Translations under genes and position numbers: made by a program
In this document: positions 1 through 64,000 of the stretch, piece by piece
Numbering within the stretch: the stretch's first letter is position 1
How the letters are laid out: each line of letters starts with the position of its first letter
The notes under the pieces: generated by a model
What the model was told of the DNA's origin: nothing
The model's database searches: none
What the model saw: only the letters and a program-made list of their open reading frames with translations
Assembly (NCBI RefSeq): GCF_006716425.1
Contig: NZ_VFOZ01000001.1
Location: 6,758,001-6,822,000 of the forward strand
From: Actinoallomurus bryophytorum
GTDB taxonomy: Bacteria > Actinomycetota > Actinomycetes > Streptosporangiales > Streptosporangiaceae
Direction: 5' to 3'
Length of the DNA stretch: 64,000 nucleotides

Positions 1-1
1 C

Positions 2-778
2 GTCTACGCCGAGCACTTCGTGCGCGCGGCACGTGCGTCCGCGGGCTGGCCGATCCGCCCTCATCAGGTTCCTGACGGCGACGCCGATCCGCTGTGGGGC
101 CGGCTGGGGCGCTACTTCGGCCTGCGGACGCGGGTCCTCGACGACTTCCTCCTGTCCCAGGTACGCGACGGCGCACGGCAGGTCGTGCTGCTCGGGGCCG
201 GCCTGGACACGCGGGCGTACCGGCTCGACTGGCCGCCCGGCTGCACGGTCTTCGAAGTCGACCAGGAGGACGTCCTCGCGTTCAAGGACCGCGTGCTCGC
301 CGGGCTGCGTGCCACACCGAAGGCCGAGCGCGTCACGATCGGGGCGGATCTGCGCCTCGAATGGGCCAAGGCGCTGACCGGCGCGGGCTTCGACCCGGCC
401 GCACCGGCCGCCTGGCTCGCCGAAGGGCTGCTGCTCTACCTTCCCCGTGCCGCCGAACGCGCCCTCATCGAGGCGGTCGACGGGCTGAGCGCCGCGGGGA
501 GCGCTCTGGCCTACGAGATCAAGCTCGGCGTGGAGTCCGCGGCCGTCCGCGAGAGCTCGATCTACTCGGCGGCCAGGCGGACCGGTATCGACCTGCTCGT
601 CCTGTTCGACGGGGATCCGCGGCCCGACTCCGCCGCGGACCTGACCGCCCGTGGCTGGGGCACGTCGGTCCACACCGCGTTCGAGTTCACCCGTCGCCAC
701 GGACGCGGCCCACACCCCGAGCCCGAGCAGCACGACGCGCTGGCCGCCAACCGATGGGTGTTCGCCGGCAGGCCCTGA
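2..778 (+). CDS. SAM-dependent methyltransferase, PPM/leucine carboxyl methyltransferase-like family (5' end missing)
   Basis: The reading frame is open to the window edge, so the N-terminus (about 35-40 residues by comparison with the paralogue at 21040) lies outside. From the first internal GTG (position 20), VVLLGAGLDTR at residues 55-65 is the glycine-rich SAM loop and VFEVDQ near 77-82 is the acidic strand that holds the SAM ribose. WLAEGLLLYL near residue 135 matches the family's E-G-x-x-x-Y-L segment. These cytosolic enzymes are common in multiple copies in mycobacteria and actinomycetes; most lack a known substrate, and O-methylation of a carboxyl or hydroxyl group is inferred. Family assignment is firm, function is open. 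Confidence 0.88.
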   Translation, partial: VYAEHFVRAARASAGWPIRPHQVPDGDADPLWGRLGRYFGLRTRVLDDFLLSQVRDGARQVVLLGAGLDTRAYRLDWPPGCTVFEVDQEDVLAFKDRVLAGLRATPKAERVTIGADLRLEWAKALTGAGFDPAAPAAWLAEGLLLYLPRAAERALIEAVDGLSAAGSALAYEIKLGVESAAVRESSIYSAARRTGIDLLVLFDGDPRPDSAADLTARGWGTSVHTAFEFTRRHGRGPHPEPEQHDALAANRWVFAGRP

Positions 779-797
779 CGGCGGCCACCGGCACAGG

Positions 798-884
798 TCA
801 GCCGGCGAAGAAGTCGCCGAGGGAGGTGGCGAGCGCGTCCGGAGCCTCTTCCGCGACATGGTGTCCGGAGTCGATTCCGTACCC
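798..884 (-). pseudogene. Remnant of an alpha/beta-hydrolase (C-terminal tail only)
   Basis: On the minus strand the last ~28 codons before the stop at 798 read like the end of a haloalkane-dehalogenase-type alpha/beta hydrolase: GIDSGHHVAEEAPDAL followed by a helix ending in FFAG. In that family the second H of S-G-H-H is the catalytic histidine and 'AEExP' is the usual tail. Upstream in the same frame the sequence (open to 1040) no longer resembles the fold and no nucleophile elbow is seen. I read it as a decayed gene between the methyltransferase and the cytochrome b gene. A very short live protein is unlikely. Confidence 0.5.
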
Positions 885-1109
885 CGGCGGTCCGGTCGGT
901 CTCTTCGTGATGCCTTGGGAATCGAAGGCTTCGAACATCGCCTCAGCCTCTCTCACGCATGCGTGTCGCGGTGCCCGCGTGGGCCGGGCGCGTGAGTTCG
1001 TCCCGCGTGACCTCGGCCACATTCGGGCCGTCGGCATCACAGAACGCGGTGCCGATCAGTCTTATCAGTGAGATGCCGATGGCGGCATACGCTGATGTTC
1101 GGGGAACTC

Positions 1110-2447
1110 ATGACCCTCAGATCGCGGTACGTGCGCGGAGCCGGCCAGGGGCACTGGTCGTTCATGTTCGGTGAGATCGCCGCATACGCATTCGTCGTGC
1201 TGGTACTGACCGGCGCTTTCCTCATGGGGTTCTACGAGCCCACGATGAGGCGGACGGTCTACGACGGCACGTACCCGACGCTGCGGGGCGTCGGCATGAG
1301 CGGAGCGTACGCCTCGACGCTGAACCTCAGCTTCGATGTCCGCGGCGGGCTGCTGGTGCGGCAGATCCACCACTGGGCCGCCGTCATCTTCGTCGCCGCC
1401 GTGCTGCTGCAGCTCTTCCGCATGTTCTTCACCGCGGCCTTCCGCCGCCCGCGCGGGCTCAACTGGCTCATCTGGGTCGGACTGCTGGCGCTGGGCATGG
1501 CCGCGGGCGTCACCGGCACCGTGCTGCCCGACGACCAGCTGTCCGGCGGCAGTCTCAGTCTCATCCAGGGGATCGTCCAGTCGATTCCGGTGGTCGGCAC
1601 CTACCTGACGCTCTGGCTGTTCGGCGGCGACGTGCCCGGCGACAGGATCATTCCTCGCCTGTACGAGGCGCATCTGGTCATCGGCGTTCTCGTCCTCGCG
1701 CTGCTGGTGCTGCGCCATCGGCTCCTGCGGCGGCAGGGGCACACCCGTTTCGCCGGCGGGCGGCCCCGTACCCTCGACCGCCGCTCCCGCCTGGTCGCGG
1801 CCGGGGCGCTGTTCTCCGCCGTGTGCGGGGTTCTCGCGCTGCTGGGTTCGTTGGCACAGATCAACCCGGTCTGGCTGTACGGCCCCTTCGAACCCGGCTC
1901 GATCACGGCAGGGGCCGTACCCGGCTGGTACATGGGCTTCCTCGACGGCGGACTCCGGATCATGCCGAACTGGGAACCCAACGTGTTCGGGCACCCGCTC
2001 AGTCTCGCGGTGCTCATACCGGGGCTCGTCCTTCCCGGAGCCTTCTTCACCCTCCTGGCCGCCTACCCGATGATCGAGCGCCGGGTCACCGGCGACATCC
2101 GCCCCCACGACCTGCTGGACCGTCCACGCGACAGGGCGACCCGTACGGCGATCGGCGCGGCCGGAGTCACCTTATACGGACTGCTGTGGGCGGCCGCCTC
2201 CAACGACCAGATCGCCACGCACTTCCACCTGTCCCTGAACGCCATCACGATCTTCTTCCGCTTCGCGGTGATCGCGGGACCGGCCGTGGCGTTCACCGTC
2301 ACCCGGCGGCTCTGCCTCGGCCTGCGGCAGCGCGAACGGGACGAGGCAGAACACGGCGTCGAGACGGGACTGATCCGGCAACTCCCGGGCGGCGGCTTCG
2401 AAGAGCTCATCCGCCCGCCCCGGAAGGCCATCGACCGGGCCCCTTAG
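1110..2447 (+). CDS. Orphan bc1-type cytochrome b (QcrB paralogue) with altered haem and Qo residues
   Basis: A polytopic membrane protein of about 445 residues that aligns along its length, from memory, with actinobacterial QcrB (about 545 aa), the quinol-oxidising cytochrome b. Recognisable blocks are GHWSFMFGEI in helix A, RQIHHWAA in helix B, the LPDDQLSGG loop, PRLYEAH in helix D, WYMGFLDGGLRIMP at the Qo site and HDLLDRPRD. Three haem-ligand histidines are kept, but the one 14 residues after the first H of helix B is Q (VLLQLFR). The acidic residue of the PDWY/PEWY quinol-site motif is G (PGWY). No Rieske or cytochrome c partner gene is adjacent. Start ATG 1110 is chosen for GGGGAA just upstream; in-frame ATG 1095 and GTG 1068 are alternatives. 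Electron transfer through the high-potential-side haem is doubtful. Confidence 0.85.
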   Translation: MTLRSRYVRGAGQGHWSFMFGEIAAYAFVVLVLTGAFLMGFYEPTMRRTVYDGTYPTLRGVGMSGAYASTLNLSFDVRGGLLVRQIHHWAAVIFVAAVLLQLFRMFFTAAFRRPRGLNWLIWVGLLALGMAAGVTGTVLPDDQLSGGSLSLIQGIVQSIPVVGTYLTLWLFGGDVPGDRIIPRLYEAHLVIGVLVLALLVLRHRLLRRQGHTRFAGGRPRTLDRRSRLVAAGALFSAVCGVLALLGSLAQINPVWLYGPFEPGSITAGAVPGWYMGFLDGGLRIMPNWEPNVFGHPLSLAVLIPGLVLPGAFFTLLAAYPMIERRVTGDIRPHDLLDRPRDRATRTAIGAAGVTLYGLLWAAASNDQIATHFHLSLNAITIFFRFAVIAGPAVAFTVTRRLCLGLRQRERDEAEHGVETGLIRQLPGGGFEELIRPPRKAIDRAP

Positions 2448-2458
2448 CGGCGGCTCGT

Positions 2459-2474
2459 CCCCCTGGTCAGGGGG
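2459..2474. promoter_or_regulatory. Perfect 7-2-7 palindrome upstream of the small membrane protein gene
   Basis: CCCCCTG-GT-CAGGGGG lies about 40 bases before the ATG at 2513. The two-base centre is too short for a good RNA hairpin loop, so a protein-binding site is more likely than a terminator. No known operator is recognised. Confidence 0.3.
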
Positions 2475-2512
2475 GCATCTCACATCGGCGGGTCCTGTCT
2501 CGTCATAGGGGT

Positions 2513-2935
2513 ATGAACACGAGAATCAGGTGCGTCGCTCTTGGCCTCCTGGCCGCGAGCGCGCTCTTCACGGGCATCTGGGCGTACGCCGCCCCAGTGA
2601 ACTGGTATGCGAACTTCCCCGGCCTCGGGCGCAGCTGGCTGCCTCAACTGGGGCCCTACAACGAGCACCTCGCCAAGGACACCGGGGCGATGTTCCTGGC
2701 GATGGCCGTGCTGACGATCATCTCCCTGCGCCACGTACGTGACGTACGGCTCGTACGGACGACGGGCGCGGCATGGCTGGTCTTCAGCGTGCCGCACCTC
2801 GTCTTTCACACGCGGCATCTGGACATGTACGGGAAGGAGGACCAGGTACTCAACGTCGTCGTCCTGTCCGTTCTGGTGCTGCTCGCGACCCTCCTCCTGG
2901 TGCCGTCGAGGCGCCGGAGCGCACAGGGAGGATGA
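2513..2935 (+). CDS. Small conserved membrane protein, four predicted transmembrane helices
   Basis: 140 residues with helices at about 6-26, 58-78, 84-102 and 112-132, separated by a periplasmic-side loop rich in aromatic residues (NWYANFPGLGRSWLP). I recall similar uncharacterised actinobacterial proteins with the pattern 'FPG.GR.W....GPYNEHL..D.G' and 'H..FH.RHLD', all present here (PYNEHLAKDTG; HLVFHTRHLDMY). The conserved histidines and the asparagine-glutamate pair could bind a metal or haem, but this is speculation. It follows the cytochrome b gene by 65 bases and may be co-transcribed. No function is assigned. Confidence 0.75.
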   Translation: MNTRIRCVALGLLAASALFTGIWAYAAPVNWYANFPGLGRSWLPQLGPYNEHLAKDTGAMFLAMAVLTIISLRHVRDVRLVRTTGAAWLVFSVPHLVFHTRHLDMYGKEDQVLNVVVLSVLVLLATLLLVPSRRRSAQGG

Positions 2936-3022
2936 ACACGCCGGACGACACTCGATGAGACCCGCGGGGACCTTACGGAGGTACGGGCCGAAGGTCCCCG
3001 ACGTCATGAGGTGGTGCGACGG

Positions 3023-5524
3023 TCAGCCCCGGGTGAGGGCCTGGGCGGGCGGGATGCGCAGTGCCCGGCGGGTGGGGATCTCCATGGTGAGGAAGGCGAT
3101 CGCGGCCACCACGAGCGCGACGCCGGGTGGCAGCCAGATCGGCCCGGCCGGCCAGGGCCGGTGCAGGAAGCCGATCGACAGCAGCACGAGTGGCACGACG
3201 GACAGCAGGAAGCCGGTGCCGAGCGCGACCGTGCAGATCAGTGCCGCCTCCCGGCGCATCATCTTGCGGATCTGGCCGGGCGTGGCGCCGATCAGCTGGA
3301 GTGCGGCGAACTCATGGCGTCGCCCCGCGGTGGTCGCGACGAGCTTGTTGGCGATGCCGAGCAGGAGGTATCCGAGCAGCACCGTGAGCACCGCGACGTT
3401 GATCCACAACTCCGGTGGGACCGCGTCACCGTTGTCCGCGGTTCCGGAGTCGCCGAGGGCCAGCCCCGGGCGGGACGCGGCGAGCGCGGTGAGGCCACGC
3501 CGGGCCGCGGCCGTGCCGTCGGTACGGATCAGCAGGCTCTGGTCGAGTCGCGTCGCGGTGTGTCCCGCGGCGAGGTCGCGTGAGATCGCCACGGGGCCGA
3601 AGCCGAGGCCACGGCCGTAGACCGCGACGACACGGGCGCTCACGTGGGCGCCGTCGCCGAGGATCAGGTTCACCGTGCCGTCCAAAGGCGCGTGCCGCGT
3701 CTTGGCCGCGTCGGAGGCGACGGCGACCGTGGCACCGGTCAGGTCCGCCAGGTCGCCGGCCCGTACGTCGAGGTCGAGGACCCCGGGCGCGGCCGGGTTC
3801 AGGATCCGCGCGGGCTGGGAGTCGGCCTGGATGTCGCCGAACATCTTGTACGGCCAGATCACCGCCGTGCTGGTGACCGGAGCCACGGCCTTCACTCCCC
3901 GGGTGGCCCGTACGGCCGCGGGCAGGTCATCGGGCACGCCCCCCAAGCCGGGCGCGGTCATCGTGAACTGTGCGCGGGTGCCGTCGCTGACGTCGGCGGA
4001 CGTCGCCTTCAGCACGGTGGTCTGCGTCAGCGCGTACGTCAGCGTGAAGACCACGGCCATGGCGAGCGTGGTGATGGCGCCGGCGACGCGCAGGGCGTAC
4101 CCGCGGCTGTTGGCCACGGCCAGCCACGTCGAGGCGGCCACCCCGACGGGCAGCCGGCGGGCCAGCGTGTGGGCGATCCGGCCGACCATGACGGGGCCCG
4201 CGAGGGCGAGGCCGATCGTCGCGATGATGCCGGCGAGGGCCGTCACCGCGGCGCCGGCCTGCGACCGGGCCAGCAGCGGGCCGACCGACAGGACGGTCGC
4301 CCCGACGATCAGCAGGAGCCCGGCGAACGCCCTCCCCTTGGACGGATCGCGAGGTTCGCTGCGTGACTCGGCGACCGCCTCGGTGGCGGGCATCCGGGCC
4401 GTACGGAACGCCGCGCACCACGACGAGACGCGTACGACGAGGAGCAGCAGGATCACCGCCGCCACCGCGGGAAGGGGACTGAAGGTCAGCGGCAGCGAGG
4501 ACGGGAGCATCCCGGTCGAGACGAGCAGCAGCCGGAGGCGTTCGGCCAGCAGGTAGCCGAGCGGGACGCCGGGTACCAGGGCGGCGACCGTGACGATGGT
4601 GGCCTGGAGGGCGGCCAGGCGGCGGACCTGGCGCGGGGTGGCCCCGACGGCCCGCATGAGGGCCAGGTCACGCCGCTGGGACCCGATCGAGACCGCCAGC
4701 GCGCCGCCCACGATGAACCCGACGACGAGGAGGGTGACTCCGGCGAGTGAGCTCGCGAGCAGGGGCAGGGTGCCGCGGCCCGTCGCCGTGTCGGGGGCCT
4801 CGACGTCGCCACGCGCGGCTCCGGTGGACACGTTCAGTCCCCGCGCGGCCTCGTGGACCTTCGCGGTGACCGACGTACGGGCGCCGGGCGCGGTGCGCAG
4901 CGCGACCAGGTCGACCCCGGGGCCGGCCAGCCGCGCCGCCGTGGCGTCGGCGAAGTAGATCCCGGGCGCGCCGATCACGGCCGAGACGCGGTACGTGGCG
5001 CGGTGTCCGGCGGCGACCACCGACACCTGGCCGCCGGCCGTCACGCCCGCCGCGGCGGCGGTGCGCCGGTCGAGGGCGATCTCTGCCGGGCCGGCCGGTG
5101 GCGTGCCGGTGACGGGCGCGTGTTCCAGCAGCCCGGTCGAGGCCCAGCCGTGCCCGGCGGTGCGTGGATCGCCGGCCGGTACGACCGCGCCATGCCGGTC
5201 GAGGACGGCGGCGGGGAAGCTCAGGTCGCCGATCGCGGCGGTGACGCCGGGCAGGCGCGCCAGCCGGCCGGCCAGGTCGCCCGGCACTCTCGCGCGTTCG
5301 GGCAGCGCGATGGCCGGCTCGCCGCCAGTCGCCTTGTAGGACTGCCCGGCGGAGACGACGACGTCGGCCCCGGCGAGCCGGCCGACCGGCGCGTGCGACC
5401 GGAAACCCGACTCGGCCAGCACGCCGATGCCGGTGATGAACGCGGCACCCCCCAGGGCGGCGCACGCGATCGCCACCAGCGCGGCGATCCGGTACCGCGC
5501 CATGCGCAACGCCAGATACAACAT
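3023..5524 (-). CDS. FtsX/MacB-type ABC transporter permease
   Basis: An 833-residue protein with the double-unit layout of actinobacterial FtsX permeases: an N-terminal helix (about 12-35), a large extracytoplasmic domain (about 40-245), three helices, a linker, a central helix group, a second extracytoplasmic domain and three C-terminal helices. It is the membrane partner of the ATPase encoded just upstream. Such pairs export lipoproteins, peptides or antibiotics, or act as sensors of cell-envelope drugs; the substrate cannot be read from sequence. ATG 5524 is preferred (GGAG six bases upstream); GTG 5527 directly abuts the ATPase stop. The divergent two-component system at 6935-8856 suggests an envelope-stress or drug-response module. 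Confidence 0.9.
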   Translation of the reverse strand: MLYLALRMARYRIAALVAIACAALGGAAFITGIGVLAESGFRSHAPVGRLAGADVVVSAGQSYKATGGEPAIALPERARVPGDLAGRLARLPGVTAAIGDLSFPAAVLDRHGAVVPAGDPRTAGHGWASTGLLEHAPVTGTPPAGPAEIALDRRTAAAAGVTAGGQVSVVAAGHRATYRVSAVIGAPGIYFADATAARLAGPGVDLVALRTAPGARTSVTAKVHEAARGLNVSTGAARGDVEAPDTATGRGTLPLLASSLAGVTLLVVGFIVGGALAVSIGSQRRDLALMRAVGATPRQVRRLAALQATIVTVAALVPGVPLGYLLAERLRLLLVSTGMLPSSLPLTFSPLPAVAAVILLLLVVRVSSWCAAFRTARMPATEAVAESRSEPRDPSKGRAFAGLLLIVGATVLSVGPLLARSQAGAAVTALAGIIATIGLALAGPVMVGRIAHTLARRLPVGVAASTWLAVANSRGYALRVAGAITTLAMAVVFTLTYALTQTTVLKATSADVSDGTRAQFTMTAPGLGGVPDDLPAAVRATRGVKAVAPVTSTAVIWPYKMFGDIQADSQPARILNPAAPGVLDLDVRAGDLADLTGATVAVASDAAKTRHAPLDGTVNLILGDGAHVSARVVAVYGRGLGFGPVAISRDLAAGHTATRLDQSLLIRTDGTAAARRGLTALAASRPGLALGDSGTADNGDAVPPELWINVAVLTVLLGYLLLGIANKLVATTAGRRHEFAALQLIGATPGQIRKMMRREAALICTVALGTGFLLSVVPLVLLSIGFLHRPWPAGPIWLPPGVALVVAAIAFLTMEIPTRRALRIPPAQALTRG

Positions 5525-5527
5525 CAC

Positions 5528-6550
5528 TTACTCCGTTTCCAGGGTGGGGCGCCGGGTCGCGGAGCCATCGGGTGGGGGAAAGGCCGTGCGCCGGGTCGCG
5601 GAGCCATCGGGTGGGGGAAAGGCCGTGCGCCGGGTCGCGGAGCCATCGGGTGGGGGAAAGGCCGTGCGCCGGGTCGCGGAGCCATCGGGTGGGGGAAAGG
5701 CCGTGCGCCGGGTCGCGGGGCCATCGGGTGGGGGAAAGGTCGTGCGCCGGGTGGCGGGGCCGTCGGGTGAGGGCACGGTGGCGGGGCCGTCGGGTGGGGA
5801 CAGGCTCGTGATGTGGTGGGCGAGGTCGGCCGCACTGCGCTTCTCCAGCGTTTCCACGACCCGTCCGTCGGCCATGACCAGCACCTGGTCCGCACGCGCG
5901 GCGGCGGCCGGATCGTGGGTGACCATCACGACCGTCTGGCCGAGGCCGTCGACCAGGTCGCGGAGCAGGTCGAGCACCTCACGAGCGGTACGCAGGTCCA
6001 GTGCGCCGGTCGGCTCGTCGCCGAACACGACCGCGGGCCTGGTGACCAGCGCCCGGGCGATCGCGGCCCGTTGCTGCTGGCCGCCGGACAGCTCGGCCGG
6101 GCGGCGTTCCAGCCGGTCCGCCAGCCCGACCCGTTCGACCAGCAGCCGCACCCAGTCGCGGTCCGGCGCCGTGCCCGCGAGCCGCAACGGCAGCGTGATG
6201 TTGTCCACGACGCTGAGCGACGGAACGAGGTTGTAGGACTGGAACACGAACCCGACGCGTGCGCGGCGCAGTTCCGTACGCCGGGTCTCGTTCAGCCCCC
6301 CGATCGCGATGCCGTCGATGGCGACGTTCCCGCTGGTCGGGGTGTCCAGCCCGGCGGCGCAGTGCATCAGGGTGCTCTTGCCCGACCCCGACGGGCCCAT
6401 CACCGCGAGGAACATGCCTCGCTCCACCGTGATGGACACGTCGTCGAGGGCGCGTACGCCGCCGGGGTAGGTCTTGGTGACGTTCGCCAGCGCGACGGCC
6501 GGCGCCCGCAACGCCGCCTGAGGGTGGCCGTGTTCGGCTGCGGCCCTCAT
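5528..6550 (-). CDS. ABC transporter ATP-binding protein (LolD/MacB type) with repetitive C-terminal tail
   Basis: Residues 17-240 form a normal ABC ATPase: Walker A GPSGSGKST at 52-60, Q-loop in VFQSYNLVP near 104, signature LSGGQQQ at 154-160, Walker B VVFGDEP near 175-180 and switch histidine in THD at 211. It energises the permease encoded directly downstream. After residue 250 the family normally ends, but here a tail of about 90 residues consists of 13-residue repeats, PPPDGSATRRTAF, encoded by a 39-base minisatellite. The tail is proline/arginine-rich and likely disordered. The start overlaps the stop of the preceding small gene by four bases (ATGA), indicating translational coupling. 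Confidence 0.92.
   Translation of the reverse strand: MRAAAEHGHPQAALRAPAVALANVTKTYPGGVRALDDVSITVERGMFLAVMGPSGSGKSTLMHCAAGLDTPTSGNVAIDGIAIGGLNETRRTELRRARVGFVFQSYNLVPSLSVVDNITLPLRLAGTAPDRDWVRLLVERVGLADRLERRPAELSGGQQQRAAIARALVTRPAVVFGDEPTGALDLRTAREVLDLLRDLVDGLGQTVVMVTHDPAAAARADQVLVMADGRVVETLEKRSAADLAHHITSLSPPDGPATVPSPDGPATRRTTFPPPDGPATRRTAFPPPDGSATRRTAFPPPDGSATRRTAFPPPDGSATRRTAFPPPDGSATRRPTLETE
5549..5797 (-). repeat. 39-bp tandem repeat (minisatellite) inside the ABC ATPase gene
   Basis: Six to seven units of 39 bases. The units nearest the 3' end of the gene (roughly 5560-5720) are essentially identical; those toward the ATPase domain diverge (G for S at one codon, T for A, then a shortened 9-residue unit). 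Because 39 is a multiple of three, copy-number change keeps the frame. Encoded unit: P-P-P-D-G-S/P-A-T-R-R-T-A/T-F at residues 252-334. The near-identity of inner copies suggests recent expansion by slippage or unequal exchange. Confidence 0.95.
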
Positions 6551-6777
6551 CGGCGTCGGTGCTGGTAGTGGTCGACGATCAGCGCGGCGCCGCAGGCGAG
6601 GGCGACCAGCCCGAAGCCGATCCCGAGCATGATGTTGAGTCCGGTGTTCGAGGTGGCCACGTTGCCGGCCACGCTGATCACCAGCAGCAGCCACAGCACC
6701 GGCCGTAGTCTCCCGCGCCGCTCGGCGGCGGCCGGCGAGGAGTCGGCGGTCTCGTAGATCCGGTAGGGGTCCGTCAT
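6547..6777 (-). CDS. Small two-helix membrane protein, first gene of the ABC transporter operon
   Basis: 76 residues: a hydrophilic N-terminus, then two transmembrane helices (about 25-42 and 48-67) and a short HYQHRRR tail. GGAGCAAATC precedes the ATG. The stop overlaps the ATPase start by four bases, so the three genes form one operon. No family is recognised. Small membrane proteins at the head of FtsX-type transporter operons may be accessory or regulatory subunits, but that is inference from position only. Confidence 0.7.
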   Translation of the reverse strand: MTDPYRIYETADSSPAAAERRGRLRPVLWLLLVISVAGNVATSNTGLNIMLGIGFGLVALACGAALIVDHYQHRRR

Positions 6778-6934
6778 GATTTGCTCCTTGGTCGATTGGC
6801 CACAACGCTAGGAGCGGGGGTAACCGGGGACGATCCAGCCAACGCGCCGATCGTGGTACAGCAGGCTGTACTCCTCCGGCGGCCGCCTGACAGAGATCAA
6901 AACGCTGCCCTAGGGTCGGGCCCAGGAGGTGCGA

Positions 6935-8209
6935 ATGCCGACCAATGACGCCGATCCGCCCGGTCCGGAACGGGCGGGGCGATGGGGTGTCCGAACCCGC
7001 GGCCGCGCGCTGCTGAACGCGCTCGAACATCTCGTCGGCGGCCTGGGCACGGGCATTCTGGCGCTGGCCGCCCTGCTGTGGCTGGTCCTGGTGGCGCTCA
7101 CCTGCCTTGTCGGCGTGGGCCTGCTCCTGGCGCCCACCGTGCCGCGCGTGCTGCACGTCGTCGCCGAGCGGGAGCGCGCCCGGCTATCCCGATGGGGACC
7201 GGAGATCATCGGCCCGGAGCCGGTGCCGGCGGCCGGCGTACGGGCCGCCCTGGCGGATCAGGCCGTGCGGCGTGACCTGGGCTGGGTCGCCGTCCACGGC
7301 ACATTCGGCCTGCTCATCAGCCTCGCCGGGCTGAGTCTGCCGGTCAACGCGGTACAGGACGTCACGTTCCCGCTGTGGTGGCGGATGCTGTCACCGGGCG
7401 GTGACAAGCCGAACCTGGTGTTCTGGTCCGTCCACGACCTGTCCAGCGCCCTGGAGGTCGCACTCCTCGGCCTGGTGCTGGGCGTGCTCTTCGTGCTCTT
7501 CGGCCCGGCCCTCGCCCGGTTGCAGGCATGGCCGGGACGGCGGCTCCTGGTTCCGCACCCGGACACCGACCTGTCCCTGCGGGTCGCGCAGCTTTCCGCC
7601 ACCCGCGCCGCGGCGCTGGACGCCCACGCGACCGAGCTGCGGCGCATCGAACGGTCGTTGCACGACGGTGCCCAGAACCGGCTCGTCGCGGTGACGGTGC
7701 TGCTGGGCGCGACCCGCCGCGCGCTGGCCCGTGACCCGGCGGACGCCGACGCCATGCTCGAACGCGCCCACGACGCCGCCGAACTGGCCCTGGCCGAGCT
7801 GCGTACGGTCGTACGCGGCATCCTGCCGCCGGTCCTGGCCGACCGGGGACTCGCCGGTGCCCTCGCCGGGCTCGCGTCCAACTGCGGGGTGCCCTGCGAG
7901 GTCGACGTCGACGTGCCCGGCCGGTGCGCCGCCTCCGTCGAGGCCACGACCTACTTCGTGGTGGCCGAGACGCTCACCAACGTCGCCAAGCACAGCGGGG
8001 CACGGCACGCCACCGTGACCGTACGCCGCCAGGGCGACCGGCTGTTCTTGCAGGTCGTCGACGACGGCCACGGCGGCGCGGACGAGCACCACGGCTCCGG
8101 CATCACCGGCATCCGCCGCCGGATCGAGGCGCACGACGGCCATCTCACCCTCACCAGCCCACCCGGTGGGCCGACGACTCTTCAAGCGGAGCTTCCATGC
8201 GGATCGTGA
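6935..8209 (+). CDS. Sensor histidine kinase, NarL/DesK-type (HisKA_3) with integral membrane sensor domain
   Basis: About 424 residues. The N-terminal half holds two hydrophobic pairs (about 35-65 and 120-185) in the layout of the actinobacterial 'putative sensor' domain, with RVLHVVAERERARL after the first pair. The dimerisation helix carries the phospho-accepting histidine in ERSLHDGAQNRL (about 245). The ATPase domain shows the N box TNVAKHSG (about 348), DDGHGG and the G box GSGITGIRRR (about 388). AGGAGG ends five bases before ATG 6935; GTG 6929 is rejected because it overlaps that ribosome site. It phosphorylates the regulator encoded in the overlapping next gene and is divergent from the ABC transporter operon, its probable target. 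Confidence 0.93.
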   Translation: MPTNDADPPGPERAGRWGVRTRGRALLNALEHLVGGLGTGILALAALLWLVLVALTCLVGVGLLLAPTVPRVLHVVAERERARLSRWGPEIIGPEPVPAAGVRAALADQAVRRDLGWVAVHGTFGLLISLAGLSLPVNAVQDVTFPLWWRMLSPGGDKPNLVFWSVHDLSSALEVALLGLVLGVLFVLFGPALARLQAWPGRRLLVPHPDTDLSLRVAQLSATRAAALDAHATELRRIERSLHDGAQNRLVAVTVLLGATRRALARDPADADAMLERAHDAAELALAELRTVVRGILPPVLADRGLAGALAGLASNCGVPCEVDVDVPGRCAASVEATTYFVVAETLTNVAKHSGARHATVTVRRQGDRLFLQVVDDGHGGADEHHGSGITGIRRRIEAHDGHLTLTSPPGGPTTLQAELPCGS

Positions 8210-8856
8210 TCGCCGAGGACGACCCCCTGCTGCGTGAGGGGGTCGCGTTGCTACTGCGTGCCGAGTCGCTGGACGTGGTGGCCACGACCGACGGCCCGGA
8301 CGCCTTCCTCGCGGCGGTCGACACCTACCACCCGGACGTCGCCATCGTCGACGTACGGATGCCGCCGACGCATACCGACGAGGGGATCGTGGCGGCGGTC
8401 GAGGCCCGGCGCCGTCAGCCCGGTCTGGCCGTGCTCGTGCTGTCCGCGTACGTGGAGCAGGCGTTCGCCAACGAACTGCTCATCGGTGGCGCCATGCGGC
8501 TCGGGTACCTGCTCAAGGAGAGGGTCGGCCGCGTCGAGCAGTTCCTCGACGCACTGCACCGGGTGGCCGAAGGAGGTACGGCCATCGACCCCGAGGTCGT
8601 CGCGCAACTGCTCACGCGTACCCGCCCCGACAGTGCCCTCGAACGCCTGACCGCACGGGAACGCGACGTCCTCGCCGTGATGGCCGAGGGACTGGGCAAC
8701 ACCGCCATCGCCGAACGCCTCTTCGTCACCGAGGGCGCCGTCCACAAGCACATCCGCAACATCTTCGCCAAGCTCGACCTGGCCCCCACCGACCGTGCGG
8801 ACCGCAGGGTCACCGCCGTACTGCGCTATCTCGAGGAGACCGGGCGCCGGGGCTGA
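8197..8856 (+). CDS. LuxR/NarL-family response regulator
   Basis: 219 residues: a receiver domain (1-125) with acidic pocket EDD at 7-9 and phospho-accepting D52 in VAIVDVRMP, then a LuxR-type helix-turn-helix (about 148-205) with the hallmark LTARERDVLAVMAEG and NTAIAERLFVTEGAVHKH. An unusual feature is the short insertion THTDEG after the phosphorylation site, typical of this actinobacterial subgroup. The start overlaps the kinase gene by 13 bases, so the two are co-translated. It probably controls the divergent ABC transporter operon at 3023-6777. Confidence 0.94.
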   Translation: MRIVIAEDDPLLREGVALLLRAESLDVVATTDGPDAFLAAVDTYHPDVAIVDVRMPPTHTDEGIVAAVEARRRQPGLAVLVLSAYVEQAFANELLIGGAMRLGYLLKERVGRVEQFLDALHRVAEGGTAIDPEVVAQLLTRTRPDSALERLTARERDVLAVMAEGLGNTAIAERLFVTEGAVHKHIRNIFAKLDLAPTDRADRRVTAVLRYLEETGRRG

Positions 8857-8911
8857 GGACCGCGTCCGCGGGGCCACGTTCGCCCGACGCCCGGCCGTCG
8901 CCGGGGACGTG

Positions 8912-8953
8912 AGGAATCCCGCCCGCGCATTCCTCCGCGCGGCCGGGATTCCT
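8912..8953. terminator. Bidirectional hairpin terminator between convergent genes
   Basis: Ten-base perfect arms AGGAATCCCG (8912-8921) and CGGGATTCCT (8944-8953) with a GC-rich inner stem, lying between the response regulator stop (8856) and the stop of the oppositely oriented hydrolase gene (8964). There is no long T-run, as is usual in high-GC actinomycetes. Confidence 0.75.
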
Positions 8954-8963
8954 TCCGGCCGTG

Positions 8964-10172
8964 CTACTCGCACACCGCGGCGTCCACGAAGTTCTCCAGG
9001 TCCTTGAGGACGTTCAGTGAGGTGGGCAGCGCCGTGGTCGCGAGGGTCACGGCTCGTCCGTCGGTGCTGACCGCGTTGGTGGTGGAGTAGCCGGGGTAGT
9101 CACCGCCGTGGCTCCAGGCGGTACCACCGCAGCTGAGGGTGAAGGTCTGGAGCCCGAGTCCGTACCGTTCGTCGCCGCGTCCCGCGGACCCGGGCGCCGC
9201 GACGGTGGTCTCCATCTGCTTGAGCTGGGCCGGTGGGAGCAGCTTGCCGTCGACCAGGGCGCCGAAGAACCGGTTCAGGTCGCGCGGGGTGGAGATCATC
9301 TGTCCGGCCGCCCAGCCCGCGGACGGGTCGCTGGTGGTGACGTCGGTCATCGGGGTCCCGGGCGCGGGGGAGAAGTAGCCGTGCGGGTGAGGTCCGTGGA
9401 TGCTCTGGTCGCCCAGGGCCGGCCAGTACGTGTGGCGCAGGCCGATCCGGTCGATGACGCGATGGGTGATCTCCTCGCCGACCGGCCGGCCGGTGATCTT
9501 CTGTACCAGGAGGCCGAGCACCACATAGTTGGTGTTGCTGTACGACCAGCCGGTACCGGGCGCGAACACGGCCTTGTGGCTCAGGCCCAGGTCGAGCAGG
9601 TCGCGCGGTTCGTAGTGGGTGTGCTGCTTGGTGGCCACGTAGTCGTCGGTGACGTCGACGTCGTAGTCGGGCAGGCCGCTGGTGTGCTGCAGCAACTGCC
9701 GGACGGTGATCTTGTGTCCGTCGATGCCGTCGCCACGGACGAGGTTCGGCAGGTACTTCTCGATCGGCGCGTCGAGGTCGATCTTGCCCTCACCGACGAG
9801 CTGGAGGACGACCGTGGCGGTGAAGGTCTTGGTGTTGCTGCCGATGCGTACCTCTCCGTCCACCGGCACCGGCGCTCCGGTCTTCACGTCACCGACGCCG
9901 GCGGTGTAGTCGCGGACCCGCCCGTCCTTGTCGCGGACCGACGCCAGGGTGGCGGGGAACTTGTCGTCGTTCACCAGAGAGTCCAGACCCTGCTGGACGG
10001 CGTCGTGGTGCTTGGCGGGCACGGTACGGGCGCCGGCCGCCAGGGGAGCGAGAGCGCCGGCCGCGACGAGACCGGTCACCACCACCGCCGCCGTGGTCAG
10101 GCGACCCATCTTGCGACGCGCGAAGGCGGACGAGGGCCGAGCCGGGTGGGGGGCGTCACGGAAGTCAGCCAC
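8964..10172 (-). CDS. Secreted serine hydrolase, beta-lactamase/D-alanyl-D-alanine carboxypeptidase family
   Basis: About 402 residues. A signal-like segment follows a basic RRK stretch (RLTTAAVVVTGLVAAGALA, roughly residues 24-43). The three class C/DD-peptidase motifs are present: S-x-x-K as SNTK (S112, K115), Y-x-N as YSN (Y211) and HGG (H355, in place of KTG). This set fits R61-type DD-carboxypeptidases and related esterases acting outside the membrane. GTG 10172 is preferred because GAGGAAGAG lies just upstream; the frame is open to 10250. The gene has its own promoter region upstream and a shared terminator downstream. Peptidoglycan or beta-lactam-like substrates are probable but not proven. 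Confidence 0.88.
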   Translation of the reverse strand: MADFRDAPHPARPSSAFARRKMGRLTTAAVVVTGLVAAGALAPLAAGARTVPAKHHDAVQQGLDSLVNDDKFPATLASVRDKDGRVRDYTAGVGDVKTGAPVPVDGEVRIGSNTKTFTATVVLQLVGEGKIDLDAPIEKYLPNLVRGDGIDGHKITVRQLLQHTSGLPDYDVDVTDDYVATKQHTHYEPRDLLDLGLSHKAVFAPGTGWSYSNTNYVVLGLLVQKITGRPVGEEITHRVIDRIGLRHTYWPALGDQSIHGPHPHGYFSPAPGTPMTDVTTSDPSAGWAAGQMISTPRDLNRFFGALVDGKLLPPAQLKQMETTVAAPGSAGRGDERYGLGLQTFTLSCGGTAWSHGGDYPGYSTTNAVSTDGRAVTLATTALPTSLNVLKDLENFVDAAVCE

Positions 10173-10562
10173 GAGAATCTCTTCCTCAGGTCGGTCGAAG
10201 TGGATGACTTCATCCTTTGCGAGCAGGGAGGTCGCGGCGATCCCCCACACTGGAGATCAGGAGATCCCCTGGCTCCATTGCCCTACCCGTCTGCGTGTGT
10301 TAGGGGCGGCCGGTCACGGACGTGTCCGATCGAGCCGGTCTGACAGACGTGCGCTGGGTCGCCTGTGGCACGGGCGAGAAGTGCGGGGACTTCCGCGGCG
10401 TCGTTACCGTATTACGGTCGGTCGATCCATTAGATGCAGACAGGCGTTATATGGCACATCTCCAACTATTAACGGGGTATCATTTACGCATCTCCACCGA
10501 ACGGTCGTAATTGCGACATTAATCGGTAAAAAAAGACGGAAACGTCGGGTACTTTCCCGACC
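10173..10562. other. Intergenic region, divergent promoters
   Basis: About 390 bases between divergent genes. The second half (about 10400-10560) is clearly richer in A/T than its surroundings, with TTAATCGGTAAAAAAAG close to the gene at 10563, consistent with a promoter and 5' leader. No convincing gene, repeat or hairpin terminator is seen. Confidence 0.5.
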
Positions 10563-11780
10563 ATGGCAGAGACTTCGCGCCGGCGGCGGAAGCCCAGATC
10601 CCGGTTGTATGTTTGGCTGGCCTTGATAGGTCTACTGGGCCTCATGGCGGCCCGCCTGTGGCTGGTCGAGGACGGGATGCTGTTCGGTGCGACCCGGATC
10701 GTACTGATCGACATCGTCATCAGTGCGGTCGTGCTGATCGTCGCGGCCGTCCTGTACCAGTGGCACTTCCGGTTGACCGGTGACGCGGCCGAGGACGAGC
10801 GGAAGCCGTCGACGCTACTGGCCACGGCGGTCGGGATACTGGGCGTTCCCGCGCTGATCGGCGGCCTGCTCAACCTGATCACGCCCGCGACGCCCGGCGA
10901 TCTGGCCGTACCGTCCTGCGCGACGGCACAGACGTACCGGACCCCGTATCGGGCGGCCACGACCGGGCCGACGGGTAACTTCGCCCGCTCGGGCCCCGGA
11001 CTCGGTTTCGCCCAGACCGACCGTTTCAGCAAGGACTGCGTTGTCGGGTTCACCGGTTACTGCGTCGGTGACCCGGTGAACGACCCCGTGGTGAAGGGCT
11101 GGAACGACACCCGGTGGCTGCTGGCATCCCGTCATGAGCACGGACTCGGCCGTTTTGTGGCCCGCTGGCTGTCCAAAGAACCGGCCCGCGACCGATACCT
11201 GTCCAGCGCCTACCTCGCCCCGCAGAATCCCGACTCCAACCTGAAATACCTGGGCGCGAAGAAATGCGTCCAAGGGCAGCCCCTGCCGGAGAAGGCCACC
11301 CTGACCCCCGCGGACGCCACCACCAAGTCGGGCAAGCCCCTACGGGGGATCATTCAGTTGACCGCCCAGGCACCGCACGCGTTCAACATCGGCATCGCGC
11401 TTGCCGTCGATCCCGACGAGGCCTTGGACTCCGGCACCGCGATACGGCAGATCCCCGGAAGCGGCGCCGTCACGTCCGGCAACGCGGTGCACGCCCAGTG
11501 GGACACCACGATCGTGCGCAGCCAGCTACACGCGCCACGGAGCACGCCGGTCGCCGTGACCGTACTGGCAGTGCCGTGCCTGGACCCGCTCACGCCCGCC
11601 AGGTCCGACACGGCGACCACACGGCGCTTCACGATCCCGGTGAAACCTGGGCAGAAGCTCGTACCGACCACCCCCCGCCCCTTGGCCGAGCCCATCCGCG
11701 AACGGTTGCTGGCCCTGGCCTGTGACACCCAGATCAACGAGGCGGGGCAACGAGCGGCCAATACCGAGTTCAACGGCTGA
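10563..11780 (+). CDS. Unknown membrane-anchored protein with large extracytoplasmic domain
   Basis: 405 residues. A basic N-terminus (SRRRRKPRSR) is followed by three hydrophobic helices at about 15-34, 45-63 and 81-103. The remaining 300 residues are hydrophilic, probably outside the membrane, with five cysteines that could form disulfides (in PSCAT, KDCVVGFTGYC, KKCVQ, VPCLD and LACDT). FTGYCVGDPVNDPV and a lone HEHG are notable but match no family I recognise. It is monocistronic, and its 5' region is AT-richer than neighbours. No function is proposed; a cell-envelope role is inferred only from topology. Confidence 0.7.
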   Translation: MAETSRRRRKPRSRLYVWLALIGLLGLMAARLWLVEDGMLFGATRIVLIDIVISAVVLIVAAVLYQWHFRLTGDAAEDERKPSTLLATAVGILGVPALIGGLLNLITPATPGDLAVPSCATAQTYRTPYRAATTGPTGNFARSGPGLGFAQTDRFSKDCVVGFTGYCVGDPVNDPVVKGWNDTRWLLASRHEHGLGRFVARWLSKEPARDRYLSSAYLAPQNPDSNLKYLGAKKCVQGQPLPEKATLTPADATTKSGKPLRGIIQLTAQAPHAFNIGIALAVDPDEALDSGTAIRQIPGSGAVTSGNAVHAQWDTTIVRSQLHAPRSTPVAVTVLAVPCLDPLTPARSDTATTRRFTIPVKPGQKLVPTTPRPLAEPIRERLLALACDTQINEAGQRAANTEFNG

Positions 11781-11888
11781 TCCCGTTCGCCGGCCAGCGG
11801 ACAGGCCCGGAGGCGAGGAACGCGACCACGTCGCCGGGCAGGCCCAGGCGACCAGGCCGGCGAAGCATGGCAACTCAGGACACTCGTC

Positions 11889-12728
11889 TCAAGCGACCGA
11901 CGCGCGAAGCGCGGAGAACTGCCGATCCGCTGCGGTACCCGGCACGGGACTGAACCACGAAAGTCGTTGCCGGCCATCCTCGGTGGGGAGGTTGTGGCAC
12001 ATCACCTCGATGATTCCGTGCTCCGGGTGGACGATTCGCTTCTGTTCCGACCGTCTTCGGGCCACGTCATGCGAGTGCCAAAGAGTGGCGAACTCGGCGC
12101 TCACCGTACATAGGTCGATCATGAGTTTCGCGATCGCCGGATCGTTACCGCGACGGGCCAGTGAAGCACGAAGATCGTTCGCGAGGATCTGGGAGTGCCA
12201 TGCGTGGTCCTCTTCCGGAAAGATCACTCTGATGGCGGGTTCGGCGAACCACCGGTGGGCGAAGCTGCCATCGGGCCAGGTCCCCGTCGGGCGCACGCCC
12301 AGGAGGGCTACGGCGAGTGCGTTCTGGGCCAGGAGTTCGTGCAGGTCCGTGATGACGAGCGTCGGTATCGCCGTGAGTCGGCCGAACAGGTCGCGCAGGC
12401 TTGGATGGATGGCGGGTACGCGAGGGAACCCCGGCACGACGGAAGCGGTCGGTGGTGCATAGCCGGCGAGCCGGAAGAGATAGGTGCACTCGTCGGGGTT
12501 GAAGTCCAGCGCGGACGCAAGGGAGGTGAGTATCTGCTCGGACGGACGTGGCCCGCGCCCCTGTTCGAGCTCGATGTAGTAGTCCGTGGACATGCCCGCG
12601 AGCAAAGCCACCTCATCGCGCCTCAGCCCGGGTACTCGCCGGCGATCGTCGCAGATCAGTCCGACCTCGGACGGTTGGATCCTCGCCCGACGGGTCTTGA
12701 GGAAGGAGCCCAGCTCCCTGCAGTCCAT
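11889..12728 (-). CDS. XRE-family transcriptional regulator, MmyB-like
   Basis: 279 residues from ATG 12728 (MDCRELGSFLKTRRARI). The N-terminal helix-turn-helix (about 8-80) has the actinobacterial signature VPGLRRDEVALLAGMSTDYYIELEQGR. The C-terminal part (about 105-270) is the MmyB-like ligand-binding, PAS-like domain, with DLFGRLTAIPTLVITDLHELLAQN and a closing LSWFSPVPGT. Such proteins bind DNA as dimers and in one structural case bind a fatty acid; targets are usually a neighbouring short-chain dehydrogenase or oxidoreductase. Here the nearest candidate is the FAD oxidoreductase at 13099-14496 on the same strand upstream. The frame continues upstream to 12824 but the family begins at this methionine. 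Confidence 0.9.
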   Translation of the reverse strand: MDCRELGSFLKTRRARIQPSEVGLICDDRRRVPGLRRDEVALLAGMSTDYYIELEQGRGPRPSEQILTSLASALDFNPDECTYLFRLAGYAPPTASVVPGFPRVPAIHPSLRDLFGRLTAIPTLVITDLHELLAQNALAVALLGVRPTGTWPDGSFAHRWFAEPAIRVIFPEEDHAWHSQILANDLRASLARRGNDPAIAKLMIDLCTVSAEFATLWHSHDVARRRSEQKRIVHPEHGIIEVMCHNLPTEDGRQRLSWFSPVPGTAADRQFSALRASVA

Positions 12729-12999
12729 CACTTCGAGCCTAGCAGCGGAGGATTCTGTCGCGGTGCTACCTGGGGACGGCGTCACCAGGGACGATGGCAC
12801 TCTGGCCATCCGGCGGGGAACCATGCAACGTGATGAGCAAGAAGGGGATCAGCACCGAAGACATGCCCGACCTCGAACGCGAGCCCGCTCGTGGTCGATG
12901 ACCGTTGGGCGACCGTCTCCCCCTGCCCCCACCGGGTCACTCAGGAATCTGCCGCCCCATCAGTCAGAGCCCCCGGCAGCAGTGCTGAGTCGCCCGTAC
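12729..12999. other. Intergenic region without a supported gene
   Basis: Lies between the XRE regulator start and the terminator of the FAD oxidoreductase gene. A 22-codon plus-strand frame (12833-12901, beginning MSKKGISTEDMPDLE) is visible but has no good ribosome site and no recognisable family. The rest shows nothing I can name. Confidence 0.4.
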
Positions 13000-13036
13000 G
13001 TGGTGGGGCCCGCGCGGCCCACGCGGGTCCCACCAC
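13000..13036 (-). terminator. Hairpin terminator downstream of the FAD oxidoreductase gene
   Basis: Fifteen-base arms (13000-13014 and 13022-13036, one G-U pair) around a 7-base loop, about 60 bases beyond the stop codon at 13099 on the minus strand. Confidence 0.75.
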
Positions 13037-13098
13037 CTCCTGCGGTCCAGGCCGTGGTCGCGAATCGCCACTGTCATTCGAGCAGCAGATCCTCCACG

Positions 13099-14496
13099 TC
13101 AGCCGGATCGCCGCGGTGAACGCTCGGTTGTACCTGTGGTGGACGGAGGCAGGGCCGTGGCGGAGAAGACTCCGTCGGGGTCGAAACGGGCCTTGGCCGC
13201 GAGAAGCCGCGCGGTGTTGGGGCCGTATGCCTCGGCGTTCTGCGCGTGGTCATCAGGCCCGAGCATGTTGGGGTAGCCGCCGGGCAGAGAGTGCGGTGCC
13301 AGAGCGTCGGCGACCGAGTCCGCCCACGCCTTGTGCGGGAGGCCGTCGCCGGGCTCCCAGATCGCGACGATCTCGGCCATGTGATGGTCTTCCCGTACGC
13401 CGAAGGCGGTGTTCTCGACCGGTATCCGGGTCGCGGCACCGTGGAAGTGGTGGATCGGGATGAGAGAGAGGGGCGTGGTGAAGGCGTCGCCCGCCTCGGT
13501 GAGTACGGCGATGACGTCTGAGGTAAGGCGCGCCATCGTCCGCGTACGGGCCGCGTAGTGGTTCCCGGTGATCTCGCCGAGGAAGTCGTTGAGGCGCAGT
13601 AGCTCGCCGTAGGCCATGGGCCCCATCACTGCCATCACGGGGTCTCCGAGCCGCTGCAGTTCATCGACGTACGCCTCGCCGGCCGCCGGCTCACCGCTCC
13701 AGGTCGGTGTGACGAACACCGCACGCCTGCCGTCGCGGTTGGTGAGGACACCGACCTGCACGGTGAGCTCATCCGGTGCGACGGCGAGGATCTGGTCCGC
13801 CTGCTCGAGCACCTTGGTGGCCTGCTCCCACGGGTAGACGATCAGTCCTCCCAGTAGGCGGTCCAGGGCGTGGAGCCGAAGGCGCATCGAGGTCACGACG
13901 CCGAAGTTGCCCCCGCCACCGCGAAGGGCCCAGAAGAGTTCCGGCTCGTGGTCTTCGTCCACGGTGACCAGCCGCCCGTCGGCGAGGACCAGCTCGGCGC
14001 CGAGAAGGTTGTCGGCCGCCAGCCCGAATCGACCGCTCAGGGGGCCATAGCCACCGCCGAGGGTCAGGCCGGCCATCCCGACGCTGCCGACATTGCCGGT
14101 GACGGCCGCCAGCCCGTGAACGGCCCCCGCGGCGACCACATCGGTCGCGGTGGCACCGCCGCCGACAGTGGCCACTCGCGCCTCCGCGTCCACGGTGACC
14201 TGCCGCATGCCGGTCAGATCGATCACAAGCCCGTTGTCGCGGAGACTGCGTCCGGCCCAGTCGTGCCCACCCGCACGTACCGACAGCGGAAGATCGTGGT
14301 TGCGGCTCGCGCGCACGGCGGCCTGCACATCGGCCTGCGTCCGGCACCGTACGACCACGGCCGGTCGGCTCGCCACGGCACCGTTCCAGATCCGGCAGGT
14401 GGCCTCGTAGGCCGGACCCGACGTCACCACCCGGTTCGGGTCGAGCCGGCCGGAAAGCTCGCGGATCGCCTCTGCGGCAGCGTCCGTGCTGGTCAT
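13099..14496 (-). CDS. FAD-dependent oxidoreductase, berberine-bridge/6-hydroxynicotine oxidase-like
   Basis: 465 residues with a PCMH-type FAD domain at about 40-210 and a BBE tail. RAGGHDWAGRSL places the histidine that usually anchors FAD covalently at H78. The second, cysteinyl, attachment site of bicovalent enzymes is absent: the loop reads GNVGSVGMAGLTLGGGYG. FWALRGGGGNFGVVTSM and the tail YGPNTARLLAAKARFDPDGVF are family hallmarks. These enzymes oxidise alcohols, sugars or amines and pass electrons to oxygen; the substrate is unknown. A Tat/Sec signal is not seen, so it is probably cytosolic. The 11-base tandem repeats in the divergent region upstream may control it. Confidence 0.92.
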   Translation of the reverse strand: MTSTDAAAEAIRELSGRLDPNRVVTSGPAYEATCRIWNGAVASRPAVVVRCRTQADVQAAVRASRNHDLPLSVRAGGHDWAGRSLRDNGLVIDLTGMRQVTVDAEARVATVGGGATATDVVAAGAVHGLAAVTGNVGSVGMAGLTLGGGYGPLSGRFGLAADNLLGAELVLADGRLVTVDEDHEPELFWALRGGGGNFGVVTSMRLRLHALDRLLGGLIVYPWEQATKVLEQADQILAVAPDELTVQVGVLTNRDGRRAVFVTPTWSGEPAAGEAYVDELQRLGDPVMAVMGPMAYGELLRLNDFLGEITGNHYAARTRTMARLTSDVIAVLTEAGDAFTTPLSLIPIHHFHGAATRIPVENTAFGVREDHHMAEIVAIWEPGDGLPHKAWADSVADALAPHSLPGGYPNMLGPDDHAQNAEAYGPNTARLLAAKARFDPDGVFSATALPPSTTGTTERSPRRSG

Positions 14497-14617
14497 GATG
14501 TCCCCCGGTTCGAATGCTGAGTATCAGACGCTGTCGTCCCCGAAACGCCCGGTAAAAGGCTCTCGATTAGCCCCTCGCGTGTCACGCTGAAGGTTTACAC
14601 CATGGCTTTGTGTTTGA

Positions 14618-14672
14618 TATCGACATTCCATCGACAGAACATCGACAGAACATCGACAGAACATCGACGGAA
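14618..14672. repeat. Tandem 11-bp direct repeats (CATCGACAGAA) in a divergent promoter
   Basis: Three perfect and one nearly perfect copy of CATCGACAGAA start at 14629, 14640, 14651 and 14662 (the last has GG for AG), preceded by a degenerate fifth copy (TATCGACATTC, 14618). They are followed at once by AATGTCGACATG, which carries the same TCGACA word inverted. The 11-base period matches one DNA helical turn, so bound proteins would line up on one face. The array sits between the FAD oxidoreductase start (14496) and the GNAT gene (14812). Confidence 0.85.
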
Positions 14673-14811
14673 TGTCGACATGCGGAATCGGCTCGGGGCG
14701 GGATCGTGACACTACGCACCCACTTAGAGAATGCCCGATAATGGCGCCTGTCCCAGATGTATTCGTCGCCATGGCCGATGGGCGTGCGACACCGATGGGG
14801 AGACTGAGCCG

Positions 14812-15474
14812 ATGACGTGGACCACGATGGATGATCTTGATGCTTTTCTCGCCGTCGCCGACGACTACCTGAGTGCACGTCCCGACCGGCACACCATGCT
14901 GCTGTCCGCCATCGCGTCCCACCGAAGCGCTGATCATCGGTACGCCGCGGAGTGTGCTCCGCTCTACGGCTGGTGGCGGGAGGCATCGGGGGAGAGGCGG
15001 CTCGCCGGCGCGTTCGTCTGGACGCCCCCGCACCTCATCGCGATCTCGCCGATGCCGGGCGAGGCGACTTCGCGACTCGCGCCCGTCATCGCCGCCCAGC
15101 GGAGAGCCACCACGGGGCTGGTCGGACCCGGCCCGGCGGTGCACGAGATCGTCGGCGCCTGGTTCCGTCACACCGGATCGCGTGCGTACGTGCGCAGGAA
15201 CACGCGGCTCTACCGGCTCGGCCGGTTGACGTGGCCGAAGCCGCCAGTGCCGGGACGTTCACGGCCGGCGACGGCGGGCGACCGAGGGCTCCTGCTGGAA
15301 TGGTGCGAGGCCTTCGCCCGTGAAACCGGCGAGAGGCTCGCGGACGGCGCCGCCCTCGTGGACGAACGACTCGCCTACGGCGGCTGGACGCTGTGGGAGT
15401 CCGCGGACGGGCCCGTCTCGCTGGCGGGGATCACCCGTGCCACGTCACGCATGGCACGGATCACGCCCGTCTAG
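14812..15474 (+). pseudogene. GNAT-family acetyltransferase truncated before the acetyl-CoA motif
   Basis: 220 residues from ATG 14812. The body resembles actinobacterial two-part GNAT proteins: an N-terminal domain with GLVGPGPAVHEIVGAW, then LLLEWCEAFARETGE and the beta strands GGWTLWESADGPVSLAGI and RMARITPV. In relatives this last strand runs on as 'GPVYTPPEHRGRGYGSAV', the acetyl-CoA-binding motif A. Here GTC is followed by TAG where the tyrosine codon TAC is expected, and the next codons (gcc ccg gcc gaa) still look like the tail of that motif before it decays. I infer a recent nonsense mutation; an unusual short enzyme is the alternative. Confidence 0.65.
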
Positions 15475-15556
15475 GCCCCGGCCGAAGCCGAAGCGACGGG
15501 GCGAAAGCGGCCGCGGTAGCCGTTCGCCCGTTCATTTTCCAGGGGGGAAGACCTTG

Positions 15557-17503
15557 ATGGATGCCACATGGAGAGGAACGTCCACGGACCTCGGCGGTCT
15601 GCTCTCGGCCGTCAACGGCAAAGGCGAGCGACCGGGTTCGTCGATCGGACCGTGGCGGGAGAAAGCAGGGCTGCGATTCGGCCTGCTCGGAGCCGTGACC
15701 GCGTGGCAGGACGGAGCCGAGCTGGATCTGGGATCACCACAGCAGCGGGCCGTACTCGCACATCTGCTGCTGCGGGACGGCGGTCACGTGCCGCTCGGTG
15801 AACTCATCGACTCCTTGTGGGGCGACGACGTCCCACGGGGCGCTCGCAGCACTGTTCGGACCTACATCTACCGGCTGCGCCGGCTCCTGGATCCGGCGGT
15901 GACCGACGGCCACATGGCGCTTCTGTCCCAGGGCCCGGGGTACTCGATCCTGGTCGATCCCGCCAGGGTGGATCTCACCGTGTTCCAGCAGTGCGTCGCC
16001 GACGGGAAGGCCGCCTGGGACCTCGGCGATATCGGCGAGGCCGACCGGTGGTTCGAGCAGGCGAAGACGCTCTGGCGCGGTGATCCGTTGATGGGCGTGT
16101 CCGGACGGTATTTCGACGGGCAGCGCGACCGGCTGGACCGGCTTCGCTCGACGGTGCTCGAAGAGGGGCTCAGGCTGAAGATCGAGCTGGGGCAGCACTC
16201 GCTCGTCGTGCCAGAGCTGACCGAGGCCGTCACCCGGCACCCGTTGCGGGAACACCTGTGGGAACTCCTGATGCTCGCCCTGTACCGGTCCGGTTCGCAG
16301 GCGGAGGCGCTCGCCGCGTACCGGCACGTACGAACCCTGCTGCGGGATGAGATGGGCCTCGAGCCGGGCCCCGGCCTGCGCGATCTGCATCAGCGGATCC
16401 TCGAGTCGGACCCCTCGCTCACGGGGATGGCGACCGGCCGGCAGAGAGCCTACGAGCTGGTCGCGCCCGCCCAGTTGCCCCCACCCGTCGACGGCTTCGT
16501 CGGGCGCGAGACCGAGATCCGGGAGATACGGGATTCGCTCATCCCTCCAGGCCAACGGGAAATCATCAACGTGACCGGTGTCGTCGGCGTCGGGAAGAGC
16601 GCCCTTGCGATCAGCGTCTGCCAGACGCTGCGAGCCTGGTTCCCCGACGGTCAGCTCTACGCGGAGTTGAGCGAGGACGGGCGCCGCGTTGACCCCCGCG
16701 AGGTGCTGACCGGGTTTCTCCTCGCCTTCGGTGTTCACGCCCCGGCCCATGACAGGCCGCTGGCCGAGCTCAGTGCCATGTGGCGCAGCGTGGTGGCCGA
16801 TCGCAAGATACTGGTCCTGCTGGACGACGCGCACGACAGTGCGCAGGTCATGCCGCTGCTGCCCGGCTCGCATGGCTGCGGTGTTCTGATCACGAGCTGG
16901 CGACGACTGGTCGACGTACCCGGACTACGGCCCGTCCCGGTCGGCGGACTGCGGCCCCAAGAGGCACTGCGGCTCCTGAGCGGGCTGGCCGGGGACCGGC
17001 GCGTGGCGGAAGAACCAGAGGCGTGCGCACGGCTGGTCGCGAGATGCTCGCATCACCCGCTTCCGATCCGCGTCGTGGCGGCGCGCTTGCTGGGCCGCCC
17101 CTACCTCTCCGTCGACCAGGTCGACGCGCGCGTCCAGGACGACCTTCGGCAGCTGTACGCCGTCGACGAGGACTGCGAGGTGGTCGACAGGCGCTATGGA
17201 CTCGCGCTCGATCGACTCAATCCCGAGCTGGCCAGAGCCGCCATGCTTTTCGGGATGACGGGAGGGCGCTCGTTGGACCTGCCCGCAGCGGCCGCGCTAC
17301 TCGGCCTGCCCAAAACGCAGGCATGCCGAGTATCCGAGGCACTGGGAAATGCGCATTTCCTTGAGATCGATTCGAAGGGAAATTATTGGCAGGCCGCCAT
17401 TGTCTGCGCCTTGATGCGACGGTACGCACTTCGCAGGCGGGGTGTGAACGAATGCAAGGCGGCCCTCGACCGGCTCTCGGCACACCTGGACACCGTTTCC
17501 TAG
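15557..17503 (+). CDS. SARP-family regulator with NB-ARC ATPase domain (AfsR-like, no TPR domain)
   Basis: 648 residues. After about 35 variable residues comes an OmpR-type winged helix (LRFGLLGAVTAWQDGAELDL to about 130, with STVRTYIYRLRRLL), then the bacterial transcriptional activation domain (about 140-285, VDLTVFQQCV and GLEPGPGLRDLHQRIL). The NB-ARC module follows: P-loop GVVGVGKSA (about 340), Walker B KILVLLDDA (about 420). AfsR (about 1000 residues) continues into TPR repeats, which are missing here. SARPs activate secondary-metabolite genes, but no biosynthetic cluster is visible nearby. The likely targets are unknown. AGGGGGGAAG precedes the ATG. Confidence 0.92.
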   Translation: MDATWRGTSTDLGGLLSAVNGKGERPGSSIGPWREKAGLRFGLLGAVTAWQDGAELDLGSPQQRAVLAHLLLRDGGHVPLGELIDSLWGDDVPRGARSTVRTYIYRLRRLLDPAVTDGHMALLSQGPGYSILVDPARVDLTVFQQCVADGKAAWDLGDIGEADRWFEQAKTLWRGDPLMGVSGRYFDGQRDRLDRLRSTVLEEGLRLKIELGQHSLVVPELTEAVTRHPLREHLWELLMLALYRSGSQAEALAAYRHVRTLLRDEMGLEPGPGLRDLHQRILESDPSLTGMATGRQRAYELVAPAQLPPPVDGFVGRETEIREIRDSLIPPGQREIINVTGVVGVGKSALAISVCQTLRAWFPDGQLYAELSEDGRRVDPREVLTGFLLAFGVHAPAHDRPLAELSAMWRSVVADRKILVLLDDAHDSAQVMPLLPGSHGCGVLITSWRRLVDVPGLRPVPVGGLRPQEALRLLSGLAGDRRVAEEPEACARLVARCSHHPLPIRVVAARLLGRPYLSVDQVDARVQDDLRQLYAVDEDCEVVDRRYGLALDRLNPELARAAMLFGMTGGRSLDLPAAAALLGLPKTQACRVSEALGNAHFLEIDSKGNYWQAAIVCALMRRYALRRRGVNECKAALDRLSAHLDTVS

Positions 17504-17621
17504 CCACTGGGCCGGCGGTCGTGCGGTCGTCGAAAGTACCGGTCGGGCGTGGCGTGAACACCGCCTGGCGCCGGACCACCCGGGGATCCGGGTGCGCTGT
17601 TGTGGACACCATAACAAGATA

Positions 17622-17641
17622 GTATCGTCTCGTACCGAGAC
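17622..17641. promoter_or_regulatory. Degenerate GTATC-N4 palindrome overlapping a perfect GTCTCG-TAC-CGAGAC inverted repeat
   Basis: GTATCGTCTCGTAC (17622-17635) has the same 14-base frame as the GTATC-N4-GATAC sites at 19689 and 20972 but a weaker right half. Overlapping it is a perfect 6-3-6 inverted repeat (17627-17641). Both lie about 90 bases upstream of the gene at 17726 and could bind the MarR protein encoded at 19741 or a TetR-type repressor. Confidence 0.5.
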
Positions 17642-17725
17642 AAGCCTGTCTTGTTTGCCGAGCCCCCGCCGGCATCGATGCGACCTGATGGGCGCCGCTC
17701 CTACCGAAGATCTCTGAGGACTGTG

Positions 17726-18766
17726 ATGGTCATGAGAAAACCACGCCGGCCGATGCGCCTGCTCGCGTGCGTCGTGGCGGCACCCGTCATCGCATTCGCG
17801 GCTCTGGCGGCGTTCGCGTGGCCATCGGCCAGGTTGGAGCCGCGGAGCCTGCCCATCGCGGTGGTCGGAAGCACGCAGACCATCGCCCCCCTCCTCGTAC
17901 GGCTGGAAGAGCGGGCCGGCGCCTTCGACGTCCACGTCTATCCCGACGGCGCGGCGGCGAAGCGGGCGATCGAAGACCGGCAGGTCTACGGCGCCTTCGT
18001 CGCCACTCCCACGGGGATGACCGTACTCACGTCGTCCGCGGCGAGCCCGCTGGTCGCTCAGCAGATCGTGGCCGTCGCCCCGCAGTTGGTGGCGCATCCG
18101 TCCGCGGACCCGCCCGTACGCCCGGCCGCCGCCAGGCCTGTGAACATCGTCGACGTCGTGCCCGCCGACGCCCATGACCCGCGCGGTGCGGCCCTGAGCT
18201 CGACGGTGCTCCCGTTGGTGCTCACGGGTGTTCTCACCGGGCTCATCATCGCGACGTTGACCGTCCGAGGACTGATGCAGATGGGGGCTCTGATCGCGGC
18301 GTCGGCCGCCGCCGGCCTCGCGGCGGCCACCGTCGTCCAGTCCTGGCTCGACGTGCTCAGTGGTCACTGGATCGCGAACGCCGCTGTCCTGGGGCTGACC
18401 GTAATGGCCATCTCCACCACGGTCGTGGGGTTGGGATGGCTGCTGGGCCGGGCCGGTCAGGTGCTGGGGGCCCTGCTCATGGTCTTCGTCGGCAATCCGT
18501 TCTCCGGCGTATCCGCCGCCCCGGAGCTGTTGCCCCAGCCCGTCGGGTGGATCGGCCGGTTCCTTCCCCCGGGCGCGGCGGCCGAGTTGCTGCGCAGCAG
18601 TGCGTTCTTCGGCGGCAACGGTGCGGCCGAACCCGCGATCGTGCTGTCGGTATGGGCGGGGTGCGGCCTCCTGCTGATCGCCGAGAAGACGCTGCGCCCG
18701 CGCTGGAGGTCGCAGCCCGTGCACGTGGCCAAGCATGTGCCGTCGATCCAGAGCGTCAGGCCGTGA
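17726..18766 (+). CDS. ABC-2-type/YhgE-like membrane protein
   Basis: 346 residues. One N-terminal helix (about 11-32) is followed by an extracytoplasmic domain (about 35-150) that starts LPIAVVGSTQTIAPLLVRLEE, then about five helices packed into residues 155-325 with GNPFSGVSAAPELLPQPVGW in a loop. This is the topology of the DUF3533/YhgE-Pip branch of ABC-2 transporters, which lack an ATPase in the same operon. Role in export or phage/peptide interaction is unclear. GAGGA stands five bases before ATG 17726. It is followed after 49 bases by a methyltransferase gene, so the two are probably one transcript. Confidence 0.75.
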   Translation: MVMRKPRRPMRLLACVVAAPVIAFAALAAFAWPSARLEPRSLPIAVVGSTQTIAPLLVRLEERAGAFDVHVYPDGAAAKRAIEDRQVYGAFVATPTGMTVLTSSAASPLVAQQIVAVAPQLVAHPSADPPVRPAAARPVNIVDVVPADAHDPRGAALSSTVLPLVLTGVLTGLIIATLTVRGLMQMGALIAASAAAGLAAATVVQSWLDVLSGHWIANAAVLGLTVMAISTTVVGLGWLLGRAGQVLGALLMVFVGNPFSGVSAAPELLPQPVGWIGRFLPPGAAAELLRSSAFFGGNGAAEPAIVLSVWAGCGLLLIAEKTLRPRWRSQPVHVAKHVPSIQSVRP

Positions 18767-18815
18767 GGGTTCTCACCGGCATTCCACTCAACCGACATTC
18801 AAGGAGTTCGTGACC

Positions 18816-19664
18816 ATGGCAGAGATCGTCAATGTTGAGCAGGCCGCCGCGTGGAACGGCGTGGCCGGAGTCCACTGGGCCACCTATTCGGACTACTACG
18901 AAGGTGGCGTCCGCCTTCTGCGGGATCGGCTGCTCAGGGCCGCGAGCGTGAGCGCCGGCGAGCGGATCCTGGACGTCGGCTGTGGCACCGGGGCCACGAC
19001 GCGGGCCGTCGCGCGAACCGCGGGCTCCGAGGGGTACGCCCTCGGGGCGGACCTTTCGTCGCCGATGCTGGAAAAGGCCCGGCGGCTGGCCTCGGCCGAA
19101 GGGCTGGACGATATCGAGTTCGAGCGTGCCGACGCGCAGGTCCATCCCTTCCCGGTGGGCGGGTTCGACAAGGTGATCAGTTCGTTCGGCGTGATGTTCT
19201 TCTCCGACCGGCAGGCCGCGTTCGAGAACCTCGGTCAAGCCCTTCGCCCTGGTGGTGAGCTGGCGATCATCGTGTGGCGTGCGCTGGCCGACAATCCCTG
19301 GGTGACGCTGCAGATGGACGCGATGGCGATGGGGCGTACGCTGCCCGGTCCCCCCGCGGGTGTGCCGAGCCCCTTCGCGATGGCCGACGAGGCCGACGTC
19401 CTCCAGATGCTGAAGGCTTCGGGCTTCGTCGACGTCGCGGGGGAGGACGTGGACGAACTCATATTCCTGGGCAAGAGTCCCGAGGATGCGGAGGCGTGTC
19501 TCACTCTTCCCGGCGGGCCGGTCCACGGGCTCATGACGGACCTGGACGAGGCCGACACGGCCGAAGCGCGCCGTCGTCTGCGCGCCATGCTGGCCGAGCA
19601 CCAGACCTCCGAAGGCGTCGGCCTCCAGACCGGAGCTCGTATCTGGACGGCGCGCCGAGGGTGA
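18816..19664 (+). CDS. Class I SAM-dependent methyltransferase, UbiE-like
   Basis: 282 residues. Motif I is ILDVGCGTGATTRAV (about 53-67), the acidic strand is ALGADLSSPML (about 80-90), and motif II/III are FDKVISSFGVMFFSD and LRPGGELAIIVW. NVEQAAAWNGVAGVHWATY at the N-terminus is typical of the actinobacterial group annotated as ubiquinone/menaquinone-type or small-molecule methyltransferases. AAGGAG lies nine bases before ATG 18816. The neighbours are a membrane protein, a MarR regulator and a quinone reductase, which points to methylation of a phenolic or quinone compound, by inference. Confidence 0.9.
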   Translation: MAEIVNVEQAAAWNGVAGVHWATYSDYYEGGVRLLRDRLLRAASVSAGERILDVGCGTGATTRAVARTAGSEGYALGADLSSPMLEKARRLASAEGLDDIEFERADAQVHPFPVGGFDKVISSFGVMFFSDRQAAFENLGQALRPGGELAIIVWRALADNPWVTLQMDAMAMGRTLPGPPAGVPSPFAMADEADVLQMLKASGFVDVAGEDVDELIFLGKSPEDAEACLTLPGGPVHGLMTDLDEADTAEARRRLRAMLAEHQTSEGVGLQTGARIWTARRG

Positions 19665-19688
19665 GCCGCAACTGCCAGAGCCAAACTA

Positions 19689-19702
19689 GTATCAAACGAT
19701 AC
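19689..19702. promoter_or_regulatory. MarR-type operator GTATCAAACGATAC
   Basis: Inverted repeat GTATC-N4-GATAC, 38 bases upstream of the MarR gene start. The same 14-base layout recurs at 20972-20985. Autoregulation by the adjacent MarR protein is the simplest reading. Confidence 0.65.
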
Positions 19703-19740
19703 GATATTATTCGAACCGATTTTGCGGTATAGTCCGGAGG

Positions 19741-20226
19741 ATGAGTCGCGGACCGGGTGAGGGCGCTGAGGCCGAGCGCGTGACCGCCGGTCCGCATGGC
19801 GGTTCGCCGTTCGCGCTCGGGCTCCTGCTTCGCCGGGCGCATGCCCGTGCGGCCTCGACGATGGCGGCCGCGGTGAGGCCCCTCGGGCTGGAGCTGCGTC
19901 ACCTCGCCGTCCTGATCGTGCTTGTCGAGGAGGGTCCGACCACCCAGCGTGACCTGGGGTTCGAGACGGGTTTCGACAAGGCGGCCATCATGCGCGTCGT
20001 CGACGATCTCGAATCCGCCGGCTACGCGGTGCGCCGGGCCGTGGCCGGGGACCGCCGGGTCCGCGCGGTCGAGATCACGGCCCGCGGGCTCGAGGTCTTC
20101 GACACGGCTCAGGCCAGTGCCGCCGGTCTGGCCGACGGGCTGGTCGCCCACCTTCGTCCGGGCGAGACCGATCAGCTCGTTGACCTGCTGACGCGCTTCA
20201 CCTATCCACCCTCCAGCGCAACATGA
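19741..20226 (+). CDS. MarR-family transcriptional regulator
   Basis: 161 residues from ATG 19741, or 148 from GTG 19780. GGAGG directly abuts the ATG, too close for ideal spacing, so the GTG with GAGGC seven bases upstream is a serious alternative. The winged helix runs through LELRHLAVLIVLVEEGPTTQRDLG, FDKAAIMRVVDDLESAGYAVR and the wing AVAGDRRVRAVEI. MarR proteins repress genes for export or detoxification until a phenolic ligand or oxidant binds. Palindromes in its own promoter and in that of the genes at 20912 and 21040 mark probable targets. It ends convergently, overlapping the quinone reductase gene by 25 bases. Confidence 0.92.
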   Translation: MSRGPGEGAEAERVTAGPHGGSPFALGLLLRRAHARAASTMAAAVRPLGLELRHLAVLIVLVEEGPTTQRDLGFETGFDKAAIMRVVDDLESAGYAVRRAVAGDRRVRAVEITARGLEVFDTAQASAAGLADGLVAHLRPGETDQLVDLLTRFTYPPSSAT

Positions 20227-20912
20227 CGACGGGCGAGTGACAGGCCGGACCGCCGGCGGGAGTCTTCACCGGCGGCGGTGAGAGCGAGGCGCTGGGCGGC
20301 CCGCCCGGTCTTGAACGTCGCGGCCAGGCCCGCGATCCGTTCCCCCTGGAATCGCGCGGCGTTCAGGGCGGTCTCGTCGACGGGTATCGAGCCGTCCTCG
20401 CCTGTCACATGGCCGGCGCCGTAGGGATTTCCCGCGGAGTCGTTGATGTGGTTCTTGTATCCAGGCGAAGCGATGATGCCACCGAAGTGATAAATGGAGT
20501 TGTACAACGCGAGTAGCGTCGATTCCTGCCCGCCGTGAGCCGAGGCGGTCGAGGTGAATCCGCTGTAGACCTTGTCCGAGAGAAGATCTTGTCGCCACAG
20601 GCCGGACAACGTGTCGATGAACTGCTTCAGCTGACTGGCGACATTCCCGAAGCGGGCGGGAGTGCCGAAGATGACGGCATCGGCCCAGAGCAGATCCTCG
20701 TGAGTGGCCAGTGGAACGCGGCTCGTGGCGGCGAGGTTGTGCACCCAGGCGTCGTTGCTGAGGATCGCCTTCAGTGGCGCGAGCTCCTCGACCCTTCGTA
20801 GCCTTACGGCCGCCCCGGCATCGGTGGCACCGGCGCGCACGGCGTCGGCCAGTGTGTGGATCGTGCCCGTTGCGGAGTAATAGACGATGGCGACGTTGCT
20901 CGATTCGGACAT
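20202..20912 (-). CDS. NAD(P)H:quinone oxidoreductase, WrbA-like flavodoxin fold
   Basis: 236 residues. The FMN phosphate loop is VYYSATGTIHTLAD (10-23); FGTPARFGNVASQLKQFIDTL (about 82-102) and FTSTASAHGGQESTLL (about 118-133) are the two further FMN/quinone loops of WrbA. A C-terminal extension of about 30 residues (after ATFKTGRAAQRLA) is longer than WrbA's usual 200. The enzyme reduces quinones by two electrons, avoiding semiquinone radicals, in the cytosol. It is divergent from a methyltransferase, sharing a promoter with a perfect operator-like palindrome. A reduction-then-methylation detoxification pathway is inferred. Confidence 0.93.
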   Translation of the reverse strand: MSESSNVAIVYYSATGTIHTLADAVRAGATDAGAAVRLRRVEELAPLKAILSNDAWVHNLAATSRVPLATHEDLLWADAVIFGTPARFGNVASQLKQFIDTLSGLWRQDLLSDKVYSGFTSTASAHGGQESTLLALYNSIYHFGGIIASPGYKNHINDSAGNPYGAGHVTGEDGSIPVDETALNAARFQGERIAGLAATFKTGRAAQRLALTAAGEDSRRRSGLSLARRHVALEGG

Positions 20913-20971
20913 GTCTTAACTCCCTTGTCGTATTCGATCGGCCGGCACCATTTTCTGTTTCACTTGCGACG

Positions 20972-20985
20972 GTATCATGTGATAC
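20972..20985. promoter_or_regulatory. Perfect operator palindrome GTATCATGTGATAC in a divergent promoter
   Basis: A 6-2-6 perfect inverted repeat between the quinone reductase start (20912) and the methyltransferase start (21040). It matches the GTATC-N4-GATAC frame at 19689, so one regulator, most simply the MarR protein at 19741, could control both directions. Confidence 0.7.
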
Positions 20986-21039
20986 TGTCGCGGCAGCGAC
21001 TAATGACGCGTTGGTGCTGGATGTGACGGAGGTGAACAG

Positions 21040-21876
21040 ATGAGCAGGGATATCTCCGAGATCGATGCGATCGGAAGAACGGCTTTCGAGGTGGCCGCTC
21101 TTCGCGCGGCCGAGACTCGGCGGGCTGACCGCCTGTTCGAGGACCCGTATGCCGAGATGTTCCTCGATGCGGCGGGCGTCGACGCCGAGCCGACCGCGGC
21201 CAAGGCCGCCTTCGCGGCGATCATGGGGGTCCAGGCCGCGGTGCGGACCAGATTCCTCGACGAGGCGCTGGTCTCGGCGGCGTCGAGCGGATGCCGTCAG
21301 GTGGTGCTCCTGGCGGCCGGGATGGACAGCCGGGCCCACCGGATCGCGTGGCCGGCCGGTACCGAGCTCTTCGAGGTAGACCGGCCGGCGGTCCTGCGTT
21401 TCAAGCAACGCGTCCTGCAAGTGCATTCGGCCACCGCGCACACCGGCGTACGCGCCGTCGAGGCCGACCTGCGTGAGGACTGGTCCGCCGCACTGATGGA
21501 GGCCGGGTTCTCGCACGGCCGCAGAACCGCCTGGCTCGTCGAGGGACTCCTCTACGCGATGGACGAGAGCGACGCCGGCCGTCTGCTCACCGAGATCGGC
21601 GACATCAGCGTCCACGGCAGCGTCATCGGCTTCGACCACATCGAGGACAGTGACGCGCTGCGGCAGGCCCTCACGTCGATCAGCCCCGGGCTCGCCCGGC
21701 TCTGGCGGTCCGGGCCGAGCGATCCGGACACGTGGCTGCGCCGTCACGGCTGGAGGCCGGACATCAGAGAGCTCGCCACCGTCGCGCATACCTATGGCCG
21801 GCAGGTGCATCCGGCCTACGACCCCGACCAGCCCGGCGCGGCGCACAGCTGGCTGGTCACCGCCACACGGCTTTGA
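21040..21876 (+). CDS. SAM-dependent methyltransferase, PPM/leucine carboxyl methyltransferase-like family
   Basis: 278 residues, full length for the family. The N-terminus shows the family signature ALRAAETRRADRLFEDPYAEMF. The SAM loop is VVLLAAGMDSRAHRIAWP (about 89-106) and the ribose-binding strand is ELFEVDRPAVLRFK. WLVEGLLYAMDE (about 168) is the conserved E-G-x-x-x-Y region. It is a paralogue of the partial gene at the window's left edge. GGAGG lies seven bases before the ATG. It shares a promoter and palindrome with the divergent quinone reductase; substrate unknown. Confidence 0.92.
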   Translation: MSRDISEIDAIGRTAFEVAALRAAETRRADRLFEDPYAEMFLDAAGVDAEPTAAKAAFAAIMGVQAAVRTRFLDEALVSAASSGCRQVVLLAAGMDSRAHRIAWPAGTELFEVDRPAVLRFKQRVLQVHSATAHTGVRAVEADLREDWSAALMEAGFSHGRRTAWLVEGLLYAMDESDAGRLLTEIGDISVHGSVIGFDHIEDSDALRQALTSISPGLARLWRSGPSDPDTWLRRHGWRPDIRELATVAHTYGRQVHPAYDPDQPGAAHSWLVTATRL

Positions 21877-21961
21877 TCTCTGCGCCTGCTAGAAGAACGG
21901 GACCTTCCCCTGTGACGACAGAAGAAGCACTGAAGCCATTTCCGGGTCGACGGGCGGCGCC

Positions 21962-23233
21962 TCAGGGACTGCGCAGGTGCGTTTCGAGGTCTTCTGAGGC
22001 GTCACCGGCCAGGTGTCGCGCGAGGTGATCGACCACCTCGCGCGCGTCGTCCTCGATGCCGTGGATGAACGTGGACCTGCGCCGCCGGAGCACGGGCAGT
22101 CCCAGCGCGTACAGTCCCGGGCTGTCGACCACACCGCCCTCGTGGGTCAGCCGGCCCTTCGCGTCGACCACGGGGACGTCGAGCCATCCGTAGTCCGGGC
22201 GGAATCCCGTCGCCCACACGATCGCGTGGATCTCACCGCTTCGCAGGTCGAGTTGCCATCGCGCCGACTCGGGCGCGAGTGTCGGCGCGAAGCGTTCGGG
22301 AGCGTCGACCTCGGCGTCGTACCCCTTGAGCCGGGCCCAGTCGTCGAACGTGTCCAGCAGGCGCCGCATCTTCAGGTCCGCGAGCGAGAACACGTTGCGC
22401 AGGCCACCGGAGAACAGCGCGCGGCCATCGCGTACGGTCGCCCAGCGGCCCACCAGCTCGACACCCATCGCGGCCAGCGTGTTGAGGTCGAGCGTCCTGC
22501 GCTCGGGCGTCCCGACCAGCTGCGGTGAGGGCAGCCGCCGGGCCCTTGTCAGGTCATCGACCTCGTCGTGGCGCTGGTCCCATACGCCGGACGCGTCCAT
22601 CCACCACAGCACATCGCGCCCGCGGTACAGGCGCGGCAACCGTACGTGCTCTCCCACCGAGAGGGTCACCGGCCGCCCCGACCGCCTCAGCTCGGCCGCC
22701 AGCTGTACGCCGGTCGCCGACGCGCCCACGACGAGTACGCCGCCGTCGGGGAGCGAGCCGGGGTCGCGGTAGTCGAACGGCGTCAGTTGCGCGATGGACG
22801 ACGGCACCGCATCGGTGAACTCCGGCACCGTCGGCCGGTTGCAGGCGCCGCTCGCGATGACCACCGCACGGCAGCGAATCTCGCCGCGGCTCGTCGTCAC
22901 GTGGTACCCGCCGTCGGTGCGTCGTACCGATGTGACGTTCGTGCCGGTACGGACGGGAGCGCGTGTGACGGTGGCGAAGCGCTCGATGAAATCGACCACT
23001 TCGCCCATCGTCATGTAGCCGTCGGGGTCCGGGCCGTCGTACCGATGGCCCGGCAGGCGGCTCTGCCAGTTGGGAGTGAGCAGCCGCAGGGAGTCCCAGC
23101 GTTCGCGTCGCCAGGAGTTCGCCACCTCGCCGCGCTCGAGCACGACGTGGTCGATCGACCGGTCGCGGAGAAAGTGGCTGGCGGCGAGGCCCGCGTGCCC
23201 CGCGCCGATGACGACGGTGCTGAAGTGTTCGAT
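21962..23233 (-). CDS. FAD/NAD(P)-dependent monooxygenase-like flavoprotein (CzcO/FMO type) with apparent ATC start
   Basis: About 423 residues if translation begins at ATC 23233. The N-terminus then reads xEHFSTVVIGAGHAGLAASH, the full FAD dinucleotide-binding motif GxGxxG, then VVLERGEVANSWRRERWDSL. A second nucleotide loop, VLVVGASATGVQLAAELRRSG (NADPH), lies near 185, and ATGFRPDYGWLDVP near 350. The frame has no ATG, GTG or TTG between an upstream stop and an internal GTG (23143) that would remove the FAD motif. ATC stands exactly where relatives have their methionine, with GAGGGA nine bases upstream. It is encoded 13 bases after the OsmC-like gene and is probably co-expressed with it. 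Confidence 0.85.
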   Translation of the reverse strand: MEHFSTVVIGAGHAGLAASHFLRDRSIDHVVLERGEVANSWRRERWDSLRLLTPNWQSRLPGHRYDGPDPDGYMTMGEVVDFIERFATVTRAPVRTGTNVTSVRRTDGGYHVTTSRGEIRCRAVVIASGACNRPTVPEFTDAVPSSIAQLTPFDYRDPGSLPDGGVLVVGASATGVQLAAELRRSGRPVTLSVGEHVRLPRLYRGRDVLWWMDASGVWDQRHDEVDDLTRARRLPSPQLVGTPERRTLDLNTLAAMGVELVGRWATVRDGRALFSGGLRNVFSLADLKMRRLLDTFDDWARLKGYDAEVDAPERFAPTLAPESARWQLDLRSGEIHAIVWATGFRPDYGWLDVPVVDAKGRLTHEGGVVDSPGLYALGLPVLRRRRSTFIHGIEDDAREVVDHLARHLAGDASEDLETHLRSP

Positions 23234-23246
23234 GGCCCGGTCTCCC

Positions 23247-23795
23247 TCAGGCGACCTCGACGGTGACGTTCGTCGGGTTCGTGAGGGCGTCGAACACGGC
23301 CGAGCGCTTCTCGGACTGGGCGACCAGCGCCTCGATGTCCTGCTGCGACGCGTCCGCGTCGATGGCGAACGTCACCTTGATGTCGTTGAAGCCGTTGCGT
23401 ACGTCGCTGTCCGCACCGAGGATGCCGCGGATGTCGTGGTTGCCCTCGACCGTCGCCTCGACCGAGCGCAGCTGGATGCCGCGATTCTGCGCGACGGACG
23501 CCACGCCCGCCGTCAGGCAGCTCGCCAGGCCGACGAGGAGGTACTCGATCGGCGTGATGCCGTGGTCCTCCGCCGCGAAGACCTCGGGGTGGTCGGCGGT
23601 GAACTCCGTCTCGCGCTTGTGGCTCTGTTCCTGCCCGAGGCCGAAGAAGTTCTGGATCGTCGTCGTGCTGTGGACGCCGTTCTGCCACTTGGAGGATGCC
23701 CGCCAGGTGAACTGTGCCGCCTCGGGCGCGCCCTTCAGCGCCTCGCGTGCCTCGAGCAGTGCCTGAACGTTGACTCCGTTGTCGATCGTCGTCAT
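23247..23795 (-). CDS. OsmC-family peroxide/thiol-redox protein
   Basis: 182 residues from ATG 23795. FTADHPEVFAAEDHGITPIEYLLVGLASCLTAGV contains the conserved glutamate and the peroxidatic cysteine segment (only fragments shown matter: PIEYLLVGLASCL, about 90-102). The C-terminal VFDALTNPTNVTVEV is typical of the actinobacterial YhfA/OsmC-like branch. A second cysteine of classical OsmC/Ohr, needed for the intramolecular disulfide, is not present, so it is not a standard Ohr peroxidase. It probably acts in cytosolic thiol or sulfur redox chemistry. It is divergent from metX, from which it is separated by 97 bases, and precedes the flavoprotein gene. Confidence 0.88.
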   Translation of the reverse strand: MTTIDNGVNVQALLEAREALKGAPEAAQFTWRASSKWQNGVHSTTTIQNFFGLGQEQSHKRETEFTADHPEVFAAEDHGITPIEYLLVGLASCLTAGVASVAQNRGIQLRSVEATVEGNHDIRGILGADSDVRNGFNDIKVTFAIDADASQQDIEALVAQSEKRSAVFDALTNPTNVTVEVA

Positions 23796-23842
23796 GTCGC
23801 GGTGTCCCCTTCGCCCTATTCCCTGGTTCCCCATCGGGATGC

Positions 23843-23870
23843 TTGACAATATAGTGGCCAGGCAGATTAT
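23843..23870 (+). promoter_or_regulatory. Putative sigma-70-like promoter of metX
   Basis: A consensus -35 TTGACA (23843-23848) is followed after 16 bases by GATTAT (23865-23870), about 22 bases before the metX ATG at 23893. No ribosome site of normal spacing is seen between them, so a short leader or weak initiation is likely. Confidence 0.5.
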
Positions 23871-23892
23871 GACTAGAGCTATGATTCCGCCC

Positions 23893-25119
23893 ATGGTCAC
23901 AGCCTCGACGCTCCCAACCGGCTCGGTCGGCAGTGTCGAGACGCAGTACCTCGATCTGCCCGAACCCGTGCGGCTGGACTGCGGGCGGACCCTGCACCCG
24001 ATCCGCGTGGCGTACGAGACCTACGGCACCCTCTCGCCCGAGCGTGACAACGTCATCCTGGTGTGCCATGCGCTCAGCGGCGACGCCCACGCGGCCGGCA
24101 CCTCGAAGACGCCGTCAGGGGACAGCACGCGCGACGGGTTCGGCGCCGAGGACCGCGACGGCTCGGCCCGCAAGGGACTCGGCTGGTGGGACGGCATGAT
24201 CGGCCCCGGCAAGGCGTTCGACACCGACCGCTTCTTCGTCATCTCCACGAACCTGCTCGGCGGCTGTAGCGGGACGACGGGGCCGTCGTCGATCGACCCG
24301 GCGACGGGCGAGCCGTACGGGTCCGGCTTCCCCGTTATCACCGTCGCGGACATGGTGCGCACCGAGCGCGCGTTCCTCGACGTCCTCGGTATCGAGCGGC
24401 TCGCGGCGGTGGCCGGCGGCTCGCTCGGCGGGATGCAGGCGTTGCAGTGGGCCGTGCAGTTCCCTGACCAGGTCGATGCCATCGTGGCGATCGCCAGCAC
24501 GCACGCCCTGCACCCGCAGGGCGTGGCCTGGAACGCGATCGCGCGTGACGCGATCATGCGCGACCCCGCCTGGCAGGGCGGCCACTACTACGGCACGGGC
24601 CGTACGCCCCACGCCGGCATGGGCGTGGCGCGGATGGTCGGGCACGTCACGTACCTGTCCGCACCGGCGCTGAGCGAGAGGTTCGGCCGGCGGCTGCAGT
24701 TCGCCGACGACATCCGCTACACGATCACCGACCCGGAGTTCGAGGTCGAGAACTACCTGCGCCACCAGGCCGACTCGTTCGTCAAGCGCTTCGACGCCAA
24801 CACCTATCTCTTCACGTCGCGTGCGCTGACCTATTTCGATCTCGCGCGGCAGCACGGCGGCGGATCGCTCGCGCGGGCACTCGAACACGTCTCGGCGCGC
24901 ACGCTGCTGATCGCGTTCAGCTCCGACTGGCTGTACCCGCCGTCGGCGTCGAGGGAGATCGAGGAGGCGCTTCGCGTTCTCGGCAAGCCGGTAGAGTTTC
25001 AGCTGATAGAGGCGCCGTACGGCCACGACTGCTTCCTGCTCGAGGAGGCGCGCCAGACGCCCATCATCCGCCGGTTCCTGAGCGAACACGGCCTGGCCGA
25101 AGGCAGGGCCGGCGGGTGA
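23893..25119 (+). CDS. metX: Homoserine O-acetyltransferase (MetX family)
   Basis: 408 residues, normal for MetX. It transfers an acyl group from acyl-CoA to homoserine, the entry step to methionine by the direct sulfhydrylation route, in the cytosol. The alpha/beta-hydrolase fold shows the N-terminal LILVCHALSGDAHAAG-type oxyanion region (VCHALSGDAH at 58-67), the nucleophile S177 in AGGSLGGMQ, the acid D in AFSSDWLYPP and the histidine in PYGHDCFLLE. The initiator ATG 23893 fits the family start. The gene pairs with metY 52 bases downstream. Whether acetyl- or succinyl-CoA is used cannot be settled by eye. Confidence 0.95.
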   Translation: MVTASTLPTGSVGSVETQYLDLPEPVRLDCGRTLHPIRVAYETYGTLSPERDNVILVCHALSGDAHAAGTSKTPSGDSTRDGFGAEDRDGSARKGLGWWDGMIGPGKAFDTDRFFVISTNLLGGCSGTTGPSSIDPATGEPYGSGFPVITVADMVRTERAFLDVLGIERLAAVAGGSLGGMQALQWAVQFPDQVDAIVAIASTHALHPQGVAWNAIARDAIMRDPAWQGGHYYGTGRTPHAGMGVARMVGHVTYLSAPALSERFGRRLQFADDIRYTITDPEFEVENYLRHQADSFVKRFDANTYLFTSRALTYFDLARQHGGGSLARALEHVSARTLLIAFSSDWLYPPSASREIEEALRVLGKPVEFQLIEAPYGHDCFLLEEARQTPIIRRFLSEHGLAEGRAGG

Positions 25120-25171
25120 CGCCCGTACAGTGCCCACTGATCCGCTCCGCAAGCCACGCGAAAGGGCTTTG

Positions 25172-26509
25172 GTGACCGACGACCTTCCCCGCGCCGAGGA
25201 AGCCCGCGCGTTCGGATTCGAGACGCGGCAGCTGCATGCCGGACAACGGCCCGACCCGAACACGGGCGCACGCGCGGTACCGATCTTCCAGACGACCAGC
25301 TACGTGTTCGAGGACCCGGAATCCGCGGCGGCGTACTTCAACCTCCAGGAGTACGGGAACACCTACTCGCGCATCATGAACCCCACCGTCGCGGTGTTCG
25401 AGGAGCGCGTGGCGAACCTCGAGGGCGGCGTCGGCGCGGTGGCGTTCGCCAGCGGGATCGCCGCGCAGGCGGCCGCGCTCTTCACGCTGCTGGAGCCGGG
25501 CGACCACATCGTCTCGTCCTCGGCGCTCTACGGCGGCACGGTGAACCAGCTCAAGCACCTGCTGCGCAAGATGAACGTCGAGCTGACGTGGGTCGATCCC
25601 GATGATCCGGACGCGTGGCGGCAGGCGGTACGCGCGAACACCAAGGCCTTCTTCGGTGAGACGATCGGCAACCCCGCCGGCAACGTGCTGGACATCGAGA
25701 CCGTGGCCTCCATCGCGCACGAGCACGGGCTGCCACTGGTCGTGGACAACACGTTCGCGACGCCGTACCTGTGCCGCCCGATCGAGTGGGGCGCCGACAT
25801 CGTGGTTCACTCGGCGACGAAGTTCATCGGCGGCCACGGCACGAGCATCGGCGGTGTCGTCGTCGAGGCGGGCACGTTCAACTGGTCCAACGGGCGGTTC
25901 CCCGTGATCGCGGATCCGTCGCCCGCCTACCACGGCCTGCAGTTCCACGAGACGTTCGGGACCTACGGCTATCTGATGAAGCTGCGCGCCGAGACCCTGC
26001 GCGATCTCGGCGCGACGCTCGCGCCGCTCAACGCGTTCCTGTTCCTGCAGGGGCTCGAGACGCTGTCGCTGCGGATGGAACGCCACGTGGAGAACGCACG
26101 GGCGATCGCGGCGTTCCTCGAGTCGCACGAGCTGGCGTCGAATGTCACCTACCCCGGCCTGCCGACGAGCAAATACCGGCCGCTCGTGGAGAAGTATCTG
26201 CCGCGTGGTGTCGGCGCGGTGTTCTCCTTCGACTGCGCGGGTGGCCGCGACGGCGGGCAGGACCTCATCCGCGGCGTGACGCTCTGGTCCCACCTGGCGA
26301 ACGTCGGCGACGCGAAGAGCCTGATCATCCACCCCGCCAGCACGACGCACCGTCAGCTGAGCGACGACGAGCTCCGTGCGGCCGGCGTCGCGCCGGGGAC
26401 GGTGCGGCTGTCGGTCGGCACCGAGTCCGTCGAGGACCTGATCTGGGACCTCGAACAGAGTTTCGCGCTCGTCGCCGCGGCAGCGGGGGAAGGGACAGCG
26501 AGAGCATGA
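25172..26509 (+). CDS. metY: O-acetylhomoserine sulfhydrylase (MetY, PLP enzyme)
   Basis: 445 residues from GTG 25172, chosen for AAAGGG five bases upstream. It makes homocysteine from O-acetylhomoserine and sulfide using PLP. FGFETRQLHAGQRPDP and TTSYVFEDPESAA are the family N-terminus; YSRIMNPTVAVFEERVA, the PLP-ring stacking tyrosine region, is followed by SSALYGGTVNQL. The PLP lysine is K217 in HSATKFIGGHG and the C-terminus has HPASTTHRQL and RLSVGTESVEDL. It is the second gene of a met operon; its stop overlaps the next start by four bases. Confidence 0.96.
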   Translation: MTDDLPRAEEARAFGFETRQLHAGQRPDPNTGARAVPIFQTTSYVFEDPESAAAYFNLQEYGNTYSRIMNPTVAVFEERVANLEGGVGAVAFASGIAAQAAALFTLLEPGDHIVSSSALYGGTVNQLKHLLRKMNVELTWVDPDDPDAWRQAVRANTKAFFGETIGNPAGNVLDIETVASIAHEHGLPLVVDNTFATPYLCRPIEWGADIVVHSATKFIGGHGTSIGGVVVEAGTFNWSNGRFPVIADPSPAYHGLQFHETFGTYGYLMKLRAETLRDLGATLAPLNAFLFLQGLETLSLRMERHVENARAIAAFLESHELASNVTYPGLPTSKYRPLVEKYLPRGVGAVFSFDCAGGRDGGQDLIRGVTLWSHLANVGDAKSLIIHPASTTHRQLSDDELRAAGVAPGTVRLSVGTESVEDLIWDLEQSFALVAAAAGEGTARA

Positions 26510-26988
26510 CCGACCTCAGCCACTACCAGGACCCGTCGACGATCCAACGCGTGCTCCACACCGCGAAGACGATCGCGGTCGTGGGCCTGTCGAACAACGA
26601 GCTGCGAGCCAGCTACTTCGTCGGCTACTACCTCAAGCGCCACGGCTACCGCGTGATCCCGGTGAATCCCCGCGAGGCGCAAATCCTCGGCGAGACGTGC
26701 TACCCGAGCCTGCTGGACGTGCCCGTGCCCGTGGACGTCGTGAACGTCTTCCGCGCGCCGGACGCGCTGCCGGGGATCGCGCGGGACACCGTGGCGATCG
26801 ACGCCGGTGCCCTGTGGTGCCAGTTCGGCGTGATCAACGAGGAGGGCGCGCGGATCGCGGAGGACGGCGGCGCGACGGTGGTCATGGACCGCTGCCTAAA
26901 GATCGAGCACGCGCGCTACGTGGGCCGGATGCACTGGCTCGGCTTCAACACCCAGCGCATCACCTCCGTCCGCGCGGGACTCCAGTAG
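26506..26988 (+). CDS. CoA-binding domain protein (YccU-like)
   Basis: 160 residues forming one Rossmann CoA-binding domain: TIAVVGLSNNELRASYFVGYYL (nucleotide loop; key residues VVGLS) and GYRVIPVNPREAQILGE, then VNVFRAPDALPGIA and ALWCQFGVINEEG with MDRCLKIEH near the end. Small stand-alone proteins of this type bind CoA or acyl-CoA and may be CoA-thiolation or regulatory proteins; none has a firm reaction. They are very often found next to O-acetylhomoserine sulfhydrylase genes in actinobacteria, as here with a 4-base ATGA overlap, suggesting a role in sulfur assimilation. Confidence 0.9.
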   Translation: MTDLSHYQDPSTIQRVLHTAKTIAVVGLSNNELRASYFVGYYLKRHGYRVIPVNPREAQILGETCYPSLLDVPVPVDVVNVFRAPDALPGIARDTVAIDAGALWCQFGVINEEGARIAEDGGATVVMDRCLKIEHARYVGRMHWLGFNTQRITSVRAGLQ

Positions 26989-27007
26989 CCGAGGCGGAAG
27001 GCGCGGG

Positions 27008-27390
27008 GTGAAGACGGCGACATTCGCCTGGAGGGGCCTGGACGACCCGCACCGTTTCGACATCGCCCGCGCCGAGTTCGACGGCGACTCGTGCGAGGCC
27101 GGGGGAGTGAGTGTCACCCTGGACTACGAGCTCACCTGGCGTCTCGAAGCAGGCGACGGATGGCGGACGAGGAGCCTGCTGGTGGAGCGGCGCTGGTGAA
27201 GGTGCCGTCGCTGGAGGTCGTCCCGATCACGCAGCAGTACATGGTCACGAATGTGGGACGAGAAGGGACGACGGCCCTCTACCGTGGCTCGACGGACAAG
27301 GTCCATGAGCTGACGACGGACCCCGACCATGTCGTCCTCGACTATCCGTTCCTGGCCGAGCGCGTCAGAGCTCGACCACGGACCGGGTGA
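27008..27390 (+). pseudogene. Putative glycolipid-binding protein (PF06475-like) gene with internal deletion
   Basis: The plus strand carries the two ends of one family in different frames. Bases 27008-27199 encode the N-terminal strands (FAWRGLDDPHRFDIARAEFD, then LDYELTWRLEAGDGWRTRSL). Bases from about 27196 on, in the frame ending at 27390, encode the C-terminal part: VKVPSLEVVPITQQYM, TALYRGSTDKVHEL and HVVLDYPFLAERV. Relatives of about 190 residues have between these a segment with a conserved 'P.L.GC.DVDL..TP.TNTLPIRR', which is absent. The junction is close to 27198, where the first frame hits TGA. The 3' end overlaps the convergent SIS gene. Confidence 0.7.
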
Positions 27391-28270
27391 GGTGCACCGG
27401 GATGTCGGCGTCGCGTCCTGCCGAGGCCGCCCAGGCGATCGCGTGGCGTTGCAGGAGCACGAGTTCGGCTTGGGGTTCCGTACCCCCTCGGTGGATGCGG
27501 GCCCCGGTCGCCTCGATGGCGGCGATCTCCACGTCCGACAGTGGCGTCATCGCCCACACGAGGGTGCCCGGCCGGGCGGCGCTGATCGGTCCGTGGCGGT
27601 ACTCGCCGGTCGCGTACGCCTCCGCCCACATGCCCGCGGACTCGCGGCATTTCAACGCCGCCTCCTGGGCGAGCGCGGCGGCCCATCCCGAAGCGAGGAT
27701 GACCAGTTGCCGGGGCGCGGCCTCCGAGACCTCGGCGCTCGTCGCCCGCTCTCCGCTGCCGACCAGGTCGGCCTGGGCCTGCGCGTCGTCGCCGAGCTGG
27801 GCGCGCAGCAGGGTCAGCACCGTCGTCGGGAACCGTGTCTGCACGATGCTGCGCTCGTCGGCGTACGAGAGGTCGATGACGTCCGTGGCCAGGGAGGCGA
27901 TCGGCGTGTCGAGCGCGCCGAGTATCGCGGTGGTCCGCGCGTACTCGCGCAGTCGCAGCAGTGCCTGGTGGACCTCGGTCGTGGTGCCCGATCGGCTGAT
28001 CGCCACCACGCGGTCGTAGTCGCGGATCACCGGAGGCAGCTCCGACGCGATGACCGCATCGGTCTGTCCGTGCCCGCGCTGTTCGCGTAGCCAGGCATAC
28101 CCGGCCGCGACGTAGTAGGACGTGCCACAGCCCAGCGCGAGAACCCGCTCGCCCGGTTCGGGCAGCCCGCTCAGCCCAGAACGCGCCTGTTCCTGTGCGC
28201 GGATCCAGCAGTCGGGCTGGCTTGCGATTTCGTCGGAGGTGACCTGGCCAAGAGGTCGCGCGGAGGACAC
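27365..28270 (-). CDS. SIS-domain sugar-phosphate isomerase (GlmS/AgaS-like)
   Basis: 301 residues with two SIS domains. LALGCGTSYYVAAGYAWL (about 44-61) and VVAISRSGTTTEVHQALL (about 88-105) are the sugar-phosphate loops of the first; ILASGWAAALAQEAALKCRE and EYRHGPISAARPGT belong to the second. It lacks the glutaminase domain of GlmS, so it resembles AgaS or glucosamine-6-phosphate deaminase-like isomerases. It is the last gene of the ABC importer/GH4 operon and may convert an amino-sugar or keto-sugar phosphate released by the glycosidase. The GTG start at 28270 is accepted since MSSARPLGQVTSDEI fits the family's start. Confidence 0.88.
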   Translation of the reverse strand: MSSARPLGQVTSDEIASQPDCWIRAQEQARSGLSGLPEPGERVLALGCGTSYYVAAGYAWLREQRGHGQTDAVIASELPPVIRDYDRVVAISRSGTTTEVHQALLRLREYARTTAILGALDTPIASLATDVIDLSYADERSIVQTRFPTTVLTLLRAQLGDDAQAQADLVGSGERATSAEVSEAAPRQLVILASGWAAALAQEAALKCRESAGMWAEAYATGEYRHGPISAARPGTLVWAMTPLSDVEIAAIEATGARIHRGGTEPQAELVLLQRHAIAWAASAGRDADIPVHLTRSVVEL

Positions 28271-28314
28271 GGCGGAGTTCCCCTTCTCTGGGACGGAGCG
28301 GTGGCTGTCGATGG

Positions 28315-29646
28315 TCAGGACTTGAATCCGTCCAGGTAGGGGGCGTGGGCGAGCACCGCGTCGTCGAGAATCGCCCTCGCGGTGCCGGCGTCGCCGACGA
28401 GTGGGTCGAGGGTCAGGGCCTGGAGGGCCGTGTCGCGCTCACCGGTCACCGCGGCCCGTACGGTCAGCTCCTGCTGGCCGGCGCGCGCGCTGAGGACCGC
28501 GGCGATTGCCGGCGGCAGCGGGCCGATGCCCAGGCCGGTGATCCGGCCGGCGCCGACGACCGCCGGCACCTCCACCACGGCGGTCGCGGGCAGGTTGGGG
28601 ATCTTGCCGTCGTTGGGCAGGTTCACGGACGGCTCGACGGTGTCCCGGTCGCCCATCAGCGCCGCGGCGATGCTCACCACGCGTTCGGCCTCCTGGTCGG
28701 CCGAGACCCGGAGCGGAGCGGTGCCCCCGGCCTGCGCCCGCAGGTCGTCCCACAGCCGGCTCTTCTCGCCGATGTATTCGAATGTCATGTCCTGACCGCC
28801 CTGCAGGCCCCACGGCAGCGCATCGGAGCCGGGGGACAGGTACCCCGGGAAGAACTCCGCGACATGACGGTCACCGGGCGCCGGGTAGCGGCCGAAGGTG
28901 CGCATCAGATCGGCCGACACGGCCGCGTGCACCCCCTCGACGCGCGAGGAGGGCGCGTCCCGGCCACCGGCCCGCGCTTCCACCAGCTCGCGCAGCCGGG
29001 GGTACAGATCGGTGTCACCACTTCGGATGTCGAGCAGCCAGGACAGATGGTTGAGGCCGGCGAACACGGCATGCACGTCATCGGGATCGAGGCCCAGCGC
29101 CTTCGACAGCGCCGATTTCGTGTGCATGGTCCCGTGACACAGGCCGATCGCCCGGACGCCGGTCTGCTGGGTGATCGCACGGACGTTGGCGGTCAGCGGG
29201 TTGCTGTAGTTGATCAGCCATGCGGCGGGCGCGAGATCGGCGACGTCGCGGGCGATCGCCACCAGCTCGGGAACATGCCGCAGCGCGCGCAGCACACCGC
29301 CGGGGCCGACGCTGTCGCCCACCGTCTGGCGGATGCCGTACCGCGCCGGGATCTCCAGGTCCGCCCGCCATCCCCCGGCGGCTCCGACCGCGATGGTCGT
29401 GACGACGAACCTCGCGCCGGGCAACGCCGCGCGCCGGTCCGTGTGCGCCTCGATCCGTACGCCGGAGCCTTGCCGCGCGGCGAGCCGGCGGCCGACGACG
29501 GCCATGGTCTCGGCGGCCTCGCCGTTGGTGTCCACGAGGTGCACCGTGTGGTCGTCGAACGCCGGCGATGACGTGATGTCACGCAGCAGCCCGGGGGTGA
29601 ACACCGTGCTGCCGGCACCGATGAGCACGAATCCCTTGTCAGCCAT
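28315..29646 (-). CDS. Glycoside hydrolase family 4 enzyme (NAD-dependent glycosidase)
   Basis: 443 residues. GH4 enzymes cleave by an oxidation-elimination mechanism with NAD+ and a divalent metal. The N-terminal Rossmann loop is VLIGAGSTVFTPGLL (7-21). INYSNPLTANVRAI, the metal-binding cysteine in GLCHGTMH and the histidine in AGLNHLSWLLD are the catalytic segment; EIPARYGIRQTVGDSVGPGG is another hallmark. The CHG triplet, by my recollection, marks the alpha-glucuronidase-like subgroup rather than the CHS alpha-galactosidases. It is cytosolic and follows a non-PTS sugar importer, so the substrate is an unphosphorylated oligosaccharide. A second, different GH4 lies at 34005. Confidence 0.93.
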   Translation of the reverse strand: MADKGFVLIGAGSTVFTPGLLRDITSSPAFDDHTVHLVDTNGEAAETMAVVGRRLAARQGSGVRIEAHTDRRAALPGARFVVTTIAVGAAGGWRADLEIPARYGIRQTVGDSVGPGGVLRALRHVPELVAIARDVADLAPAAWLINYSNPLTANVRAITQQTGVRAIGLCHGTMHTKSALSKALGLDPDDVHAVFAGLNHLSWLLDIRSGDTDLYPRLRELVEARAGGRDAPSSRVEGVHAAVSADLMRTFGRYPAPGDRHVAEFFPGYLSPGSDALPWGLQGGQDMTFEYIGEKSRLWDDLRAQAGGTAPLRVSADQEAERVVSIAAALMGDRDTVEPSVNLPNDGKIPNLPATAVVEVPAVVGAGRITGLGIGPLPPAIAAVLSARAGQQELTVRAAVTGERDTALQALTLDPLVGDAGTARAILDDAVLAHAPYLDGFKS

Positions 29647-29682
29647 GCCGTCCTCCCCGGCGACGGGACGGCCGTACGGGAC

Positions 29683-30528
29683 TCACTTCACACTCCCGGT
29701 CAGCAGCCCGCTCACGATGTACCGGTTGAGCGTCAGCCCGATGACCGCCGGGACTGCGATGGCGATCACCCCGGCCGCACTGAGCAGTGTGGTCGGAACG
29801 ACGTGCTGTCCCTGCAGCGCCTGGACGACCACGGTGAGGGGCTGGGTCGACAGGTCGGTCGACAGGACCAGCGGGAAGAGGAACTGCGTCCACGAGAAGA
29901 GGAACGTGATGATCGCCGTTGACACGATGCCCGGCAGGGCCAGGGGCAGGAGTACGTACCAGAGGACCTGCATGCGGCTCGCGCCGTCGACCTGGCCGGC
30001 CTCCTCGATGGCGGCCGGCAGGCTGGTGAGGTAGTTGTACATGATCCAGGTCGCCAGGGGCAGGAAGCCGGACACGTACACCAGCACGATGCCGGTGTAG
30101 GTGTTGACGAGGCCGAAGTCGCCGAGGATCCGGTACAGCGGGATCAGTGTCGTGTAAGCCGGGAAGGCCATCGTGGCCAGCACCGTGTAGAACAGCACGT
30201 TGCGGCCGCGGAACGTCATCCGCGCGAACGCGTAGGCCGCGAGCGTGGACAGCAGCACCGTGATGATGGTCGCGGCGGAACACTCGATCAGAATGTTGAT
30301 CGTCGACCGGCGGATCTGGTCCGGAAGCTCGCCGGAGTCGCCGAGCAGGCTGACGTAGTGCGCCAGCGTCGGTGTCGGTGGCACATAGTGCGCGGGCTTG
30401 CTGCCGGCCTGCGCCTCCGTCTGCAGGCTGGTGTTGATCGTCCAGTAGATCGGTACCAGCGACCACAGGACGATGAACGCCACCCCGAACCAGCGCGCGC
30501 GTATCCGGCGGCGGGTGCGAACAGCCAT
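29683..30528 (-). CDS. Carbohydrate ABC transporter permease, MalG-like (CUT1)
   Basis: 281 residues with six predicted helices, first at about 13-32. The EAA loop that docks onto the ATPase is IEEAGQVDGASRMQVLWYVLLP (key residues E-A-G-x-x-D-G-A), about 60 residues from the C-terminus, and the tail YIVSGLLTGSVK is typical of MalG proteins. With the upstream permease it forms the channel of a sugar importer. Its start shares one base with the stop of that gene (TGATG). No ATPase gene is present in the operon; in actinomycetes such importers usually use a shared MsiK ATPase encoded elsewhere. Confidence 0.94.
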   Translation of the reverse strand: MAVRTRRRIRARWFGVAFIVLWSLVPIYWTINTSLQTEAQAGSKPAHYVPPTPTLAHYVSLLGDSGELPDQIRRSTINILIECSAATIITVLLSTLAAYAFARMTFRGRNVLFYTVLATMAFPAYTTLIPLYRILGDFGLVNTYTGIVLVYVSGFLPLATWIMYNYLTSLPAAIEEAGQVDGASRMQVLWYVLLPLALPGIVSTAIITFLFSWTQFLFPLVLSTDLSTQPLTVVVQALQGQHVVPTTLLSAAGVIAIAVPAVIGLTLNRYIVSGLLTGSVK

Positions 30529-31463
30529 CAGTACTCCACCGTCCGGTACACGAGTTTGACGACGCAGAAGGACATGGCCAGGGTGGCCAGGGTGATCAGC
30601 AGCGACAGGGCGTACCCCTCGCCGAAGTCCAGGTTCTGGAAGCTGATGAAGTAGGTCTGCACCATCACCGACGAGCCGGTCGACGCCGCGCCGTTGAGCA
30701 CATACGGCTGGTCGAAGACGTTCAAGGTCGCGATCACCGCCTGCACCATGGCCACCGCGACACCGGGGCGGGCGAGCGGCAGTGTGATCCGCCGGAACGC
30801 CGCCCATGGCGAGCACCCGTCCAGGCGCGCCGCCTCGTACAGGTCACCGGGGATGTTCTGCAGCGAGGCCAGCACCAGCAGCGCCGACAACGGTGTGATC
30901 TGCCAGACCTGCACCAGCTCGATCAGCGCGATCGTCCGCCAGCGGTGCTGGCCGAGAAAGACGTGATAGTGGTCGACCATGTGCAGCGACGTGAGCACAC
31001 TGTTGAGCAGCCCGGTGTTCGCGTTCCAGATGCCGCTCCACACGATTCCCTCGACGACCCCGGGCAGGGCCCAGGGCAGGATCAGGATCGCGATGAGCGC
31101 CGAGCGGCCGGCGAACTTGTGCTGCAGGGTGATCGCCATCGCGATGCCGAGAACCGTCGAGAGCCCGACACCGATCAGCACATAGATCAGCGTGTTCTCC
31201 GCGCTGGTCAGCACCACGTGGTCGCCGAACAGCCGCCGGAAGTTGCCCAGTCCGATGAAACGCGTCGGCGGGTCGAGAGCGTCGACCCGGAAGAACGACT
31301 CGATGATCGTGAAGGCGGCCGGAACCAGCGCCAGGGCGATGATGAACAGCGCCAGGGGCGATACGAGGAGATAGGGCAGCGGATCGAACCGGCGGCGACG
31401 CTTACCCGCCGGCCCGTCCGCTGATGCCGTCACCGGCGGCGCGTCGAGTTGCCCCTCGCTCAT
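30528..31463 (-). CDS. Carbohydrate ABC transporter permease, MalF-like (CUT1)
   Basis: 311 residues from ATG 31463 with six helices beginning at about 32-52 (PLALFIIALALVPAAFTI). The EAA motif is LYEAARLDGCSPWAAFRRITLP. WALPGVVEGIVWSGIWN and NTLIYVLIGVGLSTVLG are typical of the family. It pairs with the downstream MalG-like permease and the upstream solute-binding lipoprotein. The reading frame continues upstream to 31556 but that part overlaps the coding end of the binding protein gene and carries no family features. Confidence 0.94.
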   Translation of the reverse strand: MSEGQLDAPPVTASADGPAGKRRRRFDPLPYLLVSPLALFIIALALVPAAFTIIESFFRVDALDPPTRFIGLGNFRRLFGDHVVLTSAENTLIYVLIGVGLSTVLGIAMAITLQHKFAGRSALIAILILPWALPGVVEGIVWSGIWNANTGLLNSVLTSLHMVDHYHVFLGQHRWRTIALIELVQVWQITPLSALLVLASLQNIPGDLYEAARLDGCSPWAAFRRITLPLARPGVAVAMVQAVIATLNVFDQPYVLNGAASTGSSVMVQTYFISFQNLDFGEGYALSLLITLATLAMSFCVVKLVYRTVEY

Positions 31464-31494
31464 CGGCGCGACCCCGTGGCCGTCCTGTGCCCGC

Positions 31495-32820
31495 TCACCC
31501 GCCGCTCGCCAGGCGGTTCGCGGTGGCGGCGATCGCCTTGATCGCCGCGTCGACACTCAGCGAGCCGGTCGCGGCCGAATGCAGGTTCGTGTAGACGGAG
31601 TTGGAGAACTGCGGGTACCACGACGGTGCTCCCGCCGGGAACACCGGCCGGGCGCTGGACTTGAGCATCGCGCTGAGCGCGGAGCCCTTGACGAGCTTTC
31701 CCTTGGTGGCGAGCTGGTCGACCGCGGTCAGCCGGGACGGGAAGTTGTAGCTCTTCAGCGCCTTGTCCGGTCCGTTGAGGCCGGCGAAGTCGGCCTGGTT
31801 GGCCGCCGAGGTGAACCACTGGATGAACTTCGCCGCCGCGGCCGGGTACTTCGCCGTACGCGGGATGCCGATGCCGTCCGGGTTGCTCATGTTCGGGCCC
31901 GGTCCGGTCACCCCGGGGGTGGCGAGATAGTCCACCTGGTGGACCACCTTCGAGGCGGCCGGTACGTCGTAGAGGCTGCCGATGTTGCCGGAGTAGTCGC
32001 CGAAGGTGCTGGCGACCTGTCCCTGCGCCATCAGCGTCTGCTGGCCCTGACTGTCACTGACGTTGATGTTGCCCGGCGGGACGAGACCCTGCTTGAGCGC
32101 GTCGACCATCCACTGCGCCGCCTTGTACCCGGGCGAGCCGGGAGTCGCGAACTGGGGTTTGCCCTGTCCGTCGAGGATCGTGCCGCCGAACGCCGCCGTC
32201 GTCTGGTACCAGTACGTCGACAGCCCTTCCGCGGCGGCGAACGGGATGTTCAGTGGATACTGGACTCCGCCCTTCGCCTTGATCTGCTTGAGGTCCTGTG
32301 TGTACTGGTCGATCGTGGTCGGCATCTTGGTCACGCCGGCCTTGGTGAACATCTTCGTGTTCACGGTGGTCACCAGGAAGGACGCGTCGAACGGGATCCC
32401 GACGACGTGCCCGCCGATGGTGAACGACGCGAGCTGGGGCATGTCGGCGGTGAGCGACTTCGTGTCGACGTAGGTTTCCATCGGATAGAACCAGTTGAGC
32501 TTGCCGAGCTGGCCGACCCGTGACCAGTCGACGTCGGTGGCGTCCGCGAAGTAGGTCTTGGCGGTGGCGCCCGCCGCGATCTTCGTCTGCAGACTGTCCC
32601 AGTCGATGTTCGTCCAGTTGACCGTGATGCCGGTGGCCTTGGTGAACGCGTCGAGTGAGGCCTTGGGCGGAGCCGGGATCGCAAGGGCGACGTTGATCTT
32701 GACGCCTTTGGTCGCCGACGAGCCCGAGGTGCCGCCGCCAGAGCACGCGGTACCCAGCAGGGCCAGACAGGACAGCGCACCGACCACCGCAGAGGCCCTG
32801 GACTGTCGTACGGAAGGCAT
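31495..32820 (-). CDS. Extracellular solute-binding lipoprotein of a sugar ABC importer (family 1)
   Basis: 441 residues from ATG 32820. The lipoprotein signal peptide is about 14-33 with lipobox LGTACSGG; the cysteine would be lipidated and anchor the protein outside the membrane. The mature part is a family 1 (MalE/UgpB-like) binding protein: KASLDAFTKATGITVNWTN-type N-terminal lobe, DATDVDWSRV, GIPFDASFLVTTVNTKMF, and the C-terminal AAAKFIQWF. The sugar is unknown; the GH4 and SIS genes suggest a uronic-acid, galactoside or amino-sugar oligomer. GAGAGAGG is upstream of the start. Confidence 0.93.
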   Translation of the reverse strand: MPSVRQSRASAVVGALSCLALLGTACSGGGTSGSSATKGVKINVALAIPAPPKASLDAFTKATGITVNWTNIDWDSLQTKIAAGATAKTYFADATDVDWSRVGQLGKLNWFYPMETYVDTKSLTADMPQLASFTIGGHVVGIPFDASFLVTTVNTKMFTKAGVTKMPTTIDQYTQDLKQIKAKGGVQYPLNIPFAAAEGLSTYWYQTTAAFGGTILDGQGKPQFATPGSPGYKAAQWMVDALKQGLVPPGNINVSDSQGQQTLMAQGQVASTFGDYSGNIGSLYDVPAASKVVHQVDYLATPGVTGPGPNMSNPDGIGIPRTAKYPAAAAKFIQWFTSAANQADFAGLNGPDKALKSYNFPSRLTAVDQLATKGKLVKGSALSAMLKSSARPVFPAGAPSWYPQFSNSVYTNLHSAATGSLSVDAAIKAIAATANRLASGG

Positions 32821-33100
32821 GGGCGACGCCTCTCTCTCGGAAGACGACCCGCCGCTGCGGGCGTGTAGAGCCGTGCTGAACCGCCGTCCGATACGGGCGA
32901 GCGGGCCGAGACCCAGCCGATGGCGGATGGACGGTCCGTTCACCGGCTGCGAGCACTATGCGCAGGATCCGAACGTAGATCTGCGCGTTTACCGATCGTT
33001 ATGCGTGATGTGGCAGAGACTGTCGCAGGTGTTCTGCCAGGCGTCAACCACTCTGTTCGCGAAATTTGCCGTGAACGCGGGGGTTGATAGCGCGTGTGCA

Positions 33101-33151
33101 GTTTGCGCGCAGATTGAACACCCAATGCGCAATATGATCGTTTGTGCGCTA
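33101..33151. promoter_or_regulatory. Cluster of TGCGC-containing operator-like motifs upstream of the DeoR gene
   Basis: In the 341-base divergent region (32821-33161), the stretch near the regulator holds GTTTGCGCGCAGATTG (33101), CCAATGCGCA (33122-33131) and GTTTGTGCGCTAAC (33138). CCAATGCGCA is repeated exactly at 33932 in front of the second GH4 gene. The rest of the intergenic region is moderately AT-rich with no other clear element. Confidence 0.55.
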
Positions 33152-33161
33152 ACCTCGCGCC

Positions 33162-33920
33162 ATGCGACGCAGCCAACGCATCCATCAGATCCTGTCCGCG
33201 ATCGTCGCGCACGGGTCCCTTGAGGTCCCCGAACTGGCCGAGCAGTTCGGTGTGTCGCACGCGACGATCCGGCGGGACCTCGAGGTGCTCGAGCAGCAAC
33301 GCCTGGTCAGCCGCACTCGTGGTGGTGCCACGACCCATGCCGCGTTCAACGACATGCCGTTGAGCTACAAGACGACCCAGGACCTGGCCGAGAAGCGCAG
33401 GATCGCGTACGAGGCCCGCCGGCATCTCGCCGACGCACGGGTGATCGGCATGACCGGCGGGACCACGGTGACCGAGTTCGCGCACCTGCTGCTCGAACGG
33501 GAGGGTCTCACCGTCGTGACCAACGCCCTCAACGTGGCGCTGCACCTGCTGGACAATCCGCGGCTTCGCGTGTTCGCCGCCGGCGGTGAGGTGCGCAGCA
33601 GCAGCCAGGAGGCGGTCGGGCACAGCACTGAGGCGTTCCTCGCCGGGTACAACCTCGACGTCGCCTTCGTCGGGGTGGACGGCGTCGACGCGTCGGCGGG
33701 CTGCACGAACTACGACCCGGAGGGCGCGCGGACGAACGCGGCCCTGCTCCAGCGCGCCCGCAAGACGGTCGTGCTGGCCGACGCGACCAAGATCGGCCGG
33801 GTGGCGCTCGCCCAGGTCTGCGCCATGCCGGAGGTCGACCTGCTGATCACCGACGACCGGGCGGACGGCGCGCAGATCGACCGGATACGGGCGCACGGCT
33901 GCGAAGTGACGCTCGTCTGA
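33162..33920 (+). CDS. DeoR-family transcriptional regulator
   Basis: 252 residues. The N-terminal winged helix is RRSQRIHQILSAIVAHGSLE then ELAEQFGVSHATIRRDLEVLEQ (about 21-42), the DeoR signature; RTRGGATT is the wing. The C-terminal DeoRC sensor, related to ribose-5-phosphate isomerase, shows VIGMTGGTTVTEFA, LTVVTNALNVALHL, AFVGVDGVDA and VVLADATKIGR. Such repressors respond to a sugar phosphate. It sits between the divergent importer operon and a GH4 gene and, with shared motifs on both sides, is the probable local repressor. Confidence 0.94.
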   Translation: MRRSQRIHQILSAIVAHGSLEVPELAEQFGVSHATIRRDLEVLEQQRLVSRTRGGATTHAAFNDMPLSYKTTQDLAEKRRIAYEARRHLADARVIGMTGGTTVTEFAHLLLEREGLTVVTNALNVALHLLDNPRLRVFAAGGEVRSSSQEAVGHSTEAFLAGYNLDVAFVGVDGVDASAGCTNYDPEGARTNAALLQRARKTVVLADATKIGRVALAQVCAMPEVDLLITDDRADGAQIDRIRAHGCEVTLV

Positions 33921-33926
33921 GGTTTC

Positions 33927-33946
33927 GCGCACCAATGCGCACCAAT
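33927..33946. promoter_or_regulatory. Direct repeat GCGCACCAAT x2, probable DeoR operator
   Basis: Two adjacent perfect 10-base copies (33927-33936, 33937-33946), followed by ATTGCG. They overlap the CCAATGCGCA word that also occurs at 33122. Position is 60-80 bases upstream of the GH4 start at 34005. Confidence 0.55.
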
Positions 33947-34004
33947 ATTGCGTGTTTCCTGCTCATCGTTGTGCGATTGTCGGCGCGAGTGCCATAGTCC
34001 GAGC

Positions 34005-35300
34005 ATGACGAAGGTTGCGTTCATCGGAGCAGGCAGCGTCGAGTTCACCCGCAATGTCGTCGCGGACCTGTGCGGTTTCGCCGAGTTGCACGGCCGGTTC
34101 GAGCTGGCGCTGCACGACATCGACGCCGACCGGCTCGGCTACGCGGAGGCGCTGGTACGCCGCGTCAACGAGCAGACCGGCGCCGGCGCCCGGGTGAGCG
34201 CGAGCATCGACCGGCTGGCGGCCCTCGAGGGCGCCGACTATGTGATCAACGAGATCCAGGTCGGGGGCTACCGCGCCACGCGCGCCGACTTCGACATCCC
34301 CGCGCGCTACGGCGTGCGCCAGACGATCTCGGACACGATCGGGATCGGCGGCATCTTCCGCGGCCTGCGCACGATCCCCGTCCTGATCCAGATCGGCGAG
34401 GATCTCGCGAAGGTGGCACCGGACGCGTACCTGCTCAACTACAGCAACCCGATGGCGATGCTGCCGTGGGCGGTCTACGCCGGTTCGCCGTTCCAGCGGG
34501 TCGTCGGCATGTGCCATTCGGTACGCGACACGCACCGGCTCCTCGCCGAGCTGGTCGGCGTGCCACTGGCGGAGATCGACTTTCGTACGGCCGGCTTCAA
34601 CCACCAGGCCTTCGTCCTCCGCTTCGAGCACGAGGGGCGGGACCTGTATCCGGCACTGCGGGCCGCCATCGACGCCGATCCGCAGCTCCAGCGCCGCGTC
34701 CGGGTCGAGATCTTCCGCCGCTTCGGCTATTTCCCCACCGAGTCCAGCGAACACAGCGCCGAGTACGTGCCGTGGTTCATGCACCACGACGAGGAGATCG
34801 AGCGGTTCCGCGTACCGGTCGGGGAGTACCTCCGGCGGTCGGAACGCAACATCGATGAGTACGAGTCGACCCGCCGCGAACTGGCCGCCGAGGAGCCGCT
34901 CGCCCTTGAGGCGACGTCCGAGCTGGCCTCGGAGTTCATCCACGCACACCAGACCGGCCGGGAACGCGAGATCTACCTCAACGTGCGCAACAACGGCCTG
35001 ATCACCAACCTGCCCGACGAATGCTGTGTCGAAGTCCCCGCCCTCGTGGACGCCACCGGCGCACATCCGCAGCCCATCGGTGCCCTGCCCGCGCAGCTGG
35101 CCGCCCTGAACCGCACGTTCCTCAACGTCGTCGAACTGACCGTACGTGCCGTCCTGGACGGCGATCGCCGGCACGTCTACCAGGCCGCGCTGCTCGACCC
35201 GAACGCGGGCAGCGTGCTGACCACCCGCCAGGCGGAGGCACTGTGCGACGAACTACTCGACGCACACCGCGACCTGATCCCCGAAGCGCTCCGCCGATAG
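34005..35300 (+). CDS. Glycoside hydrolase family 4, alpha-galactosidase (MelA)-like
   Basis: 431 residues from ATG 34005. VAFIGAGSVEFTRNVVADL (4-22) is the NAD loop; ADYVINEIQVGGY and IPARYGVRQTISDTIGIGG are GH4 hallmarks. LLNYSNPMAMLPWAV, the metal cysteine in GMCHSVRDTH and the histidine in AGFNHQAFVL closely resemble the MelA alpha-galactosidase subgroup (CHSV type). The enzyme would cleave alpha-galactosides in the cytosol with NAD+ and Mn2+. It differs clearly from the CHG-type GH4 in the divergent operon. The upstream in-frame region to 33948 is rejected as it overlaps the operator repeats. Confidence 0.94.
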   Translation: MTKVAFIGAGSVEFTRNVVADLCGFAELHGRFELALHDIDADRLGYAEALVRRVNEQTGAGARVSASIDRLAALEGADYVINEIQVGGYRATRADFDIPARYGVRQTISDTIGIGGIFRGLRTIPVLIQIGEDLAKVAPDAYLLNYSNPMAMLPWAVYAGSPFQRVVGMCHSVRDTHRLLAELVGVPLAEIDFRTAGFNHQAFVLRFEHEGRDLYPALRAAIDADPQLQRRVRVEIFRRFGYFPTESSEHSAEYVPWFMHHDEEIERFRVPVGEYLRRSERNIDEYESTRRELAAEEPLALEATSELASEFIHAHQTGREREIYLNVRNNGLITNLPDECCVEVPALVDATGAHPQPIGALPAQLAALNRTFLNVVELTVRAVLDGDRRHVYQAALLDPNAGSVLTTRQAEALCDELLDAHRDLIPEALRR

Positions 35301-35425
35301 GTTGGTGACGTCGGTACCGATCACCGAGCGAGGGACGGCGGGTACAAGAGCGTGAATGACTGCGACCTGCCACTGACCGGGGGCGGCGACCCGCGTGAGA
35401 TGGCGCTGCCCGCGGCGGTGGCCGG

Positions 35426-35899
35426 ATGACGGAGCCACGGGTCGTCGAGCAGCGCGGACTCTGGTACGAGGAGCTGGAGGAGGGGGTGCTGTACCGGCAC
35501 CGCCCCGGACGTACGATCGGCGAGGCCGACAACACGCTGTTCAGCACCCTGACGATGAACCCGCAGGCGCTCCACCTCGACGCCGCGTTCAGCGAGACGC
35601 AGGAGTTCGGTGAGCGCCTCGTCAACAGCCTGCTGACGCTCTCGGTGCTGGTCGGACTGTCGGTCGGCCACCTGACGCAGGGCACACTGGTGGCCAACCT
35701 GGGGTTTCGTGAGGTCGCCTTCCCGGCGCCCGTCTTCGTCGGGGACACGCTCTACGGGGAGACGACGGTGTCGTCCAAACGGCTCTCGGCGAGCCGTCCC
35801 GGCCAGGGCGTCGTCGGCTTCCAGCACACCGCGCGCAAGCAGGACGGCACGGTCGTCGCCACGGTCGTACGCGACTCGCTCATGAGGTGCCGGCCGTGA
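35426..35899 (+). CDS. MaoC-like hydratase
   Basis: 157 residues with a single hot-dog fold: LYRHRPGRTIGEADNTLFSTLTMNPQALHLDAA carries the hydratase motif (key pieces: GRTIGEADN, NPQALHLD) with catalytic D and H. ANLGFREVAFPAPVFVGDTLYGETTV is the second conserved block. It resembles mesaconyl-CoA and itaconyl-CoA hydratases. A CitE-type lyase gene overlaps its end, matching the order of itaconyl-CoA hydratase plus citramalyl-CoA lyase. The CoA-transferase partner of that pathway is not seen. A 125-base gap separates it from the GH4 gene. Confidence 0.9.
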   Translation: MTEPRVVEQRGLWYEELEEGVLYRHRPGRTIGEADNTLFSTLTMNPQALHLDAAFSETQEFGERLVNSLLTLSVLVGLSVGHLTQGTLVANLGFREVAFPAPVFVGDTLYGETTVSSKRLSASRPGQGVVGFQHTARKQDGTVVATVVRDSLMRCRP

Positions 35900-36699
35900 C
35901 CGCGCTGCGGGGGCCGGCGCTGCTGTTCTGCCCGGCCGACCGCCCGGATCGCTACCCCAAGGCGATGGCCGCCGCCGACACGGTCATCGTCGACCTCGAG
36001 GACGCCGTCGCCTCGCGGGACCGGCCGGCCGCGCGGCAGGCACTGCTCGGCACACCGCTCGACCCCGAACGGACGATCGTACGGGTCAACCCGGCCGGCA
36101 CCGAGGACCACTCACTGGACCTGGAGGCCGTACGCCGGACCGCGTACCGGCGGCTCATGGTCGCCAAGAGCGAGAGCGCGGCGGACCTGGGCGAGCTGGG
36201 GGAGTGGGAGATCGTCGCCCTTTGTGAGACCGCGCGGGGTGTGGTGAACGCCGCCGAGATCGCGGCGGTCCCGTCGGTGGTCGCCCTCATGTGGGGCGCG
36301 GAGGACCTGGTGGCGTCGCTGGGCGGATACTCCAGCAGAGGGCCCGGTGGCGGTTACCGCGACGTCGCCCGCACGGCACGTGCGCAGGTGCTGCTCGCGG
36401 CCGGTGCGCACGGGCGCGCCGCGATCGACGCCGTGTACCTCGACATCAAGGATCTGGACGGGCTCGCGGCCGAGACCGAGGACGCGGTGGCGAGCGGATT
36501 CGCCCACAAGGCATGCATCCATCCGGGGCAGGTCGAGACGGTACGCCGCGGCTTCGCCCCCGGCCCCGACCGCGTCGAGTGGGCACAGCGCGTCCTCGCG
36601 GCCGGCGCCGAACGCGGTGTCGTGCGCGTCGAGGGCCAGATGGTGGACGCCCCACTGCTCGCCCAGGCCAAACGGATCCTCGACCGGTCGGACCTCTAG
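35896..36699 (+). CDS. HpcH/HpaI/CitE-type CoA-ester lyase
   Basis: About 267 residues from GTG 35896, which overlaps the MaoC stop (GTGA) and has GAGG seven bases upstream; GTG 35887 is the alternative. This TIM-barrel Mg2+ enzyme cleaves CoA esters such as citramalyl-CoA or malyl-CoA. LLFCPADRPDRYPKAM, VIVDLEDAVASRDRPAAR (metal/CoA region), LCETARGVVNAAEIA and MWGAEDLVASLGG are conserved, as is GFAHKACIHPGQVETV. With the MaoC-like hydratase it could carry out the last two steps of itaconate or methylsuccinate breakdown to pyruvate and acetyl-CoA; that link is inference. Confidence 0.92.
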   Translation: MTALRGPALLFCPADRPDRYPKAMAAADTVIVDLEDAVASRDRPAARQALLGTPLDPERTIVRVNPAGTEDHSLDLEAVRRTAYRRLMVAKSESAADLGELGEWEIVALCETARGVVNAAEIAAVPSVVALMWGAEDLVASLGGYSSRGPGGGYRDVARTARAQVLLAAGAHGRAAIDAVYLDIKDLDGLAAETEDAVASGFAHKACIHPGQVETVRRGFAPGPDRVEWAQRVLAAGAERGVVRVEGQMVDAPLLAQAKRILDRSDL

Positions 36700-37137
36700 A
36701 GCCTGCCTCGAAGTCCTCGGTCTGGGGCCCCGCCTGGTCTGGGCCGCGCCCCGTCTTGGAGCCCGCCTGTCGTGGAGCCCGCCTGTCGCGGGTCGCCGCC
36801 GTCCAGGCTGCGGCCGTCCGCGCCATTCCGGACTCCGCCGCAGGTCGGCACGGGAAGTTGTGCCTCTCGTACAATTTTCCGCCACATTTTTCCACTCAGT
36901 GAGATGCCGCTGACCGCGCATTTCTTCGCTCTGTCATCGCATGACTCCGTGCGGTTCTGTAATGGTCAAAAAGTGGCACGATGCGGCCAGGTATCGCGGT
37001 AAACCGGTGCTCCTGACCTAGTCCTATGCGCATTTGTTCTTGTCAGGGTCCGTCAACTTCCTGTGTAACAAATCACTCGTCGGGTAGGCAGTCGACTTCT
37101 CGCGAATTGCGTGATGATCCCGATGAAAGGAACGTTC
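36700..37137. other. Intergenic region with a short duplication
   Basis: GGAGCCCGCCTGTCG occurs twice (36758-36772, 36774-36788), with looser CCCGCCTGG copies before it. The part from about 36860 is relatively AT-rich and should contain the promoter of the secreted-protein gene. No gene is supported here. Confidence 0.45.
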
Positions 37138-37668
37138 GTGAAAAGAGTAATTCTGACCCTGCTCTCAGCGGCGATCGGGCTGGTGACGATGGTCGGCCTG
37201 ACCGCCGTCCCGGCTGACGCCGCGGCGGTACCCGCACCCCTCAGCCGGATCCCGGTCACCGGCACGACGGCGGACGGAGGGACCTTCGTCGGCAGCGTCC
37301 GGCCGACGCGGTTCGTCGCCGAGGGCCGCGACGTGCTCCTCAAGGGGCTGGTCTCCGGCACCATGACGAACAGCGGCGGCGGCACCGCCGGCACCGTGTC
37401 CGACGCCCCGGTGACCATGCCGGTGGCGCTGCCGACGGGACTCTGCCCGATCCTGCACCTGACCCTGGGGCCGCTGGACCTCGACCTCCTCGGCCTCAAG
37501 GTCCACCTGGACCGGGTCGTCCTCGACCTCACCGCGATCTCCGGACCGGGCAATCTGCTGGGCAATCTGCTGTGCGCCATCGCCGGACTGCTGGACGGAA
37601 CCGGAACCCTCGCGCAGCTCGACCAGCTGCTCGCGCAGCTGAACCAGCTGCTGGGCCTGCTCGGATAG
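37138..37668 (+). CDS. Secreted protein of unknown function
   Basis: 176 residues from GTG 37138, preferred because AAAGGA lies six bases upstream; ATG 37123 and ATG 37114 are alternatives. The signal peptide covers about 1-28 and ends VPADAAA. The mature protein contains TGTTADGGTFVGSV, a short glycine-rich loop (SGGGTAGTV) and a leucine-rich C-terminus, CPILHLTLGPLDLDLLGL and GPGNLLGNLLCAIAGLLD, with two cysteines that probably form a disulfide. Similar exported proteins are widespread in streptomycetes and relatives without a described role. The final LAQLDQLLAQLNQLLGLLG is an amphipathic heptad-like helix. Confidence 0.82.
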   Translation: MKRVILTLLSAAIGLVTMVGLTAVPADAAAVPAPLSRIPVTGTTADGGTFVGSVRPTRFVAEGRDVLLKGLVSGTMTNSGGGTAGTVSDAPVTMPVALPTGLCPILHLTLGPLDLDLLGLKVHLDRVVLDLTAISGPGNLLGNLLCAIAGLLDGTGTLAQLDQLLAQLNQLLGLLG

Positions 37669-37681
37669 CGCGGCCACGCGA

Positions 37682-37716
37682 CGGCCGGTTCCGCCGACCA
37701 ACGGCGGGACCGGCCG
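37682..37716. terminator. Hairpin terminator between convergent genes
   Basis: Fifteen-base arms (37682-37696 and 37702-37716, with one G-U pair) around a 5-base loop, 14 bases beyond the secreted-protein stop and 40 bases from the MarR stop on the other strand. Confidence 0.8.
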
Positions 37717-37755
37717 CGCGGCCGGTCAGGAGGCGGGAGTACGAGACCGTCGCGG

Positions 37756-38217
37756 TCACGCCCGAGCCGGTCCGAGCATCCGTGAGAGCAGCAGGGTGAG
37801 CGCGTGCCGTTCCTTCGTGTCGAGGCGACTCGTGGTCGGGGCGAGCGCGCGACGAATCTCGGTGTGCACACGTTCCGCCAGCTCGAGACCGGCGGCGGTC
37901 ATGAACACGTCGACGGCACGGCCGTCCTCGGCGTTCTTGCCCCGCTCGAGCAGCCCCCGCCGTACGGCGCGGTCCACCAGGCCGGACATCGTCGACTTCT
38001 CGAGTCCGAGGAAGTCCGCGAGCTCCGTCACCCGGGCTCTTCGGTCGCGCAGGATCCCGAGCACCCGAAGCTGGGTGAGGGACAGATCGTGTGCCGCGCC
38101 GATCCGGGTGAGCGTGCCCATCACCACGAACGCGCTCTGTGCGAGGGCGTCGACGAGCTCCGGACCGGTGCCGGACGCGTCCGGCGGTCCGTTCGTACGG
38201 GCGGGTTCCCTGGTCAC
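37756..38217 (-). CDS. MarR-family transcriptional regulator
   Basis: 153 residues from GTG 38217. The winged helix runs through SLTQLRVLGILRDRRARVTELAD, FLGLEKSTMSGLVDRAVRRGLLE and the wing NAEDGRAVDVFM. It is divergent from a quinone-oxidoreductase-like gene; the 82-base gap contains two related inverted repeats, so mutual control is very likely. Cysteine-based sensing as in OhrR is excluded because the protein has no cysteine near the N-terminus. The inducing ligand is unknown. Confidence 0.92.
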   Translation of the reverse strand: MTREPARTNGPPDASGTGPELVDALAQSAFVVMGTLTRIGAAHDLSLTQLRVLGILRDRRARVTELADFLGLEKSTMSGLVDRAVRRGLLERGKNAEDGRAVDVFMTAAGLELAERVHTEIRRALAPTTSRLDTKERHALTLLLSRMLGPARA

Positions 38218-38238
38218 GCCGTCACCCTACTTGACATG

Positions 38239-38280
38239 GTTCGTATTACCAACCACCATGAAATAGTTCGTACTTCCAAC
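38239..38280. promoter_or_regulatory. Twin operators GTTCGTAYTWCCAAC in the MarR/oxidoreductase promoter
   Basis: GTTCGTATTACCAAC (38239-38253) and GTTCGTACTTCCAAC (38266-38280), 27 bases apart start to start. The second sits in a longer inverted repeat with 7-base arms AATAGTT / AACTATT. A TTGACA (38231-38236) lies just upstream, so a bound repressor would cover the promoter. Confidence 0.75.
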
Positions 38281-38299
38281 TATTTCCCTGGAGGTCGTC

Positions 38300-39232
38300 A
38301 TGCACGCGGCCGTCGTAACGTCGTTCGATGCCCTGCCCAAGTACGTGGAGTACCCGGAGCCCGTCGCCCATGGCGGCGACGAGGTCGTCGTGGAGGTCCT
38401 CGCGGCCGGTCTGCACCCCCGCGTCCGTTCGCAGGCGGACGGCTCGCACTACACCAGCACCGACGAGCTCCCGCTCGTCCCTGGCATCGACGGCGTCGTG
38501 CGCGACCCGAAGGGCCGTATCCGATACACCGTCCTGGACGACACGGTCCTCGGCACCATGGCCGAGCGCACCGTCATCGACCTCGATCGCAGCGTCGTCC
38601 TTCCCGACGGGATCGACCCGGTCCAGATCGCGGCGGCGATGAACCCCGCGATGTCGTCATGGGTGGCACTACGCCGGCGCGTCGACTTCCGGCGCAGGCA
38701 ACGCGTCCTCATCCTCGGGGCCACCGGGAACGCCGGCCGGATGGCGATCCAGGTCGCCAAGCGTTTCGGCGCCGCCCACGTGATCGCGGCCGGACGCGAC
38801 ACGGCTCGCCTCCTCGGGCTGCGCGCTCTCGGGGCCGATGAGACCTGCACGTTCGACGAGCTCACCAAGGCGGCCGATGTCGACGTCGTCATCGACTACG
38901 TGTGGGGTGAGCCAACGGCGCGCGCCATGGCCGACATGCTCACCGCCCGCGCCGACCGCGGTGCGTCGCTCACCTGGATCCAGATCGGCTCGGTCGCCGG
39001 TCCGACGGCGCCGATCCCGTCGGCCGCGCTGCGCTCGGCGCGCCTGCAGATCATCGGCAGCGGAATCGGCTCGGTCCCCGGCCGCGACTTCGTCAAGGAA
39101 CTTCCCAAGCTGGCGTCCGCCGTCGCCGACGGCGCGTTCGACGTCAGAGCGCGTGCCGTGCCCCTCGCGGAGGTCGAACAGGCCTGGACGGCGACCGCTG
39201 GAACACCCGACCGGATCGTGTTCGTGCCCTGA
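38300..39232 (+). CDS. Medium-chain dehydrogenase/quinone oxidoreductase-like protein, zinc-independent
   Basis: 310 residues. VVVEVLAAGLHPRVRSQADG and PLVPGIDGVV form the GroES-like catalytic domain; VLILGATGNAGRMAIQVAKRFG (about 135-156) is the NADPH loop of the MDR fold. No zinc-ligand cysteine set is present, as in quinone oxidoreductases. VPLAEVEQAW near the end is also typical. GGAGG lies five bases before the ATG. It is the target of the divergent MarR protein by position, so a role in reducing toxic quinones or enals is likely but inferred. Confidence 0.92.
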   Translation: MHAAVVTSFDALPKYVEYPEPVAHGGDEVVVEVLAAGLHPRVRSQADGSHYTSTDELPLVPGIDGVVRDPKGRIRYTVLDDTVLGTMAERTVIDLDRSVVLPDGIDPVQIAAAMNPAMSSWVALRRRVDFRRRQRVLILGATGNAGRMAIQVAKRFGAAHVIAAGRDTARLLGLRALGADETCTFDELTKAADVDVVIDYVWGEPTARAMADMLTARADRGASLTWIQIGSVAGPTAPIPSAALRSARLQIIGSGIGSVPGRDFVKELPKLASAVADGAFDVRARAVPLAEVEQAWTATAGTPDRIVFVP

Positions 39233-39311
39233 CGCGTCCGCCGGCCGGGAATTTCGTTTCCGTGCTGTCAGTGGTCACTGCCACAATGCTCGGCGGAGGT
39301 AAGTAACCACA

Positions 39312-40499
39312 ATGACAGTAGAGCCTTACCGGCGAGTGCTGGCGAACCCCGGTGTCCGCGCGCTCCTGCTCGTCGGGCTGGTCGCACGGATCCCGGTGAT
39401 CGCCACTGGCCTGACGCTGACCCTGCACGTCGTCAACGGCATGAACCTCGGCTTTCTGCAGGCGGGGCTGGTCGGTGCGGCCTCGACCGCCGGCGTGGCC
39501 GTCGGCGCCCCTGCCGCCGGGCGCTTCGTGGACCGGCACGGGCTCCGCCCGGTCCTGGTGGTGACCACGGCCGCCCAGTTGGTGTTCTGGCCGTCGGCCG
39601 CGTTCCTGCCGTACTGGCCACTGGCCGTCGGAGCGTTCGTCGCCGGTGTACTGTCGCTGCCGGTGTTCAGCGTGCTTCGCCAGTGCGTGGCGGCGGCCGT
39701 CCCGGCCGAGCAGCGCCGCACCGGGTTCACCCTCGACTCGATGCTCGTCGAGGTCTCCTACATGATCGGCCCGGCGGTCGCGGTCTCCGCCACCGCCGCG
39801 CTCAGCAGCGGCTGGACCATGGTCCTGGTGGGACTGGGCCTGGTCGGCTCCGGCGTCGCGCTGCTGGTGCTGGACCCTCCGACACGTACGGACGAGGAGC
39901 GCGAGCGGGACGAGGCCGCGGTGCCCCGGCGGCAGTGGCTGACGCCGGCGCTCCTCGCCCTGCTCGGCGTCACGCTCGCCGCGACGTTCGTGCTGGCCGC
40001 GGCCGAGCTCAGCGTCGTCGCGGTCCTCAAGGCCGACTCCGCCACCCGATGGACCGGCCTGGTCATCGGCCTCATGGCCCTGTCCTCGCTGGTCGGCGGC
40101 TTCCTGTACGGCGCGCTGCCCCGCGGGTTCTCGCCGCTGGTCATGATCGGCGGCATCGCCGCCCTCACCGTTCCGCTCGGTCTGGTCGGCGACTGGCAGT
40201 GGCTCTGCCTGGCCCTGGTCCCGTCCGGACTGCTCTGCGCCCCTGCCCTGTCGGCCACGGTCGACGCCGTCAGCCGGTGGGTGCCGACCGCCGCGCGCGG
40301 TGAGGCCATGGGCCTGCACGGCACCGCCCTCACGCTGGGCATCGCCGTCTCCGGCCCGGTCACCGGCGTCATCATCGACGACTGGGGGACGGACTGGTCC
40401 TTCGCGGTGGCGGGCCTCGGCGGTCTCCTCATCGTCGCCCTGGCCGTCCCGGTCTCGCGCCTCCCGCGTACGGCCGTCGCGGCCGCCGGCACGGCTTGA
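39312..40499 (+). CDS. MFS transporter (drug-efflux-like)
   Basis: 395 residues with about twelve helices. The signature between helices 2 and 3 is GAPAAGRFVDRHGLRPVLVV (key residues G-x-x-x-D-R-x-G-x-R), and the central loop (about 190-210) is short and charged (PPTRTDEERERDE). RQCVAAAVPAEQRRTGFTLDSMLVE on helix 5 region resembles actinobacterial efflux pumps of unknown drug. It lies 79 bases downstream of the quinone-oxidoreductase-like gene and may share its regulation, fitting a MarR-controlled reduce-and-export pair. Confidence 0.9.
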   Translation: MTVEPYRRVLANPGVRALLLVGLVARIPVIATGLTLTLHVVNGMNLGFLQAGLVGAASTAGVAVGAPAAGRFVDRHGLRPVLVVTTAAQLVFWPSAAFLPYWPLAVGAFVAGVLSLPVFSVLRQCVAAAVPAEQRRTGFTLDSMLVEVSYMIGPAVAVSATAALSSGWTMVLVGLGLVGSGVALLVLDPPTRTDEERERDEAAVPRRQWLTPALLALLGVTLAATFVLAAAELSVVAVLKADSATRWTGLVIGLMALSSLVGGFLYGALPRGFSPLVMIGGIAALTVPLGLVGDWQWLCLALVPSGLLCAPALSATVDAVSRWVPTAARGEAMGLHGTALTLGIAVSGPVTGVIIDDWGTDWSFAVAGLGGLLIVALAVPVSRLPRTAVAAAGTA

Positions 40500-40507
40500 C
40501 CGTGCAC

Positions 40508-40531
40508 CGGCACGGCCACCTGGCCGTGCCG
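40508..40531. terminator. Hairpin between convergent MFS and esterase genes
   Basis: Perfect 11-base arms CGGCACGGCCA (40508-40518) and TGGCCGTGCCG (40521-40531), eight bases after the MFS stop. Further CCGGCACGG words follow to 40555 and could form alternative stems. Confidence 0.65.
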
Positions 40532-40651
40532 CCGGCACGGCTGCCGGCCGACGCCCGGTTCGGTGTAGCCGCACACTCCCGTCGGGAAGATCTGCCTCAG
40601 GCAGCGCGGCGCGCCGCGTCACCGGGTCCGAGGCGTACCCGCAGAAGCGCG

Positions 40652-41791
40652 TCAGGTGCCCGGTTTCAGGTGGGCGCCGAGCCAGCGCAGCGCCGGCGGG
40701 AGCTCGCGTTTCCAGGTCGTGAAGTTGTGGCCGCCGAACGGCAGTGTGATGGAAGCGACACGCGCGGGCGGGCGCGCGAGGGCCAGGAACTCCCGGGTCT
40801 GACGGTAGTCCTTCTCGCCGGTACGGCTGGTGGTCAGCAGCAGGTTCGTCGGCGGCGGTGGCAGGTGCCGGAGCCGCCAGATCAGGTCGCACTCGTCCCG
40901 GTACGCCTTGCTGTGACCGTAGAGATCACCGGTGGTGAAGTCCTGGAGGGCGCGGTAGTAGCCGGCGAGTGACACCGCGGCCGAGTAGCGGTCGGAGTGC
41001 CGCATGGCGAGCTTGACCGCGCAGTAGCCTCCGGTCGAGTCGCCCAGCGCGCTCCAGCCGGACGCGTGGTCGGCGGTCCGGTAGACCGCGGCGAGTGCGG
41101 CCGGCACGTCCTCGGCGAAGAACGTCTCGGCCTGGGGCCCGTGCGGGATGTCGGTGCACTCGGTGTCGCGAGGCGGGGCGACGGAGGGGCGCACCATGAC
41201 GACGATCGTCGGGGGCATCCGCCCTGCGGCGATCTCCTGGGCGACCGTCTGCGGCAGCCGCAGGTGGGTGATGAGGTTCTCGGCGTTGCCCGGGTACCCC
41301 GTGAAGGCCACGGTCACCGGGAAGCGCCGGGTCTCGTACGCCGGCGCGAAGTACTGCGGCGGCAGGTAGACGAACGCGGGCTCGCTGATCGCCGTGCGCA
41401 CTCCGTGGATGACGACGGAGTCGATGCGGCCCTGCCCCGCCGGAAGCCGGTACCTCGGCGCGGAAGGGTTCGTGGTGACGGGCGCGGTGCGGGACGCCGA
41501 GGTGCCGAAGCCGCCCGCCCCGGCCGCCATGGGTTCGCCGGGACCGCTCTTTCCGGCGTGCAGGCCGACGAGGTCGCCCCAAGAGCCGTAGAAGTCGAAG
41601 GTGGCGTTGACCAGGGCCAGTACGGCCACGACCAGGAAGAGCTGGCAGCCGGCGACGATGCCGAGGCGCGCCAGCACGTGCGTGGGCCGCCGGCCCGCCA
41701 CCCGCGGAGCGAACCAGATCGCCGCGGCGAGCACGGTCACCGTCACGATGACGAGCATCACGAGCAGGGGAGTACCGGTAAGTCTGATCAT
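40652..41791 (-). CDS. Membrane-anchored esterase-D/mycolyltransferase-fold hydrolase
   Basis: 379 residues. Two N-terminal helices (about 8-28 and 42-62) anchor a large extracytoplasmic alpha/beta-hydrolase domain of the PF00756 type. FVYLPPQYFAPAYETRRFPV opens the domain; the nucleophile serine is in SALGDSTGGYCAVKLAMRHSDRY (key GDSTGG), and the catalytic histidine in LPFGGHNFTTW. These enzymes hydrolyse or transfer acyl esters at the cell surface, as in mycolyltransferases. The ATG overlaps the stop of an upstream paralogue by four bases, so both are made together. Confidence 0.9.
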   Translation of the reverse strand: MIRLTGTPLLVMLVIVTVTVLAAAIWFAPRVAGRRPTHVLARLGIVAGCQLFLVVAVLALVNATFDFYGSWGDLVGLHAGKSGPGEPMAAGAGGFGTSASRTAPVTTNPSAPRYRLPAGQGRIDSVVIHGVRTAISEPAFVYLPPQYFAPAYETRRFPVTVAFTGYPGNAENLITHLRLPQTVAQEIAAGRMPPTIVVMVRPSVAPPRDTECTDIPHGPQAETFFAEDVPAALAAVYRTADHASGWSALGDSTGGYCAVKLAMRHSDRYSAAVSLAGYYRALQDFTTGDLYGHSKAYRDECDLIWRLRHLPPPPTNLLLTTSRTGEKDYRQTREFLALARPPARVASITLPFGGHNFTTWKRELPPALRWLGAHLKPGT

Positions 41792-42834
41792 GGCCGGTTC
41801 CCCGGAGTGAGGTGGGTGCCCAGCCAGCGCAGGATCGCGGGAAGGTCCTGCGTGGCGGTCGCGGGCAGCGGTTCGGCGCGCATCGGCGGTCGGACGCCGG
41901 CGGAGAATCCGTCGTCGGCGATGACACCGACACTGATCGGCGGGGGCGGCCGGTACCGGAGCCGCCAGCGCGGGTCGTACTCATCGCGGATGGACCGGCT
42001 GCCGCCGTACAGCCTCCCGGGAGGCGGCGTGAGGGAGGGCGCGGCGAAGACCGCCGAGCCGAACCGGTCGGAGTGACGCATCGCGAGCAGTGCCGCGCAG
42101 TACCCCGCCGGCCCGCGGAGGCCCGGCCCCGCCACCGACCAGCTTCCCGGGGCGGTGCCGACGCGGTACGCGGCGTCGACCGCGGTGGGCAGGTCCTCGC
42201 TGAGGAACGTCTCACCCTGCTCACCGCCGGGCGCGTCCACGCACCCGTGGCCGGTCGGCGCGATCACGATCACTACCGGACGCAGCCGTCCGGCGGCGAT
42301 CTCACGCGCCGCCAGCTCCGGCAGGCGCCGCCGGCGGATCACGTCGCGGGGGGAGCCGAGGAACAGCACGACCGGGAACCGCTGCGACCGATCCTGGGTG
42401 TACTGCGGCGGCAGGTACACATACGTCCGTGTGACGATTCCCGATCTCGAGCCGCGCAGCCTGAGGACGCGCAGCCGCCCCTCGCCGGCCGGCAGCCGCC
42501 GGGTGAGGGCGTCATGCGACGACCTCACCCGTGGAGCGGCCGGGGGCGGCTGTGCCACAGGGGCCTGATCGGAGATTCGTACGGTGCCTGAGTCCGCACC
42601 GAACAGGTCGTCCCACGACGAGTAGAACTGCAGGTCGGAGTTGATCAGGGCCAGCAGTGCCAGCAGGAGCAGCACCTGACCGCCCAGCAGCAGCCCCGCC
42701 CGTACGGCCACCTGCCCGAGACCTGTGCCGGAGTATCTCGGTAGCAGGCGGAGGCAGACCACCACTGCGGCGAACGCGATGACGAGCAACAATGCGATGA
42801 AACCGGCCTTGGTCAAACCCATCAGCTCGGCCAC
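41788..42834 (-). CDS. Membrane-anchored esterase-fold paralogue lacking catalytic serine and histidine (probable pseudoenzyme)
   Basis: 348 residues from GTG 42834 (AGGGG just upstream; ATG 42822 is an alternative). It has the same plan as the next gene: two N-terminal helices (about 8-26 and 40-62), TRTYVYLPPQYTQDRSQRFPV, then a hydrolase-like domain. At the nucleophile elbow, GDSTGGYCA of the partner is replaced by GPGLRGPAGYCA, with no serine. The partner's GGHNF histidine segment is also missing. AMRHSDRFGSAV, GETFLSEDLPTAVDAAYRV and the ending RWLGTHLTP remain similar. It may bind ligand or form a heterodimer with its active partner. Confidence 0.85.
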   Translation of the reverse strand: MAELMGLTKAGFIALLLVIAFAAVVVCLRLLPRYSGTGLGQVAVRAGLLLGGQVLLLLALLALINSDLQFYSSWDDLFGADSGTVRISDQAPVAQPPPAAPRVRSSHDALTRRLPAGEGRLRVLRLRGSRSGIVTRTYVYLPPQYTQDRSQRFPVVLFLGSPRDVIRRRRLPELAAREIAAGRLRPVVIVIAPTGHGCVDAPGGEQGETFLSEDLPTAVDAAYRVGTAPGSWSVAGPGLRGPAGYCAALLAMRHSDRFGSAVFAAPSLTPPPGRLYGGSRSIRDEYDPRWRLRYRPPPPISVGVIADDGFSAGVRPPMRAEPLPATATQDLPAILRWLGTHLTPGNRP

Positions 42835-42977
42835 AGATCCCCTAGTGCGGTGAGGCGATGCCGGCCGCCGTTGCGGTGAACGACATCGCGACACTAGAAG
42901 AGCACGGGTCAACGAGGTCTTAACGCCAGGTAATCTCCGCCTTTGCCTAAGCCGGGAGCCCGCCGCCATGGGTGGTC

Positions 42978-44375
42978 TCACCTCGCGGTCGGCGGGAGCA
43001 GCTCCTCCGGCAGGCCCTGGAAGGTGACCGGGACCTGGAAGCGGCGGATCGCGGCCGTGCCGACGGACGTGTGCAGCGGCGCGGTCGTCGCGGGCCAGGG
43101 GCCGCCGTGGTGCATCGTCCGGTTGACCGCGACGCCGGTGGGCCAGCCGTTGTAGACGACGCGGCCGACGTGCCGGGCCAGCTCGGCGACGAGCCCGCGC
43201 GCCAGGCCGGCGTCGGACGACTCGGCGTGCACGGTCGCGGTGAGCGAGCCGGGTACGGCGCGTGCGGCGGCGCGCAGCTCCTCCTCCGAGGCGTACTCGA
43301 CGATGACGGAGGCCGGGCCGAAGCACTCCTCCGCCAGCTCGGGCCGGGCCGCGAACTCCCCGGCGGTCACCGCGACCAGATGCGCCCCGGCGCTCTCCGC
43401 CACCGTGCGCGTCCCGGCGGTGAGCCGTTCGACCCCGGTACGGAACGCGTCCGCGATCTGCGGTGTCAGGAGTGAGGGCGCCTCCACCGACGCGACCGCC
43501 TCGGCCAGCACGGCGTCGAGCCCGTGGCCTGCGGGCAGGAAGAGCAGCCCCGGCTTGGTGCAGAACTGTCCCGACCCGAGCGTGAACGAGCCGACGTAGC
43601 CGCGCGCGATCTCCTCGCCCCGTGCGGCCACTGCCGACGGCGTCACGAACACGGGGTTGACGCTGCCCAGCTCGCCGTAGAACGGGATCGGGTCGGGGCG
43701 GCTCACGGCGGCGTCGAACAGCGCCCGCCCGCCGCGCACCGAGCCGGTGAACCCGGCGGCCCTCACGTTCGGGTCCTTGACGAGCGCCAGGCCCGCCTCC
43801 AGCCCGTACACGACCGCGAACGTCCCCTCGGGCGCGCCCGCCTTGGCGAGCGCGTCGGCGATGACCTCCGCCGTGCGCACCGACGTACGCGGATGCCCGG
43901 GGTGGGCCTTCACGATGACCGGGCAGCCGGCCGCCCACGCGGACGCCGTGTCGCCGCCCGCCACGGAGAACGCGAACGGGAAGTTGCTCGCGGCGTACAC
44001 CGCGACGGGCCCGATCGGCAGCAGCGCGCGTACGAACCCGTCCTCGACGGCGTCCCGCTGAAAGCCGTCCTGGCGTGCCGCACCGGCCAGGAGGCGCAAC
44101 TGGCCAGTGGTACGTTCCATCTCCCCGGTCAGGCGGGTGCGGCCGAGCGCGGTCTCGGCGTCGGCCAGCGCCACCAGCTCCCCGGCGGCACCTTCAAGAG
44201 CGTCGGCGACGGCGTCCAGCAGTGCGGCCCGGTCCGGCAGTGGCAGTTCCGCGAGCGGGCGGGCGGCGCTCGCCGCGGTCACGCCGAGCGCGGCGACCGT
44301 CTCGTGACCGGTCTCCGGCACGCCCGGCTCCAGGCGTTCGCCGGTTCGCGGGTCGACTCCGTACAGCAACGTCAT
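42978..44375 (-). CDS. NAD(P)-dependent aldehyde dehydrogenase, alpha-ketoglutarate-semialdehyde type
   Basis: 465 residues from ATG 44375. PIGPVAVYAASNFPFAFSVAGGDTASA, the cofactor region (PVIVKAHPGHPRTS) and FTGSVRGGRALFDAA are conserved. The catalytic cysteine is about C272 in GSGQFCTKPG and the base glutamate lies in FYGELGSVNPV. The proline-histidine-proline pattern KAHPGHP is typical of 2,5-dioxovalerate dehydrogenases, which finish the oxidative non-phosphorylating breakdown of pentose and hexuronic acids. It is the last gene of the sugar-acid operon and starts within the stop of the preceding gene (ATGA). Confidence 0.92.
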   Translation of the reverse strand: MTLLYGVDPRTGERLEPGVPETGHETVAALGVTAASAARPLAELPLPDRAALLDAVADALEGAAGELVALADAETALGRTRLTGEMERTTGQLRLLAGAARQDGFQRDAVEDGFVRALLPIGPVAVYAASNFPFAFSVAGGDTASAWAAGCPVIVKAHPGHPRTSVRTAEVIADALAKAGAPEGTFAVVYGLEAGLALVKDPNVRAAGFTGSVRGGRALFDAAVSRPDPIPFYGELGSVNPVFVTPSAVAARGEEIARGYVGSFTLGSGQFCTKPGLLFLPAGHGLDAVLAEAVASVEAPSLLTPQIADAFRTGVERLTAGTRTVAESAGAHLVAVTAGEFAARPELAEECFGPASVIVEYASEEELRAAARAVPGSLTATVHAESSDAGLARGLVAELARHVGRVVYNGWPTGVAVNRTMHHGGPWPATTAPLHTSVGTAAIRRFQVPVTFQGLPEELLPPTAR

Positions 44376-45331
44376 CGCAGGTCTCCATCCGCGGGGAAGC
44401 GGTTCAGGGTGCCGGGCAGCCGCGAGCCGAGCGGGGACATGCCCTCGTCCGCGCCGAGCCGCTCCAGGATGTCCAGGGTCAGGCGGCCGCGGTGCACACG
44501 CTCCCGCATGGCGTTGACGGCCAGGTCGCGCAGGTGGCGGCCGACCGGATAGACGCCGGGGGTGTTGCGCAGGCCGAACTTCAGATAGATCGGCGCACCG
44601 CAGCGGATCAGCTCGGCCGCGTCGTAGAGGCGGACGAAGCCACCGAGGTCGTCTGGGGCCTCGACGTAGAAGTCCATGGGCGCGCCGCTCTGCGCCCGCA
44701 GCTCGGCGATCTGCCCGATGGTCAGGTCGCTCGGCACGTTGATGGAGTCGCCGCCGAGCTTCTCCCAGACCGCGTACGCGGCCGGGTTGACCGGCCCGAC
44801 CAGCGCCGACACCTTGAACGTCACGTCGGCGGGGAGCACGCCCGCGGCACGCAGCCGGTGCAGCGTCCACAGCACGCCCTCGTCGGCGACGAGAAGGCAG
44901 CGCACGCCGAGCGCCACGGCGCGCTCGGCCTCCTCGGCGCACTGGGCGAGCTGGTCGCGTCCCCGCGCACGCGGACCGGAACCACCGGACGAGGCCTTGA
45001 CCCCGGCGCCGATGTCCCACGTGCCGCGCGGGCCGACGAACAGGCACAGCTCGATGTCGCGCTCCTCGCACGCCTTCACCATCTCGGTGATCTCGGCGTC
45101 GGTGAGCATCCAGATGCCACTGCCCTGGCTGATGCGGTGGATCGGCACCTCGAGGCGGTCGATCTCCTCCAGGGCGGCGGCCAGGACCTCCGGCCCCTCG
45201 CAGGAGGGCAGCTCGGTCCGCCAGCTCCCGCCGTCGGGGAACCGGGCCTCCGATCCGGTGGGGGCGGCGCCGCGGGCGGGCATGCCGAGCCGGTCGAGCA
45301 GGTGCTCGCCGGGGTGGCGGGTAAGGCTCAT
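44372..45331 (-). CDS. Uncharacterised barrel-like protein of sugar-acid operons (sometimes annotated U32-peptidase-like)
   Basis: 319 residues from ATG 45331, six bases after AGGAG; GTG 45334 is adjacent. The alternation of short strands and helices suggests a TIM barrel: VPIHRISQGSGIWMLTDAEI, DIELCLFVGPRGTWDIGAGV, VRCLLVADEGVLWTLHRLR, VTFKVSALVGPVNPAAYAV, DSINVPSDLTIGQIAELR and MDFYVEAPDDLGGFVRLYDAAE. I recall relatives labelled U32-like, but no protease motif is seen and no function is known to me. Its place between aldehyde and alcohol dehydrogenases, with overlaps on one side, suggests an enzyme of the same sugar-acid route. It could be the missing keto-deoxy-acid dehydratase or aldolase, which is speculation. 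Confidence 0.72.
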   Translation of the reverse strand: MSLTRHPGEHLLDRLGMPARGAAPTGSEARFPDGGSWRTELPSCEGPEVLAAALEEIDRLEVPIHRISQGSGIWMLTDAEITEMVKACEERDIELCLFVGPRGTWDIGAGVKASSGGSGPRARGRDQLAQCAEEAERAVALGVRCLLVADEGVLWTLHRLRAAGVLPADVTFKVSALVGPVNPAAYAVWEKLGGDSINVPSDLTIGQIAELRAQSGAPMDFYVEAPDDLGGFVRLYDAAELIRCGAPIYLKFGLRNTPGVYPVGRHLRDLAVNAMRERVHRGRLTLDILERLGADEGMSPLGSRLPGTLNRFPADGDLR

Positions 45332-45340
45332 CACGTACTC

Positions 45341-46345
45341 CTAGGGTCTAAGAATGATCTTGCCGACGCCCTCGCCGCCCTGGCCTAGCAGCGCGACCGC
45401 GTCGGAGTAGGCCTCGAGCGGCAGCTCGTGGGTGACCAGCGGGCCGAGGTCGAGCAGGCCGGAGGTGAACATACGTACGGCGTGCGTCCAGGCCGCCGAC
45501 GGGGCGCCGAACACGCTGGTCACCATGAGCTGGCGCTCGACGATCATCGAAGGGGAGAGCATCTCCGAGACCACGCCGGGGATGCCGGTCAGCACCAGCC
45601 GGCCGCCCCGGCGCACCTGCCGGGCCGCCGCCGCCGCCGAGTCGCGTGCGCCCGCGGTCTCCACGACGACGTCGAGGTCCGTCGCGCCGAGCCGGTCCGG
45701 GTGGAAGTAGGCGGTCGCGCCGCCCGCCCTCGCGACCGCCTCCCGGCCGGCGCGCGGGTCGCTGACGACGAGCTCGGCGGGGGAGGAGGCGGCCAGCAGC
45801 TGGATCGTCAGCAGGCCGAGCGTGCCCGCCCCGACCACGCCGACCCGTTCTCCGGGCACCGGAGCGGCCCGGAGAACGGCGGCTGCGGCGACCGCCGCCG
45901 GTTCGAGCAGTACGGCGGCCCGCAGGTCGGTGCCCGCCGGCAGCGGATGCAGCAGCCGGGCGGGCACGATCAGGTGGTCGGCGAACGCGCCGGGCCGGGT
46001 GAACCCGATCTCGTCATAGCCGGCACCGCACAGGTTGGTGTCCCCGGCGCGGCAGCGGTCGCAGACCTGGCAGTTCACGAAGCCCTCGCCGACCGTCGGC
46101 CGGCCGGTCAGGGACGGGTCGACGCCCGGCCCGGTCTCCTCGATCGTTCCCGACCACTCGTGACCGGGGACGATGGGAAACGTCCGGTACGGCTCGGGGC
46201 GGCCGCCCTCGTACATCTCGCGGTCGCTGCCGCAGATGCCCGCCGCGGCGACGCGGACGAGGACCTCACCGGGCCCCGGCTCGGGTACCTCGCCCTTGAC
46301 CACTCGCCGGCGGCCCGGCCCCTCCAGAAGTACCGACCGGCTCAC
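45341..46345 (-). CDS. Zinc-dependent alcohol/sugar dehydrogenase (MDR family)
   Basis: 334 residues from GTG 46345, whose GTGA overlaps the dehydratase stop. The catalytic zinc ligands are in AAGICGSDREMYEG and PGHEWSG; the structural zinc cysteines are the four in NCQVCDRCRAGDTNLC. VGVVGAGTLGLLTIQLLAA (about 160-178) is the NAD loop. It resembles sorbitol/threonine dehydrogenases that oxidise sugars, sugar acids or polyols. As the second gene of the operon it may oxidise a keto-deoxy intermediate or the starting sugar alcohol. Confidence 0.92.
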   Translation of the reverse strand: MSRSVLLEGPGRRRVVKGEVPEPGPGEVLVRVAAAGICGSDREMYEGGRPEPYRTFPIVPGHEWSGTIEETGPGVDPSLTGRPTVGEGFVNCQVCDRCRAGDTNLCGAGYDEIGFTRPGAFADHLIVPARLLHPLPAGTDLRAAVLLEPAAVAAAAVLRAAPVPGERVGVVGAGTLGLLTIQLLAASSPAELVVSDPRAGREAVARAGGATAYFHPDRLGATDLDVVVETAGARDSAAAAARQVRRGGRLVLTGIPGVVSEMLSPSMIVERQLMVTSVFGAPSAAWTHAVRMFTSGLLDLGPLVTHELPLEAYSDAVALLGQGGEGVGKIILRP

Positions 46346-47499
46346 TTGGTCCCGGCCGGGTCGCGAAGGTGCCAGTTGTCGGCGAACAGGTTGAAGTTGG
46401 CGCGCTGGCGGGGGAACTCGGCGAGCGCGTCCAGGTCCAGTTCGACACCGAGACCGGGAGCCTCCGGCAGGGCGAAGTAGCCGTCGACGACCTCCGGCAG
46501 ACCGGGCGCAACGCCCTTGATCGCCGAGTCGGCGAAGTCGTTGAAGTGCTCTTGGATCTTGAAGTTGGGGGTGCAGGCGGCGAGGTGGAGGTTGGCGGCG
46601 GTCAGCACGGGGCCGCCGACGTTGTGCGGGGCGACCATGACGTAGTGGGTCTCGGCGGTCGCGGCCAGCTTGCGGGTCTCGGCGATGCCGCCGATGTGGG
46701 AGATGTCGGGCTGGATGATGTCGACGGCCTGGAGTTCGAACAGTTCGCGGAACTCGATGCGGTCGTGGATGCGTTCGCCGGTGGCGATCGGCAAGTCGGT
46801 GTGGGCGGAGACCTTGGCCAGGGCCTTGAGGTTCTCCGGCGGGCACGGCTCCTCCAGCCAGCTCGGCTCGAACGGCGCGAGCAGCCCGGCCAGCCGGATC
46901 GCGGTGGCGGGGGAGAAGCGCCCGTGCATCTCCACGAGCAGGTCGGCCTCGGGCCCGATGGCGTCGCGTACCGCCTCGACGAGGCTGACCGAGCGCATCG
47001 TCTCGGCGTGGTCCAGCTCCATCGTGCCGGTGCCGAACGGGTCGAACTTCAGGGCCTGGTAGCCGCGTTCGACGACCTTGAGGGCGGCGGTGTGGAAGGC
47101 CTCGGGGGTGCGTTCGACGGTGTACCAGCCGTTGGCGTAGGCCTTGATCCGTTCCCGTACCTTGCCGCCGAGTAGCCGCCAGAGGGGCTGGCCGAGGGCT
47201 TTGCCGACGATGTCCCAGCAGGCCATCTCGACGCAGGCGATGCCGGACATGGCGATCTCTCCGGCGCGGCCGTAGTCGCCGTACTTCATCCGGTGGACCA
47301 GGTCCTCGGTGTCGAAGGGGTCCGAGCCGATGACGTGGTTGCGCTCGGCCTCCGCCAGATAACCGATGAGCGCGTCGGTGTGGTTCAGCATCCGCGCCTC
47401 ACCGACGCCTACGAGTCCCTCGTCGGTGTGGACCTGGACGAACGTGAGGTTGCGCCAGGGCGTGCCGGCGACGTGTGTCGAGATACCGGTGATGCGCAT
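46342..47499 (-). CDS. Enolase-superfamily sugar-acid dehydratase (mandelate racemase/galactonate dehydratase-like)
   Basis: 385 residues. The capping domain (1-125) begins MRITGISTHVAGTPWRNLTF. In the barrel, GYQALKFDPFG carries the catalytic lysine, and the three metal carboxylates fall in VEMHGRFSP, WLEEPCPPEN and ATGERIHDR; VAPHNVGGPVLTAANLHLA holds the catalytic histidine. These enzymes remove water from galactonate-type sugar acids to give 2-keto-3-deoxy acids. It heads the sugar-acid operon with the zinc dehydrogenase, the unknown barrel protein and the semialdehyde dehydrogenase. The exact acid (galactonate, arabinonate, fuconate) cannot be fixed. Confidence 0.92.
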   Translation of the reverse strand: MRITGISTHVAGTPWRNLTFVQVHTDEGLVGVGEARMLNHTDALIGYLAEAERNHVIGSDPFDTEDLVHRMKYGDYGRAGEIAMSGIACVEMACWDIVGKALGQPLWRLLGGKVRERIKAYANGWYTVERTPEAFHTAALKVVERGYQALKFDPFGTGTMELDHAETMRSVSLVEAVRDAIGPEADLLVEMHGRFSPATAIRLAGLLAPFEPSWLEEPCPPENLKALAKVSAHTDLPIATGERIHDRIEFRELFELQAVDIIQPDISHIGGIAETRKLAATAETHYVMVAPHNVGGPVLTAANLHLAACTPNFKIQEHFNDFADSAIKGVAPGLPEVVDGYFALPEAPGLGVELDLDALAEFPRQRANFNLFADNWHLRDPAGTK

Positions 47500-47565
47500 G
47501 TGTAGCGAGTACTCCTCATGTTACGGGGCCGGAGGCGGGGCCACGACGACCTCACGACACGCGGA

Positions 47566-47579
47566 TGTTACCGGTCACA
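47566..47579. promoter_or_regulatory. LacI-type operator TGTTACCGGTCACA
   Basis: Near-perfect palindrome with a central CG, 67 bases upstream of the dehydratase operon start (47499). The exact reverse complement occurs at 47644-47657. Probable site of the LacI protein encoded at 51736. Confidence 0.7.
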
Positions 47580-47643
47580 TCGACAAAGTCAATGACGAGA
47601 CCGTGGTCGGCCACGTTGCCGAACTGTGTCTTGACATCAGATT

Positions 47644-47657
47644 TGTGACCGGTAACA
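47644..47657. promoter_or_regulatory. LacI-type operator TGTGACCGGTAACA
   Basis: Reverse complement of the site at 47566, 78 bases centre to centre (about seven helical turns). It lies 70 bases upstream of the chvE-like gene, so the pair could repress both directions, possibly by looping. Confidence 0.7.
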
Positions 47658-47727
47658 CTCCCGGACACAGCAGTGGAAATCCAGCTGTAATGCCGGCGTA
47701 ACCGCCTAGCCCGACCCAAGGTGGGAC

Positions 47728-48864
47728 ATGAGATTCACTAAAATGGCCATGACGGCCACGGGGCTGTTCATGGCCCTGAGCGTGACCGCAGCGTGCGGTT
47801 CGAGCACCAAGACCGTCGACGAGAAGGGTGCGGCGGGCGCCGGCTCGGTCAAGGGCGCGTTGATCGGCGTGACCATGCCGACCAAGTCCTCCGAGCGGTG
47901 GATCCACGATGGCGAGAACGTCAAAGCCTCGCTGGAGAAGCTCGGCTACAAGGTCGACCTGCAGTATGCCGAGAACGACATCCCCACGCAGGTCAACCAG
48001 ATCGAGAACCAGATCACCCGGGGCGCCAAGCTCCTGATCATCGCCTCGATCGACGGCACCACCCTGACGACGCAGTTGCAGGAGGCGGCCGACAAGCACA
48101 TCCCGGTCATCGCCTACGACCGGCTGCTCACCAAGTCGCCGAACGTCGACTACTACGCCACCTTCGACAACTACAAGGTCGGCGTCATGCAGGCCACGTC
48201 CCTCCTCGTCGGCCTCGGCCTGAAGAAGGAGGACGGCTCCGACGGCACCGCCAAGGGCCCGTTCAACATCGAGGTCTTCGCCGGGTCGCCGGACGACAAC
48301 AACGCGACGTTCTTCTACAACGGCGCGATGGCCACCCTGAAGCCCTACATCGACAAGGGCACCTTGGTCGTCAAGAGCAAGGAGACGGCCTTCAAGACCA
48401 TCGCGATCCTGCGCTGGGACCCCGCCACCGCGCAGAAGCGCATGGAGGACCTGATCACCAAGGCCTATGGCGGCGGCGCGAAGGTCCAGGGTGTGCTCTC
48501 GCCGTACGACGGTCTGTCGATCGGCATCCTGTCCGCCCTCAAGAGCGCCGGCTACGGCACCTCCGACCGGCCGTACCCGGTGGTGACCGGCCAGGACGCC
48601 GAGCTCGCCTCGGTGAAGTCGATCATGAAGGGTGAGCAGTACGCCACCATCTACAAGGACACCCGCGAGCTGGCGTCGGTCACGGTGAAGATGGCCGACA
48701 CCGTCCTCAAGGGTGGCAAGCCCGAGGTGAACAACACCAAGGACTACAACAACGGCGTCAAGGTCGTCCCGTCGATGCTTCTCCAACCGGTCACGGTCTA
48801 CAAGACCAACGTCCAGAAGACCCTGATCGACGGCGGCTACTACACGGCTGCACAGCTGAAGTAG
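47728..48864 (+). CDS. ChvE-type periplasmic sugar-binding lipoprotein
   Basis: 378 residues. The lipoprotein signal (about 5-23) ends [10 protein letters not shown], with the lipidated cysteine in TAAC. The mature part is a periplasmic-binding-protein type I fold resembling Chv[61 protein letters not shown] and [18 protein letters not shown]. ChvE-GguAB importers bring in monosaccharides such as galactose, arabinose and glucose, matching the sugar-acid operon next door. A strong hairpin after the stop would favour higher expression than the ATPase and permease genes. Confidence 0.95.
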
Positions 48865-48872
48865 CGGGCCCG

Positions 48873-48903
48873 GGGCGGGCGGCGCCGCGTGCGCCGCCCG
48901 CCC
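48873..48903 (+). terminator. Strong intra-operon hairpin (attenuator) between binding-protein and ATPase genes
   Basis: Perfect 13-base GC-rich arms (48873-48885 and 48891-48903) around a 5-base loop, directly after the binding-protein stop (48864) and 27 bases before the ATPase start. It probably terminates part of the transcripts or protects the upstream message. Confidence 0.8.
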
Positions 48904-48929
48904 TTCCGGCGTGACTCGAAGGGCATGAC

Positions 48930-50477
48930 ATGACCGACGACGCGATTTTGCGGATGAGCGGGATCACCAAGGTGTTCCCCGGCGTCAAGGCGCTGCAGGA
49001 CGTGAACCTGGTGGTACGCCGCGGCGAGATCCACGCGATCTGCGGTGAGAACGGTGCGGGCAAGTCCACCTTGATGAAGGTGCTGTCCGGGGTCCATCCG
49101 CACGGCTCGTACGAAGGCGAGATCGACTTCGGCGGTGAGCCGTGCGGCTTTTCCGGCATCCGCGACAGCGAGAGGCGCGGCATCGTCATCATCCATCAGG
49201 AGCTGGCGCTCAGCCCGTACCTGTCGATCGCCGAGAACATCTTTCTCGGCAACGAACGGGTCCACCGCGGCCTGATCGACTGGAACCGCACCAACGCCGA
49301 CGCCGCCGAGCTCCTCGCCCGCGTCGGCCTCGACGAGAACCCGGTCACCCCGGCGATGGACCTCGGGGTCGGCAAGCAGCAGCTCGTGGAGATCGCCAAG
49401 GCGCTCTCCAAGGACGTGAAGCTGCTGATCCTGGACGAGCCGACGGCGGCGCTGAACGACGCCGACTCCGCGCACCTGCTCGACCTGCTGCGCGGCCTGC
49501 GCGAACAGGGCATCACCTGCGTGATCATTTCCCACAAGCTCAACGAGATCAAGGCGATCGCGGACTCGACGACCATCCTGCGCGACGGCCGCACGATCGA
49601 GACCCTCGACATGAACAAGGACCTCGTCACCGAGGACCGCATCATCTCCGGCATGGTCGGCCGCGACCTGGAGCATCGCTTCCCCGAGCACGAGCCGACC
49701 ATCGGCGAGGAGGTGCTGAGGATCGAGGACTGGACCGTGCGCAGTCCCACGCAGCACGAGCGCCTCGTCGTGTCCGGCGCCAACCTCACGCTGCGGCGCG
49801 GCGAGATCGTCGGCCTGGCCGGCCTGATGGGCGCCGGACGTACGGAGCTGGCGATGAGCGTGTTCGGCCGCAGCTACGGCGTCGGCATCACCGGCCGGAT
49901 CTACAAGGACGGCAAGGAGATCCGCGTCAGGTCGGTCGGCGAGGCCATCAAGCACGGCATCGCGTACGCCACCGAGGACCGTAAGCGGTACGGCCTGAAC
50001 CTCATCGAGGACATCAAGCGCAACGTCGGGGCGGCGGGGCTGCGCAAGCTCGCCAGGCGGGGATGGGTCCCCGACAACGAGGAGTTCCGCGTCGCCGAGG
50101 GCTACCGCAAGAGCATGAACATCAAGGCGCCGAGCGTCCTCGCGGTCACCGGCAAGCTCTCCGGCGGGAACCAGCAGAAGGTCGTGCTGTCCAAGTGGCT
50201 GTTCACCGACCCGGACGTGCTGATCCTCGACGAGCCGACCCGCGGCATCGACGTCGGCGCGAAGTACGAGATCTACACGATCATCAACGCGATGGCCGAC
50301 CAGGGCAAGGCCGTGCTGGTCATCTCCTCGGAGCTGCCCGAACTGCTCGGCATCTGTGACCGCGTCTACGCGATGTCGGCCGGGCGTATCACCGGTGAGG
50401 TCCCACGCGCGGAGGCCACGCCCGAGCGATTGATGCAGTACATGACCAGATACGACGAGGAGATCATCGCCCAATGA
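48930..50477 (+). CDS. Monosaccharide ABC importer ATPase (GguA/MmsA-like, double ABC domain)
   Basis: 515 residues with two fused ABC domains. The first has Walker [11 protein letters not shown]-loop [14 protein letters not shown], a degenerate signature LGVGKQQ and Walker [12 protein letters not shown]. The second (from about 255) has [20 protein letters not shown] in place of a normal Walker A, then [11 protein letters not shown], signature KLSGGNQQK and Walker [16 protein letters not shown]. This asymmetric layout is standard for CUT2 importers. It works with the permease whose start overlaps this stop by four bases. Confidence 0.97.
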
Positions 50478-51721
50478 GCAGCGTCGCACCGGCCCGCCCG
50501 GACAAGGGCGAGGCCCCGCCCCCGTCCCGCGGCGGCGTGGCCGACCGGATTTTCTCCGTCAACCTGCGGCAGAGCGGGATCTATGTCGCGTTCGCGCTGA
50601 TCGTCGCGCTGTTCGCGATCCTCACGCACGGGAGCCTGCTCTCCCCGGAGAACATGTCCAACGTTCTCGTGCAGAACTCCTACATCCTGATCCTGTCGAT
50701 CGGGATGATCCTCGTCATCATCGCGGGCCACATCGACCTGTCGGCCGGCTCGGTGGTCGCCGTCTGCGGTGCGATCTCCGCCGTGCTGATGGTCAACCAC
50801 CATGTGCCCTGGCCGCTCGCGGTGGTGCTGACCCTCGTCGCGGGCGCGCTGATCGGGGCGTGGCAGGGCTACTGGATCGCCTACTTCGAGATCCCGGCGT
50901 TCATCGTGACGCTGGCCGGCATGCTCATCTTCCGCGCCCTGACCCTGACCGTGCTGGGCAACCAGGGCATCGGCCCGTTCCCCGACCAGGTCCGCACGCT
51001 CGCCAACGGCTTCCTGCCCGGCTACTTCGGCAACGTCGCCCTGGGCCCGCTGGGCGGCGCGGACGCGTTCACCCTGCTCGTCGGCGTGATCGGCGTCGCG
51101 GGCATCGTCTTCACCCAGTGGCGGGCCCGCCAGGCCCGCGCGGGGTACGGCCAGAACGTCGGCCCGCTGCCGGTGTTCATCGCGCGGATGGTGCTGGCCG
51201 GGTTCGTCGTGATGTTCATCGTCGTGCAGCTCGCGCGGTTCAAGAACCTGCCCGTGGTGCTCATCCTGCTGACCGTCCTGATCCTCGCGTACACCCTGAT
51301 CACCACCCGCGCGGTCTTCGGCCGGCACATGTACGCCCTCGGCGGCAACCTCCAGGCCGCCCGGCTCTCCGGCGTCAAGACCAAGTCCGTGGTCTTCCTG
51401 CTGTTCGTCAACATGGGCGTACTGGCCGCCATCGCCGGCGTCATCTTCGCCGGGCGGCTCAACCAGGCCGGCCCGACCGCCGGCACCAACTTCGAGCTCG
51501 ACTCGATCGCGGCGGCGTTCATCGGCGGCGCGGCGGTGCAGGGCGGCGTGGGCAAGGTCGTCGGCGCCATCACCGGCGGTCTCATCATGGCTGTGATCAA
51601 CAACGGCATGTCGCTGCTGGGCGCGCCCAGCGAACGGGTCATGTTGATCAAGGGTCTGGTGCTGCTCGCCGCCGTCGCGTTCGACGTCTGGGCGAAGCGC
51701 CGCGCCGGAACCTCCCGGTAA
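50474..51721 (+). CDS. Monosaccharide ABC importer permease (GguB/XylH-like)
   Basis: 415 residues with about ten helices. [23 protein letters not shown] is the hallmark segment of CUT2 permeases (key H-I-D-L-S-A-G-S), followed by [36 protein letters not shown] is the cytoplasmic loop that contacts the ATPase, and [21 protein letters not shown] the conserved C-terminal part. Length over 400 with an expanded middle section matches GguB and XylH rather than RbsC. It imports the sugar bound by the ChvE-like lipoprotein. Confidence 0.96.
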
Positions 51722-51735
51722 ATAGGATCCCTTCC

Positions 51736-52770
51736 ATGACCGCAGATCCCGGGGATCGGGGCGACGCGCGGGTGCCGGCGCGCCCCGGCCTCCGGGATGT
51801 GGCCAAGCTCGCCGGGGTGTCGCACCAGACGGTGTCTCGGGTCTTCAAGGACCACCCGAGGGTGAGCACGGAGACCCGGGCCAAGGTCCTGGCGGCGGCC
51901 GCCCAGCTGGACTTCCGGCCCAACGCCTTCGCGCGTGCCCTCGCCACCGGCCGGTCGCGCACGCTCGGCGTGGTCAGCTTCGACGCGAGGCAGTTCGGGC
52001 CCGCGTCGATGATCAGTGAGATCGAGCACTGCGCGCGCGAGGCCGACTACTTCACCAGCGTCATCGCGCTGCAGTCGACCAGCGAGCGTTCGATCGCCGA
52101 GGCGGCGGAGCGGCTGCGCGGCCAGGGAGTGGACGGGCTGATCGTGATCCCCGGCCATGCCCCGCTGACCCAGACCATCAAGCACCTGCCGCGGGACCTG
52201 CCCGTCGTGGTCATGGAGAGCGAGACGATCGTCCCGGCGGTCGGGGTGGACCAGTACACCGGGCCGAAGGCGGCCACCCGCTACCTCCTCGACCTCGGCC
52301 ACCGGACCGTTCACCACCTGCCCGGCCCGATGTCGTGGCTGGAGGCGCGCGAGCGTCACCGCGGCTGGCGCGACGCGCTGACCGACGCCGGAGCGCCGGT
52401 GCCGCCGACCATCCCCGGCGACTGGAGTGCCGGGTCGGGGTACGAGCGAGGTCTGGCTCTGGCGGCCGACCCGCAGGTCACGGGGGTGTTCGCGGCCAAC
52501 GACCAGAACGCTCTGGGCCTGCTGCGCGCCCTGCACGAGGCGGGCCGCAGGGTGCCGGACGACGTCAGCGTGATCGGCTTCGACGACATCCCCGAGGCGG
52601 CGTACTTCATTCCGCCGCTCACCACGATCCGTCAGGACTTCACCGCCGTCGGCCGGTCCAGCGTGAACCTCCTGCTCGAGCAGATCGAGAGCGGCCACCG
52701 CAGTGACAACAAGATCATCATTTCCACCGAGCTGGTCAGCCGGAGCAGCGCCGGGCGGGCACCCGCGTAA
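51736..52770 (+). CDS. LacI-family transcriptional regulator of the ChvE-type sugar locus
   Basis: 344 residues. Helix-turn-helix and hinge: LRDVAKLAGVSHQTVSRVF (about 20-38) and AAAAQLDFRPNAFARAL. The sensor domain shows LGVVSFDARQFGPASMIS, GVDGLIVIPGHAPLTQ, VFAANDQNALGLLRAL and VIGFDDIPEAAYFIPPLTT. It lies 15 bases after the permease gene, in the same transcript. The paired TGT-N-ACCGGT-N-ACA palindromes at 47566 and 47644 are its likely operators, linking control of uptake and the divergent sugar-acid operon. The inducer is presumably the imported sugar. Confidence 0.94.
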   Translation: MTADPGDRGDARVPARPGLRDVAKLAGVSHQTVSRVFKDHPRVSTETRAKVLAAAAQLDFRPNAFARALATGRSRTLGVVSFDARQFGPASMISEIEHCAREADYFTSVIALQSTSERSIAEAAERLRGQGVDGLIVIPGHAPLTQTIKHLPRDLPVVVMESETIVPAVGVDQYTGPKAATRYLLDLGHRTVHHLPGPMSWLEARERHRGWRDALTDAGAPVPPTIPGDWSAGSGYERGLALAADPQVTGVFAANDQNALGLLRALHEAGRRVPDDVSVIGFDDIPEAAYFIPPLTTIRQDFTAVGRSSVNLLLEQIESGHRSDNKIIISTELVSRSSAGRAPA

Positions 52771-52810
52771 CCCGTCCCATCCCGCGACCGGTGCCCGTGA
52801 AAGGAAGACC

Positions 52811-53860
52811 ATGTCGGCCCATGCCGTCACCGCGTCCACCGCTCGTACGTCCGTGCGGCTCGCGGACGGACGAGAGCTCATCTACTTCGACGACGCGCCC
52901 GGGCTGGACCGTTCGACGCTCGACCTGCGCGACCTGCCCCCGTACGCGCCCGCCGCCGAGCTGGCCTACGACGTGCTGCACGACGAGGAGGTCCTCGTCG
53001 CCGCCCACCGGCAGAACCGCACCTACCAGCCGGCGCCCGGAGAGTGTCCGCTGTGCGCCTCTCGCGGCGACCACCTCAGCGAGATCCCGGCCACCGGCTA
53101 CCACGTGGTCTCGTTCGAGAACCGCTTCCCCTCCCTCGGCGGCCCGGCGGGCGGGCGCTGTGAGGTGCTGTGCTTCACCAGCCTCCACGACGGGTCCTTC
53201 GCGGCCCTGCCGCCCGAACGGCTGGCCACCGTCGGCCGTGCCTGGGCCGACCGCACGGCCGAGCTCGGGAAGCGCCCTGACGTGGAGTACGTCTTCCTGT
53301 TCGAGAACCGCGGCGCGGCGATCGGTGCGACGCTGCCGCACCCGCACGGCCAGATCTACGCCTTCCCGTACGTTCCGCCGACCCCGCGCCGGATGCTCGC
53401 CGCCGCCGGGCGGTTCCGGGAGGCGCACGGCCGGTGCCTGATGTGCGAAGTGGTCGCCCGCGAGGCCGCCGGGCCGCGCGTCGTGGCCGAGACCGACGGC
53501 TTCCTCGCGTACGTGCCCGAGGCCGCCCGCTGGCCGTACGAGGTCTACGTCGCCCCGCGCTCCTGCGTCCCCGACCTGCCCGCGCTGGACGCCGCACGGC
53601 GTGACGAGCTCATGCGTCTTTACGCCGACGTGCTCCGCCGCTTCGACGCCCTCTTCGAGCACCCGACGCCGTACATGGCCTGCTGGTACCAGGCCCCGGC
53701 GCATGCGTCGCGCGACGCGGCGCACCTGTGTGCCCGCGTCTACACGCCGCAGCGCACCGCCGACAAGCTGAAGTTCCTCGCCACGAGCGAGACCGGCGGC
53801 GGCGCGTACATCAACGACGTCCTCCCCGACGCCGCCGCCGCCCGCCTCCGCGAGCTCTGA
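52811..53860 (+). CDS. galT: Galactose-1-phosphate uridylyltransferase
   Basis: 349 residues. It exchanges UDP between UDP-glucose and galactose-1-phosphate in the Leloir pathway. The zinc-binding CxxC is in ECPLCASRGDH, and the active-site histidine triad is ATLPHPHGQIYAFPY (nucleophile is the second H of HPH). NRTYQPAPGECP and ENRFPSLGG-type blocks also fit (YHVVSFENRFPSLGG). AAGGAAG precedes ATG 52811. It ends the importer-LacI transcript. galK and galE are not adjacent, so the kinase and epimerase must be encoded elsewhere. Its presence suggests the imported sugar is galactose or contains it. Confidence 0.95.
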   Translation: MSAHAVTASTARTSVRLADGRELIYFDDAPGLDRSTLDLRDLPPYAPAAELAYDVLHDEEVLVAAHRQNRTYQPAPGECPLCASRGDHLSEIPATGYHVVSFENRFPSLGGPAGGRCEVLCFTSLHDGSFAALPPERLATVGRAWADRTAELGKRPDVEYVFLFENRGAAIGATLPHPHGQIYAFPYVPPTPRRMLAAAGRFREAHGRCLMCEVVAREAAGPRVVAETDGFLAYVPEAARWPYEVYVAPRSCVPDLPALDAARRDELMRLYADVLRRFDALFEHPTPYMACWYQAPAHASRDAAHLCARVYTPQRTADKLKFLATSETGGGAYINDVLPDAAAARLREL

Positions 53861-53875
53861 CCCGGCCGGTCACCG

Positions 53876-54273
53876 TCAGGCCGGCTCCGCGGCGGGGGCA
53901 TAGGCGTCTCGTGCGAGGCCGAGCTCGGCGATCGCGACGGCGCGGCGCTCGTCCATCGAACGGTTCGCGGCGGCGCCGACCAGCACGCTCCTGATCCCGT
54001 CCTGGAAGCCCGCGCGGCGGTGCAGAGGGTCCGGCGCGGCCTCGCGGAACACGTCGTCGAGGAGCTTCAGCTCCAGGCGCCCTTCGGTGCCGTTGAACGC
54101 GACACGGTATCCCTCCCATGGGGCGTGCGCGTTCGCGTGTCGCACAGGGCGACGGGGACACCGACGTCGCGGTGCGTTCCGAGGAGCGCCGCGAAGTACA
54201 TCTCGCCGCGATGGCCCGTGCCGACGAGCGCATACCGGCGGCGGCCACGATCGGCACGGTCCGGGCGCGTCAT
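53876..54273 (-). pseudogene. Gfo/Idh/MocA oxidoreductase gene with large internal deletion
   Basis: On the minus strand, ATG 54273 starts a typical N-terminus, RYALVGTGHRGEMYFAALLG and VALCDT, the NAD-binding strand-helix-strand. It runs only to about residue 45. A different frame then carries the C-terminus: HANAHAPWEGYRVAFNGTEG, LELKLLDDVFREAAPD and VGAAANRSMDERRAVAIAEL, to the stop at 53876. Relatives have about 250-300 residues between these parts. The junction lies near 54135-54155. Intact genes of this family are common in such sugar loci (one is at 57770), so this is a decayed member of the importer locus. Confidence 0.75.
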
Positions 54274-54292
54274 CCCGCCTCCGTCCATGGGC

Positions 54293-54325
54293 GGGTGGCG
54301 GCCCGCGGATCGCGGGCCGCCACCC
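54293..54325 (-). terminator. Strong terminator of the CUT1 importer operon
   Basis: Perfect 15-base arms (54293-54307 and 54311-54325) with a 3-base loop, ending ten bases beyond the binding-protein stop (54335) on the minus strand. Confidence 0.85.
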
Positions 54326-54334
54326 GGGGCATCG

Positions 54335-55648
54335 TCAGCTCGTCGCGGACTTCACCTGGTCCAGGTACTCCTGAACCGCCTTCGGGACCGAGACGCGGTT
54401 GAAGAGCACCTCCTCGTTGATCCGGCTGAGGATCTTCTCCACGTCGCCCGCGCCCTTCGGCGGCAGCGCCGGGGGCGGCGCGAGCCCGGGGGCGATCTCC
54501 TTGACGAAGCTCGCGGACTTCTGGTCCGCGGGGCTCAGTTCCCCGGTGATCTGCGCGCGGAGCCGGGTGTTGATCGGCAGACCGCGGTCGCTGAGCTGGA
54601 GCTTGGCGGCCTCGGGGTCGTTGATCAGGAAGTTGATGAACTGCGCCGCGTCTTTGGGGTGCTTGCTCCGGCCCGAGAGCGACCAGAACATCGCGGGCTT
54701 GAGGAAGGTGCCGGGCTTGGTGGCCTGCGACTCGCCGGGCATGCGCAGGAGTTCGAGCGGGGCCTTCGAGTCGGTGGACAGGGCGCCCAGTTGGTTGGTC
54801 CACCAGAAGCTCGACGCGCCCTTGTTCGTGGCGAGCAGCGACTGGTCGATGCCGGCCGACCACGTCTCGTGCGTAACCGACGCCGACGGCTCGGCCTTGG
54901 TGTCGCGCATCTTCACGATCATGTTGAACCAGGCCGTCAGCGTCGAGGTCGACATGCCCGGCTTGCCGTCGGGGGTGAACAGGTCCTCGCCCTGCTGGCG
55001 GGCGAACACCTGGAGCCCGCCGTCGTAGTAGCCCATGTCCTCGGTGCCGTGGAAGGCACCCTTGCTACCCATGGTGATCTTGGCCGCGGTGTTCACGAAG
55101 TCGTCCCACGACCACTTCTTGTCGTCGGGGAGGGTGACCCCGGCCTGCTTGACGAGCGTGGGGTTGACCACGAGCGCGAAGGCGTTGACCCCGGTGGGGA
55201 TCGCGTACGTCTTGCCGTCGAGCCGGCCGGTCGACAGAGCCGGCTTGTCGAGCTGAGAGTCGTCGATCACGCTGGGCATGTACCGCGTGAGGTCGGCGAG
55301 AGCGCCGCGGTCGGCGTACTCGTGCACGTAGCGGAAGTCCTGCTGGATGATGTCGGGGGTGTTGCCGCCCGCGACCGTCGTGGCCAGCCGGTCCCAGTAG
55401 TCGTCCCACCCGGTGTACGTCGGGCTGATGACGACGTTCGGATGCGACTTCTCGTACAGCGCGATGAGCTTCTTGGTCGTCGTGTGCCGGGTGTCACTAC
55501 CCCACCACGTCATCGTCAGGTGGACCTTGCCGTCCGAACCCGATCCTCCGCCGCAGGCGCCCAGGGCCAGGGCCAGGACGAGCGGCACCGCGAACGCTCT
55601 GAAGCGCCGGCCGCCCCCTCGGCGGACGCCTCGAGGTTTGTGGAACAC
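54335..55648 (-). CDS. Extracellular solute-binding lipoprotein of a CUT1 sugar importer
   Basis: 437 residues from GTG 55648, chosen because GAAAGGAG lies seven bases upstream; ATG 55672 would put that site inside the gene. The signal region includes two arginines-rich stretches (RRGGGRRFR) and the lipobox LALGACGGG. The mature protein is a family 1 binding protein: VHLTMTWWGSDTRHTTTKKL, YEKSHPNVVISPTYTGWDDY, AIPTGVNAFALVVNPTLVKQ and AAQFINFLINDPEAA. It delivers an unknown oligosaccharide to the two upstream-encoded permeases. Last gene of the operon, followed by a strong terminator. Confidence 0.94.
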   Translation of the reverse strand: MFHKPRGVRRGGGRRFRAFAVPLVLALALGACGGGSGSDGKVHLTMTWWGSDTRHTTTKKLIALYEKSHPNVVISPTYTGWDDYWDRLATTVAGGNTPDIIQQDFRYVHEYADRGALADLTRYMPSVIDDSQLDKPALSTGRLDGKTYAIPTGVNAFALVVNPTLVKQAGVTLPDDKKWSWDDFVNTAAKITMGSKGAFHGTEDMGYYDGGLQVFARQQGEDLFTPDGKPGMSTSTLTAWFNMIVKMRDTKAEPSASVTHETWSAGIDQSLLATNKGASSFWWTNQLGALSTDSKAPLELLRMPGESQATKPGTFLKPAMFWSLSGRSKHPKDAAQFINFLINDPEAAKLQLSDRGLPINTRLRAQITGELSPADQKSASFVKEIAPGLAPPPALPPKGAGDVEKILSRINEEVLFNRVSVPKAVQEYLDQVKSATS

Positions 55649-55668
55649 GGGGGTTCTCCTTTCTCCGT

Positions 55669-56547
55669 TCATTTGAGCCCGGTTGTGGCGATGCCGCGCA
55701 CGAGGTATCGCTGACCGGCGAGGAAGAATCCGAAGACCGGCGCCAGGGAGACGATCGACATGGCGAAGACCGGTCCCCACGGCGTCTGGCTGGTGGAGTC
55801 GACGAAGGTCCGCAGCGCGACCGGAACGGTGTACATCTTCGGATCGGTGAGGAACACCAGCTGGTGGAAGAAGTCGTTCCACGTCCAGATGAAAGTGAAG
55901 ATCGCGGTCGTCGCCAGTGCCGGCAGCGAGAGCGGCAGGATGATGCGGAAGAAGATTCTGAAATGCCCGCAGCCGTCGATTCTGGCGGCCTCGTCGAGGT
56001 CGCGGGGGAGTGACCGGATGAACTGCACCATCAAGAAGACGAAGAAAGCGTCGGTGGCGAGCAGTTTCGGCACGATCAACGGCAGGTAGGTGTTCAGCCA
56101 GCCGAGCTTGGAGAAGAGGATGTACTGCGGCACGATCACCACGTGGATCGGCAGCATGATCGTGCCGAGCATCAGCGCGAACCACATCTTCTTCAGCCGG
56201 AACTCCAGCCGGGCGAAGGCGTAGGCGGCCGCCGAGCAGGCCAGCAGGTTCCCCGCGATCGCCCCGGTCACCACGATCAGTGAGTTGACGATGTACCGGC
56301 CGAAGGAGATGCCGTTGGCGTTCCAGCCGGCGGGGTAGTTCTTCGCGGTGTAGCTCTTCGCGAACAGGTCGGGATGGCTGAAGATGTCGGACGTGTGCTT
56401 GAAGGAGCCGACCAGCATCCAGATCAGTGGATACAGCATCACGATGCCGAAGAGGATCAGCGCCGCGTGCACTAAGAGCCGGGGGCGGCGAGGCCGGGAC
56501 CGGGGCCGCCGTGCCGTCGCACTCCTCATCACGTTACTCGTCGCCAT
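55669..56547 (-). CDS. Carbohydrate ABC transporter permease, MalG-like (CUT1)
   Basis: 292 residues with six helices, the first at about 26-46. The EAA loop is LDEAARIDGCGHFRIFFRIILP and the C-terminal tail RYLVRGIATTGLK is standard. SCSAAAYAFARLEF and PLIVPKLLATDAFFVFLM are family blocks. The start lies 14 bases inside the MalF-like gene, so the two are translationally coupled. No ATPase gene is present; a shared MsiK-type ATPase is expected. Confidence 0.94.
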   Translation of the reverse strand: MATSNVMRSATARRPRSRPRRPRLLVHAALILFGIVMLYPLIWMLVGSFKHTSDIFSHPDLFAKSYTAKNYPAGWNANGISFGRYIVNSLIVVTGAIAGNLLACSAAAYAFARLEFRLKKMWFALMLGTIMLPIHVVIVPQYILFSKLGWLNTYLPLIVPKLLATDAFFVFLMVQFIRSLPRDLDEAARIDGCGHFRIFFRIILPLSLPALATTAIFTFIWTWNDFFHQLVFLTDPKMYTVPVALRTFVDSTSQTPWGPVFAMSIVSLAPVFGFFLAGQRYLVRGIATTGLK

Positions 56548-57535
56548 AGAACACCCAGAATTTCGAAGCGATGAAATTGATCGCGGTGAGCACCGCGACG
56601 ATGAGCACGAGAACCCATGCCAGCGCCGCCGCGTATCCCATGTCGAAGCTGCCGAAGCCCTTCTGGTAGATGTAAAGCGTGTAGAAGAGCGTCGAGTCGG
56701 CAGGCCCTCCCTCGCCCCCGCTGACGATGAACGCCTGGGTGAAGCTCTGGAACGCGTGGATGAGCTGGAGGACCAGGTTGAAGAAGACGACCGGCGACAG
56801 CAGCGGCAGCGTGATCCGGGTGAACCGCCGGATCCGGCCGGCTCCGTCCAGCGCCGCCGCCTCGTAGTAGGTGCCCGGAATCTGCCGCAGTCCCGCGAGG
56901 AAGATCACCATCGGGGCGCCGAACGTCCACACGTTCAACGCGATCAGGGACCCGAGTGCGAACCTCGGATCGGAGATCCAGCCGGGCAGGTTGTGCAGGC
57001 CGAGATGCCCGAGAAGCCCGTTCACCAGGCCGTCCGCCCCGAACATCTGCCGCCACAGCACGGCGACGGCGACACTCGTGCCGAGCAGCGACGGCAGGTA
57101 GTAGACCGACCGGTAGACCGCCAGCCCCCCGATACCCCGGTCGAGCACCACGGCGAGCGCCAGCGCCAGCGCGAGTTGCAGCGGCACCGAGACACCGACG
57201 TAGATGAAGGTCACCTTCAGCGCGTGGTAGAAGCGCGGGTCGCCGAACATGCGGCGGTAGTTCTCGAGCCCCGTCCACTCCGGCGCGTTGAGCAGGTTGT
57301 ACTTGGTGAACGACAGGTACAGGGAGGCCAGCAGCGGCCCCAGCGTGATGAGGAACAGGCCCGCGAACCACGGCGCCAGGAAAACGTAGTGCGCGTAACG
57401 GTCCGAGAAGGAGCGCCGCGGACGGTCGCGCCGGGCACGTCCGCGCTGCTCGCCCGCCGGGGCGGCGGGTGTGTCCCCGCGGCCTTCGCCTCCGGCGGTC
57501 AGCAGGGCCGTCGGGGGATCGTCTATCTCGGGCAC
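56534..57535 (-). CDS. Carbohydrate ABC transporter permease, MalF-like (CUT1)
   Basis: 333 residues from GTG 57535, chosen for GAAGGA about eight bases upstream; an ATG at 57604 would place an operator-like palindrome inside the gene. A proline- and arginine-rich N-terminus of about 45 residues precedes six helices (first about 53-73, FLAPWFAGLFLITLGPLLAS). The EAA motif is YYEAAALDGAGRIRRFTRITLP. SVYYLPSLLGTSVAVAVLWR is typical. It is the first gene of the importer operon (permease, permease, binding protein). Confidence 0.93.
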   Translation of the reverse strand: MPEIDDPPTALLTAGGEGRGDTPAAPAGEQRGRARRDRPRRSFSDRYAHYVFLAPWFAGLFLITLGPLLASLYLSFTKYNLLNAPEWTGLENYRRMFGDPRFYHALKVTFIYVGVSVPLQLALALALAVVLDRGIGGLAVYRSVYYLPSLLGTSVAVAVLWRQMFGADGLVNGLLGHLGLHNLPGWISDPRFALGSLIALNVWTFGAPMVIFLAGLRQIPGTYYEAAALDGAGRIRRFTRITLPLLSPVVFFNLVLQLIHAFQSFTQAFIVSGGEGGPADSTLFYTLYIYQKGFGSFDMGYAAALAWVLVLIVAVLTAINFIASKFWVFYGDE

Positions 57536-57560
57536 GACCGGCTTCCTTCGATCGACCTGT

Positions 57561-57575
57561 GGGTAAACGCTTGCC
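57561..57575. promoter_or_regulatory. LacI-type operator GGGTAAACGCTTGCC upstream of the importer operon
   Basis: Shares CGCTTGCC and the GGG-AA flank with the palindrome at 57725 (two differences). It lies 26 bases from the permease start. Probable secondary site of the LacI protein encoded at 59913. Confidence 0.55.
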
Positions 57576-57724
57576 AGAGAAGCGCGGTAGACAGGGGGTG
57601 TCAACCCCTTGAAATGTCACCGTCCGGCGTCTTTTCGCCGTCTTGCCACCTGATATCCCGCCCCATCAGTGAAAACGTCATCGCGGGCTGAAAGCCGCCC
57701 TGTGCAGTTCGACGCGTTCGACAT

Positions 57725-57740
57725 GGGCAAGCGCTTTCCC
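57725..57740. promoter_or_regulatory. LacI-type operator GGGCAAGCGCTTTCCC
   Basis: Palindrome with central AAGCGCTT, 30 bases upstream of the Gfo/Idh/MocA gene start (57770). This is the classic centre-CG pattern recognised by LacI-family proteins with an SVATASRV-type recognition helix, as in the regulator at 59913. Confidence 0.7.
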
Positions 57741-57769
57741 ATTTTCGCTTCACGACTTATGGTGAGCCC

Positions 57770-59023
57770 GTGCCCGGACTCCTCCCGCCCCCCGGCGGTC
57801 CGCCTTCGCCCGAGTCCGTTCCCGGCACGCCCGCACGCGTCGTACTGGCCGGGGCGCACGGACACGGACGGTCACACCTGCGCAACCTCGGCCGGCTCGT
57901 CCGCTCCGGCGCGGTGACCGTGGCCGGCGTGTGCGACCCCAGGCCCGCGAGCGCCGACGCCCTGGCCGGCCTCGACGACCCCCCGCAGAGCCGCGACCTG
58001 GCGGACCTGCTGGCCCGCACGCGGCCGGACGTCACGATCATCTGCACGCCGATCCACACCCACGCCGAGCTCGCGGTGGCCGCGATGGAGGCCGGCTCAC
58101 ACGTGCTGCTCGAAAAGCCCCCCGCCGCCGGCCGCGCCGAGTACGACCGGATCGCGCGCACCGCCGAGCGCACCGGGCGCGCCTGCCAGATCGGCTTCCA
58201 GGATCTGGCCTCGTCGGCGCTTCCGGCGATCGCGCGGCTCGTCGGCGACGGCGCGATCGGCGACCGGCTCGGGATCTCAGGCGCGTGCGCGTGGGTGCGG
58301 CCGATGCGCTACTTCACCCGGTCGCCGTGGGCGGGCCGGCGCGCGATCGGCGGCCGGCCCGTGGTCGACGGCGCGCTGACCAACCCGTTCGCCCACGCCG
58401 TCGCGTCCGCGTTACACCTGGCCCGCGCCACCGCCCGCGCCGACCTGGCGCGGATCGAGGTCGAGCTCTACCGCGCGAACGCCATCGAGTCCGATGACAC
58501 CTCCTGCGTCCGCGTGCGTGACCGGCACGGCACGCCCGTCACCGTCGCGGCCACCCTGTGCGCGGCGGCCGACCACGACCCGCACCTCGTCGTCCACGGC
58601 AGCCGCGGCCGCGTCACACTCTTCTACAAGCGCGGCGAGGTCAGACTGGAGTCGGGCGGCACGCGGGAGACCGCCCTCTACCCCCGCACCGACCTGCTGG
58701 AGAACCTGATCGCGCACGTGGCGCGGCCGGACGCCGTGGAGCTCCTCGTCCCGCTGCACGCGACCGGCGCGTTCACCGCGGTCGTGGACGCCGTGCGCAC
58801 CGCCCCGGACCCCGCCGAGATCGGCGAGCCGCACTCCGTACGGGTCGCCGACGAGCACGGGGAGCGGTTCGTCATCCACGGCATCGACGACCTGGTGGCG
58901 GCCTCCTCGGCGGACTTGGCGCTGTACTCCGAGCTCGGTGCCCCCTGGGCGGCGGCGCCCACCGCGTACGACATCGGCGGCACTCCGTCCGCCGCCACGA
59001 CCGTCCCGGCGGAGGCCCCATGA
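57770..59023 (+). CDS. Gfo/Idh/MocA-family sugar oxidoreductase
   Basis: 417 residues from GTG 57770. RVVLAGAHGHGRSHLRNLGR (about 23-42) is the NAD loop; VDVTIICTPIHTHAELAVAA-type strand (VTIICTPIHTH) and VLLEKPPAAGRAEYD hold the family's E-K-P motif with the catalytic lysine. The C-terminal domain has VVDGALTNPFAHAVASAL. These enzymes oxidise or reduce sugars, inositols or their derivatives with NAD(P). It is the first gene of the divergent half of the CUT1 locus, overlapping the PmoA-like gene by four bases (ATGA). Confidence 0.92.
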   Translation: MPGLLPPPGGPPSPESVPGTPARVVLAGAHGHGRSHLRNLGRLVRSGAVTVAGVCDPRPASADALAGLDDPPQSRDLADLLARTRPDVTIICTPIHTHAELAVAAMEAGSHVLLEKPPAAGRAEYDRIARTAERTGRACQIGFQDLASSALPAIARLVGDGAIGDRLGISGACAWVRPMRYFTRSPWAGRRAIGGRPVVDGALTNPFAHAVASALHLARATARADLARIEVELYRANAIESDDTSCVRVRDRHGTPVTVAATLCAAADHDPHLVVHGSRGRVTLFYKRGEVRLESGGTRETALYPRTDLLENLIAHVARPDAVELLVPLHATGAFTAVVDAVRTAPDPAEIGEPHSVRVADEHGERFVIHGIDDLVAASSADLALYSELGAPWAAAPTAYDIGGTPSAATTVPAEAP

Positions 59024-59880
59024 GTGAGCCGGCGACCCTCCGCCTCGGCGGCACGACCGTCGCCTGGTACGACGACGGCGCCGCGCTCGAGCCGCCGCTG
59101 GCCCCCCGTCCTCACCTCCATCCCGTACGCACCCTCGCCGGCACCACGGTGACCGACGCGTGCCCGGCGGACCACAGGTGGCACCTCGGCGTGTCCGTCG
59201 CGATCCAGGACGTCGACAGGACCAACTTCTGGGGCGGCCGCACGTACGTACGGGACCACGGCTACCAGTGGCTCGGCGACCACGGCCGCGTCATCCGCGG
59301 CGAATGGCTGGAGCGCGCCGCGGACCACCTGGAGGAGCGCCTCGACTGGCTCGGCCGGGACGGCTCGGTGCTGCTCACCGAGCACCGCACCCTGCGCGCC
59401 TCCGCCATGCCGGTGCCCGGCGCCTGGCGGCTCGACCTGACCTTCACCCTGCGAAACGCCACCGGCCACGCGATCGAACTCGGCAGCCCGGCCACCAACG
59501 GCCGTGACCGGGCCGGGTACGGCGGCTTCTTCTGGCGGCTGCCCGCCCACGACGGCTCGCTCGGCGTCTTCACCGCCGGCGCCTCGGGAGAGGACGCCGT
59601 GCACGGCACGGTCTCGGGCTGGATCGCGGTGACCGCGGCCGACCAGGCCGGCCGGGAGTGGTCGGTCGTCGTCGAGCACGGCGGCGAGCCGTCCGCGTGG
59701 GATCCCTGGTTCGTCCGCGTGGCCGGCTATCCGGGGATCGGCGCCGCCCTCGCGTGGGCCGCACCCGTCTCTCTCGACGCGGGCGACGAAATGCGGCGCT
59801 CGTTCCGAGCGGTTATCGTGGACGCGAAGGCCGTGGACACCGCTCGGGTGGAGCTGTGGTTGCGGCGGGCCCGGCTCTGA
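59020..59880 (+). CDS. PmoA/DUF6807-family protein
   Basis: 286 residues. The family signature is a histidine-rich loop near residues 45-70: CPADHRWHLGVSVAIQDVDR then NFWGGRTYV, with DHGYQWLGDHG just after. The fold is expected to be a beta sandwich like galactose mutarotases. Despite the PmoA name, it is not a subunit of methane monooxygenase. DUF6807 proteins are almost always encoded beside Gfo/Idh/MocA oxidoreductases and sugar importers, as here, so a role in sugar-derivative metabolism is inferred. GGAGG lies five bases upstream of the ATG. Confidence 0.87.
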   Translation: MSEPATLRLGGTTVAWYDDGAALEPPLAPRPHLHPVRTLAGTTVTDACPADHRWHLGVSVAIQDVDRTNFWGGRTYVRDHGYQWLGDHGRVIRGEWLERAADHLEERLDWLGRDGSVLLTEHRTLRASAMPVPGAWRLDLTFTLRNATGHAIELGSPATNGRDRAGYGGFFWRLPAHDGSLGVFTAGASGEDAVHGTVSGWIAVTAADQAGREWSVVVEHGGEPSAWDPWFVRVAGYPGIGAALAWAAPVSLDAGDEMRRSFRAVIVDAKAVDTARVELWLRRARL

Positions 59881-59912
59881 TGCCCGCCTCGGGCCGAAAC
59901 GAAGGACGGGGA

Positions 59913-60935
59913 ATGACCTGGCAGGGGCCTGCCACGCTCGCCATGGTCGCGGCGGAGGCCAAGGTCTCGGTGGCCACGGCGTCTCGCGTGCTCAACGGCG
60001 AGCGCAAGGTCGGCGAACCCCACCGGTCCCGCGTGCTGCGGGCCGCGGAGCGACTCGGCTACCGGCCGAACGCCCTGGCCCAGGCCACCGCGCGAGGAGC
60101 CAGCAACCTCGTGGGCCTGATCGTCCATGACGTCGCCGACCCGTACTTCTCCACCATCGCCGACGGCGTCGTGCGGATCGCGGAGGAACACGGCTTCGTG
60201 GTCGTACTCGGCAGCACCCGCCGGATCCCCGAGCAGGAGCTGAAGTACGTCACGGCGCTCCACTCCCAGCGCGCCCAGGCGATCATCATCGCGGGCAGCC
60301 GCACCACCGATCAGACCTACCTCGCGAAGCTGAACAAGGAGCTCGACAGCTTCCGTGGCGGTGGCGGCCGGGTCGCCGTCATCAGCCAGAACCGTCTCGG
60401 CTCGCACACCGTGCAGCCGCTCAACCGGGCCGGCGCCCGTGACCTGGCCGAGGCGCTGTACGACCTCGGGCACCGCCGCTTCAACGTCCTGGCCGGGCCG
60501 AAGAACCTCACCACCTCGACGGACCGGCTGGCCGGGTTCCTCAAGGGACTGGCGCGGCGCGGTGTCGCACGGAAGTCCGTCCAGGTGCTGCACGGGGCGT
60601 TCACCCGGGACGGCGGCTTCGAGCTCGGCAGCCGCATCGCCGAGCAGGACATCGGGGGGACGTGCGTGTTCGCCACCAACGACGTGATGGCGGTCGGCGC
60701 GATGGCGGCCTTCCGAGCCCGTGGCATCGCCGTGCCGGACGACGTCGCGGTGGCCGGTTTCGACGACATCGCGACGCTGCGGGATCTCGTCCCCTCCCTG
60801 ACCACGGTCCGGCTGCCCCTCGAGGAGATGGGTGTCCAGGCCGCCGAGCTGGCGCTGACCACCGCCGGGCGCTCCCCGCGGGTGATCTCCGTACGCGGTG
60901 AGGTCGTCCTGCGGGAGAGCACCCGCCCGCGCTGA
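59913..60935 (+). CDS. LacI-family transcriptional regulator of the CUT1/Gfo locus
   Basis: 340 residues from ATG 59913, after GAAGGACGGGGA. DNA-binding domain: LAMVAAEAKVSVATASRVLNG (about 9-29) and AAERLGYRPNALAQATA. Sensor domain: NLVGLIVHDVADPYFSTIAD, QAIIIAGSRTTDQ, CVFATNDVMAVGAMAAFR and VAGFDDIATLRDLVPSLTTVR. It is transcribed with the Gfo and PmoA-like genes and probably represses both arms of the divergent locus through the AAGCGCTT-type palindromes at 57561 and 57725. Confidence 0.94.
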   Translation: MTWQGPATLAMVAAEAKVSVATASRVLNGERKVGEPHRSRVLRAAERLGYRPNALAQATARGASNLVGLIVHDVADPYFSTIADGVVRIAEEHGFVVVLGSTRRIPEQELKYVTALHSQRAQAIIIAGSRTTDQTYLAKLNKELDSFRGGGGRVAVISQNRLGSHTVQPLNRAGARDLAEALYDLGHRRFNVLAGPKNLTTSTDRLAGFLKGLARRGVARKSVQVLHGAFTRDGGFELGSRIAEQDIGGTCVFATNDVMAVGAMAAFRARGIAVPDDVAVAGFDDIATLRDLVPSLTTVRLPLEEMGVQAAELALTTAGRSPRVISVRGEVVLRESTRPR

Positions 60936-60959
60936 GACGGCCGGCCCTCGTCCACCGGT

Positions 60960-61868
60960 CTATCGCGCGGTGCTCCGGCGGAATCGTGCGGGTGTCGATC
61001 CGGTCGCCTGGCGGAAGGCCCGGCCGAACGCGGACTCGGAGCCGTACCCGACTTTGGCGGCGACCACGGCGACCGTTAGATCCGTGTCGGTGAGCAGATC
61101 GGCCGCGTACATCAGCCGGATGTTCGTGAGGAACGCGCCGACGGTCATCCCGGTGCCGCGGGAGAAGCGCCGGACGAACGTGGCCCGTGACATGCCGGCG
61201 ACTCGGGCGAGGTGCGCGATCGACCAGTCGTCGCCCGGATCGCCGAACACCGCGTCGATGGCGGCCCGGATCCGCTCGTCGTCGACCGCGGTCCACAGTG
61301 CCGCCTCGGTGAGCCGCCGGTTCGACCGTCGCAGCACCATCGCGAGCAGTGCGTTGCAGAGCGAGGAGAGTACGGCGGTGGTGCCGGGTCCGTCGTTCTG
61401 TGCCTCCCGTCGCATGATCGCGGCGAGCATCCGGGCGTCGTCGGTCTCCTCCGACCCGGCGAAGGACGCGAAAAGGGGGTCGGGGAGGCTGCGGAGCAGC
61501 ATCGGACCCGCGCCGGAGCCGACCGTGTAGTGCCCGCACAGGAGATCGATCACCGGCTCGCCCGTGCGGCTGTGGATGGTGTCGAACGTGGTGCCGGGCG
61601 TCTCCACGACCGCCTGGGCTCGCCCGGTGCCGAGAGTACGGATTCGATGTGCGGCGCCACGGGGGAGCAGTACGACATCGCCCGCCTGCATCTGGATGCG
61701 CCGATCGGCGAGTTCGAGCACGCACGCGCCGTCGAGCAGCACGTGGAACGGGGCCTCGCCCTCGCCGCGCTCGGCCACGTCCATCAGGGTGGTGCCGGCG
61801 AGGAGGCACCGCTTGTCCAGAGCCGCCTGCAGTCGCGCGAGGCGGATGAGATGGGTGATGAGGTCCAC
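60960..61868 (-). CDS. AraC-family regulator with cupin domain, RclR-like (hypochlorous-acid sensor homologue)
   Basis: 302 residues from GTG 61868. The N-terminal cupin domain has QAGDVVLLPRGAAHRIRTL; the C-terminal AraC domain shows WSIAHLARVAGMSRATFVRRF and AAKVGYGSESAFGRAFRQATG. Compared from memory with E. coli RclR, two redox cysteines are conserved: C21 in LDKRCLLAG (RclR IDKNC) and C111 in DLLCGHY (RclR VCG), followed in both by LRSLPDPLF-like sequence. It is divergent from an RclA-like flavoprotein, the same arrangement as rclR-rclA. Activation by HOCl-driven disulfide formation is inferred. Confidence 0.88.
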   Translation of the reverse strand: MDLITHLIRLARLQAALDKRCLLAGTTLMDVAERGEGEAPFHVLLDGACVLELADRRIQMQAGDVVLLPRGAAHRIRTLGTGRAQAVVETPGTTFDTIHSRTGEPVIDLLCGHYTVGSGAGPMLLRSLPDPLFASFAGSEETDDARMLAAIMRREAQNDGPGTTAVLSSLCNALLAMVLRRSNRRLTEAALWTAVDDERIRAAIDAVFGDPGDDWSIAHLARVAGMSRATFVRRFSRGTGMTVGAFLTNIRLMYAADLLTDTDLTVAVVAAKVGYGSESAFGRAFRQATGSTPARFRRSTAR

Positions 61869-61943
61869 GAGTGAGCCGATCGAGCCGAAAAATGAGACGA
61901 ACAGGCCTTGTACGCTCAATTCTAGGTGTTCGAAGCTGGAGCC

Positions 61944-63329
61944 ATGGACAACCCAAAGGAGACTCTTCACGCCGACGTCCTCGTCCTGGGCTTCGGTAAG
62001 GGCGGCAAGACCGTCGCGGCGGCGATGGGCCGTCTCGGCAAGCGCGTCGTCCTCGTCGAGCAGTCGGACCAGATGTACGGCGGCACCTGCCCCAACATCG
62101 GCTGCGTGCCGACGAAGGCCCTCGTCCACCACTCCGGCAAGCGCCGTACGGGCGACCCGGCGCAGGAGTGGTACGAGCACGCCGTGGAAGAGGTCCAGGC
62201 GCTCACGAGCCGATTTCGCGGGGGGAACTTCGACGCGCTGAACGGCGCCGACACCGTGACGGTCGTCACCGGCCGGGCCGCGTTCGTCGACCAGCACTCC
62301 GTCGAGGTGGGATCCGGGAGTGAACGTCTGGTCGTCACGGCCGAGACGATTCTGATCAACACGGGGTCCGAGCCGATCATCCCCGACACTCTCGGGCTGC
62401 GCGAGAGTGAGTACGCCCTGACCAGTACCGATCTGATCCAGCGGACGGTCCTGCCCGAGCGGCTCGTGATCATCGGTGGCGGCTATCTCGGCCTGGAGTT
62501 CGCGTCGATCTACCGCCGGTTCGGTTCGCAGGTGACCGTGCTCGAGTCCGCCCCGCGGATCCTCGGTCGTGACGATGAGGACGTCGCCGCCGCAGCCCAG
62601 GGCATCCTCGAGGACGAGGGCATCAAGATCATTACTAGCGTGTGCGTCGTCGAGGTCCGCGACCGTCCGGCCGACGTGACCGTCGTCTACGACAGGGACG
62701 GCCGGCAGGAGACCGTCGACGCCGACGTCATCCTGGTCGCCACCGGCCGTGCGCCGGCGACCGCCGGTCTCCGGCTCGAGGCCGCGGGGGTCCGCACGAC
62801 CGAAGGCGGAGGGATCGAGGTCGACGAGTACCTGCGGACGAGCCGGCCGGGCATCTATGCCCTCGGCGACGTCAACGGCGGGCCGCAGTTCACCTACATC
62901 TCCCTGGACGACAGCCGCATCGTCCTCGACCAGCTCATCGGGGAGGGCAAGCGCTCGACGGCGGACCGGGTCGCGATTCCCCACACGCTGTTCATGACCC
63001 CGCCGCTGGCGACCGTCGGGCTCACCGAGAGGGAGGCGCGCGAAGCGGGTCACGTGGTGAAGGTCACGCGTGAACCCGTCGCCGAGATCGTCGCGATGCC
63101 TCGCGCGTACGTAGTCGAGGAGACCCGCGGCCTCATGAAGTTCGTGATCGACGCCGAGACCGACGAGATCCTCGGCGCCGCGCTGCTGAGCGTCGACGCG
63201 CAGGAGCTCATCAACACGGTCGCGCTCGCCATGCGGTACGGCATCAAGGCGGCCGAACTCCGCGACGGCGTCTACACCCATCCCAGCTCGACCGAGGCGT
63301 TCAACGAGGTACTCGCGGCCGTCGTGTGA
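61944..63329 (+). CDS. rclA: RclA-like flavin disulfide reductase (reactive chlorine species resistance)
   Basis: 461 residues from ATG 61944 (GTG 61926 is an alternative). Class I pyridine-nucleotide disulfide oxidoreductase: FAD loop VLVLGFGKGGKT (13-24) with the GFGKxGKT form of RclA, redox cysteines C49 and C54 in YGGTCPNIGCVPTK, NADH loop VIIGGGYLGLEFASI and the RclA-diagnostic GGPQFTYISLDDSRIVLDQL. FMTPPLATVGLTE and the tail YTHPSSTEAFNEV also match E. coli RclA. RclA reduces copper(II) and protects against hypochlorous acid; the same role is inferred. It is driven from the promoter shared with the RclR-like gene. Confidence 0.9.
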   Translation: MDNPKETLHADVLVLGFGKGGKTVAAAMGRLGKRVVLVEQSDQMYGGTCPNIGCVPTKALVHHSGKRRTGDPAQEWYEHAVEEVQALTSRFRGGNFDALNGADTVTVVTGRAAFVDQHSVEVGSGSERLVVTAETILINTGSEPIIPDTLGLRESEYALTSTDLIQRTVLPERLVIIGGGYLGLEFASIYRRFGSQVTVLESAPRILGRDDEDVAAAAQGILEDEGIKIITSVCVVEVRDRPADVTVVYDRDGRQETVDADVILVATGRAPATAGLRLEAAGVRTTEGGGIEVDEYLRTSRPGIYALGDVNGGPQFTYISLDDSRIVLDQLIGEGKRSTADRVAIPHTLFMTPPLATVGLTEREAREAGHVVKVTREPVAEIVAMPRAYVVEETRGLMKFVIDAETDEILGAALLSVDAQELINTVALAMRYGIKAAELRDGVYTHPSSTEAFNEVLAAVV

Positions 63330-63338
63330 TGTCGGGTC

Positions 63339-64000
63339 CTAGGCGAGCAGCTTCGCGGGCAGGCCGAAGGCGGTGAGGTCGGCGGACAGGAAGGCGGTCA
63401 CCTCGGCCACCTGTCCGTCGCGGATCGTGAGGACGTCCAGCCCGCCGGGCACGTACGCCGCCGCGGCGTCGTCCCACAGGTAGGTGCCGAACGCGAGCTG
63501 GCCGTTGGCCGAGGTGGGCAGGAACCGCCACCGTGATCGCAGCGGGCCGCGCAGCAGGAACTCCCTGATGCCGGCGCGGCCGCGGTACCACTCGGGCAGC
63601 GGTGGCATGGAGTACCGTGCGTCCTCGGCGAGCATCGCCACGATCGCGTCGATGTCGCCGGCGTGCCACGCCTCGGCCCACCGGGTGACGATCTCGTCGA
63701 CACGGGCCGTGCCGAGCGCGCGCAGCGTCGCCTGCTGGCTGGTGCCGGACGGGCCGATCGCCTTACGCGCGCGCTGCAGTGCGCTGTTCACCGAGGCGGT
63801 GGAGGTGCCGAGCAGGTCCGCGACCTCCGCGGCGGAGAATCGCAGCACCTCGCGCAGGATCAGCGCGGCCCGCTGTGACGCGGACAGCCGCTGCAGGGCG
63901 GCGACGAACGCGAGTTCCACGCTCTCGCGTTCGACATAGCGTGCCTCGGGGGAGACGTCGGCGTACGGCTCGAGCCAGCTGATCTCGGTCTCGGGGGTTC
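63339..64000 (-). CDS. ECF RNA polymerase sigma factor with SnoaL-like tail (SigG/SigJ type; 5' end missing)
   Basis: The frame is open to the right edge; the visible part begins TPETEISWLEPYADVSPEA, the linker between sigma domains 2 and 4 seen in SigG-like proteins. Domain 4 is FVAALQRLSASQRAALILREV then FSAAEVADLLGTSTASVNSALQRARKA, which binds the -35 element. The remainder (about 130 residues) is a SnoaL-like domain, ARVDEIVTRWAEAWHAGDID to FGLPAKLL, which regulates such ECF factors in place of an anti-sigma protein. Its target promoters and stimulus are unknown. It is convergent with rclA, ten bases away. Confidence 0.92.
   Translation of the reverse strand, partial: TPETEISWLEPYADVSPEARYVERESVELAFVAALQRLSASQRAALILREVLRFSAAEVADLLGTSTASVNSALQRARKAIGPSGTSQQATLRALGTARVDEIVTRWAEAWHAGDIDAIVAMLAEDARYSMPPLPEWYRGRAGIREFLLRGPLRSRWRFLPTSANGQLAFGTYLWDDAAAAYVPGGLDVLTIRDGQVAEVTAFLSADLTAFGLPAKLLA

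Follow-up and report, generated by a model that had tools for sequence, protein, structure and literature searches.

A probable local MarR regulon of marR, wrbA and a TIGR00027 methyltransferase gene on 15-bp-phased operators

The 64,000-nucleotide stretch of DNA analyzed here (the window) contains a marR gene, a wrbA gene and a methyltransferase gene of the TIGR00027/LCM family that, judged from their sequences, likely constitute a single MarR regulon. This regulon appears to be local and self-limiting, with operator units phased at 15 bp, and the membrane protein and methyltransferase genes immediately upstream appear to form a separate TetR circuit (Table 1); this overall reading seems probable, though well short of certain. 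A sequence-only reading of the region had joined all five genes under one MarR protein through shared GTATC-N4-GATAC palindromes. That idea survives for marR, wrbA and the TIGR00027 methyltransferase gene, but not for the membrane protein gene and the methyltransferase gene next to it, whose upstream palindrome is a different, 43-bp element that also occurs at the promoter of a TetR gene. The identities it gave to MarR, WrbA and both methyltransferases are backed by family models, and the membrane protein does match a family model, but only in part.

Table 1. Genes and putative regulatory elements of the region (window coordinates)
Feature	Position	Strand	Basis or remark
43-bp double palindrome, two ACRAGAY-N6-RTCTYGT units (17614-17633, 17635-17654)	17613..17655		probable TetR operator, not a MarR site
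membrane protein	17729..18766	+	ABC2_membrane_3, N-terminal part of the model only (Pfam, 5.7e-9)
class I methyltransferase, Methyltransf_25/UbiE-like	18819..19664	+	Methyltransf_25, 3.5e-22
predicted MarR operator at marR promoter, GTATCAAACGATAC	19689..19702		exact; matrix rank 1 in window
weak second operator unit, ATATTATTCGAACC	19704..19717		15 bp downstream of 19689; matrix rank 3 or 4 (two matrices) of 63,987 window positions
marR, predicted MarR-family repressor	19741..20226	+	161 aa, no cysteine; Pfam MarR_2, 1.6e-12
wrbA, NAD(P)H:quinone oxidoreductase type IV	20202..20912	-	TIGR01755, 161.2 bits (cut-off 132.5); NF002999, 172 bits (cut-off 141)
weak second operator unit, GTTTCACTTGCGAC	20957..20970		15 bp from 20972, wrbA side; matrix rank 15 or 17 of 63,987
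predicted MarR operator between wrbA and TIGR00027 methyltransferase, GTATCATGTGATAC	20972..20985		exact; matrix rank 2
SAM-dependent methyltransferase, TIGR00027/LCM family	21040..21876	+	TIGR00027, 235.4 bits (cut-off 93.55); LCM, 2.8e-50

Genes and exact operators

The MarR protein belongs to the winged-helix MarR family (MarR_2, 47.8 bits against a cut-off of 27); the genome encodes a further MarR relative (34% identity) that could bind similar sites. The wrbA gene overlaps the 3' end of marR with its own 3' end by 25 bp, and its product matches the WrbA structure 1ydg in the PDB (1.3e-43). The TIGR00027 methyltransferase gene is divergent from wrbA, and its product matches PDB entry 2ckd (2.2e-40).

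The 9.47-Mb genome has just two exact copies of the sequence GTATC-N4-GATAC, and both lie here, at 19689 in the marR promoter and at 20972 in the gap between wrbA and the TIGR00027 methyltransferase gene, precisely where the sequence-only reading had placed them. Base composition predicts about 1.7 exact copies genome-wide, so their number is unremarkable, but only 0.011 are expected per 64 kb, and it is remarkable that the two are within 1.3 kb of one another and both intergenic. An operator matrix built from sites of other genomes, which is not fully independent of the window since its training sites were selected for differing from the consensus of the window at no more than one position, gives them the two best scores in the window (26.1 for 19689 and 22.4 for 20972); with the same matrix, 30 Markov-shuffled 64-kb sequences gave a top maximum of 18.3 and a mean maximum of 10.3. 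Each exact copy also retains a weaker partner at 15 bp. A stricter degenerate form of the operator is present at four places in the genome, these two and two others that have GGCC centers. An extension of the MarR regulon to other parts of the genome was considered and rejected, as the next-best places (GTATCACTAAATAC, GTAGCATTCGATAC, ATATCGGCCGATAC and GTATTGGCCGATAC) have by eye no second unit or fitting gene. A consensus scan found no sigma-70-like promoter, and a terminator scan was likewise without result.

The nitroreductase locus of MarR orthologues

MarR orthologues (60-69% identity) were found in 32 other genomes of the 345 searched, and a nitroreductase gene is present at all 34 orthologue loci examined, which come mostly from one genus and are not independent. 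The operator is found at the nitroreductase promoter in 31 of these loci, compared with none of 4000 random 150-bp stretches, and the association holds for either orientation of the nitroreductase gene (loci L058 and L063); this strengthens the reductase theme of the sequence-only reading. Three loci, L062, L074 and L026, have a weak operator or none in front of the nitroreductase gene, and in L062 the operator precedes an ECF sigma gene instead. A counterpart of the marR promoter operator is present in 22 of the 34 loci, and the remaining 12 score below 14. Mean matrix score as a function of spacing has +15 bp as an outlier at the marR and nitroreductase promoter classes alike; a third repeat at +30 bp has a mean score of 2.8, which does not exceed that of the half-site overlap at +5 bp (3.2). 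Other genes near the orthologous marR encode patatin (15/34 loci), aldo/keto reductase (11/34) and FMN reductase (5/34). Strict operator sites are few, with only one to three per relative genome, and in 11 of the 12 genomes scanned one of them lies at the MarR/nitroreductase locus. They occupy 22 places in the 12 genomes, ten of them away from the MarR locus; among six off-locus sites that were inspected, three lie in the same LysR/TctC gap and may be LysR sites.

The nitroreductase of the orthologue loci was not found in a search of the window's genome. Neither WrbA nor the TIGR00027 methyltransferase is a general partner of the operator: the best 29 other WrbA loci have no site scoring at least 14 and one at 12.5, and none of 20 other methyltransferase loci has a site of at least 12. 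WrbA adjoins MarR in only three of the 34 orthologue loci; it looks disrupted in two of them and has no linked operator in the third. In the same-genus genome G007, marR is followed by a wrbA-like stretch, placed and reversed as in the window, and then by an operator and the nitroreductase. In a comparison with the window wrbA (sum of two pieces) this stretch scores 95.1 bits and the next 93.9, a faint hint that it may be a direct orthologue; the corresponding comparison in G049 gives 106.7 and 103.9 bits.

Could MarR act on itself and wrbA only, the methyltransferase gene sharing the intergenic region by chance? The wrbA-facing side of 20972 resembles the nitroreductase promoters, where a second unit likewise follows 15 bp downstream in the direction of the gene, and the absence of the operator from the 20 homologous methyltransferase loci points the same way. 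On the other hand, 20972 lies nearly as far from one start codon as from the other (54 bp before the methyltransferase, 59 bp before wrbA), and in G007 the operator-linked nitroreductase gene lies on the side where the window has the methyltransferase gene, so that a two-gene regulon seems unlikely.

The 43-bp element and the upstream gene pair

The sequence-only reading had also seen a weaker operator copy at 17622, before the membrane protein gene. This site departs from GTATC-N4-GATAC at two positions, with CGTAC for GATAC in its second half-site, and two-mismatch matches number 12 in the window against 10.8 expected. Its matrix score of 8.1 is below the mean shuffled maximum, and equally good sites occur 0.7-1.3 times per 64 kb. 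There is no partner unit at +/-15 bp, and the site lies inside a 43-bp inverted repeat that has another center. With a chance-level score, no 15-bp partner and this different setting, 17622 was rejected as a third MarR site.

The 43-bp element has one other copy in the genome, which is on another contig (C2) directly before a TetR gene at 20839-21501; the two copies agree at 33 of 43 bases, and the product of the gene is a TetR_N/TetR_C_11 protein. In 25 of 29 loci a TetR gene is transcribed divergently from the homologue of the membrane protein gene, and at none of 29 other membrane-protein loci does MarR or its operator lie within about 1.5 kb. The element common to the TetR promoter, together with the TetR-divergent loci, suggests that the membrane protein gene and the methyltransferase gene after it, which are probably co-transcribed, are under TetR control and probably lie outside the MarR regulon. 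No NCBIfam model is above its cut-off for this methyltransferase among the 25 matches listed. The five-gene set turned up in none of the other genomes examined; the sequence-only reading had named dispersed genes without palindromes as evidence against itself, and this is the situation of the membrane protein and first methyltransferase genes.

It is therefore very improbable that MarR also governs this pair through 17622, even though the site is intergenic and is the fourth best position in the real window (third with a softer matrix), MarR and a distant homologue of the membrane protein (29%) diverge over the MarR operator at one locus (L074), and L072 and L026 have membrane-protein homologues within 6 kb of MarR.

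Known relatives and a proposed mechanism

The system differs only modestly from known MhqR-like regulons, in which MarR proteins control quinone/nitro-reductase genes. MhqR of Bacillus subtilis and Staphylococcus aureus is described as a MarR-type repressor with a small regulon, palindromic operators and quinone/nitroreductase targets (PMC6798810), and a MarR gene linked by a common palindrome to quinone/nitro-reductase genes is what is found here (WrbA in the window, nitroreductase in 34/34 loci). The reported MhqR operator, TATCTCGAA-aTCGAaATA, is different from GTATC-N4-GATAC, and MhqR regulons are described as including ring-cleavage dioxygenases and the MhqD hydrolase, neither of which is in the present three-gene set; the part of that account drawn on here mentions no methyltransferase, which the window set has (PMC6798810). 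In Campylobacter jejuni RrpA and RrpB are called MarR-family proteins, and mdaB, a gene for a quinone reductase, is under the control of RrpA, but this protein is described as a positive regulator and the genes are different (PMC8765430). QsrR and YodB, also reported to control quinone reductases and nitroreductases, belong to the MarR/DUF24 type and sense through alkylation of a cysteine, whereas the window MarR has no cysteine. Its close orthologues have none either, once an over-called N-terminus in L056 is set aside, so a thiol switch is unlikely; the non-thiol response to quinones described for MhqR is a precedent for such a protein (PMC6798810). The best NCBIfam model for the window MarR is the Saro_0803 family (NF053777), but at 58.1 bits against a cut-off of 200 it is not a member. 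The aromatic compound resveratrol is reported to release Saro_0803 of Novosphingobium from DNA, and its target, a stilbene-degrading enzyme, is unlike the window genes (PMC10046596). No described system with this gene set was found in the open-access literature searched.

In the proposed mechanism a cysteine-free MarR dimer would bind GTATC-N4-GATAC units 15 bp apart, occupying its own promoter (19689 and 19704) and the bidirectional wrbA/methyltransferase promoter (20972 and 20957) and repressing both. An aromatic or quinone-like ligand in the MarR pocket would release it from the DNA, and WrbA (for two-electron quinone reduction), the TIGR00027 methyltransferase and more MarR would then be made together. 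This combination of repressor and operator array would in most relatives serve a nitroreductase; here wrbA and the methyltransferase gene would fill that slot, and the pair upstream would remain a separate TetR circuit. That MarR is instead an activator, or senses a non-aromatic or non-quinone signal such as a nitro compound or an endogenous metabolite, is hardly to be expected: the conserved nitroreductase partner (and the nearby aldo/keto reductase, FMN reductase and patatin) does not fix the ligand, but the operators sit near the start codons and overlap the probable promoter region, which fits repression, and quinones are the reported signal for the best-studied relatives of this functional class.

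More tentatively, and with considerable doubt, the locus may be an exchangeable detoxification slot in which a cysteine-free MarR stacks dimers on 15-bp-phased repeats, the orthologues holding a nitroreductase and WrbA plus the methyltransferase being swapped in here. One aromatic signal might then bring about reduction followed by methylation, the hydroquinone being capped against re-oxidation; a sister MarR clade might use the same 15-bp idea, with GTCTC-N4-GAGAC units beside a multicopper oxidase.

The locus offers a reductase switch in Streptosporangiales-type actinomycetes that has a predicted regulator, an operator code, defined targets and dozens of natural variants to compare. It also separates adjoining MarR and TetR circuits that look like one from local sequence alone, and if WrbA and a methyltransferase have taken the place of the linked nitroreductase while the operator was kept, this local regulon is a clean example of target swapping.

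The MarR gene and its two operators

The window covers C1:6758001-6822000 of a 9.47 Mb genome (G000) of three contigs, and the features discussed here are collected in the table. The genes downstream encode a flavin oxidoreductase resembling MSMEG_0569 and an OsmC-like protein (Pfam, NCBIfam). An SARP-like gene is also present within ∼3 kb of marR at three orthologue loci (L055, L058, and L074).

Features of the MarR region and the related element on contig C2
Feature	Position	Strand	Context	Searches
AfsR/SARP-like regulator	15320-17503		Directly upstream of the membrane-protein/methyltransferase pair	Pfam, NCBIfam
Membrane protein	17729-18766		Partial ABC2_membrane_3 match	Pfam, NCBIfam, PDB sequence
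Class I methyltransferase	18819-19664			Pfam, NCBIfam, PDB sequence
MarR	19741-20226			Pfam, NCBIfam, PDB sequence
WrbA	20202-20912	minus		Pfam, NCBIfam, PDB sequence
TIGR00027 methyltransferase	21040-21876		Divergent from wrbA	Pfam, NCBIfam, PDB sequence
43-bp element, second copy	C2:20796-20838		Ends immediately before the called start codon of a TetR protein

The palindrome GTATC-N4-GATAC occurs exactly at 19689, preceding marR, and at 20972, in the intergenic region from which wrbA and the methyltransferase gene diverge, as the sequence-only reading had placed it, and at no third place in the genome. About 1.7 exact matches per genome (0.011 per 64 kb) are expected at the window's composition (∼70% GC), so the telling point is that the two lie 1.3 kb apart and at gene boundaries. 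With a stricter degenerate pattern, this genome has four matches: both operators plus two sites with a GGCC centre.

A nitroreductase as the conserved partner

Orthologues of this MarR were sought in 345 genomes of the order, with ten candidates scored per genome, and 43 genomes (including its own) have a match at 1e-25 or better. Thirty-three matches, in 32 other genomes, are 60–69% identical and 12 are 38–48% identical; all of the former (L054-L086) and seven of the latter (L087-L093) were fetched. Two further loci came from a contig scan: L026 of Streptomyces adustus and L025 of Nonomuraea cypriaca. The latter is the same locus as L054 and was left out of the counts, leaving 34 close loci.

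A nitroreductase gene lies near marR at all 34 (patatin, aldo/keto reductase, and FMN reductase genes at 15, 11, and five, respectively). An operator scoring at least 14 is present at 31 of the 34 nitroreductase promoters and in none of 4000 random 150-bp stretches from the same loci. The matrix is partly dependent on this result, since it was built on 35 sites from 31 of the loci picked by no more than one mismatch to the consensus, and the genomes have a common ancestry. The marR promoter reaches that score at 22 loci. Twenty-six of the 31 operators lie 50–71 bp from the nitroreductase start (as aligned); other distances include 48 (L061), 41 (L078), and 11 bp (L072), and the link is kept where the gene is in the opposite orientation (L058, L063). 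The three promoters with no operator at this score are those of L062, L074, and L026; in G186 (L062, +521 to +579) the operator pair lies before a gene for an ECF sigma factor rather than the nitroreductase gene.

In G007, of the same genus as the window, the order is marR, a reversed wrbA-like stretch, the operator, and a nitroreductase gene (PF00881, 6.9e-27); this is the window's layout with the nitroreductase in the methyltransferase's position. The G007 protein has no match at 1e-5 or 1e-3 in the window's genome (∼96% complete), and the same search recovered the G007 gene itself, so the search works. The wrbA-like stretches of G007 (L071) and G049 (L064) look disrupted, with truncated or frame-switching alignments, and can only tentatively be called direct orthologues of the window's wrbA. 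A second, 97% identical nitroreductase copy in G007 (C52:74075-74737, L181) adjoins a transposase-like reading frame and has no operator.

The predicted MarR regulon is small and mainly local: the stricter pattern finds 22 places in 12 selected relatives, one to three per genome, with one at the MarR locus in 11 of the 12. In G176 the nitroreductase promoter lacks the operator, and another site, with a 15-bp neighbor, precedes a patatin-like gene. In three relatives (L202, L203, and L214), GTATC-N4-GATAC stands in the gap separating a LysR gene from a TctC-like one, where it may be a LysR site or reflect cross-talk.

When mean matrix score is taken by offset from the main site, +15 bp is the sole clear outlier, at marR and nitroreductase promoters alike; a softer matrix gives 9.9 (n = 30) at nitroreductase and 12.3 (n = 22) at marR promoters there, with means near −8. 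Both window operators retain this repeat, their partner units ranking 3rd–4th (19704) and 15th–17th (20957) among 63,987 positions. Fifteen bp is ∼1.4 helical turns, so neighboring MarR dimers would occupy roughly opposite faces of the helix; the GTATC-N4-GATAC-N-GTATC alternation also allows a different choice of dimer unit. In a sister MarR clade (L087-L093, 38–49% identity), five of seven loci have GTCTC-N4-GAGAC with at most one mismatch, several have 15-bp neighbors, and six share a divergent gene (the one checked encodes a multicopper oxidase).

The element at 17622

The weaker operator copy proposed at 17622, before the membrane-protein/methyltransferase pair, was rejected as a third MarR site. 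It has two mismatches, a quality of match found 12 times in the window versus 10.8 expected, and it falls inside a 43-bp inverted repeat (17613-17655), also a strong RNA fold (z −3.8), that stands before a TetR gene as well. Searching the genome for its 26 paired bases, with no more than three mismatches allowed, finds only this place and the C2 copy; the reversed control finds none, and composition predicts ∼0.00002 additional copies. The copies are identical at 33 of 43 bases, one being reversed, and each consists of two adjoining ACRAGAY-N6-RTCTYGT units. This unit occurs without mismatch at three genome places, all within the two elements, and with one mismatch at three more (control count, four). 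The protein after the C2 copy matches TetR_N (4.7e-11) and TetR_C_11 (1e-19). Site 17622 thus appears to belong to another circuit, apart from MarR. By eye, the TetR gene (with its element G000:C2:20796-21501, L190/L197) is followed by sensor-kinase-like, response-regulator-like, and MMPL-like genes.

Homologues of the membrane protein are present in 69 of 297 genomes. Of the 29 best loci other than the window's, 25 have a TetR-like gene divergent from the homologue (one TetR protein was checked by Pfam; one of the four exceptions is cut by a contig end), and neither this MarR nor its operator was found within ∼1.5 kb at any of the 29. These TetR proteins are only ∼23–36% identical to that of C2, and their intergenic sequences carry a palindrome other than the window's; the homologues thus seem to share a class of regulator but not the regulator itself.

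Likely mechanism

WrbA and nitroreductases are flavoenzymes that perform two-electron reduction of quinones and nitroaromatics. Quinone and nitro reductases are already known to be under MarR-family control. Searches of open-access papers gave no match for this operator sequence, its 15-bp repeats, the linkage to a nitroreductase in actinomycetes, or the variant with WrbA and a methyltransferase. Ligand-released repression is the most likely mechanism. QsrR and YodB sense by a thiol switch, whereas the window MarR and its close orthologues have no cysteine, which argues against such a switch here; a quinone response lacking a thiol switch has a precedent in MhqR (PMC6798810). It is a reasonable idea that the TIGR00027 enzyme would methylate the hydroquinone produced by the reductase, its putative substrate.
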